Source: Anaerolineales bacterium (GTDB lineage: Bacteria > Chloroflexota > Anaerolineae > Aggregatilineales > UBA2796). From it: DNA of 64,000 nt. The stretch is from contig JABTTZ010000002.1 of the NCBI GenBank assembly GCA_015075625.1, positions 682,001 through 746,000 of the forward strand, in the 5' to 3' direction. Positions 1-64,000 of the stretch are shown in pieces (position 1 is the stretch's first letter; each line of letters opens with the position of its first letter). The notes below the pieces were generated by a model, which was given only the letters and a program-made list of their open reading frames with translations, was not told where the DNA came from and made no database searches. The position numbers and the translations under genes were made by a program.

Positions 1-374
1 TTTGTCACACTGCGCAGATGGATCGGGTTGATTTCGAGGGCAACCGACGCAAGGACGCCGTAGGCATCGCGCCGAACCGCCACAGCGACTCCTTCCCCGT
101 TCAACAAAACGCCGTTGTTCGTGATGCTTGGGCTAAGCGCCAGATCGCGGGTGAGGGGATGTTGGCGAAGAATCATCAACGCCTCGTTATAGGGCGTTAC
201 ACCCGGGCGAATCCCAAACAGGCAGGGGGTGGCGCAGGGCGATCCATCGGCATTGCGGAACATCCAAACGGCGGCGGGGCGTGTATCCAAGCGGCGGGGT
301 AGCCCAAAGGTTACGGTGAGGATCAACGTGATTCCGGTAACCAATAGTAATACAGCAGCGAAAAAGCGACTCAC
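1..374 (-). CDS. Partial envelope-anchored hypothetical protein, 3' end beyond the left edge
   Basis: An open frame runs leftward off the window from a GTG at 374, with a GAGG box about 11 nt upstream. The N-terminus is a basic residue followed by a long hydrophobic stretch (AAVLLLVTGITLILTVTFG), so it is a signal anchor or uncleaved signal peptide. A Cys pair follows in SPCATPCLFGIRPGVTPY and then a helical stretch. This PCLFGIRPG pattern is one I associate with uncharacterised Anaerolineae envelope proteins; no function is known to me. It is read in the same direction as metX. The C-terminus is not visible, and the GTG could be replaced by a further upstream non-ATG start because the frame stays open. 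Confidence 0.55.
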   Translation of the reverse strand, partial: MSRFFAAVLLLVTGITLILTVTFGLPRRLDTRPAAVWMFRNADGSPCATPCLFGIRPGVTPYNEALMILRQHPLTRDLALSPSITNNGVLLNGEGVAVAVRRDAYGVLASVALEINPIHLRSVT

Positions 375-495
375 CAGCGTGCCATCCTCATGGTCTATTC
401 TGCCACTCAAGCCGAATGCTATAAGTGTGCAGCATAGAGACCCATTTTGAAAGCACCAACCGCAAAATACAACAGGTAATGAAGGAAATTCTCAC

Positions 496-1683
496 TTACG
501 CTTCAATGAGTGCTGCCCACTGCCGGTTTAGGTAGCCTCCCACCAAATGAGTCATTGTCTCCACCTCAACCAAGAAGGAATCGTGACCAAAGGACGCCTC
601 CACATGATGGTACTCTACGGCACGCCCCGACAGTGCGGTAATCAGTTCGCGTGCCTGTGCCGCCGTGTAAAGCCAATCGCTGCTGAAACTGATCACCAAG
701 AATTTTGCGGTGACATGCGCCAGCGCCTCGCCCATATCGGCGCAGCCCTCGGCAATATCAAAATAATCAAGTGCTTTCGTCACATAAAGATAGCTGTTGG
801 CATCAAAGCGCTGGACGAACTTTTCACCCTGATATTTCAGATAGCTTTCAACGGTGTATTCGGGAGCAAAGGTATAACGCCCTCCCGTTTGCAAATCGCG
901 CCCGAATTTCGTTTCGAGTGAATACTCGCTCATATAGGTGATATGCCCAACCATGCGTGCCACTGCAAGACCCGCATCAGGTGGTGTTTTCCCGTAATAA
1001 TCCCCGTTGTTCCAATTTGGATCGGCGTAAATCGCCTGCCGCCCAATTTCGTTGAAGGCGATGTTTTGTGCGGACGAACGGGCGGTACTGGCAAGAAAGA
1101 GGACGTTCTGAACACGGTCTGGGTAATCCACTGCCCATTGAAGCGCCTGCATCCCGCCCATGCTCCCTCCGACGACGGCAAACAGGCGGTGAATGCCAAG
1201 ATGATCGAGCAAATGCCGCTGCGCTGCTACCATATCGCCAACGGTCAGGATCGGAAAACGCAGTCCATAGGGCTGACCGTCCGCCGCAAGCGACGATGGT
1301 CCCGTACTTCCCCGACAGCCGCCAATGACGTTGCTGCAAATGACAAAATAACGGTTCGTATCAAACATTTTTTCCGGACCTACCGCCTCGTCCCACCAGC
1401 CGGGCGCTTCGGCAGGATCATCGGTGTAGTAGCCGGCAACATGAGAATCCCCTGAGAGTGCGTGACAGATCAGAATTGCATTTCGGCAGTCGGCATCAAG
1501 CATTCCATAGGTTTCATAGGCAAGGGTGAAGGCGGGGAGAACACCCCCCCCCTGAAGGGGGAGCGCCTCGTTAAAATGAACGAGGTGGCGCTGGACAATG
1601 CCTACTGAATGACTATCACACATAGCAATATCCTGTGCAAAATCGGGTGTAGAGGCGGGTGTCGATAAGTTCTCCGCCATCAT
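496..1683 (-). CDS. metX: Homoserine O-acetyltransferase (alpha/beta hydrolase)
   Basis: This enzyme activates homoserine by acylation for direct sulfhydrylation to homocysteine in the cytoplasm. The 395 residues show the MetX order: an oxyanion-region motif NAILICHALSGDSHV near residue 90, nucleophile elbow GGSMGGMQALQWA near 175, the Asp of SFSSDWLYTAAQ and the His of ASFGHDSFLVE near the C-terminus. Length is normal for the family. Acetyl versus succinyl donor preference cannot be read by eye, but pairing with metY points to O-acetylhomoserine. It lies 54 bp after metY on the same strand, with a short hairpin between them, and is probably the last gene of the tRNA-Cys-metY-metX unit. The start could be either of the first two Met codons. 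Confidence 0.93.
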   Translation of the reverse strand: MMAENLSTPASTPDFAQDIAMCDSHSVGIVQRHLVHFNEALPLQGGGVLPAFTLAYETYGMLDADCRNAILICHALSGDSHVAGYYTDDPAEAPGWWDEAVGPEKMFDTNRYFVICSNVIGGCRGSTGPSSLAADGQPYGLRFPILTVGDMVAAQRHLLDHLGIHRLFAVVGGSMGGMQALQWAVDYPDRVQNVLFLASTARSSAQNIAFNEIGRQAIYADPNWNNGDYYGKTPPDAGLAVARMVGHITYMSEYSLETKFGRDLQTGGRYTFAPEYTVESYLKYQGEKFVQRFDANSYLYVTKALDYFDIAEGCADMGEALAHVTAKFLVISFSSDWLYTAAQARELITALSGRAVEYHHVEASFGHDSFLVEVETMTHLVGGYLNRQWAALIEA

Positions 1684-1699
1684 ATGCGAAAAGGGAACA

Positions 1700-1722
1700 A
1701 GGGCGACTCTATAGGGTCGCCC
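1700..1722. repeat. Short intergenic hairpin, GGGCGAC type
   Basis: GGGCGAC and GTCGCCC arms flank a 7-8 nt loop between metY and metX. The same arm sequence recurs at 14939-14960, 21674-21695 and 56518-56538, so this is one copy of a dispersed short palindrome family. It has no U-tract, so it is more likely an mRNA-stability or processing hairpin than a terminator between two cotranscribed genes. Confidence 0.6.
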
Positions 1723-1737
1723 TAACGGTATGATTTG

Positions 1738-3108
<1,371 letters not shown>

Positions 3109-3112
3109 TCAG

Positions 3113-3184
3113 AGGTGGTGGTGGGAGTCGAACCCACTCGTTACGGTTTTGCAGACCATAGCGTTCCCACTTCGCCACACCACC
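3113..3184 (-). tRNA. tRNA-Cys (GCA)
   Basis: Read on the minus strand, a 7-bp acceptor stem GGTGGTG/CACCACC closes a full cloverleaf. The D arm has GCG/CGC, the anticodon stem ATGGT/ACCGT holds loop CTGCAAA with anticodon GCA, and the T arm GTGGG/CCCAC carries TTCGACT. The discriminator base is U, the expected identity element for Cys. No CCA is encoded. It sits between the attenuator terminator and metY with no other promoter obvious in the short gap, which suggests it is released by processing from a transcript that also contains metY. Confidence 0.96.
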
Positions 3185-3217
3185 CTATCGCAGGGCAAGT
3201 CATCTAGAAAAGGCAAC

Positions 3218-3250
3218 AAAAAAGCCCCGGCACTATGGCTCAGGGCTTTT
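3218..3250 (-). terminator. Intrinsic terminator of the Cys attenuator
   Basis: On the minus strand AAAAGCCC (3250-3243) pairs with GGGCTTTT (3227-3220) and two more T follow, giving six T in a row. It lies after the Cys-rich leader ORF and before tRNA-Cys. Its loop contains GCCATAGTGC (3239-3230), which is complementary to GTACTATGGC (3307-3298) inside the leader ORF: ten consecutive pairs with one G-U. That alternative pairing would compete with the terminator. Confidence 0.7.
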
Positions 3251-3277
3251 CACACACCGTCGCAGGGGAGCGACTTT

Positions 3278-3343
3278 TCAGCGTGACGCAACCGGACGCC
3301 ATAGTACGCAACGCGCACTACACATCATACAGCCACAGCACAT
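3278..3343 (-). CDS. Cys/Met-rich attenuator leader peptide, 21 residues
   Basis: A 21-codon ORF starts with ATG at 3343 and reads MCCGCMMCSARC in its first twelve residues: five Cys and three Met. Its stop is 28 nt before a terminator hairpin that precedes tRNA-Cys, metY and metX. Cys is normally a rare residue, so this clustering is hard to explain by chance. The codons just after the last Cys (3307-3298) can pair with the terminator loop, so ribosomes stalling for charged tRNA-Cys would favour read-through. The Shine-Dalgarno sequence is weak (a GGGGA about 12 nt upstream). The product itself is presumably not functional. Confidence 0.72.
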   Translation of the reverse strand: MCCGCMMCSARCVLWRPVASR

Positions 3344-3411
3344 CTGATTCAGCATTCCCCAAACAACCATGAGGGTGACCTTAACTATTGAACTTTCCCT
3401 ATCAAGATACT

Positions 3412-3439
3412 AGTATAATGCATTTTGGAAATTCGGCAA
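3412..3439 (-). promoter_or_regulatory. Putative promoter of the leader/tRNA-Cys/metYX unit
   Basis: On the minus strand TTGCCG (3439-3434), a 16-bp spacer and TATACT (3417-3412) form a reasonable sigma-70-type promoter. Transcription would start near 3405, about 60 nt before the leader ATG. Its -10 overlaps a plus-strand TATAAT (3414-3419) inside the palindromic ATACTAGTAT, so the sulfur and lysine operons may share one divergent promoter region. Confidence 0.5.
3414..3419 (+). promoter_or_regulatory. Putative -10 box for the lysU operon
   Basis: A consensus TATAAT lies about 120 bp upstream of lysU. A TTGAAC occurs upstream but at a 20-bp spacing, so the -35 is poor. Nothing else promoter-like was seen before lysU. 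The stretch 3185-3537 is otherwise accounted for by the Cys leader, its terminator and these overlapping promoters. Confidence 0.4.
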
Positions 3440-3537
3440 GAGGAGAATTCCCTTCAAGGCAATTTAGTGCTATAGTGTCTCAATCTATCATGATTTGCTC
3501 TTGTTTGTGGTTCGTTTAGAGGATCAAATACATAAGG

Positions 3538-4041
3538 ATGCGCTATACAGGGAAAACATGGGTCTACGGCGATAACGTCAACACGGATGTAATCTTCCCC
3601 GGCAAATACACCTACACGGTATCCGATCTGGCACAGATGGCAGCGCACGCCCTCGAAGACCTCGATCCGACCTTTGCCAAGACCGTCCGCGCTGGCGATA
3701 TACTCGTTGGTGGAAACAATTGGGGGAACGGATCGTCACGAGAGCAAGCCGTGACCTGTTTGGTGGCGGCGGGGGTGCGCGTTCTCATCGCCAAATCCAT
3801 CGCCCGTATCTACTTTCGGAATGCGGTGAACGGTGGTTTGCTGCCGGTGGTCTGTCCGGCGGCAGTGGCGGCAATCGAATCCGGGGAGGTCGTCACTGTC
3901 GATACAGAGACATGCACCATCACCTGTGGGGCAGGGATCTTTGAGTTTCCCCAATTATCGCCTTCGCTGAAAACAATTTTAGAAGCGGGCGGGCTGATCG
4001 AGATGCTCAAAGTAAAACTGGCGGCACAGTCACACCCCTAA
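3538..4041 (+). CDS. lysU: Homoaconitase-type small subunit (aconitase swivel domain)
   Basis: Small subunit of the LeuD/HacB family, 167 residues as usual. It carries WVYGDNVNTDVIFPGKY at the N-terminus and the substrate-loop motif GNNWGNGSSREQA near residue 60, followed by IAKSIARIYFRNAVNGGLLPVV. On sequence alone it could serve 3-isopropylmalate or homoaconitate. Context decides: the next two genes are a homoisocitrate-dehydrogenase-like enzyme and a LysK-type hydrolase, so a role in aminoadipate lysine synthesis (homocitrate to homoisocitrate) is favoured. The large subunit is not in the window. The start has no ideal Shine-Dalgarno, only GAGGATC about 12 nt upstream. Confidence 0.82.
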   Translation: MRYTGKTWVYGDNVNTDVIFPGKYTYTVSDLAQMAAHALEDLDPTFAKTVRAGDILVGGNNWGNGSSREQAVTCLVAAGVRVLIAKSIARIYFRNAVNGGLLPVVCPAAVAAIESGEVVTVDTETCTITCGAGIFEFPQLSPSLKTILEAGGLIEMLKVKLAAQSHP

Positions 4042-4076
4042 CCGCATAAAGGTCTCATCTTCCTATTTGACGACAA

Positions 4077-4097
4077 CCGAGACCTACTAAGTCTCGG
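4077..4097 (+). other. Hairpin in the lysU-lysB spacer
   Basis: Perfect 7-bp arms CCGAGAC and GTCTCGG enclose a 7-nt loop in the roughly 100-nt gap between lysU and lysB. No U-tract follows. It may modulate mRNA processing or translation within the operon, but no role can be assigned. Confidence 0.4.
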
Positions 4098-4142
4098 CAA
4101 AGCGCCAAATCATCGTCTTAGACATCGACTCAAAAGGGCGTT

Positions 4143-5150
4143 ATGGCTGCAATCAACGTGTGTTTGATTTCCGGCGATGGTGTGGGCGCGGAAGTCATTC
4201 CCGCTGCACGGCGGGTCTTAGAAGCATTAGGGCTGGATATTCACTTCAGCGAAGCGGAAGCGGGTTGGGCTTGTTTCCAAAAACAGGGTGATGCTCTTCC
4301 CCCTGCAACCCTAGAAGCAATCCGCGCCGCCGATGGAACTCTTTTCGGGGCAACGCAATCCCCTTCGACAAAGGTGGAAGGCTACCGTTCCCCTGTCCTT
4401 GCCATGCGCCGCGCCTTTGATCTCTACGCCAATCTGCGCCCCACCGTCTCGCTGCCCGTGCCGGGCTGCCCGCCGGGGATTGACCTTCTAATCGTCCGCG
4501 AAAACACCGAAGGGATGTACAGCGGGCGTGAACGGCGCGAGGGCGACACGGCAATCAGCGAACGGGTGATCACCGTCCCCGCCACAGAACGTATCGCCCG
4601 CTATGCCTTTGCCGCTGCCCAAAAACGACCCCGCAAAAACGTGACCATCGTCCACAAGGCTAATGTTTTGAAAGAAACAGACGGCTTGTTTCGGGAGGTG
4701 TGTTTCCGCGTGGCAGCAGAATTTCCTGATGTGGCAGTCGATGAACTTCTGGTGGACGCTTGCGCTATGTGGTTGGTTAAAAATCCGGCGCGGTTTGATG
4801 TGATCGTTACCGAAAACCTCTTTGGAGACATTCTCTCCGATGAAGCGGCGGGTTTGGTTGGCGGGTTGGGTATTGCCCCCTCAGCAAACATAGGGGCGGG
4901 AAAAATCGCCTATTTTGAGCCGGTGCATGGCTCAGCGCCGGATATTGCCGGGCAGGGGGTTGCCAACCCCACAGGGGCGATCCTCAGCGCGGCAATGCTC
5001 TTGGCGCATGTTGGACAACCAGAAACCGCTGGACGTATTGAACGAGCGGTGTGGGCAACCCTTTATGATGGTATCTACAGCCGCGATCTGGGCGGTGAGG
5101 CTGGCACACAGGCAATGACGGAGGCGATCCTCGCCCGATTATGGCTATGA
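4143..5150 (+). CDS. lysB: Homoisocitrate dehydrogenase
   Basis: NAD-dependent beta-hydroxyacid oxidative decarboxylase, 335 residues. Family landmarks are [17 protein letters not shown] near residue 95, the substrate-binding [18 protein letters not shown] near 125, the catalytic Lys in [15 protein letters not shown] near 190 and [22 protein letters not shown] near 220. The NAD-site segment [15 protein letters not shown] follows. The phase-determining region and the [13 protein letters not shown] tail resemble Thermus HicDH as I remember it, rather than LeuB or Icd. It converts homoisocitrate to 2-oxoadipate. Its stop overlaps the lysK start, indicating translational coupling. Confidence 0.85.
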
Positions 5151-6235
5151 CCCATACCACACCCGCTGGAATCAGCCTTGATCCTCTCGCCGTATTGAAA
5201 GGGCTGGTTGAACACTACAGCCCTTCCCACCAAGAACGGCGGGCGTCGGAGTACCTTGCCGCCCAAATGACGGCGATGGGCTTTGACAACGCCTTTGTCG
5301 ATGCCGCCGACAACGCGGTGGGTGTCATTGGCACAGGTTCGCGGGAGATCGTCCTCTTGGGGCATATTGACACCGTTGCCGGCTATATTCCAGTCACCCT
5401 CGGGGACGGCAAGCTGTATGGGCGCGGGACGGTGGACGCCAAAGGACCCCTTGCCACCTTCGCCTGTGCAGCAGCCCTTGTCGGGGCGCGGGAAGGCTGG
5501 CGAATTGTCGTCATTGGGGCAACAGAAGAAGAAGCGATCACCAGTAAAGGGGCGCACCATGCCCTCAGCGTCTATACCCCTGAATACGTCGTCATTGGTG
5601 AACCAAGCCGTTGGGATCGGATCACACTGGGCTATAAGGGGCGGCTGTTGGTCGATTACTGCTGTATGCGCCCTGTCGTTCATACTGCCCGCCTTGAACC
5701 AAACGCCATTGAACATGCGGTGCGCTATTGGAACGCTGTGCAAACGGCAGTTGCCCAGATCAACGAAGGGCGGGATAAGGCATTTGATCAGGTGTTTGCT
5801 TCCATCCGTTCAATTCAGTCGCGCAGCGATGGCTTCCACGATACGGCGGAAATGACGCTCGGCTTTCGGCTGCCACCCGATATTACCCCCGATGATCTGT
5901 TCGCCCGTCTGGGTGATTTTGCGGAATTGGGAACGTTGACCCCACGCGGGGGAGAACGCACCTATCGGGCGGAGAAAAATACCCCACTGACTCGTGTATT
6001 TAACAATGCCATTCGTGATGTAGGCGGCAAACCGGGCTATGTCTACAAAACAGGAACATCCGATATGAACATCGTCGGAGCGGTCTGGTCGTGTCCGATT
6101 GTCGCCTATGGACCCGGTGACTCGACACTCGATCACACCCCGGAAGAACATATCGAGATCGATGAATACTTGCGGGCAGTTAATGTGCTGCGCCGCGCCC
6201 TCATCGAACTTACTGGGGAGGCAGAGGCAAGGTGA
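5141..6235 (+). CDS. lysK: LysK-type [LysW]-lysine hydrolase (M20 metallopeptidase)
   Basis: Zinc-dependent M20 peptidase that in the LysW pathway releases lysine (or ornithine) from the LysW carrier protein. The 364 residues have metal ligands in [25 protein letters not shown] and [15 protein letters not shown], then a lid domain and [13 protein letters not shown] and [14 protein letters not shown] at the C-terminus. The compact form with short N-terminal domain is typical of LysK rather than ArgE or DapE. Two Met codons (5141 and 5147) are possible starts; both overlap the lysB stop. lysW, lysX, lysY, lysZ and lysJ are not in this window and must lie elsewhere. Confidence 0.85.
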
Positions 6236-7344
6236 ATGACATACCTGTTGTAACGATCATCATCCCTTGTCTGAACGAGATTAATTTTATTGATACGTGC
6301 TTAACGTCTGTCTTAAATTTTGAATTAAATTCTGGCTCCTTTGAAGTAATTGTGGTGGATGGTATGTCTACTGATGGCACGCGAAATGCCCTTGCCTGGT
6401 GGACAATGCGCTATCCCAAATACATGCGTGTTTTAGACAATCCCTATCAGATCGTCCCGACAGCAATGAATATTGGGATTCGGGAGGCGCGGGGGCGCTG
6501 GATCGTTCGCTTGGACGCCCACAGCATGTACCCTTCGGATTACCTCAGCTTATGTCTAGATACGGCGATGAGCAGTAATGCCGATAATGTGGGCGGCGTT
6601 GTCATTCCCCAGCGGAAAGATGAAACACGCCAAGCCAGCCTGATCCAAGCGCTGACGACGCACAGTTTTGGCGTGGGCGATGCCGAATTCCGCTTAGAGA
6701 CAACAAGCGCCTATGTCGATACCGTTCCCTTCGGGTGCTACCGACGAGACGTTTTTGAAAAGATTGGCTTGTTTGATGAACGCTTGGTGCGCAACCAAGA
6801 TTACGAATTCAACCGCCGCCTGACCTCTGCCGGAGGGCGCATCTGGCTGAACCCCGACATCCGCATCTATTATTACAATGAGCCAACACTCGGTGAGTTG
6901 TTTCAGCAGGCACGCTATACCGGGCGCTGGAATCCCTACATGTGGGTAGTTGCTCCCTACAGTTTTTCCCCCCGCCATGCCATACCGGGCTTGTTCTTGC
7001 TAGGGCTGCTTAAGGGGATACTCGCTATCCACCTGCTGCCGGTGTTGGTCTTGCCCTACGGGATGATTCTCCTCCTCTACGGCATCTTGGCGCTGATCAG
7101 TGCCGCACAGCAAAGCTACAAATATGGCAAATGGATGCTCCCCATCTTGCCGTTTTTGTTTTTGCTCTACCATCTGAACTATGGTTATGGTATTTTACGC
7201 GGTGTGATCGATGTCCTTCTTCACCGTTCACCAGTTCAGAATGGGCAAGAGGTCTGGAAAGGGGCGGGGTTTAAGCTGATCAAACCTAAAGAGTTGAAAA
7301 ACGGCTTTGTATATTCCGCACAACAAATTACTGTTGATCCTTAA
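6232..7344 (+). CDS. Family 2 glycosyltransferase with C-terminal membrane segments
   Basis: GT-A fold glycosyltransferase of 370 residues. The N-terminal half has TIIIPCLNEINFIDTCLTSV, the nucleotide-binding VIVVDGMSTDGTRN and the metal-binding IVRLDAHSMYP (in place of DxD). The acceptor-side NQDYEFNRRL is near residue 190. From about residue 245 there are two to three hydrophobic helices (PGLFLLGLLKGILAIHLLPV and following). The arrangement resembles ExoA-like succinoglycan transferases. It starts with GTG inside the lysK stop (GTGA overlap), yet its function is unrelated to lysine, so the overlap may be compaction rather than function. An aroH-operon promoter candidate overlaps its 3' end. 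Confidence 0.85.
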   Translation: MNDIPVVTIIIPCLNEINFIDTCLTSVLNFELNSGSFEVIVVDGMSTDGTRNALAWWTMRYPKYMRVLDNPYQIVPTAMNIGIREARGRWIVRLDAHSMYPSDYLSLCLDTAMSSNADNVGGVVIPQRKDETRQASLIQALTTHSFGVGDAEFRLETTSAYVDTVPFGCYRRDVFEKIGLFDERLVRNQDYEFNRRLTSAGGRIWLNPDIRIYYYNEPTLGELFQQARYTGRWNPYMWVVAPYSFSPRHAIPGLFLLGLLKGILAIHLLPVLVLPYGMILLLYGILALISAAQQSYKYGKWMLPILPFLFLLYHLNYGYGILRGVIDVLLHRSPVQNGQEVWKGAGFKLIKPKELKNGFVYSAQQITVDP

Positions 7345-7363
7345 CACAATCTCGTGTTATGCT
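7334..7363 (+). promoter_or_regulatory. Putative promoter for the aromatic leader and aroH-aroF
   Basis: TTGATC (7334-7339), an 18-bp spacer and TATGCT (7358-7363) overlap the end of the glycosyltransferase gene. Predicted start is near 7370, about 40 nt before the leader peptide. A second weak possibility is ATGACA (7365-7370) with TAGAAT (7386-7391) at 15 bp. Confidence 0.4.
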
Positions 7364-7408
7364 AATGACATTCTACGAAAACGCATAGAATAGATACAAA
7401 CCAAACCC

Positions 7409-7495
7409 ATGCAGCGCAACGGCAAATTCTTTTTTAGCTACTCGTTTTATTACTTTAAGGGCACCCCCTTAGAGCGGTTGACGCTGGGTAGCTGA
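7409..7495 (+). CDS. Phe/Tyr-rich attenuator leader peptide, 28 residues
   Basis: ATG at 7409 opens a 28-codon ORF ending TGA at 7493-7495. Residues 7-16 read FFFSYSFYYF: five Phe and three Tyr codons in ten. It is followed by a strong intrinsic terminator and then by chorismate mutase and DAHP synthase, the entry enzymes for Phe and Tyr synthesis. The stretch GAGCGGTTG (7472-7480), 16 nt past the last aromatic codon, is complementary to CAGCCGCTC (7539-7547), which spans the loop and 3' arm of the terminator: nine consecutive pairs, one G-U. This is the geometry of pheL/trpL-type control. No good Shine-Dalgarno precedes the ATG, which is the main weakness. Confidence 0.78.
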   Translation: MQRNGKFFFSYSFYYFKGTPLERLTLGS

Positions 7496-7529
7496 AAACG
7501 CCAACGCCGCAAGGCAATGGATGTCAAAA

Positions 7530-7561
7530 GCCACTGAGCAGCCGCTCAGTGGCTTTTTTTT
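7530..7561 (+). terminator. Intrinsic terminator of the aromatic attenuator
   Basis: A perfect 10-bp stem GCCACTGAGC / GCTCAGTGGC with a 4-nt loop is followed by eight T. It lies between the leader peptide and aroH, so it must be read through for aroH-aroF expression. The alternative pairing of 7539-7547 with leader segment 7472-7480 would prevent it from forming. Confidence 0.92.
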
Positions 7562-7633
7562 GCGTAGAGATCGGGAATAAGAGAGGTTCATCAGCGCTAT
7601 TCAGGGTGGGGTATATCACAGGGAGGGGAAGGG

Positions 7634-8119
7634 ATGGGCTATCCAAACGGAATCGGCGGGAAGGTCTGTCGAGGTGTGCGCGGGGCAACCACCGTCACCG
7701 TGAACACACGAGAGGCAATTCTGACGGCAACACGAGAACTGCTGCGGCTGATCATCAAAGCAAACGGCATTGCCCCCGATGATGTGGCAAGCGCTTTTTT
7801 CACAACGACCCTTGACCTAAACGCCGATTACCCTGCAATTGCAGCGCGGCAGTTGGGGTGGTTGAATGTCGCTCTGATGTGCGCCCACGAGATGGCAATC
7901 CCACACGGGCTGCCCCAATGTATCCGCGTGCTTGTTCATTGGAATACCACACGGGCGCAAAATGAAGTTCACCATGTTTATATTCGTGGGGCGGAACACC
8001 TTCGTCCAGATCGGAAAATGCCCATCATTGTTGAAGACGATGAGCTAGATGCCCTTTACCCACACGGTTTTAAGCCAGATCAGCCAGAAACACAACCAAT
8101 ACAGGAGGAGAACTCGTGA
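7634..8119 (+). CDS. aroH: Chorismate mutase, AroH type
   Basis: Monofunctional trimeric chorismate mutase, converting chorismate to prephenate in Phe/Tyr synthesis. The core begins at [19 protein letters not shown] (the conserved RGxRGATTV) and continues with [20 protein letters not shown] and [17 protein letters not shown], as in Bacillus AroH. At 161 residues it is longer than the usual 120-130, with a 14-residue N-terminal extension and a polar tail. The start at 7634 is supported by a purine-rich GGGAGGGGAAGG directly upstream. It overlaps aroF by 4 nt and lies behind the Phe/Tyr leader attenuator. Confidence 0.92.
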
Positions 8120-9135
8120 TGATCGTCATAATGTCCATCGCTGCTACCACCAAAGAAACCTCAGCGGTGATCGCCCGCATCAAGGAATTAGGCTTTCGTG
8201 CGCATTTAAGTGAAGGGGAGGAACGTGCCGTGATCGGAATTATTGGGGATGATCGGAAAGTCCCAGAGCCAGATATTTTCGCCGTAATGCCCGGTGTAGA
8301 GCGCGTTACCCGCGTCAGCGCCCCCTATAAACTTGCCAGCCGCGATTTTCACCCACACCCCACCTTCGTCCGCCTGAATGGGATGGAAGTGGGCAGTTCC
8401 AAGATTGCTATCATCGCCGGGCCCTGTTCGGTAGAGAGTCGCAACCAAATCTTAGAGACGGCACAAGCGGTGAAAGAAGCTGGCGCAACAGCACTGCGCG
8501 GTGGCGCATTCAAGCCGCGTACCTCCCCCTATGCCTTTCAGGGGCTAGGCGAGAAGGGCTTGGAGATGCTTGCCGAGGCGCGGGAAAAAACCGGACTGCC
8601 CGTTGTCACCGAGGTGATGGAACCCGCCATGATCGACCTTGTGAAAAAGTATGCCGATGTCTTGCAGATTGGCGCACGGAACATGCAAAACTATGCGCTG
8701 CTCCATGCCGCTGGCGAGTCTCAGCATCCTGTCCTCTTGAAGCGGGGGATGATGTCCACCATGGAAGAACTGCTCATGGCGGCGGAGTACATCCTCTCAC
8801 ACGGGAACGAACGTGTTATGCTTTGCGAGCGTGGAATCCGCACCTTCGAGACGTATACCCGCAATACCTTCGATATTAACGCTATCCCCGTCCTGAAAGA
8901 GAAAACACACCTTCCGGTGATTGCCGATCCAAGCCACGCGACAGGCAAGGCAGAGTATGTCACGGCAGCGGCGCGGGCAGCAATTGCTGCGGGCGCTGAT
9001 GGCTTGATCATTGAAGTCCACTGCGATCCGGCGAACGCCCTTTCCGATGGGGCGCAGTCGCTCCGCCCGGAAAAATTTGCCAAGATGGTGGGTGAGATCA
9101 AGAAGATTGCCGAGGCAGTAGATCGCACTATCTAG
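8116..9135 (+). CDS. aroF: 3-deoxy-7-phosphoheptulonate synthase (type I beta, with FL domain)
   Basis: First enzyme of the shikimate pathway, condensing PEP and erythrose 4-phosphate. The 339 residues comprise an N-terminal ferredoxin-like regulatory domain (about 1-75) and a TIM barrel. Motifs are [64 protein letters not shown] and DPSHATGK, and [17 protein letters not shown] near the end. The FL domain is known in Thermotoga-type enzymes to mediate Tyr inhibition. AGGAGGAG precedes the GTG/ATG start, which overlaps the aroH stop, so the two are translationally coupled and presumably under the same attenuator. Confidence 0.95.
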
Positions 9136-9268
9136 TGCGGGATGTACACTCTTTGTAGGGGCGCCCCCTGGGGCGTCCGTCCCATCCCGTCTCACTCTGT
9201 AGCAGCGTCACCGAACGCCCTACCTTTCTCGTTTTTGGCAAACTCGTTACAATCCCCCCAAAGGGGAT

Positions 9269-10030
9269 TTGATCATGGGTGATTCAGCCACCAAAGAAAC
9301 GATTATCACCGTCCGTGATGTCCACAAGTGGTATGGCGATTACCACGCCCTGCGCGGGGTGAGTGTAGAGATCATGGCGGGCGAAGTTCTCGTCATTTGC
9401 GGCCCATCGGGGTCGGGAAAATCAACTTTCATTCGCACCATCAACCGCCTCGAAGAACACGAAAAGGGCGATATTATCGTGGATGGCATTAGCCTGACGA
9501 ATGATGTCCGTAATATTGCTAAAATCCGCAGCGAGATCGGAATGGTCTTTCAGCAGTTCAATTTGTTTCCGCACCTCACCGTGTTGCAGAACATCACCCT
9601 TGCGCCCATCAATGTCCGGCGTTGGGCAAAGGGGAAAGCGGAAAAGATCGCCATGGAACTGCTAGAGCGTGTGCGCATCCCCGAACAAGCGCATAAATAT
9701 CCCGGTCAACTCTCCGGCGGGCAGCAGCAGCGTGTTGCCATTGCGCGGGCGTTGGCAATGCAGCCTCGCATCATGCTCTTTGACGAGCCAACCAGCGCCC
9801 TTGACCCGGAGATGATCAAAGAAGTTCTCGATGTCATGCGCGATTTGGCAAAAGAAGGGCTGACAATGCTCTGTGTGACCCACGAGATGGGCTTTGCCCG
9901 CGAAGTGGCGGATCGCGTCATCTTCTTTGATCGGGGCGTGATTGTGGAGGAAAATACGCCGTCGGCGTTCTTTACCAACCCGCAGCACGAGCGAACAAAA
10001 TTGTTTTTATCGCAAATTTTGGCACATTAA
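9269..10030 (+). CDS. Polar amino acid ABC transporter ATPase (GlnQ-like)
   Basis: Cytoplasmic ATPase of a polar-amino-acid importer, 253 residues. Walker [13 protein letters not shown]-loop [17 protein letters not shown], signature [16 protein letters not shown], Walker [16 protein letters not shown] and H-loop [11 protein letters not shown] are all intact. The [11 protein letters not shown] and [21 protein letters not shown] segments are characteristic of the GlnQ/HisP subfamily. No permease or binding protein adjoins it, so its partners must be encoded elsewhere. The start may be the first Met or MGDSATKET six nt later. Confidence 0.9.
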
Positions 10031-10117
10031 AACCTCTTACCGGCAGCCTCCACCCCCTCGCCCATTCTTGTGCGGACTGAGGGGGAATCACGCACGAGAT
10101 CGAGCGTGTTGGCACGC

Positions 10118-11509
10118 TCAGCCCCGCACCTCATCCGGCGTCATCCCACCGAGATTCTCCAAGAGCGCCGCCATCGTCGCCATCCCCTTGTAGAAGCAGT
10201 CCAGATAGAAATGCTCATCCGGTCCGTGTGCGCCATCATCGGGCAGCCCATAGCCAACCAGCAGCACGGGCGCTCCCAGATGCTTATTGAAGGTTGCCAC
10301 CACCGGAATCGACCCGCCCTCGCGGACAAAGACGGGTTGTTTTCCCCATCCCCGCGTATAGGCATTCTTTGCCGCCGCAACCGCCCGCGAATCAATCGGC
10401 ACCATCGCTGGGTAGCCGGTGTTCAAAAGGCGCACCTCGCTGCGCACCGCCGGCGGGGTAATCGTCGCCACGTACTGCTTGATCAGGTCATAAATCTCGA
10501 AAGGGTCTTGGTCGGGAATAAGGCGGCAGCTTATCTTTGCCTTTGCCGAGGCAGGGAGGACGGTCTTTGATCCTTCCCCCGTAAAGCCGCCGATTAGCCC
10601 ATGAACTTCAAGGGTGGGGCGTGCGCTGATCCGTTCCCGAAGGGTATAGGCTGGCTCACCCCATGCCACCGCCGCGCCCGTTGAGGCACGCCACGATTCC
10701 TCCGTGAGCGGCACTTCGGCAATGGCGGCGCGTTCTTCGGCGCTGATCGGCTTTGCTTTGTCGTAAAAGCCCGTCACGCTGATGCTCCCATCGGGGTTAT
10801 GCAGCGCGGTGATGATCTCGCAGAGCGCTTGCAAGGGGTTATGGACACTCCCCCCCCACTGCCCAGAGTGCAAATCCACTTTCGGACCCCAAACCTCTAG
10901 CTCCATATAGACCAAGCCGCGCAAGGCGTAGGTGAGGCTTGGGGTGTTCAGGTCAACCACCGCCGTATCAGAGACGACGGCAACATCGCAGCGCAAGAGA
11001 TCAAGGTGTGTCTCGATGAAGGCATCAAGGTTTTCCGAGCCGATTTCTTCCTCACCTTCAACCAGAAATTTGATGTTCACAGGGAGCGATCCCGTCGTCT
11101 GCATCCACGCCTGTGCCGCTTTTATATCGGCAAGGATTTGCCCTTTATCGTCTGTGCTGCCCCGTGCATAGAGTTTGCCATCGACAACAACAGGCTCGAA
11201 AGGGTCTGTTGTCCATTTATCTTTCACTTTGTCGGCGGGCTGAACATCGTAATGCCCATAGACGAGGACGGTTGGTTTGCCCGGTGCGCCTAGCCACTCG
11301 CCATACACAATTGGGTGGCGGTTCGTCTCAAAGAGTTCCACACGAGTCATTCCCGCTGCCTTCAGATGGTCAACAACAAAGGCTGCCGCTTGGCGTGTCT
11401 CAGGGTTTTTCTCGCGCAGGGTGCTAACGCTCTGAATCCGTAAAAAGGCTTTCAAGTCTTCTAAGAAGGTGGTGTGGTTCGCCACCAAATACTCTGCCGG
11501 AGTAGGCAT
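10118..11509 (-). CDS. M20 family dipeptidase
   Basis: Metal-dependent dipeptidase of 463 residues. Zinc ligands are in VLVYGHYDVQPADK, ARGSTDDKGQILADIKAA and FLVEGEEEIGSENLDA, and the lid-domain motif RPTLEVHGLIGGFTGEGSKTV follows. The C-terminal REGGSIPVVATFN and GPDEHFYLDCFYKGM complete the site. Length and the HYDVQP motif match the CNDP/PepV-like dipeptidases rather than DapE. Likely role is peptide turnover. It is convergent with the preceding ABC ATPase gene and divergent from moaA. Confidence 0.9.
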   Translation of the reverse strand: MPTPAEYLVANHTTFLEDLKAFLRIQSVSTLREKNPETRQAAAFVVDHLKAAGMTRVELFETNRHPIVYGEWLGAPGKPTVLVYGHYDVQPADKVKDKWTTDPFEPVVVDGKLYARGSTDDKGQILADIKAAQAWMQTTGSLPVNIKFLVEGEEEIGSENLDAFIETHLDLLRCDVAVVSDTAVVDLNTPSLTYALRGLVYMELEVWGPKVDLHSGQWGGSVHNPLQALCEIITALHNPDGSISVTGFYDKAKPISAEERAAIAEVPLTEESWRASTGAAVAWGEPAYTLRERISARPTLEVHGLIGGFTGEGSKTVLPASAKAKISCRLIPDQDPFEIYDLIKQYVATITPPAVRSEVRLLNTGYPAMVPIDSRAVAAAKNAYTRGWGKQPVFVREGGSIPVVATFNKHLGAPVLLVGYGLPDDGAHGPDEHFYLDCFYKGMATMAALLENLGGMTPDEVRG

Positions 11510-11701
11510 GATTCGTGAATTCTCCTAATTTTCGTTTCGGATTGCTATTTAATTGTGGCACGGTAGGGCGGAAGATGCCATGATCGATCCTGATCTCCGG
11601 TTCTCTGATGATGATCGGCTCAGAAAAATACCTTTTCGCTTGCTATTTCGACGTTTTTTTCAGATACTTGGATTATTCATGTACCAGCGGGGTTCTCCCT
11701 C

Positions 11702-12715
11702 ATGCCAATGGATCGTCTTCAGCGCCCCTTGCGCGATGTGCGTATCTCCCTGACCGATCACTGTAATTTTCGCTGCCCGTACTGTATGCCAGCGGCGGTT
11801 TTTGGCGATAGTTACCGCTTTTTGCCCACCGAAACGCTGCTGACTTTTGAGGAAATCACCCGCCTAAGCCGCTTGTTCATCGCGTTGGGGGCGCAAAAGC
11901 TCCGTCTGACGGGCGGTGAGCCGCTCATGCGCCCAAAGGTTGAAGCGCTCATTCGCGATCTCGCTGCTCTAGAGGGCGTTCAAGACCTTGCCCTAACCAC
12001 AAACGGCTATCTTCTTCCCACCAAAGCCGAAGCATTGAAGGCAGCCGGACTGCACCGTCTGACGATCAGCCTCGACAGCATGGATGATGGGGTTTTTCAG
12101 GCGATGAACGGGGGGCGTTCAAGTCTGGGGCGTGTCTTGGAGGGAATCGCGGCGGCGGAACGTGCCGGCTTTGCCCCCCTGAAGATTAACGCCGTGATCC
12201 AAAAAGGGGTGAATGATCACACCCTGCGCGACCTCGCCCAGTTTTGCAAGGGACGCGGGTACATCCTGCGTCTGATCGAATACATGGATGTGGGCAACCA
12301 CAACGGTTGGTCACTCGATCAGGTCGTCACTGCTGAGGAAATGCTCTCCCTCATCGGCGGAGACATGGGACTTGAGCCGCTCCCCGCAAATTATTCAGGC
12401 GAGGTTGCCCTTCGTTTTGGCTACCGTGATGGCGCCGGCGAGATCGGGATTGTCGCCTCGGTGACAAAACCCTTTTGTCGGGTGTGTACACGGCTGCGGC
12501 TCTCTGCCGATGGCTCGCTGTACACCTGTTTGTTTGCCACAAAGGGGATAGACCTGCGAACACCGCTCCGCGCTGGCGCAGCAGACGAGGAACTAAGCGC
12601 GATGATCAGCGGGGCGTGGCTGCGCCGCACGGATCGTTATTCCGAAATACGGGCGGAGGTCAATGAGAACTCACCCCGTCCGCAAAAGGTCGAAATGCAT
12701 AAGGTGGGCGGCTAA
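11702..12715 (+). CDS. moaA: GTP 3',8-cyclase (molybdenum cofactor synthesis)
   Basis: Radical SAM enzyme for the first step of molybdopterin synthesis, 337 residues. The N-terminal [4Fe-4S] site is DHCNFRCPYCMP and the second cluster is provided by CRVCTRLRLSADGSLYTC. TGGEPLMRPKVEALI and LTISLDSMDD are typical SAM-barrel motifs. The expected C-terminal double Gly is present (MHKVGG). Either Met 1 or Met 3 could start. It overlaps moaD by one base (TAATG). No other moa/moe gene is nearby. The roughly 190-bp gap upstream shows no molybdenum-cofactor riboswitch that I can recognise. Confidence 0.96.
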   Translation: MPMDRLQRPLRDVRISLTDHCNFRCPYCMPAAVFGDSYRFLPTETLLTFEEITRLSRLFIALGAQKLRLTGGEPLMRPKVEALIRDLAALEGVQDLALTTNGYLLPTKAEALKAAGLHRLTISLDSMDDGVFQAMNGGRSSLGRVLEGIAAAERAGFAPLKINAVIQKGVNDHTLRDLAQFCKGRGYILRLIEYMDVGNHNGWSLDQVVTAEEMLSLIGGDMGLEPLPANYSGEVALRFGYRDGAGEIGIVASVTKPFCRVCTRLRLSADGSLYTCLFATKGIDLRTPLRAGAADEELSAMISGAWLRRTDRYSEIRAEVNENSPRPQKVEMHKVGG

Positions 12716-12966
12716 TGATCGAACTGCACCTTACCTTTTACGGCGTCCTGAAACAAGAAATGGGCATCCGAACGCTGGTCTTCACCCTACTCGACCCTGC
12801 CCCCACCATAGCGGATATGGCTGAGCGGCTCAAAGCGTATTATCCCACCCTGTCGGAACGTTTGGTATCTGTTGCCTACGCCGTGAACGATGTTCTTGTT
12901 CATCTCTCTCACCCCCTTCAATCGGGCGATCAGGTGGCGCTTCTTCCGCCCGTCAGCGGTGGTTGA
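12715..12966 (+). CDS. moaD: MoaD/ThiS family sulfur carrier (molybdopterin synthase small subunit)
   Basis: Ubiquitin-like sulfur carrier of 83 residues ending in the diagnostic Gly-Gly (LLPPVSGG), which is thiocarboxylated before transferring sulfur to precursor Z with MoaE. The VTVNDV-type strand appears as AYAVNDVLVHLSHPLQSGDQ. Position directly after moaA, with overlapping stop and start, supports MoaD over ThiS. Confidence 0.92.
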   Translation: MIELHLTFYGVLKQEMGIRTLVFTLLDPAPTIADMAERLKAYYPTLSERLVSVAYAVNDVLVHLSHPLQSGDQVALLPPVSGG

Positions 12967-13066
12967 GGGGAGCTGTCCGATCACACAACGGCGAGGGTCG
13001 CCCGAATGCTCACTTCGAGTCACACTAGGCTAGTCTGAAACATCATAGAAGGGGAACGTCGATCAC

Positions 13067-14599
13067 ATGACCGTCATGCTGATTATTTTGGATGGGTGGG
13101 GACTGCGTGAGGAAACAGCCGGCAATGCCGTCAAATTGGGGCATGTCCCCACCTTTAACCACCTGTGGGAAAGTGGGCAGTACAGCACCACAACGCTCGG
13201 CGCATCAGGCGAGAATGTCGGGCTTCCCAAAGGGCAGATTGGGGGCAGCGAGGTAGGGCATTTGAACCTCGGCGCCGGGACGATGATTTACACTGACCTG
13301 ACCTTTATTGATCGCCAAATCGAGAACGGTGACTTTCTAAAAAATCCCGTCCTCAGCAAGGCGATGGATCGAGCGGCAAAGTCTGGCACGCTGCACCTCA
13401 TGGGTTTGGTCAGCGATGGCGGTATTCACAGCTATAACACGCACATTTATGCCCTGATTGATATGGCAAAAGCGCGGGGGGTGAAACGCCTTGCCCTCCA
13501 TGCCTTCACCGATGGGCGCGATACGCCGCCCTCCAGCGGGAAAGGCTACCTGAGCGCCCTCCAAGACCATCTAAAGAAGGCAGGTATTGGGGCGATAGCG
13601 ACAGTTATCGGGCGCTACTATGTCATGGATCGTGACAAACGGTGGGAACGGACAGAGGCTGCCTATAACGCCCTTGTCTCTGGGATTGCCGAGCGCAGCG
13701 CCACCGATCCGCTTGCCGCTGTAGACGCCGCCTATGCTGAAGGGACAACAGACGAATTCCTTCACCCCTATGTGATCCGCACTGCGTTGGGCGCTCCGGT
13801 TGCCCGCATCGAATCCGGCGATACGATCATCGGCTTCAACTATCGTGGGGATCGAATGCGGCAGATTTATTACGCGCTGATGAGCGATTCCTTCGATGGC
13901 TTCCCCCGCCAAAAGGTGAGTGATCTGCACTTTGTTTCGATGGGGACGTGGGGGGATGATGTCACTGCTCCCCGTGCCTTCATTCGCCCCGCACAGGAAA
14001 CCTGTTTGGCAGAAGTTCTGAGCAAGGCGGGAAAAACGCAGCTTCACATGGCAGAGACGGAAAAATACCGCCATGTGACGTTCTTTTTCAACGGGCAGCG
14101 CGATGAACCCTACGCGGGCGAGGAGCGCATCCTTGTGCCTTCCCCGAAGGATGTGCCAACTTATGATTACAAGCCGGAAATGTCGGCGGTGGCGCTCACC
14201 GATAAAGCGGTAGAGGCGATCCTGAGCCGGAAATATGATTTTATCCTGCTGAATTACGCCAACCCCGATATGGTTGGGCATACAGGCGTGTTGGCGGCGG
14301 CGATCAAAGCGGTGGAGACGGTGGATGGGCAGTTGAAACGGCTTTTAGAGGCGCTCCGCGAGGTAGGGGCAACCGTCCTTGTGACGGCGGATCATGGCAA
14401 CTGTGAGATGATGATTGACCCCGAAACGGGACAGCCCCACACGGCGCATACGATGAACCGCGTCCCACTCATCCTGATTACGCCCGATGGCAGCAAGCCG
14501 CCCCTTCGTGAGGGTAATCTGTGCCACATGAGTCCGACGCTGCTGACGCTGATGGGGCTGCCTATTCCAGCAGCGATGGATGCCGGATCGCTTCTGTAG
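13067..14599 (+). CDS. gpmI: 2,3-bisphosphoglycerate-independent phosphoglycerate mutase
   Basis: Mn-dependent mutase of the alkaline-phosphatase superfamily interconverting 3- and 2-phosphoglycerate. The 510-residue length is standard. Motifs include the metal Asp in LIILDGWGLREE, the phosphorylated Ser in GQIGGSEVGHLNLGAG, HAFTDGRDTPPSSG, DRDKRWERTEAAYNAL, FNYRGDRMRQ, LNYANPDMVGHTG and VTADHGNCEMM. AAGGGGAA precedes the start. It is followed by an inverted-repeat element. Confidence 0.97.
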   Translation: MTVMLIILDGWGLREETAGNAVKLGHVPTFNHLWESGQYSTTTLGASGENVGLPKGQIGGSEVGHLNLGAGTMIYTDLTFIDRQIENGDFLKNPVLSKAMDRAAKSGTLHLMGLVSDGGIHSYNTHIYALIDMAKARGVKRLALHAFTDGRDTPPSSGKGYLSALQDHLKKAGIGAIATVIGRYYVMDRDKRWERTEAAYNALVSGIAERSATDPLAAVDAAYAEGTTDEFLHPYVIRTALGAPVARIESGDTIIGFNYRGDRMRQIYYALMSDSFDGFPRQKVSDLHFVSMGTWGDDVTAPRAFIRPAQETCLAEVLSKAGKTQLHMAETEKYRHVTFFFNGQRDEPYAGEERILVPSPKDVPTYDYKPEMSAVALTDKAVEAILSRKYDFILLNYANPDMVGHTGVLAAAIKAVETVDGQLKRLLEALREVGATVLVTADHGNCEMMIDPETGQPHTAHTMNRVPLILITPDGSKPPLREGNLCHMSPTLLTLMGLPIPAAMDAGSLL

Positions 14600-14609
14600 A
14601 GAATAGACA

Positions 14610-14739
14610 TTACGCAGTTGCCCACATCCTCCTACCCCCCTTCTCCCTGCGGGAGAAGGGGGGATCCATTGTTTGAGGGGGAAGCCTCCTCAAACTTCCC
14701 CTTTCCATGAATACAGGGTAAACACGTTCAAGTGCGTAA
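14610..14739. repeat. Non-autonomous inverted-repeat element, TTACGCA ends
   Basis: TTACGCA at 14610-14616 is mirrored by TGCGTAA at 14733-14739. The interior carries two hairpins: a CCTTCTCCC...GGGAGAAGG stem and a TTTGAGGGG...CCTCAAA stem. Ends and interior match the better-preserved copy at 33847-33990 (same order, including a gaatac-gggt-aaca stretch near the right end). It occupies the space downstream of gpmI and abuts another repeat that starts at 14742. No target duplication is obvious here. Confidence 0.6.
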
Positions 14740-14741
14740 GT

Positions 14742-14905
14742 CCTACAGCATTTTTCAACGAGATTGACCCCTCAGTGGTTGACAGCCCCGCTTATCCCCA
14801 TATACTTACCGATGGGCAGGCGGTGGTGATCAAGGGAAAACGAACGACGCCCGTCTTTCTTGTAGGAAGGCTGGTTGCAATCCAACCAGTGAGGGTACTG
14901 CAATA
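14742..14905. repeat. Dispersed 165-bp structured repeat, copy A
   Basis: The stretch from CCTACAGCATTTTTCAA to GAGGGTACTGCAA recurs at 56904-57068 in the same orientation, with about nine of ten positions matching by eye. It contains a TTTC-TTGTA-GGAA hairpin and a CTGGTTG/CAACCAG hairpin with a 5-nt loop. In copy B the loop differs but the stems are kept. An open frame crosses each copy, but copy B does not preserve it, so an RNA or DNA element is likelier than a protein. The rest of 14600-15096 holds a GGGCGACC/GGTCGCCC hairpin and the rrf2 upstream region. Confidence 0.75.
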
Positions 14906-14938
14906 CCAGACCACGCCGCTCTCACCCGCATCCTGTAG

Positions 14939-14960
14939 GGGCGACCCCGTGTGGTCGCCC
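14939..14960. repeat. Short hairpin, GGGCGACC type
   Basis: GGGCGACC (14939-14946) and GGTCGCCC (14953-14960) form an 8-bp palindrome preceded by TGTA, one of the scattered GTAGGGGCG hairpins in the intergenic spaces of this window. Confidence 0.65.
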
Positions 14961-15055
14961 GCCGTTCTCGCCCTATAGAAGAGGAGCGGAGCGTCTACGC
15001 CTAACATGGGCGAATACGACAACCGCGCCACATCCGCCACGAATTTAGGTTTGTG

Positions 15056-15083
15056 GGTACAATCCTCTTGTATAGTTTGTACC
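15056..15083. promoter_or_regulatory. Inverted repeat GGTACAA-N14-TTGTACC upstream of rrf2
   Basis: Perfect 7-bp arms are spaced two helical turns centre to centre, with TATAGT between them, and end 13 bp before the rrf2 start. The position fits an autoregulatory operator for the Rrf2 protein. No Shine-Dalgarno is visible before that gene, so transcription may begin very close to the ATG. Confidence 0.45.
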
Positions 15084-15096
15084 TGAGACCTACCTT

Positions 15097-15504
15097 ATGA
15101 AACTCACAACGCGCAGTGAATACGCACTTCTCGCCTTAATCTACCTTGCCCGCAAAGCACCAGAAAGTGACGCCTTCACGCCCGTTGACGTGATCGCCAC
15201 CGCGCAGAACATCCCCCCCAAATTTTTAGAGCAAATTCTGCTCACCCTAAAACGGGGGCATTTCCTCACTAGCCAAAAAGGGCAGCGCGGCGGCTACCGT
15301 TTGGCAAAATCGCCCACTGAGATCACCCTTGCCGAGATTGTCCGCTTGCTGGATGGACCGCTTGCCCCGACGGAATCGGTGAGCAAATATTTTTATCGGG
15401 CAACGCCTGTCGAAAAAGAAGAAAACCTGCTGAAGGTTCTCGCCCACATACGGGACGTGATTCTGGACATTATGGAAAAGACAACGCTGGCTGAAATCAG
15501 TTAA
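15097..15504 (+). CDS. Rrf2 family transcriptional regulator, CymR-like, without cysteines
   Basis: 135-residue winged-helix regulator. MKLTTRSEYALLALIYLA is the Rrf2 opening and KFLEQILLTLKRGHFLTSQK is the recognition region, followed by GQRGGYRLAKSPTEITLAEIVRLLDGPLAP. The three Cys that bind an Fe-S cluster in IscR/NsrR/RsrR are absent; the whole protein has none. This resembles CymR, which senses cysteine supply through an interaction with CysK. A sulfur-metabolism role is inferred. It stands alone, upstream of a sensor kinase with its own promoter. Confidence 0.9.
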   Translation: MKLTTRSEYALLALIYLARKAPESDAFTPVDVIATAQNIPPKFLEQILLTLKRGHFLTSQKGQRGGYRLAKSPTEITLAEIVRLLDGPLAPTESVSKYFYRATPVEKEENLLKVLAHIRDVILDIMEKTTLAEIS

Positions 15505-15521
15505 CGGGATAATCTCTTTGT

Positions 15522-15549
15522 TTGAGTCCTAGCCAGCGCTGGCTATAAT
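15522..15549 (+). promoter_or_regulatory. Promoter with a 16-bp perfect palindrome in its spacer
   Basis: TTGAGT (15522-15527), a 16-bp spacer and TATAAT (15544-15549) form a near-consensus promoter 37 bp before the GAF kinase gene. The palindrome TAGCCAGCGCTGGCTA (15530-15545) fills the spacer and enters the -10 box. A protein bound there would block polymerase, so it looks like an operator. Confidence 0.6.
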
Positions 15550-15585
15550 TGAAGCGAAGAGAGAGGGGGCGCGGGAGTCCTAGGG

Positions 15586-16923
15586 ATGTCGAACCAACCA
15601 GTGCCACTGTACAGTAACGAAGTAGCGATCCGCAACTATTTGCAGTTGATGGCGCGTTATGAACGGCTGATGGAAATCAGCCGCCAATTGAACTCCACAC
15701 TTGATCTCAGCACGCTGCTAGGACGGATCATCCGTGCGGCAACCGAACTCTGCGATACAGAGACTGCCTCGATCATGCTCTTGGATCAAAAGACCGGCGA
15801 ACTGCGCTTTGAAGCCGCCTCGCACCAGACGATGACACGCGGGGCAATTGAGGCTATCGTTGTCCCTATTGAAGGTAGCCTTGCCGGATGGGTGGTCAAG
15901 ACCGGTGAACCTGTCCTTGTTGAGGACGCCCAAAACGACCCCCGCCATTTTCAAGGCGTCGATAAGCTGGTCGATTTCACCACGCGCAACCTCCTGTGTG
16001 TACCAATGATCGCCTACGACAAGGTGATTGGCGTTGTTCAGGCGGTGAATAAGCGTGAGGGGTCAAACTGGACAGAAGATGATGTGAATACCCTAACGAC
16101 ACTGGCGGCACAAGCGGCAGTTGCCATTGAAAATGCCCGCCTGTTCCAGCAAAGCGATTTCGTCTCGGAGATGGTTCACGAACTGCGGACACCCCTTGCT
16201 GCGCTGAAGGCAAGCACAACCCTGCTTCTTCGCCCTGATCTTCCTGATAAACGACGTACAGACATTATCCAGACCATCGTCAGCGAGACAGATCGCCTTG
16301 CCCACATGACAACGGATTTCCTCGATTTAGCACGCTTGGAATCAGGGCGGGCGCGGTTGGAAACCTCGGTTTTTAATGTCTCAAACCTGCTTGTCGAGAG
16401 CATGGATATTGTCAGCCCGCAAGCAGAAGGGCGCCAGATTGTTATTCGCAGCCAGACCACAGACCTAATCTTGAATGCAGATCGCGGCAAGCTGAAGCAA
16501 GTCCTCTTAAACCTTTTGACAAACGCTATCAAATACAACCGTATCGGCGGTGAGATTTTCATCACGGCGATCCCCCTGGAGACGCTCCCCAATGAAGACA
16601 CCCCAACGGATAAGATGGCGCGGGTTGGCGTGCGTGATACAGGTCCCGGCATTTCCCAAGAGAACCAAAAACGCCTCTTTGAGAAGTTTTTCCGCGCAGC
16701 GGATACGGCGGGATACACACAAGGGACGGGCTTGGGGCTGGTTATTGCCAAACGCATTGTCGAGGCACATGGCGGGGAGATGGGCTTTCAGAGCGAGCTT
16801 GACGAGGGGACAGAGTTTTTCTTCACCGTGCCGATGGTGGAAACGCCCGATCCATCTGTCGCCTCGGTTGCTCCGGCTCCTCCCGCTGCTCCTGCCGACC
16901 CTACTGAACAACCATCCGCCTAG
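15586..16923 (+). CDS. GAF-domain sensor histidine kinase
   Basis: Soluble kinase of 445 residues with no membrane segment. A GAF domain spans about 25-195 (DTETASIMLLDQKTGELRF, GWVVKTGEPVLVEDA, NLLCVPMIAYDKVIGVVQ). HisKA follows with the phosphoacceptor in SEMVHELRTPLAAL, then HATPase boxes LLNLLTNAIKYN, VRDTGPGIS and GTGLGLVIAKRIVEAHGG. The last 25 residues are Pro/Ala-rich. No response regulator adjoins it. The ligand of the GAF domain cannot be predicted. The palindrome in its promoter suggests repressor control. Confidence 0.93.
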   Translation: MSNQPVPLYSNEVAIRNYLQLMARYERLMEISRQLNSTLDLSTLLGRIIRAATELCDTETASIMLLDQKTGELRFEAASHQTMTRGAIEAIVVPIEGSLAGWVVKTGEPVLVEDAQNDPRHFQGVDKLVDFTTRNLLCVPMIAYDKVIGVVQAVNKREGSNWTEDDVNTLTTLAAQAAVAIENARLFQQSDFVSEMVHELRTPLAALKASTTLLLRPDLPDKRRTDIIQTIVSETDRLAHMTTDFLDLARLESGRARLETSVFNVSNLLVESMDIVSPQAEGRQIVIRSQTTDLILNADRGKLKQVLLNLLTNAIKYNRIGGEIFITAIPLETLPNEDTPTDKMARVGVRDTGPGISQENQKRLFEKFFRAADTAGYTQGTGLGLVIAKRIVEAHGGEMGFQSELDEGTEFFFTVPMVETPDPSVASVAPAPPAAPADPTEQPSA

Positions 16924-17084
16924 AATGCAAGATGGCACGGTTTTCTATGAAGCCGCATAACCGTAGGATTGTTAGAACTTAGGCAGTTGGTCTTGGTTAC
17001 CCCGCCTTGCGGCAAAGGGGCAGGTTGTGACCCAGGCAGTCCAATCATGAAGGCTGCTACAACAATATAAGGACATTCCCAGCG

Positions 17085-17723
17085 ATGCCCCTTCTGTTTG
17101 AACCAAACAAGAAACTCCTCTTTATGGGCGATAGCATTACTGACGCTGGACGGCGTGATGTGGCAATTCCCTATGGCAGTGGCTATGTGAACACCGTCCG
17201 CAATTTTCTAATCGCCCGCTATCCAACGCTCAACCTTGCCATGGTGAATCGTGGGATCAATGGAAACACCGTCCGTGATCTCAGCAGCCGCTGGGAGACA
17301 GACGCTATCCAAGAGCGTCCCCATTACCTCTCCGTCTGTGTGGGGATCAACGATGTCTGGCGGCAGTTCAGCGGGGATAAGGCGACGGCTGTCCCGCTTG
17401 AGGACTATCAAACGACGCTCCGTCGCCTTCTAAAACGCGCCGTCGATTCCGGCGTGGGGACGCTCATCCTCATGACGCCGTTCGTTATCGAGCCAAACAA
17501 AAATGATCCCCTCCGCAAGATGATGGATAGTTATGGCGCGGCGGTGGCAACGCTTGCCACCGAGTTCAAGGCACGCTTCATCAACCTTCAGGCGGCGTGG
17601 GATAACGCTACCAAATACACTGTCCCGCAGGTGTGGTCTGCCGATAAATTTCACCCCAACGCAGCGGGGGCGGCGGTCATTGCCCAAGCCTTCCTTCGTG
17701 CCGTTGGTTATGAATTGGCATGA
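17085..17723 (+). CDS. SGNH/GDSL-family hydrolase
   Basis: Serine esterase/lipase fold of 212 residues with all four blocks: LFMGDSITDAGR (Ser), MVNRGINGNTVRDL (Gly/Asn region), LSVCVGINDVWRQF (GxND) and ADKFHPNAAGAAVIAQAF (Asp and His). There is no signal peptide, so it is probably cytoplasmic. Acyl-CoA thioesterase or carbohydrate-esterase activity is possible; the substrate is unknown. Its stop overlaps the next gene start (ATGA). Confidence 0.92.
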   Translation: MPLLFEPNKKLLFMGDSITDAGRRDVAIPYGSGYVNTVRNFLIARYPTLNLAMVNRGINGNTVRDLSSRWETDAIQERPHYLSVCVGINDVWRQFSGDKATAVPLEDYQTTLRRLLKRAVDSGVGTLILMTPFVIEPNKNDPLRKMMDSYGAAVATLATEFKARFINLQAAWDNATKYTVPQVWSADKFHPNAAGAAVIAQAFLRAVGYELA

Positions 17724-18733
17724 CGGATACGGTTTTCGTCACAGGCGGAACAGGGCATCTGGGGCGTAGTTTGCTGCCCTTGCTTGCCCAATCGGGCTTT
17801 CGCGTTCGCACCCTCACCCGCCGCCCGCAGGATCACGCTTGGCTTCAAGCGCTCCCCAACGTAGAGATTATCTCCGGTGCGGTGGAAGATGCGGCGCTCA
17901 TGAACAAGGCGGTGGTGGGCTGTCGCTATGTGATTCATGCAGCCGGCTTGTTCAGTTTTTGGGGGTTGGCGGGCGATTTCAACCAGACGAACCTCAAGGG
18001 GACACAAAACGTCCTAAATGCGGCAGTTGCAGCGGGCGTGGAGAAATTTATCCATATCTCTACCGTTGTCGTTATTGGCACACCGCAACGGGGAAGGGTG
18101 ATTGATGAAAGCTACCCACCTGCCCCCGTTGACCCCTACCAAGTGAGCAAATATGAAGGGGAATGTGCTGTCCTTGCTGCCCACCGCGATCATGGGTTGG
18201 CGGCTGTCGTCTTGCGTCCGGGGGCATTTTACGGACCGCACAGCCGCTATGCTTTTAACCGCCTCTTTATCGAAGACCCCTTGAAAGGAATTCGCTTACA
18301 AGTCAATGGTGGGCGCAACCTGACCTTTCCGATTTATGTGGGAGATGTGGCGCGGGCGGCGATCCTTGCCCTGACACAGGGCATCCCCGGTGAGCGCTAT
18401 AATCTAAGCAATCCACCAATCACCCACAAAGCCGTAAACCGCATTGTCAGCGAGGAAGCGGGCATTCCCCGTTGGCGGATCAACGTCCCCAATGGGGCGC
18501 TGGTCATTCTTGCACGGGCATGGGAGGCAATTAGCCGTCTAACCCGCATTGAGCCGTATTATCCGATCAATCTGCGCACCTATGTTTTTTACGATTGGAA
18601 CGTGAGCAGCGAAAAAGCGCGAGTGGGGCTTGGGTTTCAGCCTATTTCCTTCGCGGAGGGCGTTCGTCACACGCTGGCATGGTATCACCAGATCGGCTTG
18701 TGGAAAGGCAAACACACGCCAGCGCCGCGTTAG
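17720..18733 (+). CDS. NAD-dependent epimerase/dehydratase (extended SDR)
   Basis: Extended short-chain dehydrogenase of 337 residues. The Rossmann motif FVTGGTGHLGRSLLPLL begins at residue 5 and the catalytic YQVSKYEGE lies near 140. Sequence style (LVRPGAFYGPHSRYAF-like segment, PIYVGDVARAAILAL) is closest to dihydroflavonol reductase or 3-beta-HSD-like SDRs; the exact substrate is unknown. Start overlaps the SGNH hydrolase stop, so the two form one unit. Confidence 0.9.
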   Translation: MTDTVFVTGGTGHLGRSLLPLLAQSGFRVRTLTRRPQDHAWLQALPNVEIISGAVEDAALMNKAVVGCRYVIHAAGLFSFWGLAGDFNQTNLKGTQNVLNAAVAAGVEKFIHISTVVVIGTPQRGRVIDESYPPAPVDPYQVSKYEGECAVLAAHRDHGLAAVVLRPGAFYGPHSRYAFNRLFIEDPLKGIRLQVNGGRNLTFPIYVGDVARAAILALTQGIPGERYNLSNPPITHKAVNRIVSEEAGIPRWRINVPNGALVILARAWEAISRLTRIEPYYPINLRTYVFYDWNVSSEKARVGLGFQPISFAEGVRHTLAWYHQIGLWKGKHTPAPR

Positions 18734-19006
18734 GATTTGTTAAGATACCGAAGGGGCTTAAACCGAGACGCCTGTCTTTGCTTTTAAGTTCGGTAGGGGT
18801 GGCTGATTTTAGCCCGCTGTTTCAGTACGGGCGCCCCGATAGTCCTCTCCGGTAGCCCCCGTGTTGGCAATTGAGAACCTACCACCCTCATTTCATCCCT
18901 TCCACCATTCCCACCTGCCAACTTTTGGGTACAATCTAGGCGGCTTGGAAGTTCGTCAGTTGAAATTCTTGGTTCATCTCATACACACGCAGGAAGTTAA
19001 GCGTTC
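18734..19006. other. Intergenic region with an interrupted inverted repeat
   Basis: ACCGAA plus CTTAAA (18747-18762) are mirrored by TTTAAG plus TTCGGT (18783-18794), giving a two-part stem soon after the epimerase stop but without a clear U-tract. Further on, GGGTACAAT (about 18926) resembles a -10 region before the lipoprotein gene; the same TACAAT form precedes rrf2. Nothing else is recognised. Confidence 0.4.
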
Positions 19007-19879
19007 ATGCCCACGCGCCATTCGCTGATTCTCATCGCCTTTATCCTCGCAGCGTGCCTCGCTGCGGGTTGTTCGTCTGTTGATTCGGTGGCGACAGTCA
19101 CCGCCCGTGCCGCTGGCACAGCCACCGCCCAAACAACCCTGACTGCCGTCGCGCAGATCACCATCAGCCCAACGCCCTCGCCCTTGCCGCCTAGCGAAAC
19201 GCCGATCCCCGTCACCCCACAGGGGGCGACAGCGGAGGCGACCAGCGCCCCGGCGAGTGAAACACCGCTGCCCATCACACCTACGACGGAGATCGTCATC
19301 CCCCTTCCGGTGACGCTCGTTGCAACGCCTCTCGAACTCCCCACACGGGGGGCTGTCCTCGCTACGGCAACGATTTCGGCGGCAACGCCCATCCGTCTTG
19401 TGACCGACGCCCCGCCCACCGCACCCGCCACCGAAGCGGTGACAGAAGCGCCAACGGCAGCCGCGACCACGGCGCCTACCACAGCGGTAGCGGCAGCGAC
19501 GGCAGAGATCATCGTTGCCACCGCCGTGCCGACAAATGAACCGACTGCTTTGGCAACCGCTGCCCCAACCACTGTCCCAACGAGTGAACCGACAAGCGCG
19601 GCAACGGTTGCGGCAACTACTGAAGCGACGGCAAAAGCCACAACGGAAGCAACCACTGAGGCAACCGCCGAGGCGACCATCACCCCGACAGAGGCGGCTA
19701 CGGGTGAACCGACGAGCGAACCAACCGCCCCTTCGTTGGAGTCCACACCCGCGCAGCCAGCCGATATTGGTGGCGGGATCGTCACCTTCACGCTGATTGG
19801 TTTGTTTGCGCTTTTGGCAGTCATTGTCGGCGGGATCATCCTCTTTGTGGTGAACCTTGCCACCGCACAGCGCGATTAG
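19007..19879 (+). CDS. Thr/Ala-rich lipoprotein with C-terminal membrane helix
   Basis: 290 residues. Residues 1-22 are a lipoprotein signal ending in the lipobox LAAGC. The middle (about 25-240) is low-complexity Thr/Ala/Pro/Glu with repeated ATTEAT- and PTSEPT-like units, probably extended and possibly O-glycosylated. A C-terminal hydrophobic helix (FTLIGLFALLAVIVGGIILF) ends in a short tail. This suggests a surface stalk tethered at both ends. No enzymatic domain. The reverse strand also shows long open frames here, an artefact of the composition. Confidence 0.85.
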   Translation: MPTRHSLILIAFILAACLAAGCSSVDSVATVTARAAGTATAQTTLTAVAQITISPTPSPLPPSETPIPVTPQGATAEATSAPASETPLPITPTTEIVIPLPVTLVATPLELPTRGAVLATATISAATPIRLVTDAPPTAPATEAVTEAPTAAATTAPTTAVAAATAEIIVATAVPTNEPTALATAAPTTVPTSEPTSAATVAATTEATAKATTEATTEATAEATITPTEAATGEPTSEPTAPSLESTPAQPADIGGGIVTFTLIGLFALLAVIVGGIILFVVNLATAQRD

Positions 19880-19931
19880 CCATGTGATTAACCGCATAAT
19901 GAAGCGAATTCACTAGGGAGGAGGTTGAGCA

Positions 19932-20636
19932 ATGCCTTCCGCACTGGATAAATTGCGTCGCCACAATTGGACAACGCCCGTCCGCCCTGAGGACACCGCC
20001 ATCTTGGAGATGGGCGATGTCGTCTATATCACGGGGACGATCTTCACCGGACGGGAAGGCTTTTTCCGCCGTCACTTGGAAGAAAAACAGCCGCTCCCGT
20101 CGGGCGTTGATCTCGCGCAGTTCAACGTGAACTTTCATTCCTCTCCGGCAGTGGAGGAAGTCCGTCCCCCCTCTGGCGACACCCCAGGCGAATACCGGAT
20201 CAGCGCTACGACGGGGACGGCATCCTTCCGTTTTGCTAAATTTATGCCACAGCTTCTCAACGAGACGGGCGTGAAAGTCGTCATTGGCAAAAGCGGTCTT
20301 GCCTCAGATATTTACAAAGCCTGTTTTGTCCCCAATGGGGCAACCTATCTGCTGCTGATGGGCTACGGCTTGGGGGCGATGTACGGACAGGCGATTCAGC
20401 GCGTCCGGCAGGTAATCTGGCGCGAGGAATTGGGCTTGGCACAGGCGATGTGGCTGATGGATGTCGTCAATTTCGGTCCCCTGATTGTCGATTGTGACAA
20501 AGAGGGAAATTCCCTCTTTGAGAAACTGAACAAACAGGTGGATGTCAAATTGGCGCAGGCTTACGAAGGGCTGCCCGAACTGACCCTGAAACGCCTCGGT
20601 GAGATCACGAATTACGAAGACGAGGTACTGAGTTAA
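19932..20636 (+). CDS. Fumarate hydratase class I / tartrate dehydratase beta-type subunit
   Basis: 234 residues matching the Fumerase C-terminal (beta) domain: GDVVYITGTIFTGREGFFRRH at the N-terminus, then GTASFRFAKFMPQLL, the signature GVKVVIGKSGL and a final VVNFGPLIVDCDKEGNSLF. In two-subunit class I fumarases this domain closes the active site over the Fe-S alpha subunit. No alpha subunit adjoins it; the neighbours are a lipoprotein and DinB genes. Either alpha lies elsewhere or this copy has another role. AGGGAGGAGG precedes the start. It overlaps dinB-like gene 1 by one base. Confidence 0.8.
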   Translation: MPSALDKLRRHNWTTPVRPEDTAILEMGDVVYITGTIFTGREGFFRRHLEEKQPLPSGVDLAQFNVNFHSSPAVEEVRPPSGDTPGEYRISATTGTASFRFAKFMPQLLNETGVKVVIGKSGLASDIYKACFVPNGATYLLLMGYGLGAMYGQAIQRVRQVIWREELGLAQAMWLMDVVNFGPLIVDCDKEGNSLFEKLNKQVDVKLAQAYEGLPELTLKRLGEITNYEDEVLS

Positions 20637-21109
20637 TGACTGCTGAACGCATTGTGTTGCTAAACCGTCTGCGGGACTTTCCCGCCGCGCTGACCGCCCT
20701 TGTGGGGGGGCTGAGCGAAACCGAGCGCATGGCGCACCCAGAGGGGGAATGGACAGTGGCACAGAACGTCCACCACCTTGCCGATGCCCACATGAACGGC
20801 TATGTCCGCATCCGCCTTGCCCTGACCGAAGACCACCCCACCATCCACATCTATAAGCAGGCGCAGTGGGCAGAACTGCCCGATTACGCCACCGCCGACA
20901 TCAGCGCATCGCTGGCGATTTTGCACGCGCTCCACCGCCGTTGGCTGCGCCTTTTGGAGAGCCTGAGCGAAGCGCAGTGGGCGCGGACGGTTTTTCATCC
21001 GGGGCGCAATGGGGATGTGAACATTGACGGATGGTTAGAAATTTATGCCAATCACGGCGAGGCGCACCTAAAGCAAATCCGCGAAGCACTGGCGACGGTG
21101 GGAAAGTAG
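20636..21109 (+). CDS. DinB family protein, copy 1
   Basis: Four-helix DinB/YfiT-like metalloprotein of 157 residues. Probable metal ligands are His in WTVAQNVHHLADAHMNGY and in YANHGEAHLKQI near the C-terminus. The family includes thiol-dependent S-transferases and stress proteins; substrate unknown. It starts within the stop of the fumarase-like gene. It is clearly paralogous to the next gene, from which it is separated by 12 bp. Confidence 0.88.
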   Translation: MTAERIVLLNRLRDFPAALTALVGGLSETERMAHPEGEWTVAQNVHHLADAHMNGYVRIRLALTEDHPTIHIYKQAQWAELPDYATADISASLAILHALHRRWLRLLESLSEAQWARTVFHPGRNGDVNIDGWLEIYANHGEAHLKQIREALATVGK

Positions 21110-21121
21110 AATCATAACGAC

Positions 21122-21598
21122 ATGCCAACCGATGCACAGAAGGCGTTGATCGCCAAAATTCGCGCTTTGCCGGCACAGATCGCCGCACTGGTGGGTGGGC
21201 TGAGCGAGCAGCAGCTTTTGGCGCACCCAGAGGGGGAATGGACGATAGCGCAGAACGTCCACCACCTTGCCGATTCGCATATGAACGCCTACCTTCGCGT
21301 CCATTTCGCCCTTGCCGAAGACCACCCCACGATCAAGCCTTACCTTCAAAATATGTGGGCGGAACTGCCCGACGCCACCAGCGCCGATGTGACCGATTCA
21401 CTGGCGCTGCTGACCGCCCTTCATGCTCGTTGGGTCTACCTCTTTGAGTGCCTCGCCGATGACCAATTTGAGCGCGTGGTATACCATCCAGAACAGAAAG
21501 CCGATATTTCGGTACAGGTCATTTTGGAATACTACGCCAATCATGGCGAGGCGCATATCCGACAGATCACCGAGGCGCTGGCAACCCTAGCCCACTAG
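21122..21598 (+). CDS. DinB family protein, copy 2
   Basis: 158-residue tandem paralogue of the preceding gene, sharing AHPEGEWTIAQNVHHLADSH and YYANHGEAHIRQI, with His ligands conserved. Differences are spread evenly through the middle, so the duplication is not recent. The pair probably forms one operon with the fumarase-type subunit. Confidence 0.88.
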   Translation: MPTDAQKALIAKIRALPAQIAALVGGLSEQQLLAHPEGEWTIAQNVHHLADSHMNAYLRVHFALAEDHPTIKPYLQNMWAELPDATSADVTDSLALLTALHARWVYLFECLADDQFERVVYHPEQKADISVQVILEYYANHGEAHIRQITEALATLAH

Positions 21599-21673
21599 TC
21601 TGCCTCGTCCCGCGCTAATGCATGGGGCTGAGATCAGGAAAGATCAAACCCCTAGCGTTCACCATCCCTGTAA

Positions 21674-21695
21674 GGGCGACCACACGGAGTCGCCC
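21674..21695. repeat. Short hairpin, GGGCGAC type
   Basis: GGGCGAC and GTCGCCC arms with an 8-nt loop lie between the convergent DinB and xseB genes. One copy of the dispersed short hairpin family. Confidence 0.55.
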
Positions 21696-21716
21696 GCACT
21701 GCCGCCGTTCCGTTGG

Positions 21717-21929
21717 TCAGTCGTCCCCTAGCATACGCACGCGGAGCGTCGCCGCATTCAGCAGCGCCTCGCAGTGGGCGGCAAGCGCACGCCCACGTTC
21801 ATAGAGCGCGACGGACTCATCCAAGCGCGATTCGCCTGCCTCTAAGGTGGTGATCACTTCACCAAGTTCGCGGTAGGCGCTTTCAAAATCAAGCGCCTCT
21901 ACATCGTTCGCGTCGTTTGCTTGTGTCAT
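21717..21929 (-). CDS. xseB: Exodeoxyribonuclease VII small subunit
   Basis: About 70 residues with the XseB pattern LDFESAYRELGEVITTLEAG...LDESVALYERGRALAAHCEALL, an antiparallel helical hairpin that binds the large subunit XseA in mismatch-related single-strand DNA degradation. ATG at 21929 has GAGG five nt upstream; a GTG three codons earlier is also possible. It lies 18 bp after infB and is probably the last gene of the nusA operon. xseA is not present here. Confidence 0.88.
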   Translation of the reverse strand: MTQANDANDVEALDFESAYRELGEVITTLEAGESRLDESVALYERGRALAAHCEALLNAATLRVRMLGDD

Positions 21930-21947
21930 AATCCTCACCTAACGCCC

Positions 21948-23729
21948 TTAGCTGACGCGCTCCCGAACAAGAAATTCAATCAGGTCGCCCGGATTGAAAT
22001 CTTCAAAACCATCAACAGCAACCCCACACTCGAAGCCGGAACGCACTTCGCGGACATCTTCCGTCTCGCGCTTTAGGGACGATACGCCCAAATCTTGGAC
22101 AAGGATGTTCCGTCCGCGCCGAACGCGCACCTTCGCATTCCGTTTCAACTCACCCTCGCGGACGAAACAGCCAGCGATCTTGCCAATCTTGGGGATTTTG
22201 AAGACTTTACGCACCTCGGCAATGCCGATCACTTTGTCCTCGTAAACCGGATCGAGCATCCCTTTGAGGGCTTTTTCAACATCTTCCAAAAGATTGTAGA
22301 TCACGCTATAAGTGCGGATTTCCACCCCGTTGGAGTCGGCAATTTTGCGGGCAGCGCCATCCGCTTCCACCTGAAAGCCGAGGATGATCGCCCCCGTTGA
22401 AACGGCAAGATTGACATCGTTTTCGGTGATCGCCCCTGCCTCCGCATGGAGAATCTTCAGGCTGATTGGCTCTACCTTAATCTCTTTGAGAGAGTTCACC
22501 AGCGGTTCGAGCGAGCCTTGGACGTCCACTTTCAAGATCAGCAGAAGTTCTTTCGTCTTGCCATCTTGGACAAGCGAAAAGAAGGATTCCAGCGTGATCG
22601 CCTGGCGTTCTTCGGCGGGTTTTAAGTGGTTTTCGGTGTGCTGCTGAGCGCGTGCGCGTGCCTCTTTTTCCGTTTTGACAACGGTGAAAAACTCACCTGC
22701 TGGCGGAATCTCAGACAAGCCCATCACCTGCACAGGTGTGGAGGGCGGTGCTTCTTTAAGGGGTTTGCCGTTCTCGTCAAACATGGCGCGGATGCGTCCG
22801 AGGGCTGTTCCCGCCACGACAATATCGCCATTGCGAAGGGTGCCGTTCTGGACGAGAAGGGTTGCCAAGACACCGCGTGCCTTTTCGGTGCGCGATTCAA
22901 TAACCGTCCCCGCCGCTTTCCCCTTTGGGTTGGCAACGATGTTCAGCTCATCAGAGGTGAGCAAAACGGCTTCCAGCAAATCGTCAATGCCGATTTTGTC
23001 GCGGGCGGAGACGGGAACAACCATCGTGTTCCCACCCCAATCATCGGCAACTAAATCGTATTCGGAAAGCTCTTGCTTCACTTTATCGGGGTTGGCGTTG
23101 CGCTTATCGATCTTGTTCATCGCCACGACAATCGGCACGCGAGCGGCACGGGCGTGGGCGATAGCCTCTTTCGTCGTCGGCATGACGCCATCATCTGCGG
23201 CGACAACGAGGATAGCAATATCCGCCCCTTGCGCTCCTCGCGCCCGCATCGCCGTGAACGCAGCGTGACCGGGTGTATCGAGGAAGGTGAGTTTCCGTCC
23301 GTTGTGGTTGACCATATAGGCGCCGATGTGCTGCGTGATACCCCCCGCCTCGCCCTCAGCAACGTTCGCCTTGCGGATTGCATCTAAAAGGGAGGTTTTG
23401 CCGTGATCGACATGCCCCAAAATGGTAATCACTGGGGGGCGGCGGACAAGGTTTTTCATCTCTTCGTCGGCGTAGAGTTTGCGCCATTGGGGGAGCGCCC
23501 CTTCTTCGCCTTCGCTTGCTACCTCACTGACGAGGGGCTGTGCTTCAAAGCCCATCTCAGCAAGGACGATCTCAGCGGTGTCATAGTCAATCTGCTGATT
23601 GATCGTGACCATGATCCCGTTGCTGATCAGTTGCTTCATCACATCAATCGGTTTCGCCTCGATGAGCGCGGCTAAATCTTTGACGGTGAGGTAGTTGGGG
23701 ACGACAATGATTTGTTTTTCTGTAGCCAT
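21948..23729 (-). CDS. infB: Translation initiation factor IF-2
   Basis: GTPase that places initiator tRNA on the 30S subunit. G-domain motifs are GHVDHGKTSLLDAI, GITQHIGAY, DTPGHAAF and NKID; beta-barrel domains II to IV follow. The start at 23729 (MATEKQIIVVPNYL) is chosen because GGAGGTGC precedes it at good spacing, although the frame extends nine codons upstream. At 593 residues it is much shorter than enteric IF-2: a single IF2_N-like domain (about 8-60) replaces the long N-terminal region, as in several Chloroflexota. Part of nusA-ylxR-infB-xseB. Confidence 0.97.
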   Translation of the reverse strand: MATEKQIIVVPNYLTVKDLAALIEAKPIDVMKQLISNGIMVTINQQIDYDTAEIVLAEMGFEAQPLVSEVASEGEEGALPQWRKLYADEEMKNLVRRPPVITILGHVDHGKTSLLDAIRKANVAEGEAGGITQHIGAYMVNHNGRKLTFLDTPGHAAFTAMRARGAQGADIAILVVAADDGVMPTTKEAIAHARAARVPIVVAMNKIDKRNANPDKVKQELSEYDLVADDWGGNTMVVPVSARDKIGIDDLLEAVLLTSDELNIVANPKGKAAGTVIESRTEKARGVLATLLVQNGTLRNGDIVVAGTALGRIRAMFDENGKPLKEAPPSTPVQVMGLSEIPPAGEFFTVVKTEKEARARAQQHTENHLKPAEERQAITLESFFSLVQDGKTKELLLILKVDVQGSLEPLVNSLKEIKVEPISLKILHAEAGAITENDVNLAVSTGAIILGFQVEADGAARKIADSNGVEIRTYSVIYNLLEDVEKALKGMLDPVYEDKVIGIAEVRKVFKIPKIGKIAGCFVREGELKRNAKVRVRRGRNILVQDLGVSSLKRETEDVREVRSGFECGVAVDGFEDFNPGDLIEFLVRERVS

Positions 23730-23864
23730 AGATGCACCTCCATGCAAATGCCACACGGAGGCGCACTCGGCTAGGGTGAGAGGATCACCGCATCAGCCGG
23801 GGCTGCCCATCCGTGAGACAGGCGTTGTTCATGAATCGTTTGAGTGGTGTGAGGAACGGCACAG

Positions 23865-24140
23865 CTACACACGGCGCAACCGCTGGCGATCAGCCTCGGT
23901 GAGCGCTGTCCGCAGTGCTTTTTCCAGCACATCGGTTTCGGCGGCACGCTTCCAACAGGCGGGGTCGTCGCACAAGTACGCGCCCCGTCCGTTGCGCTTG
24001 CCGCTAGGGTCGATCTGGACGCCCGCATCGGGCGTCCGCACGATCCGCGTTAGAGTGCGCTTTGCCGCGCTCTCCCGACAGACAACACACATTCGCTGTG
24101 GAATGTGTTTCGGGTGTGGTTTACCCGTTTTGGTTGCCAT
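23865..24140 (-). CDS. ylxR: YlxR/RnpM family RNA-binding protein
   Basis: 91-residue DUF448 protein with QRMCVVCRESAAKRTLTRIVRTP, KRNGRGAYLCDDPACWKRA and four Cys in two CxxC-like pairs. Homologues bind RNase P RNA or act as nucleoid-associated regulators. Its place between nusA and infB is the conserved one. Start overlaps the nusA stop by one base. The canonical rimP upstream of nusA is missing here. Confidence 0.93.
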   Translation of the reverse strand: MATKTGKPHPKHIPQRMCVVCRESAAKRTLTRIVRTPDAGVQIDPSGKRNGRGAYLCDDPACWKRAAETDVLEKALRTALTEADRQRLRRV

Positions 24141-26122
24141 TATTCTTCGTCGTCAACATCCGCCACATCACGGATGCGCCCGTCTTTATGTTTGCGTTTG
24201 GCAACAACCTCCCCACGAGTCTCATCGAAGATAAGTTCACGGTGTTTTTTCCCACCTTTGCCACCTTTCTTTTTATCGCGGCGGCTTTCCGCGTCTTTGT
24301 CTGGAACATCGACAGGCGGCGGGGGGGTGGGTGGTGTTGGTTTACGGGGGGCGGGTGGCTGTGCGGCTTGCCCTGCCCCACCAAACATCCGCGCCAAACG
24401 AGAATTCGGCGGTGGGGTAAAGCGCTTGGCAGCCGGTTCTTCATCGACAAACGCAGGCGGCGCCTCTTCTTCGGCTTCGGGGGTGGGCGCTTCCGCCACC
24501 AACGCTGCCTCTGTTTCTACCAGTGTGATAGGCGCGGTAGGTTCAGCAGCCATCTCGGTAGCAACAGCCTCAATCTCGATGAGTTCCTCGGTGGGAGGGG
24601 TTCTGCTCAGGACAAGGGAGGAAATTGCCGCATCAATGGCTTCCATCGGTTCATCAGGGATTTTCGATGCCTCAAACGCCGCCCTTAAGATTTCCGGTTC
24701 GGCAGCAAGGCGCACCATCAAATCGCTAACGGTCAGGATGTTGCGGTTTTTGAGGACATGGAGAATGTCTTTCTCAAGCTCCAATTCCTCTAAGGTCATC
24801 GTGAAGGCGTGTTTGGGAACGGCAACCTTGACGTTATCGAAGGCTTTGCGCCGCCCCGCCCGAATGTGATCGCGTGCATCGACCATCGCTTGTTCAGCAC
24901 GCTGCACAAAGCGCGTCAGGGTGGTATATTCCTCTGGCTGAACGGGGCGTTCTGCCCGCTTTTTCTCCATGATGCGCGTCACTTCCGCCACCATCTCCAC
25001 ATCGCGAGAGAGTGCTGCCAGTGCCTCGCTGGTATCGAGCGCCTCATACGCCGCTAACGCCGCCTCGGAGAGACTCTTGATGTCGATCCGCCAGCCCGTT
25101 AGTTTGGCGGCAAGACGGGCGTTCTGCCCTTCCCGCCCAATGGCGAGGGAGAGGCTGTTATCGGGGACGATCACCGTTGCCGTGTTGCCCTGATCAATAT
25201 CTTCCTCAAGGTAGACCGCCGCGACGGGGGCGGGGCTGAGCGCCTTCTTGATGAATTCCGCCGCGTCGGAATTCCATTCAATCACGTCGATCTTTTCGTC
25301 GTGAAGCGCCTTCACAATATTTTGGATACGCGCCCCGCGCATTCCCACGCACGCGCCCACCGGGTCTATCCCGGGTTGCAGCGCTTGCACGGCGATCTTC
25401 GAGCGATGACCGGGTTCGCGGGCAATGCTCTTGATCTCCACCTGATTGTTGTAAATCTCTGGAACTTCGTATTCCAGCAACCGCCGCAGCAGATTTTTAT
25501 GAGCGCGGGAGACAATGATTTGCGGTCCGCGTGAGCCATCGCGTACTTCGAGGATGACGACCTGCACCTTTTGATGGGTAGTGATCCGTTCGCCGCGAAT
25601 CTGCTCTTTGGCCGGCAGCACGGCTTCCGTCCGCCCATTGATGGTGACGGTCACTTGTTGATTGTTCACGCTTTGCACTTGCGCCGTGACCAGATCGCCC
25701 TCGCGGTCTTTGAATTCCTCGTAGAGCGATTTGCGCTCCGCCTCGCGGATTTTTTGCAAAATCACCTGTTTGGCGGTCTGCGCGGCAATGCGCCCGAAGT
25801 CCTTCATCTCGGCTTCCTGAGGCATCATCACCGTTTCGCCAACCAAACACTGCGGGTGATGCCCCTGTGCCTCTGCCAGCCGAACTTCGGTCAGAGGGTT
25901 GGGCTGTAAATCATTCTCAACGACTTCTTTTTCAACAAAGAGTTGAAACTGCGTGGTGAGTGGATCAACCGTTGCCTCAACCTGTTGGGCTTGGCTAATC
26001 TCGCTGTGTTTACGAAAAGCAGAGATGAGTGCTTGACGTAGCGCTTCCACCACTACCTCACGTGTGAGGTGGTGTGTTTCGGTAATCTCGTTGAAGGCTA
26101 GGGTGAAATCACTCTTCGCCAT
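24140..26122 (-). CDS. nusA: Transcription termination/antitermination factor NusA
   Basis: RNA polymerase-bound elongation factor, 660 residues. NusA_N is at about 1-125, S1 at about 135-200 ([20 protein letters not shown]), KH1 and KH2 follow ([20 protein letters not shown] and [20 protein letters not shown]). Beyond the normal core there is a region with a helix-hairpin-helix-like LVRNRNI-type segment ([17 protein letters not shown]) and then a long Glu/Pro/Ala-rich stretch. It ends in a basic [15 protein letters not shown] tail and an acidic end. The C-terminal 200 residues exceed the Bacillus form. Its leader holds a terminator-like hairpin. Confidence 0.96.
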
Positions 26123-26188
26123 CGGTAGGGGTACTCCAACAAATGTTCAAATGGGCTGAGAGAAAGTGGGTTCAGGCGTAATTAAGCG

Positions 26189-26213
26189 AAAAAGTGGGGG
26201 TTGCCCACTTTTT
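26189..26213 (-). terminator. Terminator-like hairpin in the nusA operon leader
   Basis: AAAAAGTGGG (26189-26198) and CCCACTTTTT (26204-26213) give 10 bp with a 5-nt loop, usable on either strand. On the minus strand it lies between the nusA promoter and start codon. A third related segment on that strand (the complement of 26161-26170, CCCACTTTCT) could compete for the same arm. Control of nusA by its own product through this leader is an inference. Confidence 0.6.
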
Positions 26214-26235
26214 CCACGTCTTAAAACTACGTCAT

Positions 26236-26264
26236 AGCATACCACAGTTTGGGAAAAGTGACAA
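26236..26264 (-). promoter_or_regulatory. Promoter of the nusA operon
   Basis: On the minus strand TTGTCA (26264-26259), a 17-bp spacer and TATGCT (26241-26236) lie about 115 nt before the nusA start. The predicted transcript would include the terminator-like hairpin at 26189-26213. The rest of the 370-bp gap to the next gene holds the divergent promoter at 26386-26414. Confidence 0.6.
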
Positions 26265-26385
26265 GATAGGAGCATAGGGCTTTGCCATAAGCGCTCCACC
26301 TAAGGCGTAAAACCCCGATCAGGTCGCGGATATCACTCCCTAAGCCCCCCTCATCAAATTCCTATGATCCAATGTCATAGTCGGC

Positions 26386-26414
26386 TTGACAAAGACACCC
26401 CCTGTTGCTAAAGT
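26386..26414 (+). promoter_or_regulatory. Promoter of the sugar-binding protein gene
   Basis: TTGACA (26386-26391), a 17-bp spacer and TAAAGT (26409-26414) make the best plus-strand promoter in this part of the window. Transcription would begin about 70 nt before the ATG at 26493. Confidence 0.65.
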
Positions 26415-26492
26415 CTCTGATTGGCACTAGGAATTTCCGCTCCTAGTATCCAACAACTTGTGTGTCAGTGGATTTGTGGAAGGTTTAGGCTA

Positions 26493-27809
26493 ATGCGTAA
26501 AAACACGCTCCGTTTTTTGACTTTGGCGGTGGTATTTGCCCTCGCCATTAGTGGTTTTGCCGTCAGCACGAAGGCGCAAACCCCGAAGCTCCGTATTTTC
26601 CTCGGCAGCGTCGGCGATGTGAAGCAGGACCAGGAAATCGTGGATCGTTGGGCAAAAGAGAACAACGTCGAAGTCGAAGTTGTCCTCGGACCGCAAAGCG
26701 CCACCGATTACCTCGCCCAGTTGCAACAGATTTTTGCGGCGAAATCTGCCGACTTGGACTTGATCCAATTCGACGTGATTTGGCCCGGGATTCTTGCCCC
26801 CCATATGCTGGACTTGGGTCCGGCGGTTGAGGCGGCTGGAATTGCCGATAAGTTCTACAGCCGGATTGTCGAAAACAACACGGTAGACGGCAAGCTGGTG
26901 GGTATCCCGTGGTTCACCGATGCTGGTCTGCTCTACTACCGCACCGACCTGCTCAAGGAATACGGCTACGATGCCGTCCCCACCTCTTGGGAAGAACTGG
27001 CAGAAGCTGCCGCCAAGATTCAAGAGGGCGAACGGGCAAAGGGCAACGCCGAATTCTGGGGCTTTGTGTGGCAAGGGAACGCCTATGAAGGCTTGACCTG
27101 CGACGCGGTGGAATGGGTGTTCGGTAACGGCGGTGGTTCCATCGTTGAGAACGATAAGACCGTCTCCATCAACAATGAAAAAGCGATTGCCGCGATTGAA
27201 CGCGCCAAGAGCTGGATCGGCACGATCTCCCCTGAGGGCGTGACGACCTACCAAGAAGAAGACGCTCGTAAGGTCTTCCAAGCAGGGAACGCCGCCTTCA
27301 TGCGCAACTGGCCCTATGCTTACGTGTTGGGCAATGGTGGCGCAGCGGGCGATCAAGAAACTGCCATTAAGGGCATGTTTGCGGTAGCTCCGCTGCCCGG
27401 TGGCGGCGCGGCGCTCGGTGGTTGGCAGTTGGGTGTCAGCGCCTACAGCGCCAATGCCGAACTCGCTTCGGAACTCGCCGTGTGGCTCACCAGCCCCGAA
27501 CAGCAGAAAGACCGTTGGCTGAAGTTGAACAACCTGCCGACGATGCCCGAAATCTACAAAGATGCGGATGTCCTTGCGGCGACGCCTTGGATTGAACCGC
27601 TCGTCCCCGTCTTCGAGAATGCCTCCCCCCGTCCCTCAACCGTGACGGCGGCGCAGTACAACGAAGTCTCCAAGTTGTTCTTCACGGCGGTGCATGATGC
27701 ATTGACCGGCAAGACCCCTGCGGCAGATGCGTTGGAAGACCTTGAGGTGAAACTGCTCGACCTCCTCGGTGAAGGCTTCGAGGCTGGTCCTCCCCCCGGC
27801 GGGATGTAA
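26493..27809 (+). CDS. ABC transporter sugar-binding protein
   Basis: Family 1 extracellular solute-binding protein, about 438 residues, like trehalose/maltose-binding proteins. Start 26493 is chosen because it gives a clean signal peptide (MRKNTLRFLTLAVVFALAIS, cleaved after a Lys-Ala-Gln region) and has GGAAGG upstream; the frame extends 24 codons further. It lacks a lipobox Cys. Motifs include DLIQFDVIWPGILAPHMLDL, IPWFTDAGLLYYRTDLLKEYG and AAFMRNWPYAY. Codon use is strongly biased, suggesting high expression. No permease or ATPase follows; a strong terminator closes it as a single-gene unit. Confidence 0.92.
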   Translation: MRKNTLRFLTLAVVFALAISGFAVSTKAQTPKLRIFLGSVGDVKQDQEIVDRWAKENNVEVEVVLGPQSATDYLAQLQQIFAAKSADLDLIQFDVIWPGILAPHMLDLGPAVEAAGIADKFYSRIVENNTVDGKLVGIPWFTDAGLLYYRTDLLKEYGYDAVPTSWEELAEAAAKIQEGERAKGNAEFWGFVWQGNAYEGLTCDAVEWVFGNGGGSIVENDKTVSINNEKAIAAIERAKSWIGTISPEGVTTYQEEDARKVFQAGNAAFMRNWPYAYVLGNGGAAGDQETAIKGMFAVAPLPGGGAALGGWQLGVSAYSANAELASELAVWLTSPEQQKDRWLKLNNLPTMPEIYKDADVLAATPWIEPLVPVFENASPRPSTVTAAQYNEVSKLFFTAVHDALTGKTPAADALEDLEVKLLDLLGEGFEAGPPPGGM

Positions 27810-27863
27810 TCTGACCCAAACCGTCCCACGCCTCACCGCGTGAGATGATTTCGCCTGTGAATT

Positions 27864-27907
27864 AAGATGAGGGGTGATTCAGCGATGGGTCACCCCTCAT
27901 CTTTGCT
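27864..27907 (+). terminator. Intrinsic terminator after the sugar-binding protein
   Basis: A perfect 14-bp stem AAGATGAGGGGTGA / TCACCCCTCATCTT with a 12-nt loop ends in a short T-containing tail. It closes the single-gene unit. Confidence 0.8.
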
Positions 27908-28054
27908 TAGAGCGTTTCAGGTCGTCCCGCCCCCCTTGCCCACCGCTTTTCCACGTTTTCCCCACTTTTCCCACTCTCCTATGGACTTCTAACGCGGCTT
28001 TGCTATGATTGATCTCATGAATGCATGTCCATTTGACATGGGAGGAATCGCGCT

Positions 28055-28393
28055 ATGCCGTTATATGAGTATCTGTGTGATAACTGTGGGGTACGTTTCG
28101 AGCATCGTCAGGGGTTCAGCGATGCCCCGCTGACGGTCTGCCCCGAATGTGAAGGGAAAGTCCATCGGGTCATTGGCACTGCCGGCGTGATCTTCAAGGG
28201 ATCGGGCTTCTACGTCACCGATAACCGCAAAAGCAGCGGGCGTCCCGCCGCCACCGCCAAAAGCGACGATGCCGCCCCCAAAACCGATTCGTCTTCATCG
28301 GGCGATTCCAGCACGGTAGCGCCGGCAGCCAACGCGGAAACGAAAGCCGAGGCAAAGACCGAGGCAAAAGCATCCGCCCCTGTCAGCGAGTGA
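28055..28393 (+). CDS. FmdB family zinc-ribbon protein
   Basis: 112 residues. The N-terminal 50 are the CxxC_CXXC_SSSS domain: MPLYEYLCDNCGVRFEHRQG, VCPECEGKVHRVIG, with four Cys for one zinc, then GVIFKGSGFYVTD. The remainder is a Ser/Ala/Lys-rich disordered tail. FmdB proteins are proposed regulators, but the function is not established. GGAGGAATC precedes the start. Its stop is close to the next gene, with which it may be cotranscribed. Confidence 0.9.
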   Translation: MPLYEYLCDNCGVRFEHRQGFSDAPLTVCPECEGKVHRVIGTAGVIFKGSGFYVTDNRKSSGRPAATAKSDDAAPKTDSSSSGDSSTVAPAANAETKAEAKTEAKASAPVSE

Positions 28394-28405
28394 CCGCCTT
28401 CACCC

Positions 28406-29665
28406 TTGCAAAACAGACGTAATGCCATTTATGGGCTGCTCATAGGCGCGTTGGTTGGTGGCTTTTTCACCGGACGCGCCTTCTTCTTTAATTTAGCCTA
28501 TCTTTTTGGCGTCCTCCTCCTCCTTTCTCTGTTGTGGGCGTGGGCGTCCATCAGCGCGGTGAACCTTTCCCGCCAAACACGGGCGCGACGCACCCAAGTG
28601 GGCAAGACCCTTGACGAGGTATTCAGCGCCCGTAACATTGGGATTCTGCCCAAGCTGTGGTTGGAAGTACGCGATCACTCCGACCTGCCCGGACACCGCC
28701 CTAGCGCCGTGGTACCCACCTTGTTTCCTAGACAGGCGTACCGCTGGTCAACAAGTACCATCTGCCAAGTGCGCGGCGAGTTCACCATCGGTCCGCTGAC
28801 GCTGATCAGCGGCGATCCCTTTGGTTTGTACCAAGTCACCCGCCATATCGGGGCAACTTCAAAGGTGTTGGTCTATCCCGCCGCCGTCCCTATTTATGAT
28901 TTTGCCCTGCCCGTCGGTGTTCTTTCTGGGGGAGATGCCCGCCGTCAACGGGCGCAAAATGTGACGACAAACGCCGCTGGAATCCGCGAGTATGCCCCCG
29001 GCGATAGCTTCAACCGGATTCATTGGAAAAGCACCGCCCGCAAAGAGAAACTGTTGGTCAAGGAATTTGAGCTTGACCCTTTAGCCGATATTTGGCTGCT
29101 TCTTGATCTGGCGGGGGCGGCGTCTTTCGCCCGCCCCTATACGCTGGATGGCAGCCACAGTGCCGATCTATTCATCCCCCCCTCAACCGTGGAATATGGT
29201 ATTGTTATTGCCACCTCGTTGGCGTCCTACTTCCTTGAAAAAGAACGGGCAATTGGCTTTGGCTGTTACAGCCCGCTGCGGCAAATCTTCCAGCCAGAGC
29301 GGGGAGCGCGGCAGTTCACCCGCATTTTGGAGACTCTTGCGCTGGCACGGGAATCCGCCATGCCTTTCTTACAAGTGGTGACAACGGAAGGTCATCATAT
29401 GGGACGGGGGACGACGCTGATCCTGATCACCGCCGACCCCACCGATGGATGGGTACGTGAGGCGCATCTTCTCGTCCGGCGGGGGGTGCGTGTGATTGCC
29501 ATTATCATCGACCCTATCAGTTTTGGGGCGGGGCATGTGCGCGGCGGGGAAGAAACACGCCGTCTATTGGAAGGCGGCGGCGTGATCACCTACCTCGTCT
29601 GTCAGGAGGATAACCTGACCGCTGTCCTAAGCCAGCGCAAGGGCGAGCGCCGTCCTATCTGGTAA
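28406..29665 (+). CDS. DUF58 domain membrane protein
   Basis: 419 residues. Two hydrophobic segments at the N-terminus (GLLIGALVGGFFTGRAFFF and AYLFGVLLLLSLLWAWASI) are followed by a cytoplasmic DUF58 domain with YAPGDSFNRIHWKSTARKEKL near residue 210. Family members often accompany MoxR ATPases and vWA proteins; no MoxR is adjacent here. The start is a TTG at 28406: the in-frame stop at 28391 excludes any earlier start and no ATG or GTG occurs nearby. The true start could be downstream. Confidence 0.85.
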   Translation: MQNRRNAIYGLLIGALVGGFFTGRAFFFNLAYLFGVLLLLSLLWAWASISAVNLSRQTRARRTQVGKTLDEVFSARNIGILPKLWLEVRDHSDLPGHRPSAVVPTLFPRQAYRWSTSTICQVRGEFTIGPLTLISGDPFGLYQVTRHIGATSKVLVYPAAVPIYDFALPVGVLSGGDARRQRAQNVTTNAAGIREYAPGDSFNRIHWKSTARKEKLLVKEFELDPLADIWLLLDLAGAASFARPYTLDGSHSADLFIPPSTVEYGIVIATSLASYFLEKERAIGFGCYSPLRQIFQPERGARQFTRILETLALARESAMPFLQVVTTEGHHMGRGTTLILITADPTDGWVREAHLLVRRGVRVIAIIIDPISFGAGHVRGGEETRRLLEGGGVITYLVCQEDNLTAVLSQRKGERRPIW

Positions 29666-29715
29666 TCTCCAACGTCAATTTGCCGAATGCCCCTCAGATG
29701 TGTCACATTAGGGGT

Positions 29716-30996
29716 ATGACAGAACGCATTACGATTCTTGAAGACCAACGGATCATCCTCGGCGTCACCGGCAGCATCGCCAGCTACAAGGCGGCTGATC
29801 TTGCCAGCAAACTGGTGCAGGCGGGCGCTACGCTGGATGTGATCCTCACCGAGTCTGCCCAAAAATTTATCACCCCGCTCACCTTTCAGGCGGTGACCGG
29901 ACGTCCTGTATATACCGACATATGGGCGACGGAATCGAGCGGCGGGCTGCCCACCCACATTGCCCACATTGGCTTAGCAGAAGGGGCGAATCTCTTTGTG
30001 ATTGCCCCCGCCACCGCCCATCATATTGCAAAACTGGCAAATGGCTTGGCAGATGATCTCCTCTCCATCACCGCGTTGGGTGTCTCTTGCCCGCTGATTA
30101 TTGCCCCAGCGATGGATGGGCATATGTACCATCACCCCGCCACCCAAGAGAACCTCCGCCGTCTGCGCGAACGCGGAGCGATCATCATTGAACCGGAAAG
30201 CGGGCGAATGGCATCAGGGATGGTTAGCGTCGGGCGCTTGCCGGAAGTTCTCACCCTGATCGGCGTCATTCGCCACCACTTGGGACGCGAATGGGGGGCG
30301 CTGACGGATCGGCGGATCGTCGTCACGGCGGGCGGTACGCGGGAGGCAATCGATCCGGTGCGTTTCATCTCCAACCATTCCTCCGGGCGGCAGGGGTACG
30401 CCGTAGCGCAGGCGGCGCTGGATGCCGGAGCAACCGTCACCCTCATCACCACCCCAACGGGCTTGCCGCAGCCCGTTGGCGCAAGGGTAATCCTTGTCGA
30501 AAGCGCCGCCGAGATGCTTGACGCCGTGTTGGATCACGTCAACGGGGCGGATGCCCTGATCATGGCGGCAGCAGTGGCAGATTTTCGCCCCCTTGAGGTT
30601 GCCGATCAAAAAATTAAAAAGAAAACAAAAACGCTGGCACTGGAACTAGCGCGGACGGAGGATGTGTTGGAAACCGTTGGCAAACGCCGCCACGAGACGG
30701 GCGATCCCCGCGTGTTAGTTGGTTTTGCCGCCGAAACGCAAGATTTGCTGCGCAACGCCCGCGCCAAACTGGAGAAGAAAAATACCGATTTCATCGTCGC
30801 TAACGATGTCTCACAGACGGGGGCAGGCTTTGGGGTAGAGACCAATATCGTCACCATCTTGGGCGCTGATGGCAGCGCCGTATCGCTCCCCCAACAAACG
30901 AAAACAAGCGTTGCCGAGGCAATTATCCAGCGGGTGGCGGCACGCTTGCAGACGATTCCCCGCCGTCCAGAACTCCCCGAAAATGATGGCGGATAG
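29716..30996 (+). CDS. coaBC: Bifunctional phosphopantothenoylcysteine decarboxylase / phosphopantothenate-cysteine ligase
   Basis: Two steps of CoA synthesis in one protein of about 426 residues. The N-terminal flavoprotein CoaC has ILGVTGSIASYKAADLASKL, HIAHIGLAEGANLFVIAPAT and the PAMDGHMYHHPATQ active-site loop. The C-terminal CoaB has VTAGGTREAIDPVRFISNHS and SSGRQGYAVAQAAL, DALIMAAAVADFRP and KIKKKTKTLALELARTEDVL. Start 29716 is preferred because the flavoprotein core begins there; 12 more codons are open upstream. A bidirectional terminator follows. Confidence 0.95.
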   Translation: MTERITILEDQRIILGVTGSIASYKAADLASKLVQAGATLDVILTESAQKFITPLTFQAVTGRPVYTDIWATESSGGLPTHIAHIGLAEGANLFVIAPATAHHIAKLANGLADDLLSITALGVSCPLIIAPAMDGHMYHHPATQENLRRLRERGAIIIEPESGRMASGMVSVGRLPEVLTLIGVIRHHLGREWGALTDRRIVVTAGGTREAIDPVRFISNHSSGRQGYAVAQAALDAGATVTLITTPTGLPQPVGARVILVESAAEMLDAVLDHVNGADALIMAAAVADFRPLEVADQKIKKKTKTLALELARTEDVLETVGKRRHETGDPRVLVGFAAETQDLLRNARAKLEKKNTDFIVANDVSQTGAGFGVETNIVTILGADGSAVSLPQQTKTSVAEAIIQRVAARLQTIPRRPELPENDGG

Positions 30997-31030
30997 GGGG
31001 TTCCTCCGCGCCCTCCAAACAACAGAAAAC

Positions 31031-31059
31031 AAAAACCCCCACTTACAGCAGGGGTTTTT
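31031..31059. terminator. Bidirectional intrinsic terminator
   Basis: AAAAACCCC (31031-31039) and GGGGTTTTT (31051-31059) form a 9-bp stem usable on both strands. On the plus strand it ends coaBC; on the minus strand it ends the small transcription unit at 31.03-31.2 kb. Confidence 0.85.
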
Positions 31060-31080
31060 GTCGCGCTCTGGGTTGTCTAC

Positions 31081-31134
31081 TCAGTTGTCTGAGTGGAGGA
31101 AACCCAGAGCGCTAGGCATGTCAGCCTGAAACAC
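31081..31134 (-). CDS. Putative 17-residue microprotein or regulatory uORF
   Basis: GTG at 31134 opens a 17-codon frame, read from the gene as VFQADMPSALGFLHSDN. AAGGAGGTGATCC (31148-31136), complementary to the full 16S rRNA 3' end, gives a 7-nt spacing from AAGGAGG to the GTG, which is optimal. The ORF runs into the outer 3' arm of the nested hairpin, so ribosomes would affect folding. It has no repeated amino acid, so it is not an obvious attenuator. Confidence 0.4.
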   Translation of the reverse strand: MFQADMPSALGFLHSDN

Positions 31135-31202
31135 TGGATCACCTCCTTCCACTAGTTAACGAACTCTGTAGGGGTGAGGAAACTTTCCCACACACAGGTG
31201 CG

Positions 31203-31231
31203 ATTATGAGGCAAAACGGATAGCTTGTCAA
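31203..31231 (-). promoter_or_regulatory. Near-consensus promoter of the small transcription unit
   Basis: On the minus strand TTGACA (31231-31226), a 17-bp spacer and CATAAT (31208-31203): 11 of 12 consensus bases at optimal spacing. It lies in the gap after the WD40 gene and points toward the small unit. This is the best promoter match I found in the window. Confidence 0.7.
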
Positions 31232-31264
31232 CTGGTTTCTCAAAAGTTGTACGAACAATCCCCG

Positions 31265-32356
31265 TTACCGCTTCGGCACACCCCAGACGCGCACCGCGCC
31301 ATCCCCTCCAGCGGTGATCACAAACCGTCCGCTGGCGCTGAATTCAACATGGTATGCCCACCCGCTGGGAAGCGGCAGCAGCGCTTTCCCTGTGCGGGCA
31401 TCCCATACCACCGTGCGATCCGCGCCAGCAGTGGCAAAAAGCGACCCATCGGGGCTGAAGGCGAGATCAAAAATCGTTCCCGTATGCCCTTTCGTCGCCT
31501 CGCCCAGTTCGCCCGTTACCGCATCCCACAGCCAGACGACGCCGCTGTCGGTAATCGTGATCAGGTGTTCCCCATTGGGGGCGTAATATACGTGTGTCAC
31601 GGGTGCGCTGTGAACAAGCCGCAGCGTGGGGCTGCCCAAGCGAATATCCCATACCAAAACAATCGACTCATGGGCGGCGGCAACCCGAAGATCATCGGGC
31701 GAAACATCCATTGCCGCAACCGGACCGTTGTGCCGTAGCGTCGTGATCTGGCTCAGCGCCATTGCATTGGCGGGGTTCAGCGATGCCGCATTCGCCAGTT
31801 TGTCTTGAATCTCGGCAAACGCCGTCGCCCCGGCGCTAATTGTGGCATTCACCGCCGCTGTTGCCATGCCTTCGGCGGTAGCGGTTTGGGCGGCTTTGTC
31901 CAAGCCGGCTTGCGCTGTCCATGTCAGGCGCACAATCGCCTCTGTCGCCCGCCCCTCGTTTTGGGCGGTGGCAGTGTAGGCGGCGTTTGTTGCCTCTGCC
32001 TTCGTCCGCTCTGGGATGGCGGTCAACGTCAGGTTAATTCCCAGACGCTCAAGCGTTCCGGCGGCGCGGGCGGTCTCGTTCAACAGCACGCCAACTCCTT
32101 TCTCAAGCGTGGCGCGGCTCTCTGCCGTCGCTGTGATTGCCTGCCCAACCACTGTCCCAATGATTGCCGTCGCCGTCCTTTCAGCGTTGGCAAGGGCGGC
32201 GGCTTCCGTCAGGCGGGCGTTCACCGTCCCGTTTACATCGGGGGTATCGGCAACATTCACTGTGTTGCTCATGGCGGGAATGGTCAAACTGAGGATCATC
32301 ACCACCAGCAGTGCGGCGATGGTGATGAGGTAAACGACATTCCGACGGTTGCTCAC
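31265..32356 (-). CDS. Membrane-anchored WD40-repeat protein
   Basis: 363 residues. An N-terminal helix (VVYLITIAALLVVMILSLTI) anchors an extracytoplasmic part rich in Ala/Thr (about 40-200, predicted helical with TATA-type repeats). Four WD40-like blades follow at the C-terminus, such as VAAMDVSPDDLRVAAAHESIV and IFDLAFSPDGSLFATAGADR, ending in a WGV motif. Too few blades for a closed propeller on its own, so it may oligomerise or the helical part may complete it. Function unknown. Confidence 0.85.
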   Translation of the reverse strand: MSNRRNVVYLITIAALLVVMILSLTIPAMSNTVNVADTPDVNGTVNARLTEAAALANAERTATAIIGTVVGQAITATAESRATLEKGVGVLLNETARAAGTLERLGINLTLTAIPERTKAEATNAAYTATAQNEGRATEAIVRLTWTAQAGLDKAAQTATAEGMATAAVNATISAGATAFAEIQDKLANAASLNPANAMALSQITTLRHNGPVAAMDVSPDDLRVAAAHESIVLVWDIRLGSPTLRLVHSAPVTHVYYAPNGEHLITITDSGVVWLWDAVTGELGEATKGHTGTIFDLAFSPDGSLFATAGADRTVVWDARTGKALLPLPSGWAYHVEFSASGRFVITAGGDGAVRVWGVPKR

Positions 32357-32409
32357 GAGCGCCTCACCTAGGGCAATAATGACAGCAAATCAGATGTTCT
32401 ATTTTAACA

Positions 32410-32442
32410 CAAAAGAAATGCCGAGGGGAAGGTTGCCCTCGG
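32410..32442 (-). terminator. Terminator after the receiver-kinase gene
   Basis: On the minus strand CCGAGGG and CCCTCGG arms (32442-32421) enclose an 8-nt loop and are followed by a T-rich CATTTCTTTT. It lies just after the 32467-33564 gene stop. Confidence 0.65.
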
Positions 32443-32466
32443 CGGGGATCACGCTGCTGGTCAGTT

Positions 32467-33564
32467 TTACCCCGCCGCCGCCATGTGGCGAGCAGCAAGG
32501 GGAAGGCGGATCGTTGCCAACGCGCCCCCTTCGGGGAGGTTGGCAAGACTAATCTCTCCCTTATGCAGCGCTAAGATCGTCCGTGTGATGAACAACCCCC
32601 ATCCCTTGCCGTGTGCGCCGCTTTGGGGAGGGGCTTTCGTCGTCAGACCGGGGGTGAACGGACGCGCCAGTACCTCTCGTGGGAAGCCTTGCCCCTGATC
32701 GGCAACACTGATCAAAACCGTCCCATTCACGGCAAGGCTCACCTGCACTTTGGGGCTTGCCTCTACCGCATTGCGCACCACATTAAACACTGCCCGATAG
32801 AGATCGCGCTCTGACCCTGTGACAAGAACCGTCTCTGCCGGAGCGCGGAAGGTGACGCGGGCGCGGGGAGCAAGCCGCTGGATGTCTTCCACCACCCGTT
32901 CTAAGAGGTCGCCCATGTCAATGCGCTGGTTCGTCTCGCCCGCCGCCGGAAATTCCTTCACCCGTGCAAGGACGGAGAGCAGATCGTCAAGGCTGGTCTC
33001 TAGATCGCTAAAATTCTCGTGGATTGTATTCGGGATGCGCTCTTGTTCTTTCATCGAATCGAGATTCAAGCGAATGGCTTGCGTGATGTTTGAAAGCTCA
33101 TGACGCAGACCAGTCAGCAGATCGCTGATCACGGCGTGCGATTCCCCACCAATAGCGTCAATTTGGGTGAGCATCCGCGCTGCCCGCAGTTCGTTGAGCC
33201 GCGTCAGCCCCCGCCCAATCAGATCGCGCACGTCATTTTGGCTGAAGGGTTTCTTCAAGTAGGCATACGCCCCAGCGTTGATCGCCTCTAGGCTGCTTTC
33301 GAGGTCTGCTGCCGCGCTGATGAGGGCAATGGGCATCTCTGGAACGCGAGTGCGAATCGCCTTTAGCAGTTCAATCCCGCTCATCTCTGGCATCCACACA
33401 TCAGTAATAACCAGATCAACAGGGGGAGTGCGCCGCTCAATCACATCTAACGCTTCCGAACCGCCTGTAGCCTGCAAGACAGCGCAGCCAAGCATACGAA
33501 CTTGCGCACCTAAAAGGAGGCGATGCTGCGGATTATCATCAACAATCAACACTTGAGGTTGCAT
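32467..33564 (-). CDS. Receiver-first hybrid histidine kinase
   Basis: 365 residues. An N-terminal receiver domain (about 1-120) has VLIVDDNPQHR, the phosphoacceptor Asp in DLVITDVWMPEMSG, and the conserved Lys in AYLKKPFSQND. A kinase follows: LLTGLRHELSNITQAIRLNL carries the likely phosphoacceptor His, then HATPase boxes LYRAVFNVVRNAVEAS, SVADQGQGFP and GKGWGLFITRTILALHKG. The receiver precedes the kinase, opposite to most hybrids, so the Asp may gate kinase activity. No sensor domain or membrane segment; it likely relays another kinase signal. Confidence 0.9.
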   Translation of the reverse strand: MQPQVLIVDDNPQHRLLLGAQVRMLGCAVLQATGGSEALDVIERRTPPVDLVITDVWMPEMSGIELLKAIRTRVPEMPIALISAAADLESSLEAINAGAYAYLKKPFSQNDVRDLIGRGLTRLNELRAARMLTQIDAIGGESHAVISDLLTGLRHELSNITQAIRLNLDSMKEQERIPNTIHENFSDLETSLDDLLSVLARVKEFPAAGETNQRIDMGDLLERVVEDIQRLAPRARVTFRAPAETVLVTGSERDLYRAVFNVVRNAVEASPKVQVSLAVNGTVLISVADQGQGFPREVLARPFTPGLTTKAPPQSGAHGKGWGLFITRTILALHKGEISLANLPEGGALATIRLPLAARHMAAAG

Positions 33565-33675
33565 AGCGTTTTCTCGCGGAATGAACGACCATAAATCCCA
33601 AATCTAATGATAGTGAAAGATAAGTCTAGAGAGGATAACAAAGTCGTTCGGGAAACGGTGGTTGGGGGAAGCATC

Positions 33676-33798
33676 GGGAGTGTCTAATATCGGGGGACAG
33701 CCCTCATCCCTCTAGCCTCCTTCTCCCGCTGTTGGCGGGAGAAGGAGGGAGATTTCTGGGAGGCTGCGCCTCCCACCCCCATCCTTTTAGACACGCCC
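33676..33798. mobile_element. Inverted-repeat element with GTGTCTAA/TTAGACAC ends
   Basis: 12-bp ends GGGAGTGTCTAA (33676-33687) and TTAGACACGCCC (33787-33798) match as inverted repeats with one mismatch. The interior has two stems, CTTCTCCCGC/GCGGGAGAAG and GGGAGGC/GCCTCCC. No coding capacity and no clear target duplication. The interior style resembles the TTACGCA-ended elements but the ends differ, so it may be a separate MITE-like family. Confidence 0.5.
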
Positions 33799-33846
33799 AA
33801 AGCACCTTAGCAACCATCTCGTCTACCTTTTAGGGTATATTAATTA

Positions 33847-33990
33847 CTCACCTTACGCACAGACCCTCACCCCCTAACCCCCTCTCCCGCCACGCGGGAG
33901 AGGGGGAATGCACTTTTTTGAGGGGGCTTCCCCCTCAAACTGCCCCTTTCGACGAATACGGGGTGAACAAACCCAACTGCGTAAGGTGAG
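33847..33990. mobile_element. MITE-like element with 13-bp inverted repeats and 7-bp target duplication
   Basis: CTCACCTTACGCA (33847-33859) and TGCGTAAGGTGAG (33978-33990) are perfect 13-bp inverted ends. TTAATTA flanks both sides as a direct repeat (33840-33846 and 33991-33997), the expected result of transposition into an A/T-rich site. The 144-bp element has no coding capacity. It folds internally into CTCTCCCGC/GCGGGAGAG and TTTGAGGGGG/CCCCCTCAAA hairpins. Related copies lie at 14610-14739 and probably 51073-51201. It needs a transposase in trans, none of which is in the window. Confidence 0.72.
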
Positions 33991-34031
33991 TTAATTAGGC
34001 TCACTGCAAGGCAACAGGTGGTCTGAATTTT

Positions 34032-34367
34032 ATGCCAGAAACTTCTACCTTCAACGAGCGCGTTTATGCCCTTGTGCGGCGCGTCCCATCGGGACGGGTA
34101 ATCACCTATGGGCTGGTGGCACTTATCTTACAAGCGCCGCAAGGGGCGCGGGCGGTGGGATGGGCGCTCAGCGCCTTGCCCACACGCTCCACCGTCCCCT
34201 GGCAGCGTGTCGTCAACAGCAAGCGGCAGATCAGTCCACGTGGGGATGATCACACTCACCTACTCCAACGAAGTCTCTTGGAGGGCGAAGGGATTGTTTT
34301 TGAGGGAGAGACAATCCCTATCCGCTTTTTCCTCAGCGGGGAGGCGGAGCTTCTTTCCCAACCCTGA
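34032..34367 (+). CDS. Alkyltransferase-like protein (MGMT fold, no acceptor cysteine)
   Basis: 111 residues covering only the DNA-binding domain of O6-alkylguanine transferases. FNERVYALVRRVPSGRVITYG and GARAVGWALSALP are present, but the acceptor motif PCHRV is replaced by PWQRVVNSKRQISPRG. A Trp in place of Cys is the hallmark of ATL proteins, which bind O6-alkylguanine, bend DNA and recruit nucleotide-excision repair without removing the alkyl group. It is followed by a cysteine desulfurase gene after a 168-bp gap. Confidence 0.9.
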   Translation: MPETSTFNERVYALVRRVPSGRVITYGLVALILQAPQGARAVGWALSALPTRSTVPWQRVVNSKRQISPRGDDHTHLLQRSLLEGEGIVFEGETIPIRFFLSGEAELLSQP

Positions 34368-34535
34368 TTCTCTCTCCATTTACAACTGAAAGCATCAGGG
34401 TATTCCTACACGGTGCGCGGTGGCATTGGATTGGTTTCCTCTTGATTCTACGCCCAATTAGGACGAAAATGATCACAATCACATCGTTACCATGGCGATA
34501 ACGCTCAAAAAATCTGAAGAAAGGTCTTTTTTACA

Positions 34536-35738
34536 ATGTCCATGCTTCCTACCCCCCCACATCCGGTCTACCTTGATCACAGCGCCACCACTCCCACCGA
34601 TCCGCGTGTTTTGGAGGCGATGCTCCCTTATTTCAATGAGATTTACGGCAATCCCTCCTCCTCGCATAGTTTTGGACGCAAGGCAAAGAACGCCATTGAA
34701 AAAGCACGGGGGACGTTGGCAAAACTCTTAAACGCCAAGCGGCAAGAACTTATCTTCACCGCCTGCGGGACAGAGAGTGATAACCTCGCCTTGCGCGGTG
34801 TGGCGGCGGCGGCGGGAAAACCGGTTCACCTCTATACGGCGCGGACAGAACATCACGCCGTGAGCCACACCGCCGATCAATGGGCGGCGCAGCACCCCGA
34901 TGCCGCCGTGACATGGTTGCCAGTCACCACCGAAGGGCGCATCACCGCTGAGGCGCTAGAACACGCCCTTGTTAGGTGTCGTCCCGAAACAGTACCCCTC
35001 GTCAGCATTATGTATGCCAACAACGAAGTGGGGACAATCCAGCCGATTGCCGAACTCGCCGCTATTGCCCATGCGCATGGGGCGCTTTTTCATACCGACG
35101 CGGTGCAGGCGGCGGGGCAGCTTTCGCTCGATGTGCAAGCGCTAGGCGTTGATCTGCTCTCGCTGTCTGCCCATAAATTTTACGGTCCAAAAGGGGTCGG
35201 GTTACTTTACGTTCGTGAAGGGGTTGCCCTTGCCCCCGCACAGACAGGGGGTGGACAAGAGGACAACCGTCGTGCCGGGACGCATAATGTCCCCTTGATC
35301 ATCGGCATGGCGCGGGCGCTCGAACTTGCCTATACCGAACTTGATGAACGAGTCGCCCATTACCGCCATATGCGAGATCGGCTGATTGATGGCATTCTCG
35401 CCGCGGTCCCGGGTGCACGACTCAGTGGGGCGGGCAAAGCAGATCGGCTACCGTGTCACGCCAGTTTTATTGTTGAGTCCATTGATGTGAACATGCTCCT
35501 GATGCACCTTGATATGGCAGGGGTTGCCGCCAGCAGCGGCTCTGCCTGCAACACAGGCAGCCCGCAGCCCTCGGACGTGCTGACCGCAATGGGCTACCCA
35601 GAGGCATTGGCGTTGGGCGGTTTGCGCCTCACGGTGGGGCGTGGCACAACCGACGCGGACATTAATCATGTTTTAGCTGTTTTGCCAGAGGTGGTTCAGC
35701 GCGTGCGCACTGTCCGCGAGGTGCAGACGGTGCGTTGA
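34536..35738 (+). CDS. iscS: Cysteine desulfurase (IscS/NifS family)
   Basis: PLP enzyme that mobilises sulfur from cysteine for Fe-S clusters and thio-modified tRNA or cofactors, 400 residues. VYLDHSATTPTDPRVLEAML opens the protein, the PLP Lys lies in LLSLSAHKFYGPKGVGLLYV near residue 210, and the catalytic Cys in ASSGSACNTGSPQPSDVL near 335. The SSGSAC..GS spacing is that of group I (IscS/NifS). No iscU or sufB neighbours; molybdopterin genes lie 20 kb away. The symbol reflects the family, not a proved Isc role. Confidence 0.92.
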   Translation: MSMLPTPPHPVYLDHSATTPTDPRVLEAMLPYFNEIYGNPSSSHSFGRKAKNAIEKARGTLAKLLNAKRQELIFTACGTESDNLALRGVAAAAGKPVHLYTARTEHHAVSHTADQWAAQHPDAAVTWLPVTTEGRITAEALEHALVRCRPETVPLVSIMYANNEVGTIQPIAELAAIAHAHGALFHTDAVQAAGQLSLDVQALGVDLLSLSAHKFYGPKGVGLLYVREGVALAPAQTGGGQEDNRRAGTHNVPLIIGMARALELAYTELDERVAHYRHMRDRLIDGILAAVPGARLSGAGKADRLPCHASFIVESIDVNMLLMHLDMAGVAASSGSACNTGSPQPSDVLTAMGYPEALALGGLRLTVGRGTTDADINHVLAVLPEVVQRVRTVREVQTVR

Positions 35739-35920
35739 GGCACAGCCGCCGAGTCCTTATCTCCCCTTTGCCCACAGTGGGCGAGGGGGGTCGCAAGGTT
35801 GTAACCCCGCCGTTGTATTTTTGTGATTTTTTGTCTCGCCAATAGCCCCATTAGGGGTGTATACCCACGCAAAAGACCCCTTCACCCCCCCGCTAATGGG
35901 TGTATCTTTTGTAACCACCA
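35739..35920. other. Gene-free spacer with short inverted repeats
   Basis: Contains a CCCTTTGCCC-ACA-GTGGGCGAGGGG-type hairpin and two related CCATTAGGGGTGTAT / CTAATGGGTGTATC segments near 35847-35915. No gene is visible. It precedes the promoter and leader of the PLP decarboxylase. Confidence 0.4.
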
Positions 35921-35948
35921 TTGACGCTCCGCAAGGGTGTTGTATGAT
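35921..35948 (+). promoter_or_regulatory. Promoter with a long structured leader before the PLP decarboxylase
   Basis: TTGACG (35921-35926), a 16-bp spacer and TATGAT (35943-35948) predict a start near 35956, leaving a leader of about 245 nt. The leader has an AATCCG/CGGATT hairpin (near 35962-35980), a TTCG-type small hairpin, a 35-codon open frame (35982-36089, beginning MFFHVEMVLRAQ) and a TCACCG/CGGTGA hairpin near 36118-36141 followed by TTGTTTG. This could be a regulatory leader; no known riboswitch was recognised. Confidence 0.45.
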
Positions 35949-36201
35949 TCACCTCATCTGAATCCGATAGTCACGGATTGTATGTTTTTCCATGTAGAAA
36001 TGGTGCTTCGCGCCCAACTTTTGCGGCACACAGTGGGATTATCAGAATTGCTCTGCGTCCCCAACAAGCCGCCTTTCTTCCCCCACTAGCGGGCGGGACT
36101 CGCGCTGAAATGCCTCGTCACCGTCCCTAAGGGGGCGGTGATTGTTTGTGTATCGACCTTGACCAGATTCACGACGAGCGCATAACCAGCGAAAAGAGGA
36201 C

Positions 36202-37638
36202 ATGACCGCTTTACCACGTACCCTCAAAACGATCTCTGTACCGACCCGTGAAACACTGCCGGCGCTGCCCGATGTGGCGTCTGCGCCCACCCTTCCCGAA
36301 GGCTTTGCTGTCTACGACGGACGCTTGATCCATCGTGGGCTTGATCTGATGCGTCTAGCAGAAACGCCGATGCCCTATCAGGGGACACTGGTGAAACCAA
36401 CGACGCCCCTTTATATCCGCCGCGTGGAGGCATTGCGGAACAATCTCCACGCCCTTCAGGATTGGTTTGCCGAAGCCGCCCGCGACCTTGACTATCCGGG
36501 CAGCCTGACGGTGGCTTTCGCCAGCAAAGCGAACCCCGCTGCGCCTGTTGCCAAGACGCTGCTCCAAGCGGGGGCAGCCTATGAGTGTTCCTCCGCCTCA
36601 GATGTGCAGATTGTGCAGCACGCAGCGGCGCAAGGCTGGCTAGATCGCTCTCGGACAATCCTTGCCAATGGCTTCAAAATTCCCGTCTATGCCAACGCCT
36701 TGATCGGCTTACGAGCAGCGGGGTTTGCCCATGTCTTGCCTATTTTTGACGATCTGGAGGAAATCGAACCCTTTGCCGAATCCGGCTTGCCCTTTGAGGT
36801 GGGGTTGCGTTCGCGGACGGATTCTGACCATGCCAACCGCTTTGGCTTGAGCCTGCCCGACATGCTGACGGCGGCGACGTGCATCGCGGCGACGGGGACG
36901 CTCCGCCTGACGACCTTCCATGCCATGCAGACGGTCTCCGCCTCGAAAGGGTTGCCGTATCAATCGGCATTGGTGAACAGCCTCCGCCGTTATGCCGCAC
37001 TGCGGCGGCACGCTCCAACCCTGCATCGCTTCAATTTTGGCGGTGGGCTGCCGGGGCGCACCTCTGGGATGGATTTTGAGGATTGGCTGTACCGGACGTT
37101 GGGGACAATCCTCGCCGTGTGCCGTGAGGAAGGCATCCCTGCGCCAGACGTGATCTTTGAGTGTGGGCGCTACCTCGTCCAAAATCATGCCAGCCGCCTG
37201 TTTCGCATCGTCAAAACGCGGATGGGTGAGGACGGCATCCCCTACTACATGGTCGATGGGAGCATCATGAGCAGCTTTCCCGATGCGTGGGCGTTGGGCG
37301 ATGCATTCACTGTGCTGCCTGTGAACAACTGGGATGGGGCGTTCATTCCAGCGCGGTTGGCGGGGCTAACCTGCGATCATGATGATGTCTACCCAACGCG
37401 GAAAATGGATGATATTCCCTTGCTGCTGCCAGCCAATGCGCGGGGGTTGGTCGTTGGCTTTTTCGATTGTGGGGCGTATCAAGAAACGCTTGGCGGGCGG
37501 GGTGGGGCAAAACACTGCCTGCTCTCGGAAGGCTCGGAGGTGATCCTTGATGAGGATAGTGGGGCGTTTGAGGTGGAACACTATGCCCCGCCGCAAAGCG
37601 TAACGCATATGCTCGCCAATATGGGCTACGGGGTATAA
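36202..37638 (+). CDS. PLP-dependent decarboxylase, alanine-racemase fold (Orn/DAP/Arg decarboxylase 2 family)
   Basis: 478 residues. The PLP Lys is in LTVAFASKANPAAPVAKTLL near residue 110, with YECSSASDVQIVQHA after it, the His/Gly-rich RFNFGGGLPGRTSG near 280 and the phosphate-side VIFECGRYLVQNHASRLFRI near 320. The catalytic-Cys-like loop GFFDCGAYQETLGG is near the end. It decarboxylates a basic or diamino acid by family, but whether arginine, ornithine, diaminopimelate or carboxynorspermidine cannot be read. With lysine apparently made through aminoadipate, a polyamine role is as likely as DapA-type lysine synthesis. AGAGGAC precedes the start. Confidence 0.85.
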   Translation: MTALPRTLKTISVPTRETLPALPDVASAPTLPEGFAVYDGRLIHRGLDLMRLAETPMPYQGTLVKPTTPLYIRRVEALRNNLHALQDWFAEAARDLDYPGSLTVAFASKANPAAPVAKTLLQAGAAYECSSASDVQIVQHAAAQGWLDRSRTILANGFKIPVYANALIGLRAAGFAHVLPIFDDLEEIEPFAESGLPFEVGLRSRTDSDHANRFGLSLPDMLTAATCIAATGTLRLTTFHAMQTVSASKGLPYQSALVNSLRRYAALRRHAPTLHRFNFGGGLPGRTSGMDFEDWLYRTLGTILAVCREEGIPAPDVIFECGRYLVQNHASRLFRIVKTRMGEDGIPYYMVDGSIMSSFPDAWALGDAFTVLPVNNWDGAFIPARLAGLTCDHDDVYPTRKMDDIPLLLPANARGLVVGFFDCGAYQETLGGRGGAKHCLLSEGSEVILDEDSGAFEVEHYAPPQSVTHMLANMGYGV

Positions 37639-37861
37639 TCTGTTGTAGGGGGCGCATAACCATGCGCCCACCCCACTCCCGCACCTCTGTAGGGGCGCTC
37701 CAGAGAACGTCCGCCTGTGCTTTCCTACCCCTTCCCTTCAACGTTTACTCACCAAAAACCCATAAAACCGTTGCAGCGAGCCTCTCCAGTTTGCGACGTT
37801 TTTGCGGCGCCCCCCAGTATACTTTGTCTATCTTGGTCATAACCTAAGGAGTTCACCTACC

Positions 37862-39400
37862 ATGATTACTGTGAAACGCTCGGCGCTCTTTCGTCTTTTC
37901 CTCTTAATTTTGGTCGCCGCCGTCCTCCCCTATGGGGTGGGTATGCCCACTCAGGCGGCGTCAGGAGCGGTGATCACCGTTGCTAACGCCTCGAACATGG
38001 CAGAGGCACACCGCTTAGGACGAGGGATTGTCCGTCACGCCACCTTCACCCCCGATGGCGAGAAAATCCTCGCTGCTAGCACAATTGGCGTATGGATCTA
38101 CGAAGCAGCGGCGCTGAACACCCCCACCGAACCCACCTATTTCCCCACCAAAGCCCGTGTGCGCACCGTTGCAGGCAACAGCGCCAACACCCAAATGGCG
38201 GTGGCGATGGGTGCTATCGTTGAATTTTGGACAAGTGCTGGCGAGGTGAAGGGGACGTTCGATGCAAAGAGCGAAGTGACGACTATTGCCTACAGTCCAG
38301 ATGGGGCGTTCTTGGCGGTGGGCGTTTACCAAAAGGTATTTTTGATCGATGCTACATCCTTTGCCCAAAAAGCCGAACTCGTCTTGAAGGGGGCGGTCTA
38401 TGGGACAGTCTTTAGCCTTGATGGAAAAGTGCTTTATGTCGCCAGCGGCGAGCCGCTTCTGCGTGCCTTTAGCACCTCTACCTATGAAGAAGTGGGTTCG
38501 GCAAAGACACAAGGCAACGACATTCGCGTGTTAGCCCTCTCTGCTGATGGCACACGCCTTGCCACTGGCACACAGAATAAGATTGTTCAGATTTGGAATA
38601 CGGCGGACTTCACCGAGGCAGCCCAAATCACCCTAGTGCAAGCGAACGGCGTCTATGGCTTATCGTTCAGCCCCAATGGTGAAGAACTTGCCATTGCCGG
38701 AACGAATATTCGCCTCTATTTTGTCTCCGCCAAAGGCGGCGAGACTCAAGAATCAGAGGCGAATGAACCCCGTATTGGCACGATCCAAGCGCTGCAATAT
38801 AGCAAGGATGGGAAAAACGTCCTCCTTTCTGGCTTTAACAGCGATGGGGCGGTTCTCCTGTGGGGCGTCCAAGCCCGCACACTTTCCAGCGCTGTCCAAG
38901 CCCACACACGCGAAATGTTGGTGGCAACGTTCAGCCCAGATAGCAAGCACCTTCTTTTCGGTGGGGCGTCACGCAGTGTCGGATTCTGGGATACAGAGAG
39001 CAACGACGCGCTCAACACCACCAAGCAAATTCCCGATGTGTTTGCTGGCGGCTCCTCTGAGAATCAGACCGCTGCGCTGATTGCCCCTGATGGTAGCTTT
39101 GGTGCCGCTGTCAGCGGTTACGATGTCCAGCTTTTTGACCCCAAAACCGGCGCTAAAGGGATCACCCTAAAGAGCGGCAGCCGTTTCGTCGGAGTCACCC
39201 TCGCTATCAGCCCGGACAGCACCCTCATTGCCTTTGGGTTGGATGATGGGATTCGCATCTATGAGGCAAAGACGGGCAGCTTGTTAGCCACGCTCGTTGG
39301 GCATACAGCGTCGGTGCGTTCGCTCGCCTTCAGCCCCGATCAGACGATGTTGGCATCGGCAAGCTATGACGGCACCGTGCGTATCTGGCGGGTGAAGTAG
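37862..39400 (+). CDS. Secreted WD40-repeat propeller protein
   Basis: About 512 residues. Start 37862 has AAGGAG upstream and gives a signal peptide (MITVKRSALFRLFLLILVAA, cleavage near Gln-Ala-Ala); the frame is open 20 codons earlier. The mature part has repeated blades such as IAYSPDGAFLAVGVYQKVFL, RVLALSADGTRLATGTQNKI, LVATFSPDSKHLLFGGASRS and VRSLAFSPDQTMLASASYDG, ending WRVK. Enough repeats for one or two seven-blade propellers. Extracellular scaffold is inferred; no enzymatic residue is recognisable. Confidence 0.9.
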   Translation: MITVKRSALFRLFLLILVAAVLPYGVGMPTQAASGAVITVANASNMAEAHRLGRGIVRHATFTPDGEKILAASTIGVWIYEAAALNTPTEPTYFPTKARVRTVAGNSANTQMAVAMGAIVEFWTSAGEVKGTFDAKSEVTTIAYSPDGAFLAVGVYQKVFLIDATSFAQKAELVLKGAVYGTVFSLDGKVLYVASGEPLLRAFSTSTYEEVGSAKTQGNDIRVLALSADGTRLATGTQNKIVQIWNTADFTEAAQITLVQANGVYGLSFSPNGEELAIAGTNIRLYFVSAKGGETQESEANEPRIGTIQALQYSKDGKNVLLSGFNSDGAVLLWGVQARTLSSAVQAHTREMLVATFSPDSKHLLFGGASRSVGFWDTESNDALNTTKQIPDVFAGGSSENQTAALIAPDGSFGAAVSGYDVQLFDPKTGAKGITLKSGSRFVGVTLAISPDSTLIAFGLDDGIRIYEAKTGSLLATLVGHTASVRSLAFSPDQTMLASASYDGTVRIWRVK

Positions 39401-39513
39401 AGGCGGACTACGGCGCGAAACGGTTGAGCAAAGGATAACCACCTCGGTGAGGGTTGCCACCCCTTCTCCTGTACGCAGGGGAAGGGGTGGCGGTCAGGGA
39501 GTCTTCTCCGCCC

Positions 39514-40653
39514 TCACCCCTCCAACACCATCACCGTTTCTTCCACTAACTTCACCCACGAAAACCGCTCCAACCCATGTTGTGTGCGAGCGGCAAGGCG
39601 TTCAATCCGCCCTTCGTGAAAGGCTTTTCCCAGTGTCTCCCGCAGGGCATCTCCATTCGGGTGCGGCACAAGCCAGCCGTTCACCCCATCACGGATGATC
39701 TCTGGATTTCCACCCCGATCACTCGCAATCACCGGCGTCCCCATTTGAAGCGCCTCTAAAATCGTGTGTGATAGCCCTTCATAACCGGAATAAAGTGCCA
39801 GATAATCCGCCGCCCGCAGGTAGAGCGGTATTTTCTCACGGGGGAGCGCCCCAACAAATTGAATACGAGTGTTCACCCCCCACTGGTGAACCAATCCCCG
39901 TAAGCGGGGCATGTCCGGTCCTTCTCCAGCGACGACCAAAATGACCTTATGAACATCGCTTAGGGCAGTGATTAGGTGATCAATGCCCTTCCATGCCGTT
40001 AGACGCGCCGCCGTGAACAAATAGTGTCCATCGCCTGACCACCCTAGTGCTGACCGTGCCTCGCGTTTCGTCGCGCTCAACGCCGCTGGTGATCCCTCCA
40101 ATGCATTGTAAATAACCTGTACTTTATCCGCTGCCACCCCCCACCCAGTGACCATCCGCCCCAAGTAGGCACTCGGCACGATGATCCGATCCATCGCCAC
40201 CGCGTCTCGGCTGCGCAGCGTTTTATATGCCTCTACACGGGGTGCGTAGGCGCGCGTCTGAAAGGCATCGACATCCTCATCGGGCGGCAGCCACCCCCGC
40301 GTGACAGAGCGTTCCCACGCATAGTCCCCAACGATCTTCATCACCGTTCGCTTGGGCGGTTCACTCAGACGGGGCAAGCCAAAGGTGTTCAGGTAGATCA
40401 CATCTGCCCATCGCGCCAAGCGCTGGTAGGCAAGGGCATAGCGCAGCCAGCGGATCGGCGTCCCCACAAGGGGCAGTCGCCCAAAGGGGATACGTTGGAC
40501 GGGGTACGGGTAGCCGCTGCTTGGGGCGTTTCCATAGCTTAGCACGCGCACGCTGTGTCCGCGCTGTTGCAGTTCCGGCAGCAGACGGTAAAGATAGGTG
40601 GCGGGTCCGCCCGGATCAGGGTGAAAAATGCCAGAGGCGACGAGAATATTCAC
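39514..40653 (-). CDS. Family 4-type glycosyltransferase (GT-B)
   Basis: 379 residues with the GT4 pattern: N-terminal GGPATYLYRLLPELQQRGH, the hinge YLFTAARLTAWKGIDHLITAL near residue 215 and the donor-binding YSGYEGLSHTILEALQMGTP with DRGGNPEII near 300. It probably transfers a sugar from a nucleotide donor in surface polysaccharide or glycolipid synthesis. Acceptor unknown. It stands alone between convergent and codirectional envelope genes. Confidence 0.92.
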   Translation of the reverse strand: MNILVASGIFHPDPGGPATYLYRLLPELQQRGHSVRVLSYGNAPSSGYPYPVQRIPFGRLPLVGTPIRWLRYALAYQRLARWADVIYLNTFGLPRLSEPPKRTVMKIVGDYAWERSVTRGWLPPDEDVDAFQTRAYAPRVEAYKTLRSRDAVAMDRIIVPSAYLGRMVTGWGVAADKVQVIYNALEGSPAALSATKREARSALGWSGDGHYLFTAARLTAWKGIDHLITALSDVHKVILVVAGEGPDMPRLRGLVHQWGVNTRIQFVGALPREKIPLYLRAADYLALYSGYEGLSHTILEALQMGTPVIASDRGGNPEIIRDGVNGWLVPHPNGDALRETLGKAFHEGRIERLAARTQHGLERFSWVKLVEETVMVLEG

Positions 40654-40818
40654 GAGTGCAGTACCCTTTGAAAATGTTGTAGACTGCCCTATTGTCCTAC
40701 CGGAAACACGGCTGATCTCAGCCTATTGGTTCAGCGGGAGGGCAGGCGGACGCCCTATCGGGCATCCCTACACAAAATGCGGCGATCTTCTCACGAGAGA
40801 GGATGCTAGGTGAGGACA

Positions 40819-42084
40819 TTACCCCCCACCTCCCAACGCCACACGCACCATACAGGGCGGTAGATAACTGCTGGTTTGGTCAACCACCGTCAGCGTAAGC
40901 CAATAAACGCCCGGCGCAAAGAGGCTCGTATCCACCGTCCCCAAAATCCCCGCCGAAACAGGCGTCGGACTCGTCCCCACATTCCAAAGTTGGTCGCCCC
41001 CCTCTGTGCTGAGTTCGATCTTGTAGAAGGCGAAATTAGGCATGATCGCCTCGCCATAAAGAATTAGCGTCCCGCGTACCGTTGATCCCGGACGCGGGCT
41101 GTAGAGTTTCGCCCCCGCCGTTGTGCAGTGTTGGACATTCACCCCCGGCAGGATGCCCCCCATCTCTGGCGAGGGGATCGGCGGCAGAGGCGTTGCCGTT
41201 GGGACGCGGAAAAAACGCGGCGGCAGGGCGATCACCGCGCCGGCACGCAGCCGCCCATCACCTAAGCAGTTCCCTTCCACAAGCACCGTCATGCTCACCC
41301 CCGCCCGTGCCGCCAACCCAAAGAGGGTATCCCCCGCCCGCACAATGTATGCCGCCCATCCGGGGGGCGTTTGGCAAGGCGTGGCGTTTGCCCCCATCGC
41401 GATAGGGAGCGTTGGCGTGGCGGGCAGCAAGCTGGCAATGATCAACGGCGGAAAGGTGGGCGTCAGCGGGACTGCCGTCGGAAAGCGTATACCCACTGTC
41501 GGCGTCGCGGTGGGAATCGCTGTGGGGGTTCGGCTCTCAGGCGGCGTAGCCGTTATCGTGTCTGAGGGGCGTAGTGTCGCAGCGATGGTACGGCTCGCCG
41601 TTGCGCTTGGTTGGCGGCTTGGCGATGCACTGACCCGCGCCGTTCCCGTCGCTGTCGCTGTCGCCGTGAAGGTGCGCGTAATGCTGGCGGTGGGAGACTG
41701 TCCCTGTGTTGGGCGTGTCGTCACCGTGAATGTGGCGAAGGGACGCCCCATCGCAGAGGGGGCAATAGTCTGGCTCGCCGTCGGGGGTGGCGTTGGGCTT
41801 GCCGAAGGGCGCGTGGCGGTTGCCGTTGCTGTCGCCGGATTCGTTGGCGAGGCAGTTCCCCTTGATGGGGCAATTTCAGTGGGTGTTCTTGTTGGCATCT
41901 CTGTAGGCATTTCGAGAGTGACCGCTGCGGCGCTCACCGTCGTCCCCGCCATACCCATTGCGGGCGTCGTTGTTGGGCGTGCCGTCTGGCTGATCGTCAG
42001 CAGCAGCCCAAACGCCAGCGCCAACCCCAACGTGCCAATCACAATCAGGGCGATCAGAACTTCTCCGCTCAGGTCACGACGCAT
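40819..42084 (-). CDS. LysM protein with Thr/Pro-rich linker and Ig-like C-terminus
   Basis: 421 residues. One N-terminal membrane helix (LIVIGTLGLALAFGLLLTI), then about 170 residues of Thr/Ser/Pro/Ala low complexity. A LysM domain near 245-290 follows (AAYIVRAGDTLFGLAARAGV, RLRAGAVIALPPRF), then a beta-sandwich-like domain beginning LYSPRPGSTVRGTLILYGEA. It is anchored in the membrane and predicted to bind peptidoglycan-type glycans. Its start lies inside the end of the large kinase gene (11-bp overlap), so the two are coupled. Confidence 0.88.
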   Translation of the reverse strand: MRRDLSGEVLIALIVIGTLGLALAFGLLLTISQTARPTTTPAMGMAGTTVSAAAVTLEMPTEMPTRTPTEIAPSRGTASPTNPATATATATRPSASPTPPPTASQTIAPSAMGRPFATFTVTTRPTQGQSPTASITRTFTATATATGTARVSASPSRQPSATASRTIAATLRPSDTITATPPESRTPTAIPTATPTVGIRFPTAVPLTPTFPPLIIASLLPATPTLPIAMGANATPCQTPPGWAAYIVRAGDTLFGLAARAGVSMTVLVEGNCLGDGRLRAGAVIALPPRFFRVPTATPLPPIPSPEMGGILPGVNVQHCTTAGAKLYSPRPGSTVRGTLILYGEAIMPNFAFYKIELSTEGGDQLWNVGTSPTPVSAGILGTVDTSLFAPGVYWLTLTVVDQTSSYLPPCMVRVALGGGG

Positions 42085-45000
42085 GTACCGCCTGTCCCGC
42101 GAGGGGCAGCGCCACCAAGAAGGTGCTGCTCTCCCCCGCTTTACTCTCCAACCACAACCGCCCCTGATGTGCCTCTGTCAGCGCTTTCGCTACGGATAAG
42201 CCTACGCCAGTATCGCCTAACCCTTTCACCAGCGGCATATCGGCGCGGTGGAAGCGGCTGAACACGCGCCCCTGATCGTCCTGAGCAACACCGCCGCCAG
42301 TATCTTGCACGGCGATCAGGATCACGTCGCTGAGGGTCGGGGTTGTCTCTCCCGCCCCGTTTCGCCCCTGTCCGCCCTCTAGCGGCTGCTGTGCAAGTGC
42401 TGCCTTCACCGTGACCTCGCTATCCGTCGGACTGGCGCGGTAGGCATTGGAGAGCAGTTCGACAATCACCTGTGTCAGCGCCCCGCGATCCCCCCGTAGC
42501 GGCGGAATTGCCTCTGCCAAATCGAGATTCAGGGTGATTCCCTTCTCGCGGAACTGTGTCCGTGTGTTCGTGATCGCCACCTCAATGATTTCATTCATAT
42601 CAATGGCGTCTTCTTTCAGCCGCAGTTGACCAGTATCAATGGCGACAACCCGCACGAAATCTTCGATCAGCGTCGCCAAGCGATCCCCGTTCGCCTTCAC
42701 CCGCTGAAGGAACTGCCGCTGAAGCTCGCCCAAAATGCCCACCGTCTCGCCAAGCAGCAGATCGATGTAGGCGGTGATCGCGTTCAGCGGCGTGCGCAGT
42801 TCTTGGGCAACGCTCAACAAGACGGCGGCGGTTTCCTCGTCCAGCGCCCCGCCTTCTGCCTTGCCCGCCTCGGCGGGTTGATGCTTCATCTGCCGTTCAA
42901 CCTTCTCCCGCAGCGCCGTCACCATCTTTTGGGTGTTCAGCAGCTTATGCTCAAGCTCGCTGCGTTCCTCGGTCAGATGGTCAATCATCTTCTTCAACGC
43001 CCCAACGCCATCCGCCCCAAGCTGGTTCAGCAGTTCGCGGTTGCCTTCGATGCGTGCCGCCAGTTGATCGCGTTCGGTTTGGAGTGCCTGCCGTGCCGCC
43101 ATCAGCCGATCCCGATCCCCAATCAGGACGGATTTTTCAGTCAACGTCTGATTCAGATCGTGATAAACGCGGTTGCGATCCACAATGGCGGCGTCAAGGT
43201 CTGCCTTCAGCGCGTCAAGTTCCGCTGCCATTGCCATCCGCTCCGCCTCCCAATTGACGGGTGCATGGCTCAACACATCGCGCTGCCGCATGAGGACTTC
43301 GCCATCTTGCGCCATCCGCTTCAGGGCGTTTTCCAGCGTGGCAATGCGGGCGTCGCGCTCTTTCTCCCGCACGATGCGATCTTTGAACTTATTGAACTCG
43401 CCAATCAGTAGGTTACGCTCCCGAATGGCGCGTTCAGCCGCCTCTTTGTAGCGCCCCCGTTCCTCACTGATCTGCATGATTGTCCCCACCAGCCCACCCT
43501 GTGGGACATCTATACCCAAGCCCGCAAGCTGTGCGTTCACCTCCATCAGACTGCGGCGCAGGTGATCGCGTTCTATCGTCAGGCGTGATTTTTCTTCGGA
43601 AAGGCGGGTGAGCATGTCTTTCAAGACAGCAGGCGCGGCAACTTCCCCTTTGTTATGGCTGCGCACGGCGGCAAGTTCGCCTTCTAGCTGCTCTTTCATC
43701 ATGTAGAGTTCGTCGCGCTCTTGGGTGAGCAGTTCAATCGCCGTTTTGTAAAGTTCTTCCTCCCCCCCGCCGCTGACCGTCGCCAACTGGGTTTGCGCCT
43801 CTTGAAGTGCCTGCATCAGCCGCTCACGCTCTGCCTCAAGCGTGCTGCGCTCTACTTGGATACGCTCCATCCGCTGCGAAATAGACAGCCCTTCGGGGTC
43901 GCTGGCGGCGATCTCACTGAGTCGGCTGCGCTCAAAATCAAGTTCAATTTGCAGTTCGCGGACTTTCCCGCTTAGGGCGTTGATCTGGGCGCGGGCGCTC
44001 TCTAGGGATTGCTGCATCCCCAAACGGGCGGCGCTTGGCGCTTCGGCGGGGAGGGCGCTCTCTCCGCTTGGGGGCTGCCGTGCCTCGATCACCGCACGGC
44101 GGGCGGCGCGGCTAATGCCGACCATCCGCGCCGCAATCGGCGCAAGCGAATCGAGCAGGCGCTTTTCATTCTGACGTAAATCGCGCTGTGTATAGGGCAT
44201 TGCCACCAGCAGCGCCCCGATGATTTCCCCGTCGCGGGTCAGTGGTTGAAAGTACACCGGACCCATCGTTTGAATATCCAAACGGGAATAGACATCGGTA
44301 ATTTCGCTTAGGCTGATCGCCGCTGTGAGCATCCGCTGCGAGCGCTCTATAAGCGCCGTCTGAAGGGTGGGCTGTTCGTCCAGTTTGAACGCCATCGCCG
44401 CGATATGGCGGTTTTTGCTGGCGTCATAGGCAGCGATCACATCGGCGTAATCGCGTTCTTCCACCACCAGCAAAGCGCAAACATCCGCCTTCAACAGCGA
44501 ACAAGCGGCGATAACCACTTGGCGGGGGAGGTCTTCCGGCGCTTCGCGCTCCAAAATGACGCCAATCGTTCGCAGCAGCGTCATCGATTCGCGTTCTTGG
44601 GTGGTGTCCACAAGATTATTCGAGATCGTCGTCAGGGTGGAAACAGTTGCCTCCGCCGCTCGTTCGTGGATTGCCATCGTCAGGCGCTCCACAACCATGC
44701 GGTAGATAGCCACCGGCAAAAGCGGCATGGCGGCAAGGAAGGCAAGGCGGATCGCGCCGGAATCATCGCCGCTTACGGGGACGCCACCGCTCAGGCTGAT
44801 CAGGGTATAGAGGTAGCCGGCGAGGATGATCGCAAAAAACAAGACTTTTAGCGGCGCATCAGGCGTTTTCCGAAAGCGCCACAGAATGGCAAGCGTGAAC
44901 AATCCCGCCAGCGCCGCCGTCGTCGCCGTCCATAAAATACCCGCCGAACTGGGCGTGAAGGCTAGTCCCTCACGGTAGCGGTTGTACCATTGGGCTGCCG

Positions 45001-45451
45001 TCAGACCGTAGCCAAAACAAACCCCAACCAGCACAGTGAGCGTAAAAATATGGACACCCATGTGTCGGGCGGTGGGCGTTTCCGGCTCGTCTACCAAGGC
45101 GTTTGGGGGAAGCGCCGAAGGGACATGCAACGATTCCCTATCGGCAACAAGGAACACCCACCCCACCAACGCCACCACCAAGGCTCCCACCGCCCGATCC
45201 AACGGCGGCATCACCGCCCCGGAGGGTGTGTTTGTCAGCAAGACGACGACTGCCCCTACCATTAGCAGTAGCCATGCCACCGCTACTCCCCCCGCCGCCA
45301 GCGCATAGCGCCCCGCCGCTTTTTCCATCGTACTGCGCATCCGCTGCCCAAGCGCCATGAAAAGCGCCGCACAGCTTAGGACGATCACCGACATAAAATA
45401 CAGCAAGACAACTGACGGTTCGGCAAAGAGCGTCAGCACGTTTGGCGCCAC
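42074..45451 (-). CDS. Large membrane histidine-kinase-like protein without the acceptor His
   Basis: 1125 residues. The first 270 hold about seven hydrophobic helices. A GAF-like domain follows (about 300-460), then a long coiled coil (about 490-860) rich in Glu/Arg/Leu. At about 880 the HisKA motif reads VAQELRTPLNAITAYIDLLL: the position of the phosphoacceptor His is Gln (codon CAA). The HATPase is intact (VIVELLSNAYRAS, VQDTGGGV, TGVGLSVAKALTEAHQG). It may be a pseudokinase regulating a partner or use another residue. No response regulator is adjacent; the LysM gene downstream is translationally coupled. Confidence 0.9.
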   Translation of the reverse strand: MAPNVLTLFAEPSVVLLYFMSVIVLSCAALFMALGQRMRSTMEKAAGRYALAAGGVAVAWLLLMVGAVVVLLTNTPSGAVMPPLDRAVGALVVALVGWVFLVADRESLHVPSALPPNALVDEPETPTARHMGVHIFTLTVLVGVCFGYGLTAAQWYNRYREGLAFTPSSAGILWTATTAALAGLFTLAILWRFRKTPDAPLKVLFFAIILAGYLYTLISLSGGVPVSGDDSGAIRLAFLAAMPLLPVAIYRMVVERLTMAIHERAAEATVSTLTTISNNLVDTTQERESMTLLRTIGVILEREAPEDLPRQVVIAACSLLKADVCALLVVEERDYADVIAAYDASKNRHIAAMAFKLDEQPTLQTALIERSQRMLTAAISLSEITDVYSRLDIQTMGPVYFQPLTRDGEIIGALLVAMPYTQRDLRQNEKRLLDSLAPIAARMVGISRAARRAVIEARQPPSGESALPAEAPSAARLGMQQSLESARAQINALSGKVRELQIELDFERSRLSEIAASDPEGLSISQRMERIQVERSTLEAERERLMQALQEAQTQLATVSGGGEEELYKTAIELLTQERDELYMMKEQLEGELAAVRSHNKGEVAAPAVLKDMLTRLSEEKSRLTIERDHLRRSLMEVNAQLAGLGIDVPQGGLVGTIMQISEERGRYKEAAERAIRERNLLIGEFNKFKDRIVREKERDARIATLENALKRMAQDGEVLMRQRDVLSHAPVNWEAERMAMAAELDALKADLDAAIVDRNRVYHDLNQTLTEKSVLIGDRDRLMAARQALQTERDQLAARIEGNRELLNQLGADGVGALKKMIDHLTEERSELEHKLLNTQKMVTALREKVERQMKHQPAEAGKAEGGALDEETAAVLLSVAQELRTPLNAITAYIDLLLGETVGILGELQRQFLQRVKANGDRLATLIEDFVRVVAIDTGQLRLKEDAIDMNEIIEVAITNTRTQFREKGITLNLDLAEAIPPLRGDRGALTQVIVELLSNAYRASPTDSEVTVKAALAQQPLEGGQGRNGAGETTPTLSDVILIAVQDTGGGVAQDDQGRVFSRFHRADMPLVKGLGDTGVGLSVAKALTEAHQGRLWLESKAGESSTFLVALPLAGQAVHAS

Positions 45452-45590
45452 AATTGTTTTCCCTTCTGGTGTCCTCGCGGGCAGATTACGGGTGGTTTCA
45501 AACCAATTTAATGGTAGTATAGCACAAGTGTACCGATGGCTCGCCGCCGTTCCCGTTTGAATCAGGTTTCACTATGAAGGATGCGACGCA

Positions 45591-45914
45591 GTGGACGATC
45601 CAAATAACGAATTTTTCGATCTCTTAGGGGTTGAACCCGGTGCGCTGACGATCACCGCCGTCACTATCAGCGGGTGGGGGACCGAACTCACCATTGATGG
45701 CGAGTATGAGGGCGACCAACCTTTTCAGTGTCTTTTCGAGGAAGTGAGCAGCCTTCAATGGGATGCCTACCATGAACCAGATGACAACGAGACGACAGTC
45801 AGCGTTGTTGGGGTGTTCGTTGGGGAGGACGATCATCGGGCGGCGGCGCTCGTCTATACCGATCTATTTGAACTTTCTATCTTGTACGGAACGCTTTCGG
45901 TGGTGAAGCTATGA
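45591..45914 (+). CDS. Small acidic hypothetical protein
   Basis: 107 residues, rich in Asp and Glu, with no signal peptide or Cys pair. Features seen are EPGALTITAVTISGWGTELT and a C-terminal hydrophobic strand pattern, suggesting an alpha/beta fold. Start is GTG at 45591, with AAGGA nine nt upstream; two ATGs upstream are out of frame. It overlaps the start of the following propeller gene (ATGA), so the two form an operon. Function unknown. Confidence 0.7.
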   Translation: MDDPNNEFFDLLGVEPGALTITAVTISGWGTELTIDGEYEGDQPFQCLFEEVSSLQWDAYHEPDDNETTVSVVGVFVGEDDHRAAALVYTDLFELSILYGTLSVVKL

Positions 45915-47065
45915 CCATGACTCGTTTTCGCTTGTGCCTGATTGTAATCGTCGTGATCGCCCTGCTTGTCAGTGGGGCTGCCTTTCCCTCTGCTCATGCC
46001 GCGTCATGTACGGCATCTGTTGGTGAGGAACTCGTCATTCCTAGCCCTCGCGGGACGGGAACACACACCTGTATGATCAGCGGGGCGCTTGAGAGCGTTC
46101 TCCCGGTGTGCAGCCGCTGCACAAAAATCACGCTCAGCGAGGGGATGCTCACCCTAACCTATGACCTCCCTGAAGCGGCGACGGTGACGGCGTGGGTCTA
46201 CCCCGAATATACCCCCGAACCCGCCGATCAGGTCTACTATACGGCGGTCAACGCCGCAAGCCAGACGACACTCTTTCGCCGCGAGGGCGCTACTGCTCCC
46301 CAACAACTGACCACCTGGGGGTCAGAGAGCGATGCGATTCTATCCCCCGATGGGCTACACCTCGCCTTCCTTTCCAAGCACGAGGGCAACCCCGAACTCT
46401 ATGTGATGAACGCCGATGGGACGGATGTCCAGCGCCTAACGGAAACCCCCTTCAGTGAATCAACGCCAGCATGGTCGCCCGATGGGACGCGCCTTGTCTA
46501 TGCAGCGAATCCCAACGATCAATGGGATGTGTACATCCTGACCCTTGCTACTGGCGAGACGCGCCAACTGACGAACAGCCCGATCCCAGATCGTCGCCCG
46601 TCGTGGTCGCCTGATGGGGCGTTCATCGCCTTCGGGACGGACTCGGCGCAAGATGGAAATGTCTATCGTATAGCGGCGGAGGGCGGCGCTGCCGAGGCGC
46701 TGACGACGGTAGGCAACAATGGGCGTCCGATCTACGCCCCGGACGGCACAACAATCACCTTTTGGTCGCGGCGGGATGAGAACGGGACCGATAAAAATGG
46801 CGTCTTTATGGCGGAAGGCTATCTGATGAGCGCTATCGGCGAGGATCAACGGCGGGTGACGCACTCGATCATGAACGATTTCATTGTCTTGTGGCTGCCT
46901 GTGCGTGCGGGGGGTCCTGCGTCCCGCCTTTTGCGCGTCCAAACCGATAACGACACGTACCGCGCTCATCTGGTTATGGCAGCAACGTTGACAGACATTC
47001 CTCATCTGGTCGTTATCCCAGAGGTAGAGGGGTGGGCGCTGCGGACAATTGATTCATGGCGCTGA
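45911..47065 (+). CDS. Secreted TolB-like PD40 propeller protein
   Basis: 384 residues with a signal peptide (FRLCLIVIVVIALLVSGAAF, cleavage near Ala-His-Ala). A Cys-containing N-terminal domain (two closely spaced Cys in VCSRCTK) precedes PD40 repeats: AILSPDGLHLAFLSKHEGNP, PAWSPDGTRLVYAANPNDQW, PSWSPDGAFIAFGTDSAQDG and PIYAPDGTTITFW. The repeats match the TolB propeller. No Tol-Pal partners are present, as expected outside Proteobacteria. Cotranscribed with the small acidic protein. Confidence 0.88.
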   Translation: MTMTRFRLCLIVIVVIALLVSGAAFPSAHAASCTASVGEELVIPSPRGTGTHTCMISGALESVLPVCSRCTKITLSEGMLTLTYDLPEAATVTAWVYPEYTPEPADQVYYTAVNAASQTTLFRREGATAPQQLTTWGSESDAILSPDGLHLAFLSKHEGNPELYVMNADGTDVQRLTETPFSESTPAWSPDGTRLVYAANPNDQWDVYILTLATGETRQLTNSPIPDRRPSWSPDGAFIAFGTDSAQDGNVYRIAAEGGAAEALTTVGNNGRPIYAPDGTTITFWSRRDENGTDKNGVFMAEGYLMSAIGEDQRRVTHSIMNDFIVLWLPVRAGGPASRLLRVQTDNDTYRAHLVMAATLTDIPHLVVIPEVEGWALRTIDSWR

Positions 47066-47081
47066 GGGGGGACGCTATTCG

Positions 47082-47110
47082 CTTTACACCATTAACTTAA
47101 TGGTGTAAAG
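47082..47110. repeat. Perfect palindrome, 14-bp arms
   Basis: CTTTACACCATTAA and TTAATGGTGTAAAG are exact inverted arms around a single central base. It lies between two convergent genes and shares its TTAACTTAA centre with a second palindrome 12 bp further on. Neither has a T-run, so a simple terminator is not the obvious role. Confidence 0.85.
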
Positions 47111-47122
47111 AATCCTAAAGGT

Positions 47123-47147
47123 AAACGGTGTTAACTTAACACCGTTT
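47123..47147. repeat. Perfect palindrome, 12-bp arms
   Basis: AAACGGTGTTAA and TTAACACCGTTT are exact inverted arms around one base, with the same TTAACTTAA centre as the palindrome at 47082-47110. The two arms differ from each other outside the centre, so this is not simple duplication. Confidence 0.85.
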
Positions 47148-47208
47148 GGCAATCGCCGCCCTGCCACGCACCCTCATAGGGATGCCTTAGAGGGCGTCCC
47201 CCGCACCG

Positions 47209-48327
47209 CTAGGGGGTCTCTCCCTGCCAGAGGAACGTGTAGATCACCCCCTCTGGGCTGAGAATCAGGTAGCCCCCTTCCGCCGTTCTGCGGGCGACAC
47301 TCACCCGCCAGTAGATCGTGTGCGTTTGCCCTGGCGGAGGGTGCAGCGCCGCTGGAAGGATCAGGCTGTTCGCCCGCGTCTCAACTTGGCGGGTGTCGCC
47401 CGTTTGGGCGTTCGACCACATAACCAAGTAGAACTCATCTGGGGCTAAAATCGGCACGGGCAGCCAACGCAGCGAAACAGCACCGCTTTTGCGCTCCTCT
47501 TGAAGGGGGGCAATCACGCGCAGCATGGGGTGAATGGGGGTGGGGGTTGCCGTCTCCATGCCGGTGAAGGTTGGCGTGATTGTGGGGGTGGGCGGTGGTC
47601 CGGGATAGTTCAGTTTCCAGCCAACAACGACCAGTACGCGGCATTCATTTTCCCCTACGGGCTTATCGAGCTTGCAGCCCGCACAGTTCAACAATCCTTC
47701 GTTCAAGCGACACAGATCGGCAAGGGATGTCCCCGTTTTCAATTGGATGCCAATGATTGTGTCTTTCTCAACGACGGTGTATTGGCGAAGAGAATAGCCC
47801 TGTGTGGGGAGCGCGGCAAGTTCGGTCTGGCGCAGGGCGACGGTTGCCTCGTAGCCGATAGCGGTGGGGGTTGCTGTTGGGCGGGGGACGCAGTATTCGC
47901 GCCCGACGGCAATATCGTTGCACGTCTCGCACAACCCATTCAGGGCGCGGATGGCGGGCAAGACGGAGAGATCGCTATACCCAGCGCGGCTGGCAAAGGT
48001 GATTAGGGTATCGCCCGCCCGCGCCACAAAGCAGCGCGGGGCAGGTGGCGCGGTGGGTTCACCGCCACCCCCGCCACCGCTGATGACCGCAGCTACCGGA
48101 GGGGGCGTTGCCGTGATAAGCGGCGCGATTGTGGGAGGAGGTTCGCTTGGCGGAGCAGGGGAGAGCGTCGCCGTCTGGGTGTTGGGCGGCGGCGGGGTGA
48201 TCGTCGCCGTCTGGGTGGCGACGTCCGTTGGAATCACTGTTGGGGCGGGAATGGCATCCACCCCACACGCCGTCAGAAGTAAGCCAATGACCCCGATCAC
48301 AACGAAACCAATTGTCCGTTTTACCAT
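47209..48327 (-). CDS. LysM-domain lipoprotein
   Basis: About 372 residues. Start 48327 is preferred: it gives a lipoprotein signal ending LLLTAC and is the only choice that does not run through the neighbouring gene, though the frame is open 74 codons further. Next comes a Thr/Pro linker and two LysM-like domains (FVARAGDTLITFASRAGYSD and YTVVEKDTIIGIQLKTGTSL) with several Cys that may be disulfide-bonded, then a beta domain with WRVSVARRT. It is the second of three LysM genes in a 9-kb stretch. Function probably in cell-envelope architecture. Confidence 0.85.
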   Translation of the reverse strand: MVKRTIGFVVIGVIGLLLTACGVDAIPAPTVIPTDVATQTATITPPPPNTQTATLSPAPPSEPPPTIAPLITATPPPVAAVISGGGGGGEPTAPPAPRCFVARAGDTLITFASRAGYSDLSVLPAIRALNGLCETCNDIAVGREYCVPRPTATPTAIGYEATVALRQTELAALPTQGYSLRQYTVVEKDTIIGIQLKTGTSLADLCRLNEGLLNCAGCKLDKPVGENECRVLVVVGWKLNYPGPPPTPTITPTFTGMETATPTPIHPMLRVIAPLQEERKSGAVSLRWLPVPILAPDEFYLVMWSNAQTGDTRQVETRANSLILPAALHPPPGQTHTIYWRVSVARRTAEGGYLILSPEGVIYTFLWQGETP

Positions 48328-48430
48328 AAGTCCCCATACGCTAACCGTGCTGAAGGTGTTGATAGGCGGCTGGATCATAGTCCGTGCTGCGCCGCCCTGC
48401 TTGCCGCGATCTGGCTGATTGCCCACCGCC

Positions 48431-49900
48431 TTACCGACTGACCCATGTGAAGGCGCGAACCTCCGTTTGGTAGGGCAAGGGAATCGCGTTTGTCCCCTGA
48501 ACACGGGCAACGCCCACTTGCCATGTAAAGCGGTGACGCTGCCCATCAAGCGGCTGCCAGTTTGGAGGAAGTTGGAACGATGTATCGCGGGTGGTCATGA
48601 TGTAGGTGATGCCCGCCGTGGTGTTTATCACCGTGATCAGATACGCCTCGTCTGCTGCCAAGCGCCCCGTGCTAGACCAGCGCAGCGTGGGAAATTCATA
48701 CTTTTCAAAGAGCATGTTCTCGCTTGGGAACTGGCTGATCGGCGCGTTGAATGTCGCCGTTGCCGTTGGAGTGGGCGTCTCGCTGCCGGTGAGGGTCGGT
48801 GGGAGGGTGGGTGTTGGCGTGGGGGCGGGAACGCGCAGCCGCTGTCCCTCATAGAGAATCACCGTACATTCCGGTCCGCCGCTTGGCATCCCAAACTCGC
48901 AACCAGCAAAGAGGACTTCCGGGTTGAGATTGCTGAGCGTTCCCATTGTAATGCCCAATTTGATCAGAATCTCTAAGGCGTTTTCGCCCTTTTTCACCGT
49001 GTAATACATAACCCCCGGCGGCAGCACCTCGCCCATTGAATCGGCGGGAGGGAGACCGTCTTCGCTGGAGTCGGTTGTGAGGCTGCCAATCTCTGTCGGG
49101 CGGGGGATGATGATCTCTTGCCCAATCTGGAGTTCGGCGGCGCTTTTCATGTCATTTAGACGCAAAATCTCAGGGATCACATCCATATGCTTATGCCCGC
49201 AGCGGATTGCCAGCGCCGAAAGGGTGTCGCCCGCCCGCGCCTTTTCGAGGCAAGGTCCCACCGTTGGGGTGAGCGTCGGGGAAGGCGGGATGGGTGTCAC
49301 AGTGAAAAATGCACCCGTCGGGAGAAGGGATGTGGGCAAGAGCGCCACCCGTGTGTTTGTTGGCGGGGCAGCAAGGACGGTCATGCCGGCAGCGGTAGGC
49401 GTTACCCAACCAGGGGAGGTCGAGACGATCTCAAAAGTGGCAACGGGGGCGGGTGTAAAAGTGACGAACCGCGTATTTGGGGTGGGCGTCAGGGTGATGG
49501 TGGCGCTCACCGCCGCCGGAGCGGGTAGCTGCGAAGGGGGGAGCAGGGCGACCCCCGTTGTCGGTTGGGAGCGGGTGAACCACCACAGTAGGAAAGCGCT
49601 TATGCCAACGACGACGCCAAAGGTGAGCATCCCCAGAAAAACGACGGGAAAGGGAGCGCGGGGAAGCGCCGCCTCGCTGAGATCAAAATCGCCTTCGGTT
49701 TCGCCATCCCCCATATCATAGGCGCTTTTCGGCGGCTTTGAGGAATTCCCCATCTCTGCGCGGCGCAGGGGGACGATTTTCGCCGTATCTTCGGGCAAGC
49801 CGCGCAAATAGGCCCCACATTGATCGCAGCGGGGTTTTTCCAGCGCTATTTTCGCCCCGCAGATAGGGCAAATTTGGGCAAGTTGGCGCGTGCGTGGCAT
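48431..49900 (-). CDS. Zinc-ribbon, membrane-anchored LysM protein
   Basis: 489 residues. A cytoplasmic N-terminal zinc ribbon (ICPICGAKIALEKPRCDQCG) is followed by a membrane helix near residue 95 (VVFLGMLTFGVVVGISAFLL). The outside part has a Thr/Pro linker, two LysM-like domains (KARAGDTLSALAIRCGHKHM and YYTVKKGENALEILIKLGIT), then a beta domain like that in the adjacent lipoprotein (WQVGVARV). The zinc ribbon inside and LysM outside suggest a link between a cytoplasmic partner and the envelope. Confidence 0.87.
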   Translation of the reverse strand: MPRTRQLAQICPICGAKIALEKPRCDQCGAYLRGLPEDTAKIVPLRRAEMGNSSKPPKSAYDMGDGETEGDFDLSEAALPRAPFPVVFLGMLTFGVVVGISAFLLWWFTRSQPTTGVALLPPSQLPAPAAVSATITLTPTPNTRFVTFTPAPVATFEIVSTSPGWVTPTAAGMTVLAAPPTNTRVALLPTSLLPTGAFFTVTPIPPSPTLTPTVGPCLEKARAGDTLSALAIRCGHKHMDVIPEILRLNDMKSAAELQIGQEIIIPRPTEIGSLTTDSSEDGLPPADSMGEVLPPGVMYYTVKKGENALEILIKLGITMGTLSNLNPEVLFAGCEFGMPSGGPECTVILYEGQRLRVPAPTPTPTLPPTLTGSETPTPTATATFNAPISQFPSENMLFEKYEFPTLRWSSTGRLAADEAYLITVINTTAGITYIMTTRDTSFQLPPNWQPLDGQRHRFTWQVGVARVQGTNAIPLPYQTEVRAFTWVSR

Positions 49901-50094
49901 AAGACCTACTGAGCCTATGGCATGAAAGGCAAGGGATCATTTTACCATAGGGCGGAGGGTAAAATAGGCGGGGCGCTCTATGTCTCAGCGGATTTTCAGG
50001 GAGAGCGCCCTTGTGCGCATTTTCCACGCGGTGGTGCGGACGCCCCAGTGGAGCGTCCCTACAGGGTTGCGGGGGGGTATACGCTGCGCCTCAC

Positions 50095-50952
50095 TCAGCC
50101 GGGTTTGCGTCCTTTGATCGCCAGATTGACGGTAGAACGCCCCGGCGGTTCGTTCATCCTGTTCGGACGGTCAAACCAATTGAACACCGCCAAACCGAGG
50201 TTGATCGGGTTCAACAAGCTGCCTCGATTTTCATCAAAGGTCGTCCGATCCGCCGCCTTCGCCATTTCTTTGGGAAGGGCGCCCGCCTCTAAAAGAGGTT
50301 TCCCCACGCCATAGACAAGGTTATGGATGAAGGGAAAGCTGTGATGGGTGAAGGATCGTTCTTCCTCCACAAGGAAACCCGCCTCGGCAACGACATTCCG
50401 CAAATGGTCTGGGGTGTAAAGCCGGACGTGGTTCGCCCAAATACCGGCAAACGTCCCGCTGCGGATGGGGCGGTTAAAGAGGGTTTCCAGTGTTTTGTTG
50501 ATCGGGTCCCACCAGAAAGGGTAGTTGGCGTGGGGGACAGTCACAGCGAGGATGCCGCCGGGTTTCAAGACGCGCCACAGTTCGCGCAGACCACCCTTTT
50601 CGTCATCAATGTGTTCGAGGACTTCGGAGAGGATCACCCCATCAAAGCTGTTATCGGCGTAGGGCTGCTCGTAAATGCTGGCTTGGGTGATCGTGATCCC
50701 CGGCAAATGGCGGACGTTATTCCAGCCTTTCGCGGCGATCTCGCTCTCCAACTCCAAGCCGTAGAGACGGCAGCCGCTGACCGCCCGAAACATTTTCAGA
50801 TAAAAGCCGCGCCCACAGCCGCAATCAAGGATTGTCTTAGTATCTGTGGGGTCAATCCAATCAAAGATAGTGCGGACGCGCTTTTTGAACGCCATATCCG
50901 CCTCGTTGCGCGTTAAGCGCAGCACTTGTGCTTCGTCGATCATGGTCTCCAC
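50095..50952 (-). CDS. Class I SAM-dependent methyltransferase
   Basis: 285 residues of the Methyltransf_11/25 type. Motif I is TILDCGCGRGFYLKMF near residue 40, motif II is a GVILSEVLEHIDDEKG segment, and motif III is LRELWRVLKPGGILAVTVPH. The C-terminal third has no recognised feature. Likely acts on a small molecule, lipid or sugar; substrate unknown. It precedes no clear partner. Confidence 0.88.
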   Translation of the reverse strand: METMIDEAQVLRLTRNEADMAFKKRVRTIFDWIDPTDTKTILDCGCGRGFYLKMFRAVSGCRLYGLELESEIAAKGWNNVRHLPGITITQASIYEQPYADNSFDGVILSEVLEHIDDEKGGLRELWRVLKPGGILAVTVPHANYPFWWDPINKTLETLFNRPIRSGTFAGIWANHVRLYTPDHLRNVVAEAGFLVEEERSFTHHSFPFIHNLVYGVGKPLLEAGALPKEMAKAADRTTFDENRGSLLNPINLGLAVFNWFDRPNRMNEPPGRSTVNLAIKGRKPG

Positions 50953-51279
50953 TACTTATGGTTTAAGGCGATCTGTGAGGCTATTTAAGGCATGGTAACT
51001 AGGGAGGCACAGTCTCCCAGACCCGCCGTTTTCCTAAGCGTGATTAGAGTCTATCTGAATGACTCAGAGATGTTACACACGAACCCTCATCCCCCTAGCC
51101 CCCTTCTCCCAACGGGAGAAGGGGGAAGTAAGGAGTTTGAGGGGGAAGCCCCCTCAAACTGCCCCTTTTTGAACTGCCCTTTTTTGATACAGCGGGCGTA
51201 AATAGACCAGGCTCCATTGCTCAAATAGATGGTCGCTGAGTCCCAAAATCCGTTGATAACAGGTCATTCGGATACAGGC
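50953..51279. other. Gene-free region with a probable inverted-repeat element
   Basis: Apart from the element at 51073-51201, the flanks (50953-51072 and 51202-51279) hold nothing I can recognise: no open frame with a plausible start and no clear promoter hexamers for either neighbour. Confidence 0.4.
51073..51201. repeat. Degenerate inverted-repeat element, TTACGC-like ends
   Basis: Left end TTACACAC and right end GCGTAA are approximate inverted repeats. The interior CCTCATCCCCCTAGCCCCC, a CTTCTCCC/GGGAGAAG stem and a TTTGAGGGGG/CCCCCTCAAA stem match the elements at 14610-14739 and 33847-33990. A duplicated ACTGCCCTTTTTTGA-like tail suggests a small internal duplication. Confidence 0.5.
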
Positions 51280-52506
51280 TTATTTCCCATCAACGGGGCG
51301 CATGGGCTGTGTGTTGCGAATGCCGCCTGTCACCGTCCGCACCGGCTGTTGGTCAAATTCCGAGAGCAAGGTCATCAGGCGATCTCGGAAGGTATCGACC
51401 ATCCCCCGTTGGAATTTCCAGAGGCGATCAATGTGATCGAGCATGGGCGGAAATTGATTCGTCAGGTCGTTCACCCGTCCGCGCAGTTCCTCAAAAGACC
51501 GATCATGGATGCGCCATTGATCGGTATAGGAATCGGTGAAGCGTTTCCAGCGGTTCGTCTCGTCCGTCTGCCATGTATCCCAATCCTCGCGGAAATTTTT
51601 CTCGGCAAGGCGCTGCATCTCCGCCGTCTCGTTGATGCGCTTATCAAGGCGATCCGCGATCCGTTCAAAGTCTTCAATGATCTTCTTCATTTGGCGGTAT
51701 GCCTCTGCCCACATCTCGAAGCGCTCCATGCGGCGGCGCATGTCTTCCTCATATTGGGCAAAGCCCTGCCGAATTTCTTCCACGCGGGCATCGCGCTGTT
51801 GGGCGGCAAGCGCCTGCTGATCGAGGAAGGTTTGCACCCGTTCGGCGCGTTCCCGATCCCCACCCTGTAGGTCTAGGATCAGGCGCTCATTTTTCAATGC
51901 CAGCGCCTCAATGAGATCAAATTTCGGGCGCAGCGCGTCGATCTGTTTGCGGTATTCGTTCAGCGTATCTTGAACTTCAGTGGCGCGGCGGGTGTCATTG
52001 CGACGCTGTTCCTCTAGGAAGGCAATGCGGCGGTCTGGTTCTTCCAAGCGCTTGTTCAGGTCGTCTATGCCTTGCTGCAAGCCGCCAAGCGCATCGACCA
52101 TCCTGTCGCGCTCCACGCGGGCAACGGCAAGATCATCTTGCAGACGCTCAATCTTGTCGATGCGCTCCATGAGATCACGCACCGGACGCAAGAGGGACTC
52201 GCGGGCGATCTCGGCGCGGCGTTCCGCCTCCCGTTCGGCGGTGATCCGTTTAGCATCCGCCGCTTCTAATGCCTGGCGCAGTTCGTCACGGAACTGATCC
52301 ATCATCTCCGTATCGCGTCCGGCGGGGAGAACGTTGCTGCGCAGGCTGACATTTTCCGTTTCTAGGGTGTTCACCCGCCGCGACATGAGTTCGATCACGT
52401 CCTGTTGGGCGGTCAGTTGTTCTTCCATTTTGGCGATTTTCGCCTTATCGCGGCGGCGTTCTTCATCCAGCCATTCGATCATCCGAGAGAGTTGATTGGC
52501 ATCCAT
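51280..52506 (-). CDS. Long coiled-coil protein
   Basis: About 408 residues, almost entirely charged heptad repeats from residue 20 to 390 (for example KIAKMEEQLTAQQDVIELMS and ITAEREAERRAEIARESLLR). No signal peptide or membrane segment. A structural or scaffolding role is inferred; similarity to SMC-like or polar-organising proteins is only compositional. Start 52506 (MDANQLSRMIEW) is preferred over a start 13 codons upstream. Confidence 0.8.
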   Translation of the reverse strand: MDANQLSRMIEWLDEERRRDKAKIAKMEEQLTAQQDVIELMSRRVNTLETENVSLRSNVLPAGRDTEMMDQFRDELRQALEAADAKRITAEREAERRAEIARESLLRPVRDLMERIDKIERLQDDLAVARVERDRMVDALGGLQQGIDDLNKRLEEPDRRIAFLEEQRRNDTRRATEVQDTLNEYRKQIDALRPKFDLIEALALKNERLILDLQGGDRERAERVQTFLDQQALAAQQRDARVEEIRQGFAQYEEDMRRRMERFEMWAEAYRQMKKIIEDFERIADRLDKRINETAEMQRLAEKNFREDWDTWQTDETNRWKRFTDSYTDQWRIHDRSFEELRGRVNDLTNQFPPMLDHIDRLWKFQRGMVDTFRDRLMTLLSEFDQQPVRTVTGGIRNTQPMRPVDGK

Positions 52507-52834
52507 GCGCGGAGTCCTTTTGCCCCAATACCAGTAACCCTCCATTGTAGCAGGTTGTTTGTGCTGAAAGGGAATTTTCGGGCTAAATATCTATCTGTAC
52601 TCTTACCCCCTAGCCCTCTCAGCCCGCTGTGCGGGAGGGGGGGATAATTGCATTGAGGGGCGCTGCCCCTCAGCCCTCTTTATTGGCAGCCCTTTTGGTT
52701 AAGAAAGCAAGGTGGCAATTCATTTGAAGGCACATCCGACTAGCGAGGTGGGCGTTGGGGGTGACCCCATGCTACAATGCACCGCTATAAAGAAGCCTTC
52801 TCGTATATTCTTGTTGCGAATTGGAGTGATCATT
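52507..52834. other. Gene-free region with a double hairpin
   Basis: Between about 52597 and 52680 an AGCCCTCTCAGCCCGC-TGT-GCGGG hairpin and a GAGGGGC-GCT-GCCCCTC hairpin recall the interior of the TTACGCA elements, but no inverted ends are found. TACAAT (52773-52778) may be a -10 box for the flavin oxidoreductase. Nothing else seen. Confidence 0.45.
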
Positions 52835-53842
52835 ATGCCGGATCGTGTTGCCCTCTATCTGCAAGATGCCCATGATTTGCGCGAAGCAATAGGCTATGTC
52901 CAATATGCGGAGGATGCTAACTTTGAGGCAATCTGGCAGGCTGAGAGCCGCCTTGTCCGTGATGCCATTGTGCCAATGGCAGCCTTTGCCGCCACCACCC
53001 GCCGGATCAAGGTGGGGTCGGGGGTGATCAACAATTGGACGCGCAACGCGGCGCTCATCGCGGCGACCTACCTGACTCTGGATGATCTTGCCCCAGATCG
53101 GATTTTATGCGGGATTGGGGCGTGGTGGGACCCGCTGGCAGCGAACGTCGGGATCAAGCGCGAGAAGCCGCTGCTTGCCATGCGCGAGGTGATCACTGTC
53201 GTGCGCGATCTGTTGGCGATGAAGCGCGTCACCTTTCACGGCGAGTTCGTCAACGTAACAAATATTGAACTGGATATTGTGCATGGGCGGCGCACCCCGC
53301 GTAACGTCCCCATTTACGTGGGGGCAACAGGGATGAAGATGATGGCGCTCAGCGGGGAAATTGCCGATGGGGTCGTCTTGAACTACCTCGTTTCGCCCGC
53401 CTATAACAGCGAGGCGCTGGCGGCATTGGAACAGGGGGCGAAGGTTGGCGGACGGCGTTTAGATGCCATTGATCGCCCGCAGTTGGTGGTTGCCAGTGTC
53501 GATCATGACCGCAAACGGGCGCTGGATAACGCCCGCAAGCTGGTCACCCAGTATCTAGGGCAGCAGCCGCACATCATGAAGGCAAGCGGGGTGAGCCAGG
53601 AACTTCTGGACGAGATCGGGCACGTGCTGACTTGGCCTGCCACTGAGGAACAGATTGAGCAGGCGATGGCGCTCGTCCCCGATGATGTCGTCCAGTTGAT
53701 CACCGCCAGCGGGACGCCGGAAGAATGTCGGGCAAAGGTGCGCGAATACGTGGCGGCGGGCTGCACCTGCCCCATCCTCTACCCGTTGGGCGATGATGTG
53801 AAGCTGCTGATCGATACGTTTAGGAATGGCTATAGCGAGTAA
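52835..53842 (+). CDS. LLM-class F420/FMN-dependent oxidoreductase
   Basis: 335 residues of the luciferase-like (bacterial Mer-type) family. Characteristic segments are [20 protein letters not shown] near residue 25, [20 protein letters not shown] near 65, the [19 protein letters not shown] segment and the ending [18 protein letters not shown]420 or FMN cofactor cannot be decided by eye. Start 52835 ([10 protein letters not shown]) is the family-like start. The following restriction gene begins two bases after its stop, but no functional link is apparent. Confidence 0.9.
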
Positions 53843-53844
53843 CC

Positions 53845-54656
53845 ATGCGTTCCACCGACGACAAGCAGCGAACCGTTTTAACAAGGAATACCTATTTTCA
53901 GACTGATGCCGAGGCTGATGAGCGTTACGAAACGCACCTCACAGCGTTGGTCGATACACTCCTGAATTTGAAGAATGAGATCGCCGCCGCCGGGAGCGTG
54001 CGGCGGGAAGTCATTTTTCGCCTGTTGGAGGAGAATGAACATGGGCTGCGGGCGCTGCTAGCACTCACGGGCATTAGGGAATCACCAACTTGTTCTTCGA
54101 GGGGTCTACACTCCCTTTCTTAGCCGGAAAAGTTCCCGCCTTTGAACTGCGCAAACTGAGTGTGCGCAAATTGAGTTTTGATCCCTCAGAATTGGTTGAT
54201 ACCCTCGTGCGCTACAAAGAAAAAGGATCGCGTGCGGGCAAGAGCCAGTACAATGCTGAACGGCTCATTGAGATAGCCATTACGAACTGCCATTTAACCT
54301 TTGAGAAGGGTGACTTGCCTTTATTTATAGAATATGAGCAGTTCAAGAAACGTACCCTCGATTTCATCATTCCTAACAAGAAAAAACCTACAATCATCAT
54401 TGAGAGTTCATTTTTAGTGACAACTGGTTCAGGGCAAGGCGATAAATCAAAAACCGAGATTGGTCTACGCGCCCTGCTGAAAACGCACTACCCAACGGTC
54501 ACCTTCATTGGTTTTGTTGATGGCATTGGGTGGTTGGTGCGCCCCGGTGATCTGGCGCGGTTGGTTTCTGCTTTTGACGATGTGTTTACCTTTCATTCTG
54601 ATGAATTGGAGCGTTTCCGCGAACTGTTAATCCGTAAAGGTGGTGGTCATGCTTGA
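53845..54656 (+). pseudogene. Type II restriction endonuclease gene, apparently frameshifted
   Basis: The first reading frame (53845-54123, about 92 residues, beginning MRSTDDKQRT) stops just after TGIRESPT. A second frame (open from 54078; start at TTG 54090) continues to 54656 and carries FIIPNKKKPTIIIESSFLVT and TTGSGQGDKSKTEIGLRALL, a pattern like the PD-(D/E)XK region of DpnII-type enzymes. Joining the frames needs one base removed or two added near 54066-54080. It overlaps the methylase start by 8 bp. It could be a true inactivating mutation, a sequencing error, or two separate genes; pseudogene is my reading. Confidence 0.6.
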
Positions 54657-55617
54657 GCCATTTCTGAACAAAATCACACAGGGCGATTGTCTTGACCTCC
54701 TACGAAAAATTCCCGATGCCAGTATCGATGTCACCTTTGCCGATCCGCCCTTTAACCTGAAAAAGAAATACACCAGCACCCGTGATAACCTTGTCTTACA
54801 AGACTATCTTGCGTGGTGCGAGATGTGGCTTGGCGAGATGGTGCGCGTGACAAAACCATCGGGATCGATCTTTGTTCACAACATTCCCAAATGGTTGACC
54901 TACTATGCGGGGTTTTTGAATCGTGTGGCGCACTTCAAGCATTGGATCGCCTGGGATGCCCCCACCTCACCGATGGGAAAATCGCTCCAGCCGAGTCATT
55001 ACGGCATTTTGTATTACGTCAAAGACCCGCAGCAGGCGACATTTTATGAGATTCGGCAGCCTCACAAGCGCTGTCGGAAGTGCGGCTATTTGCATAAAGA
55101 CTACGGCGGAAAAAAAGCCGGACTGCACCCCTTCGGCCCCCTTCTTTCCGATGTGTGGACGGACATTCACCGCGTCAAGCATAACAAATACCGCGATGAA
55201 CACCCCTGCCAACTGCCGATCCACCTCATGGAACGGATCGTCTTGATGTCTACCCATGAAGGGGATGTGGTCTTGGATCCCTTTTCGGGGACGGGAACAA
55301 CGGCGATTGCAGCAAAACGCTTAGGACGGCAGTTCATTGGCTTTGAACTCAGCGATGTATACATTCGCGCCGCTGAGGGAAAGTTGGCACAGGAAGCGCC
55401 CGTTTCCAAACTTGAGGATGTATGGGTGAGCTATTTTCTGGAAGGGATTGTGACGCTCCGTGATGCCGATTGGGAGCAGATCGCGCCGCATTACCTGATT
55501 CCCGAACCGATTGAGGCGATTGATCGGACGGCGATCACGCTGCGCGGCAAGATGCCAGTCATTATGGGGCGGCAGCGCGTGAAAACCGAGAAACTTCCCC
55601 TGTTTGAGGACATGTGA
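54649..55617 (+). CDS. Site-specific DNA methyltransferase of a type II R-M system (beta class)
   Basis: About 322 residues. The DPPF motif (SIDVTFADPPFNLKKKY) is N-terminal and the SAM-binding FSGTGTTAIAAKRLGRQFIG is C-terminal, so it is a beta-class N6-adenine or N4-cytosine methylase. A C-x2-C zinc-like pair (KRCRKCGYLHKD) lies in the middle, with KHNKYRDEHPCQLP near residue 195 before the SAM domain. The start at ATG 54649 lies inside the endonuclease stop. Recognition sequence unknown. Probably intact, so the host DNA is still modified. Confidence 0.88.
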   Translation: MLEPFLNKITQGDCLDLLRKIPDASIDVTFADPPFNLKKKYTSTRDNLVLQDYLAWCEMWLGEMVRVTKPSGSIFVHNIPKWLTYYAGFLNRVAHFKHWIAWDAPTSPMGKSLQPSHYGILYYVKDPQQATFYEIRQPHKRCRKCGYLHKDYGGKKAGLHPFGPLLSDVWTDIHRVKHNKYRDEHPCQLPIHLMERIVLMSTHEGDVVLDPFSGTGTTAIAAKRLGRQFIGFELSDVYIRAAEGKLAQEAPVSKLEDVWVSYFLEGIVTLRDADWEQIAPHYLIPEPIEAIDRTAITLRGKMPVIMGRQRVKTEKLPLFEDM

Positions 55618-55634
55618 AGATAGGTGAAAATAGG

Positions 55635-55660
55635 GAGGGGCGCCGGGGGATGCGCCCCTC
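55635..55660. terminator. Convergent hairpin after the methyltransferase
   Basis: GAGGGGCGC (55635-55643) and GCGCCCCTC (55652-55660) form a 9-bp stem with an 8-nt loop between convergent genes. T-runs are weak on both strands, so terminator function is uncertain. Confidence 0.45.
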
Positions 55661-55705
55661 AGTGTCGCTTAGCCGGAATTCTGCTTAGGCAAGGCGAGAA
55701 GGGGG

Positions 55706-56359
55706 TTAATCTAACTCAACCTTGACCTTGTTCTTGCCCGTCGTGCTAGGGCGATCTTCGGCGTTGGCGTCGGCTGCCTTGTCTTCCTGCTCCATCTTTT
55801 CCAGCGCCGAACGCGCCCCGCTGATCAGGGCTTGAAACGCCTCGATGAACTGCTTACGCGCTTCGGCTGAATGTGCCTTAAAATCCTCCGGGATCAATGC
55901 CTGAAACGCCTTCCACAGCGAATCAAGTGCCAAGCGCTGGTGGTGCATAAAGCCGCCGATGGGGGTCTCTTTGCCGAACGCCTCGCCCACTTTTTCGCGG
56001 ACGGTCTCCGCCGTCTCTTTGACCTGATCGGCGGCTTTCGTCGCCGTGTCCTTCACCTGATCGGCAACCTTTGCCGCCGCCTCACTGACCTCCCCAACAA
56101 CCTTCCCGGCGGTTTCGGTGGCGTCGGCACTCACTTTGTTGACCGTTTCTTGGGCATTTTTCGCCATAGTTTCTGCCCGCTCTTTGAGATCATTCACCAT
56201 GTCTGTCATCTCGTTCGTTCCTTTTTCTGTTGGTTTTAGTGTGTTTGTATCCGTCTTGGCTGTTTGCGTTGCAGGGTTCTTCCGCGCTGCCGTCGTCTTT
56301 GGCGTTTTCCCCTCCATCTTTGGTTCGCTAGGCGTTTTAGGGGTTTTCTTGGCGGGCAT
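55706..56359 (-). CDS. Phasin-like / LEA-like amphipathic helical protein
   Basis: 217 residues. A Lys/Pro/Thr-rich N-terminus (about 1-50) is followed by an Ala/Lys/Glu-rich amphipathic helix with roughly 11-residue repeats (EAAAKVADQVKDTATKAADQ), then a helical C-terminal domain and a short tail. The pattern fits PHA-granule phasins or LEA-type stress proteins. No PHA gene is adjacent. Codon use matches the neighbours. Confidence 0.75.
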   Translation of the reverse strand: MPAKKTPKTPSEPKMEGKTPKTTAARKNPATQTAKTDTNTLKPTEKGTNEMTDMVNDLKERAETMAKNAQETVNKVSADATETAGKVVGEVSEAAAKVADQVKDTATKAADQVKETAETVREKVGEAFGKETPIGGFMHHQRLALDSLWKAFQALIPEDFKAHSAEARKQFIEAFQALISGARSALEKMEQEDKAADANAEDRPSTTGKNKVKVELD

Positions 56360-56650
56360 TGCGCGTCATTCCTTTTCGATAACTGCCTTATATATCTCTA
56401 TACGCACTATTTTTCACAAGGTTGCGCGTTCTAAATCCAGTTAATCCAATGAGGCGTTTCGTCGCTGCCCTCACCCCCTGGCACCTCTCTCGCAAAGGGG
56501 CTGAGGGGGGGAAAGACGGGCGACCCTATGGGATCGCCCCTACGGGGATGCGCTGTAGGGATGCCCCAGGGGGCATCCCTACACATCGAGGCATCACCTG
56601 CAATCAGCGGATGTTACGCCCCGTACTCGCGCACGAGGTGCGGAGGGTAA
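56360..56650. other. Gene-free region with short palindromic repeats
   Basis: GGGCGACC/GATCGCCC (about 56518-56538) and TAGGGATGCCCC/GGGGCATCCCTA (about 56556-56581) are two short hairpins of the dispersed family. CTCACCCCCTGGCACC (near 56470) resembles the interior of the TTACGCA elements. No gene. Confidence 0.55.
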
Positions 56651-56857
56651 GTCAACCATGGGATTCCATGGTTGGGGTTCATCGTCTATCCTACCCATCG
56701 TCAGCTCAAGCCGCGAAATACGGTAAAATTCACCCGTCGTTTTGTGCGAAACATCCGCCTTTACCGGACGGGGGCAATTCCCTTTGCCGAATTAGACGCC
56801 AGCGTGAACGGGTGGGTGAACCATGTCCGTTATGCCAATACCTACCGCTTGGGGTGA
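56651..56857 (+). pseudogene. Remnant of a reverse transcriptase C-terminus
   Basis: The open stretch after the stop at 56648 encodes [18 protein letters not shown], then [20 protein letters not shown] and [17 protein letters not shown]. This order (xxLGF.VYP, a basic helix, then SVxGWxxHxRxANTYxL) matches the thumb/C-terminal end of bacterial group II intron- or DGR-type reverse transcriptases as I remember them. The catalytic palm with its YADD-like motif is absent: the frame upstream is closed. It is therefore a decayed fragment, immediately followed by dispersed repeat copy B. Confidence 0.6.
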
Positions 56858-56903
56858 CATCTCTTTAGGTCACATCCCATTCGGGGCAGCGAGGATCCTT
56901 TTC

Positions 56904-57068
56904 CCTACAGCATTTTTCAAGGAGATTGACCCCTTAGTGGTTGACAGCCCCGCTTATCACGATATACTTGCCGATGGGCTAGGGGGTGGTGATCAAGGGG
57001 TAAACGAACGATGCCCGCCCTTCTTGTAAGAAGGCTGGTTGCCGCCCAACCAGTGAGGGTACTGCAAG
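56904..57068. repeat. Dispersed 165-bp structured repeat, copy B
   Basis: Matches copy A (14742-14905) across its whole length in the same orientation. Stem CTTCTT/AAGAAG and stem CTGGTTG/CAACCAG are kept although the loops differ. It ends 2 bp before the dehydratase start and may supply that gene's GAGGGT ribosome-binding site. The reverse-transcriptase remnant lies just upstream. Confidence 0.75.
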
Positions 57069-57070
57069 AT

Positions 57071-58030
57071 ATGATCTTTGACCTTCCCCACAGCGCCATT
57101 GACGCCGCCGCCGAACGGATCGCCGGCTACATTCGACAGACTCCAGTCATCGCCCCCGGTAAAGGAGACTGGACTCTTGGTGAGGCGGTATTCAAGCTGG
57201 AGCTTTTACAGCATACGGGGTCGTTCAAGGCGCGGGGAGCGTTCAACCGCATCCTTATGGCGCAAGCGGCAGGAGCAATCCCCACCGCTGGAGTCATTGC
57301 TGCCTCAGGGGGAAATCATGGGGCGGCTGTTGCCTATGCCGCCCGAAGGGTAGGTGTCCCCGCCGAAATTTTTGTTCCAGAGGTGTGTCCTCCGGCAAAG
57401 ATTCGCCTTCTACAAGAGTACGGGGCAACAGTTAATGTCGTTGGGGCGTTTTATGCCGATTCCTTTGCTGCCAGCATGGAACGCGCCAAACAAACAGGGG
57501 CGCTCATCGTCCATGCCTACAACCAGTCGGATGTATTGGCAGGGGCGGCAACGCTCGGACGGGAGTTCGATGGGCAAGCGCCAAACCTTGAGACAGTCTT
57601 TGTTGCCGTTGGCGGGGGGGGGTTGATTGCCGGCGTTGCCGCTTGGTATGCCGGACGCGCCCGCGTGATCGGCGTTGAGCCAGAGAGCGCCCCATCGCTT
57701 TCAGCGGCATTGGCGGCGGGTGAACCCGTTGACGTGGAGATTGCGCCGGAGGGAATCGCCCGCGATTCCTTAGGGGCGCGGCGCGTGGGCGATCTTCCCT
57801 TTGCCATTGCCAAACGGTATGTGGATCGGGTGATCCTCGTCAAAGATGCCGATATTCAAGCGGCGCAGTATGCCCTTTGGGATTCGCTGCGGATCGTCAC
57901 GGAACCGGGTGGGGCGGCGGCATTGGCGGCACTGTTAGGGGGATATTACACACCCCGATCTGATGAACGAATCGGGGTCGTTTTGTGTGGGGCGAACACC
58001 AACCCGCAGAGCGTTGTTCACGGGGGGTGA
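57071..58030 (+). CDS. PLP-dependent threonine/serine dehydratase-like enzyme
   Basis: Fold type II PLP enzyme, about 319 residues. The PLP Lys is in LLQHTGSFKARGAFNRILMA, the phosphate site in AASGGNHGAAVAYAARRVGV, and the Gly-rich VAVGGGGLIAGVAAWYAG near residue 185. It has no C-terminal ACT domain, like catabolic serine/threonine dehydratases or serine racemases. Start 57071 is preferred; 20 more codons upstream lie inside dispersed repeat B. Substrate is Thr, Ser or a related hydroxy-amino acid. Confidence 0.88.
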   Translation: MIFDLPHSAIDAAAERIAGYIRQTPVIAPGKGDWTLGEAVFKLELLQHTGSFKARGAFNRILMAQAAGAIPTAGVIAASGGNHGAAVAYAARRVGVPAEIFVPEVCPPAKIRLLQEYGATVNVVGAFYADSFAASMERAKQTGALIVHAYNQSDVLAGAATLGREFDGQAPNLETVFVAVGGGGLIAGVAAWYAGRARVIGVEPESAPSLSAALAAGEPVDVEIAPEGIARDSLGARRVGDLPFAIAKRYVDRVILVKDADIQAAQYALWDSLRIVTEPGGAAALAALLGGYYTPRSDERIGVVLCGANTNPQSVVHGG

Positions 58031-58043
58031 AAGGGCGCGTGCC

Positions 58044-59573
58044 TTAGCGCACGCTTTCAATGACCATCTGCTTATACTGCCAGTAACTCTCGGTGAGACT
58101 GACCTTCAAGGTATGGGGGTTATCCAAGCGGCGGCTTTCCAACCGCAGCGATTTCAACCGCTGGCGGGCATACGCCTTTACCTCTGGCAGGGATGGCGGG
58201 GTGTAGACCAACTGCCCATTTTGGAAGATGGGGACATGAATCGTCTCGACGGTATCGAAATTCTGGTAGAGCGTTTGCTGGAGAGGGTTTTTCGGATTCA
58301 CGCCCAAGATTTTCATCCCCGGCTCGATTACCTCCTCTGGGAGACAAATAAGCTCTCCAACATGAAAGCCGCTGCGGGTGAGCCGAACGACCTTTTTCAG
58401 ACCCGGATTCGTCACCTTTTCCGGTTGAGCAGAGAGTTTTACACGGGGGAGCCATAATTGGTTGGGCGACTCACCCTCTGCCACCGCCACAAGTTTGTAA
58501 ACTCCGCCTAAGGCAGACTGATCCCCGCCGGTGACGAGTTCCGTCCCCACCCCGAAGCTGAGCCGATCAATGACCGCCTCGGCAGCGATTTTTTCAATGG
58601 GAAAACCCACTTGGAGCGCGATTTCACGCAAATAGCCCTCATCGCGCACATTACGCCGAATTTCATTGTGGATCATGGCGATTTTCCGCTCGTCAAGGTC
58701 GTTGCTGAGGACAATGCGCAAGGTAGGCATCGCCGCTGCCTCAAACAAAACATGGGCAATAATCGACCAATAGACAAGATCGCCGGAGTCAATGCGCACG
58801 CCTCGTGCTTGCAAGCCTTTCTCGCGCATGTCCGCCGCCACCTGAATGGCATTGCGCAGCCCTTCGTAAATGTCGTAGGTATCGACCAAAAAGAGGGCAT
58901 TTTGGGGGAAGATTTCGGCGTAATGCTGGAAGGCATCGCGTTCATCGGGGTAAAACATGACATAGCTGTGGGCGTGTGTGCCGGCAATGGGGATACCGAA
59001 TTCCATGCCAGCGAGGACATTGCTGGTGGCATCCGCCCCGCCGATGTACGCGGCGCGGGAGGCAGTTAACGCGCCATCGACGCCCTGCGCCCGCCGCAGC
59101 CCAAACTCTAAGACCGGTTTATCCTCAGCGTTGAATTTGACATGGCTGGCTTTGGTGGCGATCAGGGTGGGGAAGTTCAGCAGTGTCAGGAGGGCGGATT
59201 CGATCAACTGGGCTTCTTCGAGGGCAGCGATGACACTCACGCCATGGACGCCGGGGAGCAGCACTTCCCCTTCGCGCATGGCGGAGAGCGATCCGGTGAA
59301 CCGCAGCGCAGCAAGATGGGCGAGGAAGGCATCGTCAAACAACCCCGTCTGGCGTAGATAGGCGAGGTGTGCCTCGGTGAAGCGAAGCGTCTGAAGGTAT
59401 TGAATGACCTGATCCAAGCCAGCAGAGACGGCGTACAACCCACCAAAGGGGGCAGTACGATAGAAATACTCAAAGGCGACGACCCGGCGGTGTTGGTTTG
59501 TTTTGAAATATGCCGACATCATCGTCAATTGGTAGAGGTCGGTGAGCAAGGCGTTGATCTGGGCATTCAGCAT
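58044..59573 (-). CDS. pncB: Nicotinate phosphoribosyltransferase
   Basis: NAD salvage enzyme joining nicotinate and PRPP, 509 residues. Motifs are LLTDLYQLTMMSAYF at the N-terminus, FEYFYRTAPFGGLYAVSAGL, AGTHAHSYVMFYPDERDAF, ARGVRIDSGDLVYWS and LSFGVGTELVTGGDQSALG. The His in GTHAHS is the phosphorylated residue by family knowledge. It is convergent with the dehydratase gene and divergent from the beta-helix gene. It is somewhat longer than enteric PncB, as in the Gram-positive class. Confidence 0.93.
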   Translation of the reverse strand: MLNAQINALLTDLYQLTMMSAYFKTNQHRRVVAFEYFYRTAPFGGLYAVSAGLDQVIQYLQTLRFTEAHLAYLRQTGLFDDAFLAHLAALRFTGSLSAMREGEVLLPGVHGVSVIAALEEAQLIESALLTLLNFPTLIATKASHVKFNAEDKPVLEFGLRRAQGVDGALTASRAAYIGGADATSNVLAGMEFGIPIAGTHAHSYVMFYPDERDAFQHYAEIFPQNALFLVDTYDIYEGLRNAIQVAADMREKGLQARGVRIDSGDLVYWSIIAHVLFEAAAMPTLRIVLSNDLDERKIAMIHNEIRRNVRDEGYLREIALQVGFPIEKIAAEAVIDRLSFGVGTELVTGGDQSALGGVYKLVAVAEGESPNQLWLPRVKLSAQPEKVTNPGLKKVVRLTRSGFHVGELICLPEEVIEPGMKILGVNPKNPLQQTLYQNFDTVETIHVPIFQNGQLVYTPPSLPEVKAYARQRLKSLRLESRRLDNPHTLKVSLTESYWQYKQMVIESVR

Positions 59574-59646
59574 ATGGTTTCACCTTTCTTGGATATGCTA
59601 TACAATACGGGAACAAACGCCGTCCGGCAAGGTGAGTAGTTGCACG

Positions 59647-61014
59647 ATGAGTAAAATTAAGCGCTATGTCCTTCATGAGAGCGCCCATATCGCGCCCTTC
59701 AACCAGCCCGCCCGCGAACTAAACGTGCTGAACAAGCCAATTTGGTTGGCACAGCGAGATAACCTTGCCCCCTACTGCGAAGTCGAAGTCCCCATAGAGG
59801 CAATGAACGATCTCCCCACCACGCCAGAGGAGATCATCGTTTACCGTGATAACCTCTACTTTGACGCCGATTTCGTGAACGATTTTGTGGAAGCGGCGCG
59901 GAAAGCGGCTGTCCCCTGTCGGGTTGCCATCCGTTCTACCGAGACGGATCAAGCGTTTGCCACGTACTGCTTGCCGCTGGCGCGGAATCTTCAGGCAGTG
60001 AACAAGAAATCGGAAAATGGCATTGTGCGCAGCGGTCATACCCGCGAGGAGGTTGATTATTACCTCTTTGATCTGTGGTATTTCCCGCGAGGCTACCAGC
60101 CCGGCGCCCCGATTAGCCCGCTCCATATGAAGCTGGACTCCGAAGAAGTCGGATTTTATTCCGTTCCCGACTACATGAGCAATCGGGGTGATCTGACGCA
60201 TTGGATGACGAAGCGGACAATCATCAGCGTGGAGCATTGGCTGCACCTGTTTTTCGCCAATGTTCCGATGGGGATTTTTTCCATCGGACATCGTTTTGAA
60301 CACAAGCAAAAGAACAGCAATCTGTTCACCCTGAAGGTGTTGATGCGGGCGCTGATCGAGCAGACCCAACTTCTCTCCAGCGCGGAACTCGTCCATGTGG
60401 GGCGCAACTGCACGATCAACCCGACGGCGATTATTCAGGGTCCCGCTTTCATTGGGGATAACGTCACCATTGGGGCAGGGGTGGTCATCCAAAACTGTTA
60501 TATCGGGAATAACGTCAACATCGATCAAGGCTCACAGCTTATGCTGAGCGTGATCGGAGACGGTTGTTTCATCCCCTTCCGGGCGTCGCTGTACCTCACC
60601 GTGCTGATGGAACACTGCATCGTTGCCCAGAATACCTGTTTGCAGATGTGTGTCATTGGGCGAGGGAGTTTCATCGGCGCGGGGTCAACCTTCACCGATT
60701 ACAACCTGCTGCCAAAACCGCTGGAAGTGGAGGCGATGGATGGCACGCGAGAGCGCGTGGGACAGCCCGTGTTAGGGAGTTGCGTTGGGCATAACTGCCG
60801 CATTGGATCGGGGATGGTTGTTTACCCTGGACGGATGATTGAATCGGATGTAATTTTATTCGCCAAACCAGACCGGCGCATCGTGCGGAAAAATATCAGT
60901 TTCGAGGAAAGCGATCACCACGACCTACGCCCAGAGATCGCCCGTCTGCACAAACCAAAATACCCCCGCCTTGTGCAGGGGGAAGGGGAAGTGCCGTTCT
61001 TGGAGAGTTGGTAG
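59647..61014 (+). CDS. Left-handed beta-helix (hexapeptide-repeat) protein
   Basis: About 455 residues. The N-terminal half (1-250) is a unique domain with YYLFDLWYFPRGYQPG and RTIISVEHWLHLFFANVPMG. From about 270 to 400 there is a hexapeptide coil: CTINPTAIIQGPAFIGDN, VTIGAGVVIQNCYIGNN, SVIGDGCFIPFRASLY and ORDER-like GSFIGAGSTFTDYNLL. Start 59647 has no AUG-free alternative closer. It may be an acyl- or nucleotidyl-transferase of the LbH class, but no catalytic His is obvious. Function unknown. Confidence 0.78.
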   Translation: MSKIKRYVLHESAHIAPFNQPARELNVLNKPIWLAQRDNLAPYCEVEVPIEAMNDLPTTPEEIIVYRDNLYFDADFVNDFVEAARKAAVPCRVAIRSTETDQAFATYCLPLARNLQAVNKKSENGIVRSGHTREEVDYYLFDLWYFPRGYQPGAPISPLHMKLDSEEVGFYSVPDYMSNRGDLTHWMTKRTIISVEHWLHLFFANVPMGIFSIGHRFEHKQKNSNLFTLKVLMRALIEQTQLLSSAELVHVGRNCTINPTAIIQGPAFIGDNVTIGAGVVIQNCYIGNNVNIDQGSQLMLSVIGDGCFIPFRASLYLTVLMEHCIVAQNTCLQMCVIGRGSFIGAGSTFTDYNLLPKPLEVEAMDGTRERVGQPVLGSCVGHNCRIGSGMVVYPGRMIESDVILFAKPDRRIVRKNISFEESDHHDLRPEIARLHKPKYPRLVQGEGEVPFLESW

Positions 61015-61029
61015 AGAGGGGAACATCTT

Positions 61030-61494
61030 ATGAAAAAAAACGACGCCACGCAGAACACCACCCCAAAGAGCAAGAAGGACAAGGGGTTCACCGCCGAAGA
61101 ACGCGCCGCGATGAAAGAGCGTGCGAAGGAGCTAAAGTCACCCGCACGTGGGGGCAAAGCCGGCGCAGAAAGCGAGGTGCTGGCAAAAATTGCTGAGATG
61201 CCAGAACCAGATCGCACTCTCGCTGAGCGCCTCCATGTAATCATCAAAGCGAACGCACCAACGCTCTCCTCGAAACTCTGGTATGGGATGCCCGCCTATG
61301 CTAACAAGGACGGTGCGGTTGTTTGCTTCTTCCAAAGCGCCCTGAAGTTCAACACGCGGTACGCGACGCTCGGCTTCAGCGACAAGGCAAACCTCGATGA
61401 AGGTGATCTGTGGTCGGTTGCCTTCGCGCTGAAGGCGTTGAACGCCGCTGAGGAGACAAAAATCGCCGCACTGGTGAAGAAGGCGGTCAGTTGA
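61030..61494 (+). CDS. DUF1801 (YdhG/YjhG-like) domain protein
   Basis: 154 residues. A Lys-rich N-terminal tail of about 45 residues precedes the DUF1801 core, with [38 protein letters not shown] and [16 protein letters not shown]. The core is found in many small proteins with no known biochemical role, some linked to iron or DNA metabolism. It follows the beta-helix gene by 15 bp and may be cotranscribed. Confidence 0.85.
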
Positions 61495-61512
61495 GGGCTG
61501 AACTTAGCCTTA

Positions 61513-62349
61513 TCAACATTTTAAAGCCTGTCCCCAGATTTCAGCGAGACCTTCGGTGTGCTGGTAACTCTCGTAAAGTTTGTTTATCGCATCGGCAGGG
61601 CGCAGGGAATTCAACCGCTCATGGATGAGGGCAGTATTTTCAGGATCAAGTTCAACGCCAAGCGCCCGTCGCCCAAGCTGTTTTGCCGCGATAAGGGTTG
61701 TCCCTGTTCCAGCGAAGGGATCAAAGACGAGATCACCCACCTTGCTAGAGGACAGGATAAGGCATACCAAGAGGGCGAGGGGCGCTTGCTGTTTGTGGAA
61801 ACGCTCTCCGTTTGGGCGGCGGATTGCCTCATCGCCAGCAAAATAGCCTGAGGTCAGTTCTCGAATATCATCCCACACATCGGTAACGTACATGCCCGTT
61901 TCGCGCTCATATTTTTCGTTGGCAAGGCGCGGTGGGGCGATGCGCAAGCGATGAAAGACTCGTTTTTTGACGCCCTTTGTGGCATAGGCAATGACCTGAT
62001 AGGCTTTGCCGTAACGTTCTGTAGAGGGGACAGGCGATGTTTTCTTCTTCCAAATGATCAGATTTTGAAGTGTCCAGCCCGCCTCTCGCAGACAGGCTAA
62101 AACGCGCTCTGTATTTTTCTCCCGCTGCATAAAGTAGACTGCTCCACCGGGCAATGTGTGTTGGTGGGTAAGCGAACACATCTCTGTCATCCAGCGCCAA
62201 TAGGTTTTATCAGGTAGGTTGTCGTTATGCGCGGCGTAGTCTTTCCCCTGATTAAAGGGCGGATCAAGGAAGGTGAGCGCTAAATCAGAAGGCATCTCCT
62301 CACAACGGAGATAATCGAGGGAGTGTCCTTGAACCACAGTGATCGACAT
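61513..62349 (-). CDS. Orphan DNA methyltransferase (beta class)
   Basis: About 278 residues. DLALTFLDPPFNQGKDY gives the N-terminal DPPF motif and DLVFDPFAGTGTTLIAAKQL the C-terminal SAM site, as in the methylase at 54649. Start 62349 (MSITVVQGHS) is family-like; the frame extends 40 codons upstream. No restriction gene is on either side, so it is an orphan methylase or the remaining half of an R-M locus. The two methylases in the window are clearly related but not duplicates. Confidence 0.88.
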   Translation of the reverse strand: MSITVVQGHSLDYLRCEEMPSDLALTFLDPPFNQGKDYAAHNDNLPDKTYWRWMTEMCSLTHQHTLPGGAVYFMQREKNTERVLACLREAGWTLQNLIIWKKKTSPVPSTERYGKAYQVIAYATKGVKKRVFHRLRIAPPRLANEKYERETGMYVTDVWDDIRELTSGYFAGDEAIRRPNGERFHKQQAPLALLVCLILSSSKVGDLVFDPFAGTGTTLIAAKQLGRRALGVELDPENTALIHERLNSLRPADAINKLYESYQHTEGLAEIWGQALKC

Positions 62350-62372
62350 GCCCGTTCCTCCCTTCTCTCTCT

Positions 62373-62786
62373 CTAATTCGTCACGGTGAAGGTGAATCGT
62401 TCCGACGCCGTTCGCCCATCGGGGAGTTTCACGACGACATCGACAAACCAATCGCCGCCCATCGTCCACTCGAAGGGGACGTTATAAACCCCCTTAATTC
62501 CGCCGCTGAGGAAGCCGATCTCTTTCGCCATCCCCGCGTGGCTCATATCGCCGGTGATCGTCACGCTGCCTTCAGCAAGGGGCAGTCCGCCGGCGTCCGT
62601 CACGGTAACGACCATATCGACCTTGCCCACCGTCAGCGCTGAAGGGTGTAGCGTGATGCGCAGATCAACGCTTGGGGTGGGGGTGGGCTGTGCCGAGGTG
62701 CGACAGCCCGCGATGAAAAGATAGAACAGAAAGAGGATGATGCAGCGGACGCGCTGTGCCATCTCCACACGGGGAAGATAACCCAT
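62373..62786 (-). CDS. YtkA-like/FixH-like lipoprotein
   Basis: About 137 residues. Start 62786 gives a hydrophobic signal (CIILFLFYLFIAGCRTS) with lipobox AGC; the frame is open 49 codons upstream. The mature part is a beta-sandwich with VTVTDAGGLPLAEGSVTITG and DMSHAGMAKEIGF, resembling YtkA copper-related or FixH domains. Its start lies just before the lepA stop, so translation is coupled to lepA. Function unknown. Confidence 0.8.
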   Translation of the reverse strand: MGYLPRVEMAQRVRCIILFLFYLFIAGCRTSAQPTPTPSVDLRITLHPSALTVGKVDMVVTVTDAGGLPLAEGSVTITGDMSHAGMAKEIGFLSGGIKGVYNVPFEWTMGGDWFVDVVVKLPDGRTASERFTFTVTN

Positions 62787-62791
62787 GATCG

Positions 62792-64000
<1,209 letters not shown>

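Follow-up and report, generated by a model that had tools for sequence, protein, structure and literature searches.

A putative cysteine-sensing leader-peptide attenuator upstream of tRNA-Cys, metY and metX and its relatives in one order of the Chloroflexota

The window analysed here is the whole stretch of 64,000 nucleotides taken from the genome of an Anaerolineales bacterium (G000 in the following). Its minus strand carries, in this order, a promoter-like site, a short leader ORF, an intrinsic terminator, a gene for tRNA-Cys, metY and metX. The enzyme genes were identified with NCBIfam: metY (1738..3057), encoding O-acetylhomoserine sulfhydrylase, matches TIGR01326 with 660.8 bits (cut-off 495.1) and metX (496..1683), encoding homoserine O-acetyltransferase, matches NF001209 with 517.4 bits (cut-off 331). 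The tRNA-Cys(GCA) gene (3112..3184, minus strand) is an extra copy and starts 33 nt past the T-tract of the terminator. Divergent from the leader, the plus strand carries at 3538-5150 two genes which we take to be leuD and leuB, named from their sequence without a library check. Between leuD and the leader there is no gene on the minus strand, so only a transcript starting in the leader region can be stopped by the terminator. The promoter-like site (TTGCCG-16-TATACT, 3412..3439, minus strand) rests on a consensus scan only. It has 9 of 12 consensus matches, and one such site was found where 0.7 are expected by chance, which is weak evidence; the transcript start predicted from it is at about 3405.

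The leader ORF (3278..3370, minus strand) has 30 codons and encodes MVVWGMLNQMCCGCMMCSARCVLWRPVASR, followed by a stop codon. A shorter form of 21 codons starts at the internal ATG 3343 and encodes MCCGCMMCSARCVLWRPVASR up to the same stop (3280-3278). ATG 3370 is likely the better start, because the frame is open to there and a Shine-Dalgarno-like AAGG lies 8 nt upstream of it. Five Cys codons, with their first bases at 3340, 3337, 3331, 3322 and 3310, form a cluster within 11 codons (3308..3340, minus strand; residues MCCGCMMC), and among the window's 1,258 short ORFs no other is as Cys-dense. A preliminary description of the locus had already named a Cys-rich ORF of 21 codons, a terminator and the order tRNA-Cys-metY-metX. 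All of this held, on the minus-strand sequence and with NCBIfam for metY and metX. It had overlooked that the leader ORF is likely longer, that Met is enriched in the leaders, that the extra tRNA-Cys is divergent and that there is a wider regulon, discussed below.

The intrinsic terminator (3218..3250, minus strand) consists of the stem arms AAAAGCCCTG (3250-3241) and CGGGGCTTTT (3229-3220), a loop of 11 nt (3240-3230) and a T-tract reaching to 3218; a simple terminator scan with a loop limit of 8 skipped it. The folding energy of the hairpin is -16.1 kcal/mol. The hairpin is present in the sequence, termination itself is inferred. The 5′ arm and the loop are termed segment 3 and the 3′ arm (3229-3220) segment 4. 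Segment 2 (3290..3307, minus strand), behind the Cys cluster, comprises GTACTATGGC (3307-3298) and GGTT (3293-3290). The former can form ten consecutive pairs, one of them G-U, with GCCATAGTGC (3239-3230) in the terminator loop, exactly the complementarity given in the preliminary description, and GGTT pairs with the base of the terminator 5′ arm (3247-3244). This leader-terminator duplex is stronger than expected from dinucleotide shuffles (p = 0.015). A pattern search for the same terminator loop elsewhere in G000 returned only the copy at the metY locus; the other matches inspected lie inside apparent coding genes. Furthermore, a hairpin of segments 1 and 2 is predicted (3301..3321, minus strand; 3321-3313 with 3309-3301), which competes with the antiterminator. 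This protector hairpin is clear in the fold of the window and weak across the related units collected below (mean z -0.85).

Constrained folds of the window were calculated at equilibrium, assuming a ribosome footprint of about 12 nt past the A site. A ribosome whose A site is at 3331 or 3322 gives the antiterminator a probability of 0.96-0.999, and the terminator has a probability of at least 0.998 once the ribosome sits on the stop codon or when no ribosome is present. Folding with and without the leader covered, which had been proposed as a check in the preliminary description, gives the antiterminator at the middle Cys codons and the terminator in the two other states. Placing the A site on one of the first two Cys codons (3340 or 3337) makes the terminator the favoured fold at final equilibrium (0.95). 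If the 3′ arm is still unmade, the antiterminator reaches 0.96 or more with the A site at 3340. The model, computed for 3340, predicts that a ribosome on either of these codons would allow the antiterminator to form before the terminator. At 3310, the last Cys codon, segment 2 of the window is covered by the ribosome.

The reading we prefer is ribosome-mediated transcription attenuation in which cysteine is sensed, and we consider it very likely (probability about 0.88). Transcription, stalling and the response to cysteine are all inferred, as no expression data exist. In this model a ribosome would translate the leader ORF behind the RNA polymerase. With ample Cys-tRNA it would clear the Cys cluster, reach the stop codon and mask segment 2, or have just unfolded it, so that the terminator hairpin forms and transcription ends before tRNA-Cys-metY-metX. 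With scarce Cys-tRNA the ribosome would stall in the Cys cluster, cover segment 1 and leave segment 2 exposed. As long as the nascent terminator still lacks its 3′ arm, segment 2 could grab its loop and 5′ arm, leading to read-through. In an untranslated leader segments 1 and 2 would pair and the terminator would form, which would be the basal off state. The relief of termination by a stalled ribosome, as put forward in the preliminary description, is supported in silico by Cys clusters, complementarity, geometry and position-dependent folds; regulation by cysteine remains an inference.

G000 contains at least three units of a Cys-rich leader and a terminator, each in front of a sulfur or Cys/Met operon. 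The second unit precedes cysH-cysC-sat (leader MLRLSTCCPCAMCIPTHPPGGW) and the third a sulfate ABC transporter (leader ending in CRCQPSCGCCSAACCGCGLCACLCC); both leaders end at a stop codon. It is likely, though inferred without expression data, that the same device controls these two operons as well, which would make up a cysteine regulon. The leader of the sulfate transporter shows no complementarity to its terminator (p 0.86, dinucleotide shuffles), and the mechanism of this unit is less certain since clear leader-terminator pairing is missing.

A BLASTN search of 60 relatives showed that the terminator with its loop is conserved in four other genomes of the family (G001, G002, G006 and G010). 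In G010 the unit stands at the orthologous tRNA-Cys-metY locus, with the leader MNYLTASANLNDCMMCCERHSARHYGIRLQHA ending at a stop codon, and in other relatives it stands before a cysH operon or the gene for an ABC binding protein of the branched-chain type. The leader of G001 has only two Cys. Conservation of the Cys cluster at orthologous loci, the absence of which would have spoken against the preliminary description, is therefore only partly borne out: it is found in G010, and the metY genes of five other family genomes (G001, G002, G003, G004 and G006) have no leader, so that the metY attenuator exists in two of the seven family genomes with metY. In genomes without a metY leader the same device was found before other sulfur genes. 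In a wider search the leader recurs in dozens of related Chloroflexota. A covariance model built from five members gave many more matches in another family of the order, and nearly all strong matches carry a CCxCC-like leader. Cys-codon clusters like that of the window recur in 42 members; some weak matches are due to chance (e.g. G106:C491). Downstream of the units lie genes for cysH, sulfite reductase, sulfate transporters, amino-acid binding proteins, rhodaneses and DUF4395 proteins. Across 154 genomes of the order the strict DNA pattern TGTTGTNNNTGT, 50-110 nt, GGGGCTTTT had 24 matches and its reversed-pattern control none. Of 400 genomes drawn from the whole phylum it matched in two, including G000, as against four control matches in three genomes, so at the sensitivity of this pattern there is no sign of units outside the order.

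A nearly independent sample was obtained by picking the cysH genes of the order by PF01507 alone and searching their upstream DNA for a Cys-rich ORF (at least 4 Cys in 9 codons) before an intrinsic terminator. Such a leader with terminator was present in 51 of 82 upstream regions and in 2 of 82 on the reverse strand. The independence is not complete, because eight of the 82 regions had come first from leader searches; their genomes are also in the PF01507 list. In total 87 leader-terminator units were counted before cysH, with two or more units in 36 of the 51 genomes. For these tandem counts the terminators were called automatically, and a few units may be counted twice; in addition, shared descent inflates all counts. 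Examples of tandem units are L125, L116 and L110. Within one genome the two units usually differ in sequence, though G004 has two nearly identical terminators.

The pairing between leader and terminator was assessed with the leader segment after the Cys cluster and the 5′ arm plus loop of the terminator. Against dinucleotide shuffles the own duplex reached p<=0.05 in 24 of 42 members and in 46 of the 87 cysH units. Own terminators pair far better than swapped ones, both in the 42 members (z -9.7, 0 of 20,000 swaps) and in the cysH set, which was chosen without the covariance model (z -10.4, 0 of 5,000); the two sets overlap in some loci. The complementarity is locus-specific, and partners of quite different sequence are found, such as TGTAGTCCG with CGGACTACA and TTCGTTCGG with CCGAACGAA, which is in substance covariation. 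Segment 2, CACTATGGCATTCGG, is nearly identical as RNA in eight members and is read in two frames, giving LWHSA-like peptides in one and HYGIRL in the other. Since the conserved segment is read in different frames, selection acts on RNA pairing and not on the peptide.

The geometry of the units fits the model as well. Counted from the start of the cluster, the median positions are +12 for the last Cys codon, +32 to +49 for segment 2, +55 for the stop and +85 for the terminator. With these medians a ribosome in the cluster leaves segment 2 free, and a ribosome that has reached the stop codon hides the downstream part of this segment. Among 106 distinct units the Cys frame has its stop at 18-45 nt from the terminator, on the upstream side, in 92% of cases, compared with 10% and 40% for the other frames. 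The codon TGT outnumbers TGC by 157:31 in the leaders and by 377:137 in the cysH leaders, compared with 86:86 in the genes of the window, a hint at a tuned sensitivity of stalling. In the same 106 units, Met occupies 42 of the 283 non-Cys places within the first seven positions of the clusters (14.8%), compared with a share of 2.3% in the genes of the window (P ~1e-21). For this roughly six-fold enrichment, visible in clusters such as CCMCC and CMMC, a second sensed amino acid, internal starts or a constraint on the RNA are candidate causes.

Other explanations have to be weighed against attenuation by Cys-tRNA supply. The leaders could encode functional or arrest peptides, for example a Cys-rich metal-binding peptide or a nascent chain sensing cysteine or sulfide, in which case stalling would be caused by the peptide and not by the supply of Cys-tRNA. 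Cys-rich peptides do bind metals, and short motifs such as LWHSA.LCC or GYPxLA are common to some leaders. However, the shared motif is the very RNA segment that is read in two frames, the lengths of the clusters and their flanking residues vary widely, and both TGT and TGC are used, which leaves this explanation very improbable. Joint sensing of Cys and Met, or of translation in general, with cysteine as one input, has somewhat more in its favour: Met is enriched in the clusters, including MCCGCMMC of the window, and the metY-metX operon produces the methionine precursor homocysteine. Nevertheless Cys dominates in every cluster, Met-free clusters (CCAPCCC, CCCCC) are common and the targets belong mostly to sulfate assimilation, so that we regard joint sensing as unlikely.

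It could also be argued that the hairpin is no working terminator and that control is exerted on translation or via Rho, as in mycobacterial poly-Cys uORFs. In support of this, actinobacterial Cys leaders without terminators are described (PMC1262725) and translation attenuation was reported for M. smegmatis (cited in PMC13236596). Against it stand the strong GC stem and T-tract after the leaders at a fairly fixed spacing; furthermore, the first downstream product in the window is a tRNA and translational coupling cannot control a tRNA. There is thus very little room for this alternative. Finally, T-boxes and S-boxes often regulate Cys/Met genes in Firmicutes, and a T-box, a SAM or another known riboswitch might be suspected here. 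An Rfam search gave no family other than tRNA above threshold, relaxed thresholds added just two implausible matches far under the cut-off, and the T-box and SAM riboswitch covariance models of Rfam had no match at the metY locus, by which this possibility is practically ruled out at the level of sequence.

Cysteine-sensing transcription attenuation, the reading retained, resembles the classical attenuators of the enterobacterial trp, his, leu and ilv operons and of mycobacterial and corynebacterial ilvB. In both, the sensed codon recurs in runs within a short leader ORF, and a mutually exclusive antiterminator and intrinsic terminator are set by the position of the ribosome. In contrast to the classical systems the Chloroflexota units would sense cysteine, stand before several operons in one genome, often in tandem in relatives, and in one case precede a gene for the very tRNA that carries the sensed amino acid. 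Cys leader peptides without conserved terminators were predicted in Actinobacteria (Seliverstov et al. 2005, PMC1262725), and mycobacterial poly-Cys short ORFs are reported to be leaderless and to act by translation attenuation (Canestrari et al. 2020, cited in PMC13236596). Runs of Cys before cys genes and a response to cysteine, in Chloroflexota an inferred one, are common to these systems and the units described here. However, the Chloroflexota units possess an intrinsic terminator with a paired antiterminator, and the leader of the window has a Shine-Dalgarno-like sequence before its likely start, the transcript start itself being only a prediction. The T-box and S-box of Firmicutes likewise attenuate transcription of Cys/Met genes, but there the RNA itself recognises tRNA or SAM and no leader peptide is involved, and the metY leader matches no Rfam family. 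Leader-peptide attenuation outside Proteobacteria and Actinobacteria is also represented by the His leader peptides of bacilli (Naville and Gautheret 2010, PMC2965389), which differ from the Cys leaders in amino acid, phylum and genes. The open-access literature searched (subscription papers were outside its scope) yielded no Cys attenuator that uses an intrinsic terminator and no Cys attenuator at all in Chloroflexota and, judged from open papers only, a cysteine attenuation regulon in this phylum is apparently undescribed. With it, leader-peptide transcription attenuation would come to include cysteine sensing by way of intrinsic terminators, and the Chloroflexota as hosts, over several operons and dozens of mostly uncultured species. 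In addition, the regulon offers a concrete hypothesis for the control of sulfate assimilation in these species and a compact Cys-tRNA sensor to test.

Two tRNA-Cys genes each were found in G000, G010 and G003, and in three genera the extra copy adjoins metY or metX (window 3184-3112; L003 1501-1572; L002 1501-1573). In G003 it lies downstream of metX, on a short contig which shows no leader. The remaining tRNA-Cys matches in relatives are mostly housekeeping copies without a leader. Compared with the housekeeping tRNA-Cys, the acceptor, D and anticodon stems of the extra copy differ while pairing is largely kept, the changes in the acceptor and D stems being compensated. This is the pattern expected of a working tRNA, as far as can be inferred from its sequence. 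The extra tRNA-Cys probably needs read-through, because the gap of 33 nt is too short for a full separate promoter, and its control must be transcriptional, since a tRNA requires no translation. A bolder reading, towards which the balance tips only slightly, is that stalling for want of Cys-tRNA turns on an extra, divergent tRNA-Cys together with Met/Cys enzymes. A tRNA gene would then be attenuated by its own codons, within a cysteine regulon of leader-peptide attenuators, many of them in tandem, that belongs to one order of the Chloroflexota and comprises sulfate uptake, activation and reduction, sulfite reductase and metY-metX. If true, tRNA charging would feed back directly on the supply of tRNA.

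Some of the genes downstream of Cys-type leaders deserve mention on their own. A LivK-like branched-chain-type ABC transporter stands under the best-conserved Cys attenuators (L044, L079, L053, L054 and L055), which suggests import of a sulfur compound and not of branched-chain amino acids. A DUF4395 protein, of a family of unknown function, is encoded 3′ of such leaders in L070 (1684-2142, Pfam match) and, by its similar look, in L057; a link of this family to sulfur metabolism is possible. Rhodanese-type sulfurtransferases lie downstream of Cys leaders in L086, L111 and L120, and two of them look secreted.

Follow-up and report, generated by a model that had tools for sequence, protein, structure and literature searches.

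The locus raises the question of what is encoded by a predicted minus-strand transcript of about 170 nt that carries its own promoter, an extended Shine-Dalgarno sequence (SD), a very short ORF and a terminator. In the window, namely the whole 64,000-nt stretch of DNA that was analyzed, the element lies between a WD40 gene on the same strand, which ends at 31265, and the CoaBC gene (29680-30996, plus strand), which is convergent to it, so that no minus-strand gene follows. The parts of the element (Table 1) agree with the preliminary description, which had listed a TTGACA-17-CATAAT promoter, an exact complement of the 16S 3′-end, a GTG followed by a 17-codon ORF, a nested hairpin and an intrinsic terminator in an isolated, self-contained unit; the promoter is also conserved in the homologs described below. 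The window RNA is predicted to fold far more stably than shuffled sequences (z = −6.3). Two genes upstream of the element, at 32467-33564 (−), lies a response-regulator receiver fused to a HATPase_c domain.

Table 1. Predicted features of the element in the window, in order of transcription.
Feature	Position	Strand	Remarks
Promoter, sigma-70 type TTGACA-17-CATAAT	31203..31231	−	TTGACA 31231-31226, 17-nt spacer, CATAAT 31208-31203
Predicted transcript, ~170 nt	31024..31196	−	inferred from promoter and terminator; start ~7 nt past the −10 box
Segment 0, 5′ leader anti-SD TCACCCCTAC	31168..31177	−	SD partner in the full-length fold as predicted
Segment 1, extended SD AAGGAGGTGATCCAG	31134..31148	−	complements the end of the 16S 3′ tail exactly over 15 nt
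Short ORF, 17 codons, MFQADMPSALGFLHSDN	31081..31134	−	GTG start at 31134, TGA 31083-31081
Hairpin 2, 5′ arm GCGCTCTGGGTT	31101..31112	−	12-bp helix with 31074-31063, enclosing an inner hairpin; 12/12 pairs covary in 100 homologs
Segment 2, in-ORF CTGGGTTTCCTCC	31095..31107	−	12 of 13 pairs with SD and spacer; overlaps the 5′ arm of hairpin 2
Segment 3, 3′ arm of hairpin 2 AACCCAGAGCGC	31063..31074	−	starts 6 nt past the stop codon
Intrinsic terminator CAAAAACCCC..GGGGGTTTTTG and T-run	31024..31060	−	stem 31060-31030

An exact 15-nt match to the 16S antisense strand is what a decayed 16S fragment would leave behind, and a mere chance coincidence of signals was considered along with it. With up to one mismatch allowed, AAGGAGGTGATCC occurred once in the window compared with 0.07 occurrences expected from shuffled sequences, and the exact 13-mer core of the anti-16S sequence was found in the whole 4.68-Mb genome only at the element and antisense to two 16S 3′-ends. 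The rRNA (AAAGGAGGTGATCCAGCCGCAGC) and the element (...CCAGTGTTTCAGG) share a run of 15 nt, beyond which both flanks diverge and no 16S similarity was found in the window element. The preliminary description had named the edge of a longer decayed rRNA fragment as the finding that would overturn it; homologs have other spacers, and the element therefore does not mark the boundary of an rRNA copy. Together with the class-level conservation, covariation and kept reading frame reported below, the divergent flanks refute both origins, to which we assign scarcely any probability.

The covariance search of related genomes that the preliminary description had suggested recovered homologs at increasing distance. 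Searching with the DNA itself brought up copies from the genus and family of the window genome, a covariance model built from three copies reached divergent relatives within the order, and a second model built from six copies matched 151 of 396 genomes that sample part of the class, which is a lower bound because the search filters were strict for >40 genomes. The matches were spread over dozens of families and almost always present as one copy per genome; of the 11 genomes from the family of the window genome, 7 matched when the E cut-off was relaxed to 0.5, but only four of them strongly. Based on these comparisons, we conclude that the element represents a genuine RNA family that had gone unrecognised, present in well over one third of the sampled class genomes. 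Several candidate matches were discarded, including weak ones from the order that appeared to be coding sequence (L014-L017) and antisense-strand covariance matches produced by the symmetric hairpin (L019-L021). The strict pattern AAGGAGGTGATCCAGT-N-TAGCGC matched only the window's own genome in the class sample, being too strict, and the SD pattern matched viral contigs just 3 times. Outside the class but within the phylum, two matches (L281 and L283) do not look real and three (L282, L284 and L285) do; these likely homologs, from another class, carry a TTGACA-TATACT promoter, AAAGGAGGTGATGCCAATG, an ORF MNDSSHCSITEGLL, a GCATCAC complement and a terminator.

Comparison of 114 of these homologs revealed a common layout of sigma-70 promoter, extended SD, 15-20 codon ORF, hairpin and terminator. 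The promoter consensus score averaged 9.82 compared with 6.03 in shuffled sequences and reached at least 9.5 in 95 homologs, with a median distance of 54 nt from the −10 box to the SD, and a terminator-like hairpin was found in 106/114 homologs but in only 4/114 shuffled ones. The extended SD, GGAGGTG(A/G/T)T..., complements 8-17 nt of the 16S tail in 114/114. Start codons are ATG (110), GTG (3) or TTG (1), and the stop codons TAG (56), TAA (52) and TGA (6) occupy the same structural place, usually a few nt 5′ of the hairpin 3′ arm. The hairpin 5′ arm starts ~22 nt past the start codon, with an anti-SD-like (A)CACCTC(C) just inside the hairpin, and the conserved segment 2 motif lies 24, 27, 30 or 33 nt from the start codon and at no other distance, in frame in 114/114; since several of these values occur inside single families, all indels preserve the frame. 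The kept frame and the interchangeable stops at one place are good evidence for translation of the ORF.

A strict frame with in-frame indels, together with the residues MD.SS.K.SAVASP that recur in the homolog peptides, would also suit a small-protein gene with autoregulated translation whose product is the 15-20 residue peptide. We hold this reading to be unlikely: the common SAVASP residues fall on codons of the covarying arm, the serine codons within codons 2-7 are AGY in 197 of 213 cases (AGT in 157), unlike later codons, which suggests a constraint at the RNA level, and neither the window lineage nor the related form of family f2 retains anything of this peptide. This turnover between lineages and the early serine codon bias suggest that the peptide is mainly a by-product. 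Candidate causes of the AGT/AGC bias are an RNA motif UAGUAGU or a tRNA effect; pairing of a conserved upstream CGCYAUCC with codons 2-7 was unsupported by permutation.

The gene downstream of the homologs lies on the same strand in 58 cases and on the opposite strand in 56, which indicates an independent gene rather than a leader. A transcription attenuator in the leader of a downstream gene, for example an AIR-synthase-like one, is accordingly rather improbable, and the convergent CoaBC in the window and the strong terminator, for which no alternative antiterminator was seen, speak against it as well. What such a leader would account for is the AIR-synthase-like N-terminal motif found in the same-strand downstream gene of 15 homologs from 9 families (one of the 15 confirmed by Pfam as AIRS/AIRS_C), and the homoserine dehydrogenase-like gene downstream of 6 loci of family f42. 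The recurrent AIR-synthase-like neighbor, whose loci include L060, L009, L029, L069, L084, L113, L117, L121, L130 and L135, may reflect ancestral synteny.

Segment 2 is complementary to the SD and spacer (segment 1), and its 5′ part is also complementary to segment 3; the "nested hairpin" of the preliminary description is one of two competing partners of segment 2. The hairpin's 5′ arm, together with its loop, lies inside the ORF and mimics the 16S tail. For helix 2:3, in an alignment of 100 homologs that was fitted to this helix, all 12 pairs had double changes and 96.3% of the cells were paired, compared with 22-50% in slid controls over the whole structure; a six-sequence MAFFT alignment gave 100% pairing with 5 covarying pairs. 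For helix 1:2, 82.4% of the cells were paired, with 56 double-changed cells compared with 23 after shuffling. Across 29 families, the cognate duplexes were stronger than partner-permuted ones, both for 1:2 (−22.2 vs −20.0 kcal/mol) and for 2:3 (−14.7 vs −9.4 kcal/mol), and none of 5000 permutations was as strong as the cognate set for either helix, in a test that assumes independent families, an assumption that holds only roughly. By sequence comparison, the element is a conserved gene with a conserved frame and mutually exclusive helices.

Folding predictions gave these helices an order. In a nascent RNA ending just before segment 3, the mean predicted probability of SD:segment 2 pairing was 0.81 (>0.5 in 104/114 homologs); once segment 3 was made, it fell to 0.03 and that of 2:3 became 0.95, and the same 1:2 to 2:3 order was predicted for the window RNA. 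For the full-length RNA, the predicted fold keeps the SD mostly paired with the 5′ leader, with 0.15 unpaired, so that translation may be weak or require assistance. This leader:SD pairing is the weakest part of the modeled structure: it amounted to 0.76 in homologs compared with 0.61 with shuffled leaders, and the covariation support sought in homologs was not found. The preliminary description had seen here all signals for a strongly expressed gene. The signals are indeed present, but with most of the SD predicted to be paired in the complete RNA, that reading looks to miss the main point, which would be conditional masking of the SD. A long SD complementary to both an in-ORF segment and the 5′ leader looks built for such masking.

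Because segment 2 is complementary, in a cognate-specific way, to both the SD with its spacer and the 3′ arm, the RNA is, as judged from sequence, a free-standing attenuator-like switch that would couple translation to SD masking. We therefore consider it probable that this conserved free-standing RNA gene works like a leader-peptide attenuator with no operon attached. In the predicted course, the nascent RNA would first adopt 1:2, hiding the SD; when segment 3 is made, 2:3 would form and the SD would be held by the weaker 5′ leader hairpin alone. A ribosome could win the SD through its very long 16S match, translate segment 2 and stop beside segment 3, keeping the latter open. Since the ribosome would translate segment 2 and terminate beside segment 3, the fold would report initiation, that is, ribosome availability or translation rate, and the RNA family thus probably reads out ribosome activity. 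As no gene is attached, the output of the switch is probably in trans; in the least certain step, released segments, or an RNA stability that depends on the conformer, may act as a small regulatory RNA.

Another function for the same SD would be that of a 30S buffer or decoy, in which the extended SD holds 30S subunits and releases or captures them with supply, and the ORF lets ribosomes run off. The complementarity of the SD to the 16S tail in all 114 homologs agrees with this, as do the duplex energies in the window RNA (−30 to −32 kcal/mol for SD:16S vs −20 kcal/mol for SD:segment 2). Its probability is nevertheless low, since a single-copy gene would need extreme abundance to titrate ribosomes and since a buffer accounts neither for the strict frame nor for the covarying 12-bp helix 2:3 next to the stop codon. 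A 30S buffer, a functional peptide and lineage-specific attenuation in cis each keep a low probability. Extending the preferred reading of a switch, we tentatively propose, as a doubtful but conceivable generalization, a widespread kind of RNA, occurring in the window's class and in the distant Alphaproteobacteria, that meters free ribosomes: it would carry a near-complete SD as well as a 16S-tail mimic, and ribosomes translating its disposable ORF would flip the fold, releasing a trans signal that tunes ribosome supply or demand.

The statement that no known RNA or protein is recognised held at threshold, with Rfam returning only tRNAs from the window and 15 homolog loci at the gathering threshold, but it did not hold below it, where CC2171 (RF01867), an sRNA of Caulobacter and other Alphaproteobacteria with the same layout, was the best match (31.1 bits vs a gathering threshold of 75, E = 4e-5, 301-nt search). 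Run against the whole window genome, the CC2171 model again gave the element 31.1 bits, below gathering; a second weak CC2171-like match lies in the same genome at G000 contig C5:33997-34123 (L148; 23 bits, E = 0.014). Sub-threshold matches to Phe_leader and rnk_pseudo (E 0.06-0.3) were terminator or stem matches and were set aside. A GTDB scan with the pattern AAGGAGGTGATCCAGTGTYTSA found at least 120 stretches, almost all from Alphaproteobacteria among the matches listed, and seven of eight that were tested exceeded the CC2171 threshold, the eighth falling below it at 58 bits. Among the matches listed, the alphaproteobacterial ORFs begin MSHC... and mostly have 20-26 codons, the in-ORF:SD pairing beats codon shuffles in 112/116 loci, the predicted nascent SD:ORF pairing falls from 0.67 to 0.25 with the 3′ part, and the downstream gene is on the same strand in 46 and on the opposite strand in 54.

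CC2171 and the window element thus share a GAAAGGAGGUGAUCCAGUGU start region followed by a short GTG-start ORF, an in-ORF segment complementary to the SD (CCUGGAU..CGCCUC in CC2171), a large hairpin, a terminator and standalone loci. The sequence similarity, however, is confined to the SD region and a few bases, the CC2171 peptide (MSHC...WIVAS) is unrelated to that of the window, and only CC2171 has a long-range helix of CAUUGUC (codons 3-5) with GACAAUG before the terminator, which is absent from the window fold. Both halves are present in 53 of 80 alphaproteobacterial loci with CATTGTC among the matches listed, and CATAGT/ACTATG and CAATGTC/GACATTG look compensatory (CC2171 loci L149-L268, among the matches listed); the conserved MSHC start may reflect this RNA pairing. 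The common layout of the CC2171 loci examined and the window element is, as far as sequence goes, a likeness of design rather than demonstrated common descent. One covarying pair was added to RF01867 in Rfam 15 (PMC11701678), and a predicted CC2171 locus with RNA-seq coordinates, MH_s33, is known in Mesorhizobium huakuii (PMC5596092). Our literature search for a function of RF01867/CC2171 found none, and that for sRNAs of Anaerolineae or Chloroflexi gave nothing useful; a CcnA paper considered as an account of CC2171 equates CcnA with CCNA_R0094 at the origin, and the passages retrieved from it leave CC2171 unmentioned.

Leader-peptide attenuators have a short ORF over alternative hairpins, followed by an intrinsic terminator, with the stop codon at the switching helix. 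The element shares the short ORF, alternative hairpins and terminator with trpL/rnTrpL and pheL (Rfam Phe_leader), and mutually exclusive helices spanning the ORF were present, whereas a regulated gene downstream on the same strand was absent, as judged from the convergent CoaBC and the 58:56 ratio in homologs. It also differs in having no downstream operon and no regulatory codon run, and in that the extended SD is itself a pairing partner. Like the dual-function sRNAs rnTrpL and Spot 42, the element is a small RNA carrying a short ORF, with translation being predicted in its case; to our knowledge, the ORFs of those two do not mask their own SD by an in-ORF mimic of the 16S tail. Translated ORFs of 14-15 codons have been described for both (PMC10117765). 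In the Sinorhizobium meliloti duf1127 uORF leader, the SD and first codons form a hairpin under ribosome scarcity, and a ribosome-supply sensor has been proposed (PMC12218461). That leader acts in cis, attached to its gene, and has a C-rich attenuation element in the uORF, whereas the element stands alone with its own intrinsic terminator.

The family comprises a class-wide, single-copy RNA gene with three-way complementarity and a strictly kept frame, in a design common to an alphaproteobacterial sRNA, and would show that a gene standing alone can embody the logic of an attenuator. Should the switch read ribosome initiation, it would offer a simple genetic handle on the way bacteria sense translation capacity, one that could be tested in Caulobacter.

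A related standalone form was observed in family f2 of the same order (L011, L012, L013, L018 and L023), consisting of a promoter, AAAGGAGGTGGTC.AGTG, a 10-15 codon ORF, a long hairpin and then a terminator. Its ORFs encode MFEQTMVGVLTP, MIDCMVEVTHL, MNGCMVGVNPR, MYETMVEVNL and MFQDLNTQIALVVSF, and its hairpin reads GGTGGRGGT../..CCTCCCACCCGCTA, with the stop codon inside the 5′ part in most of the f2 loci.
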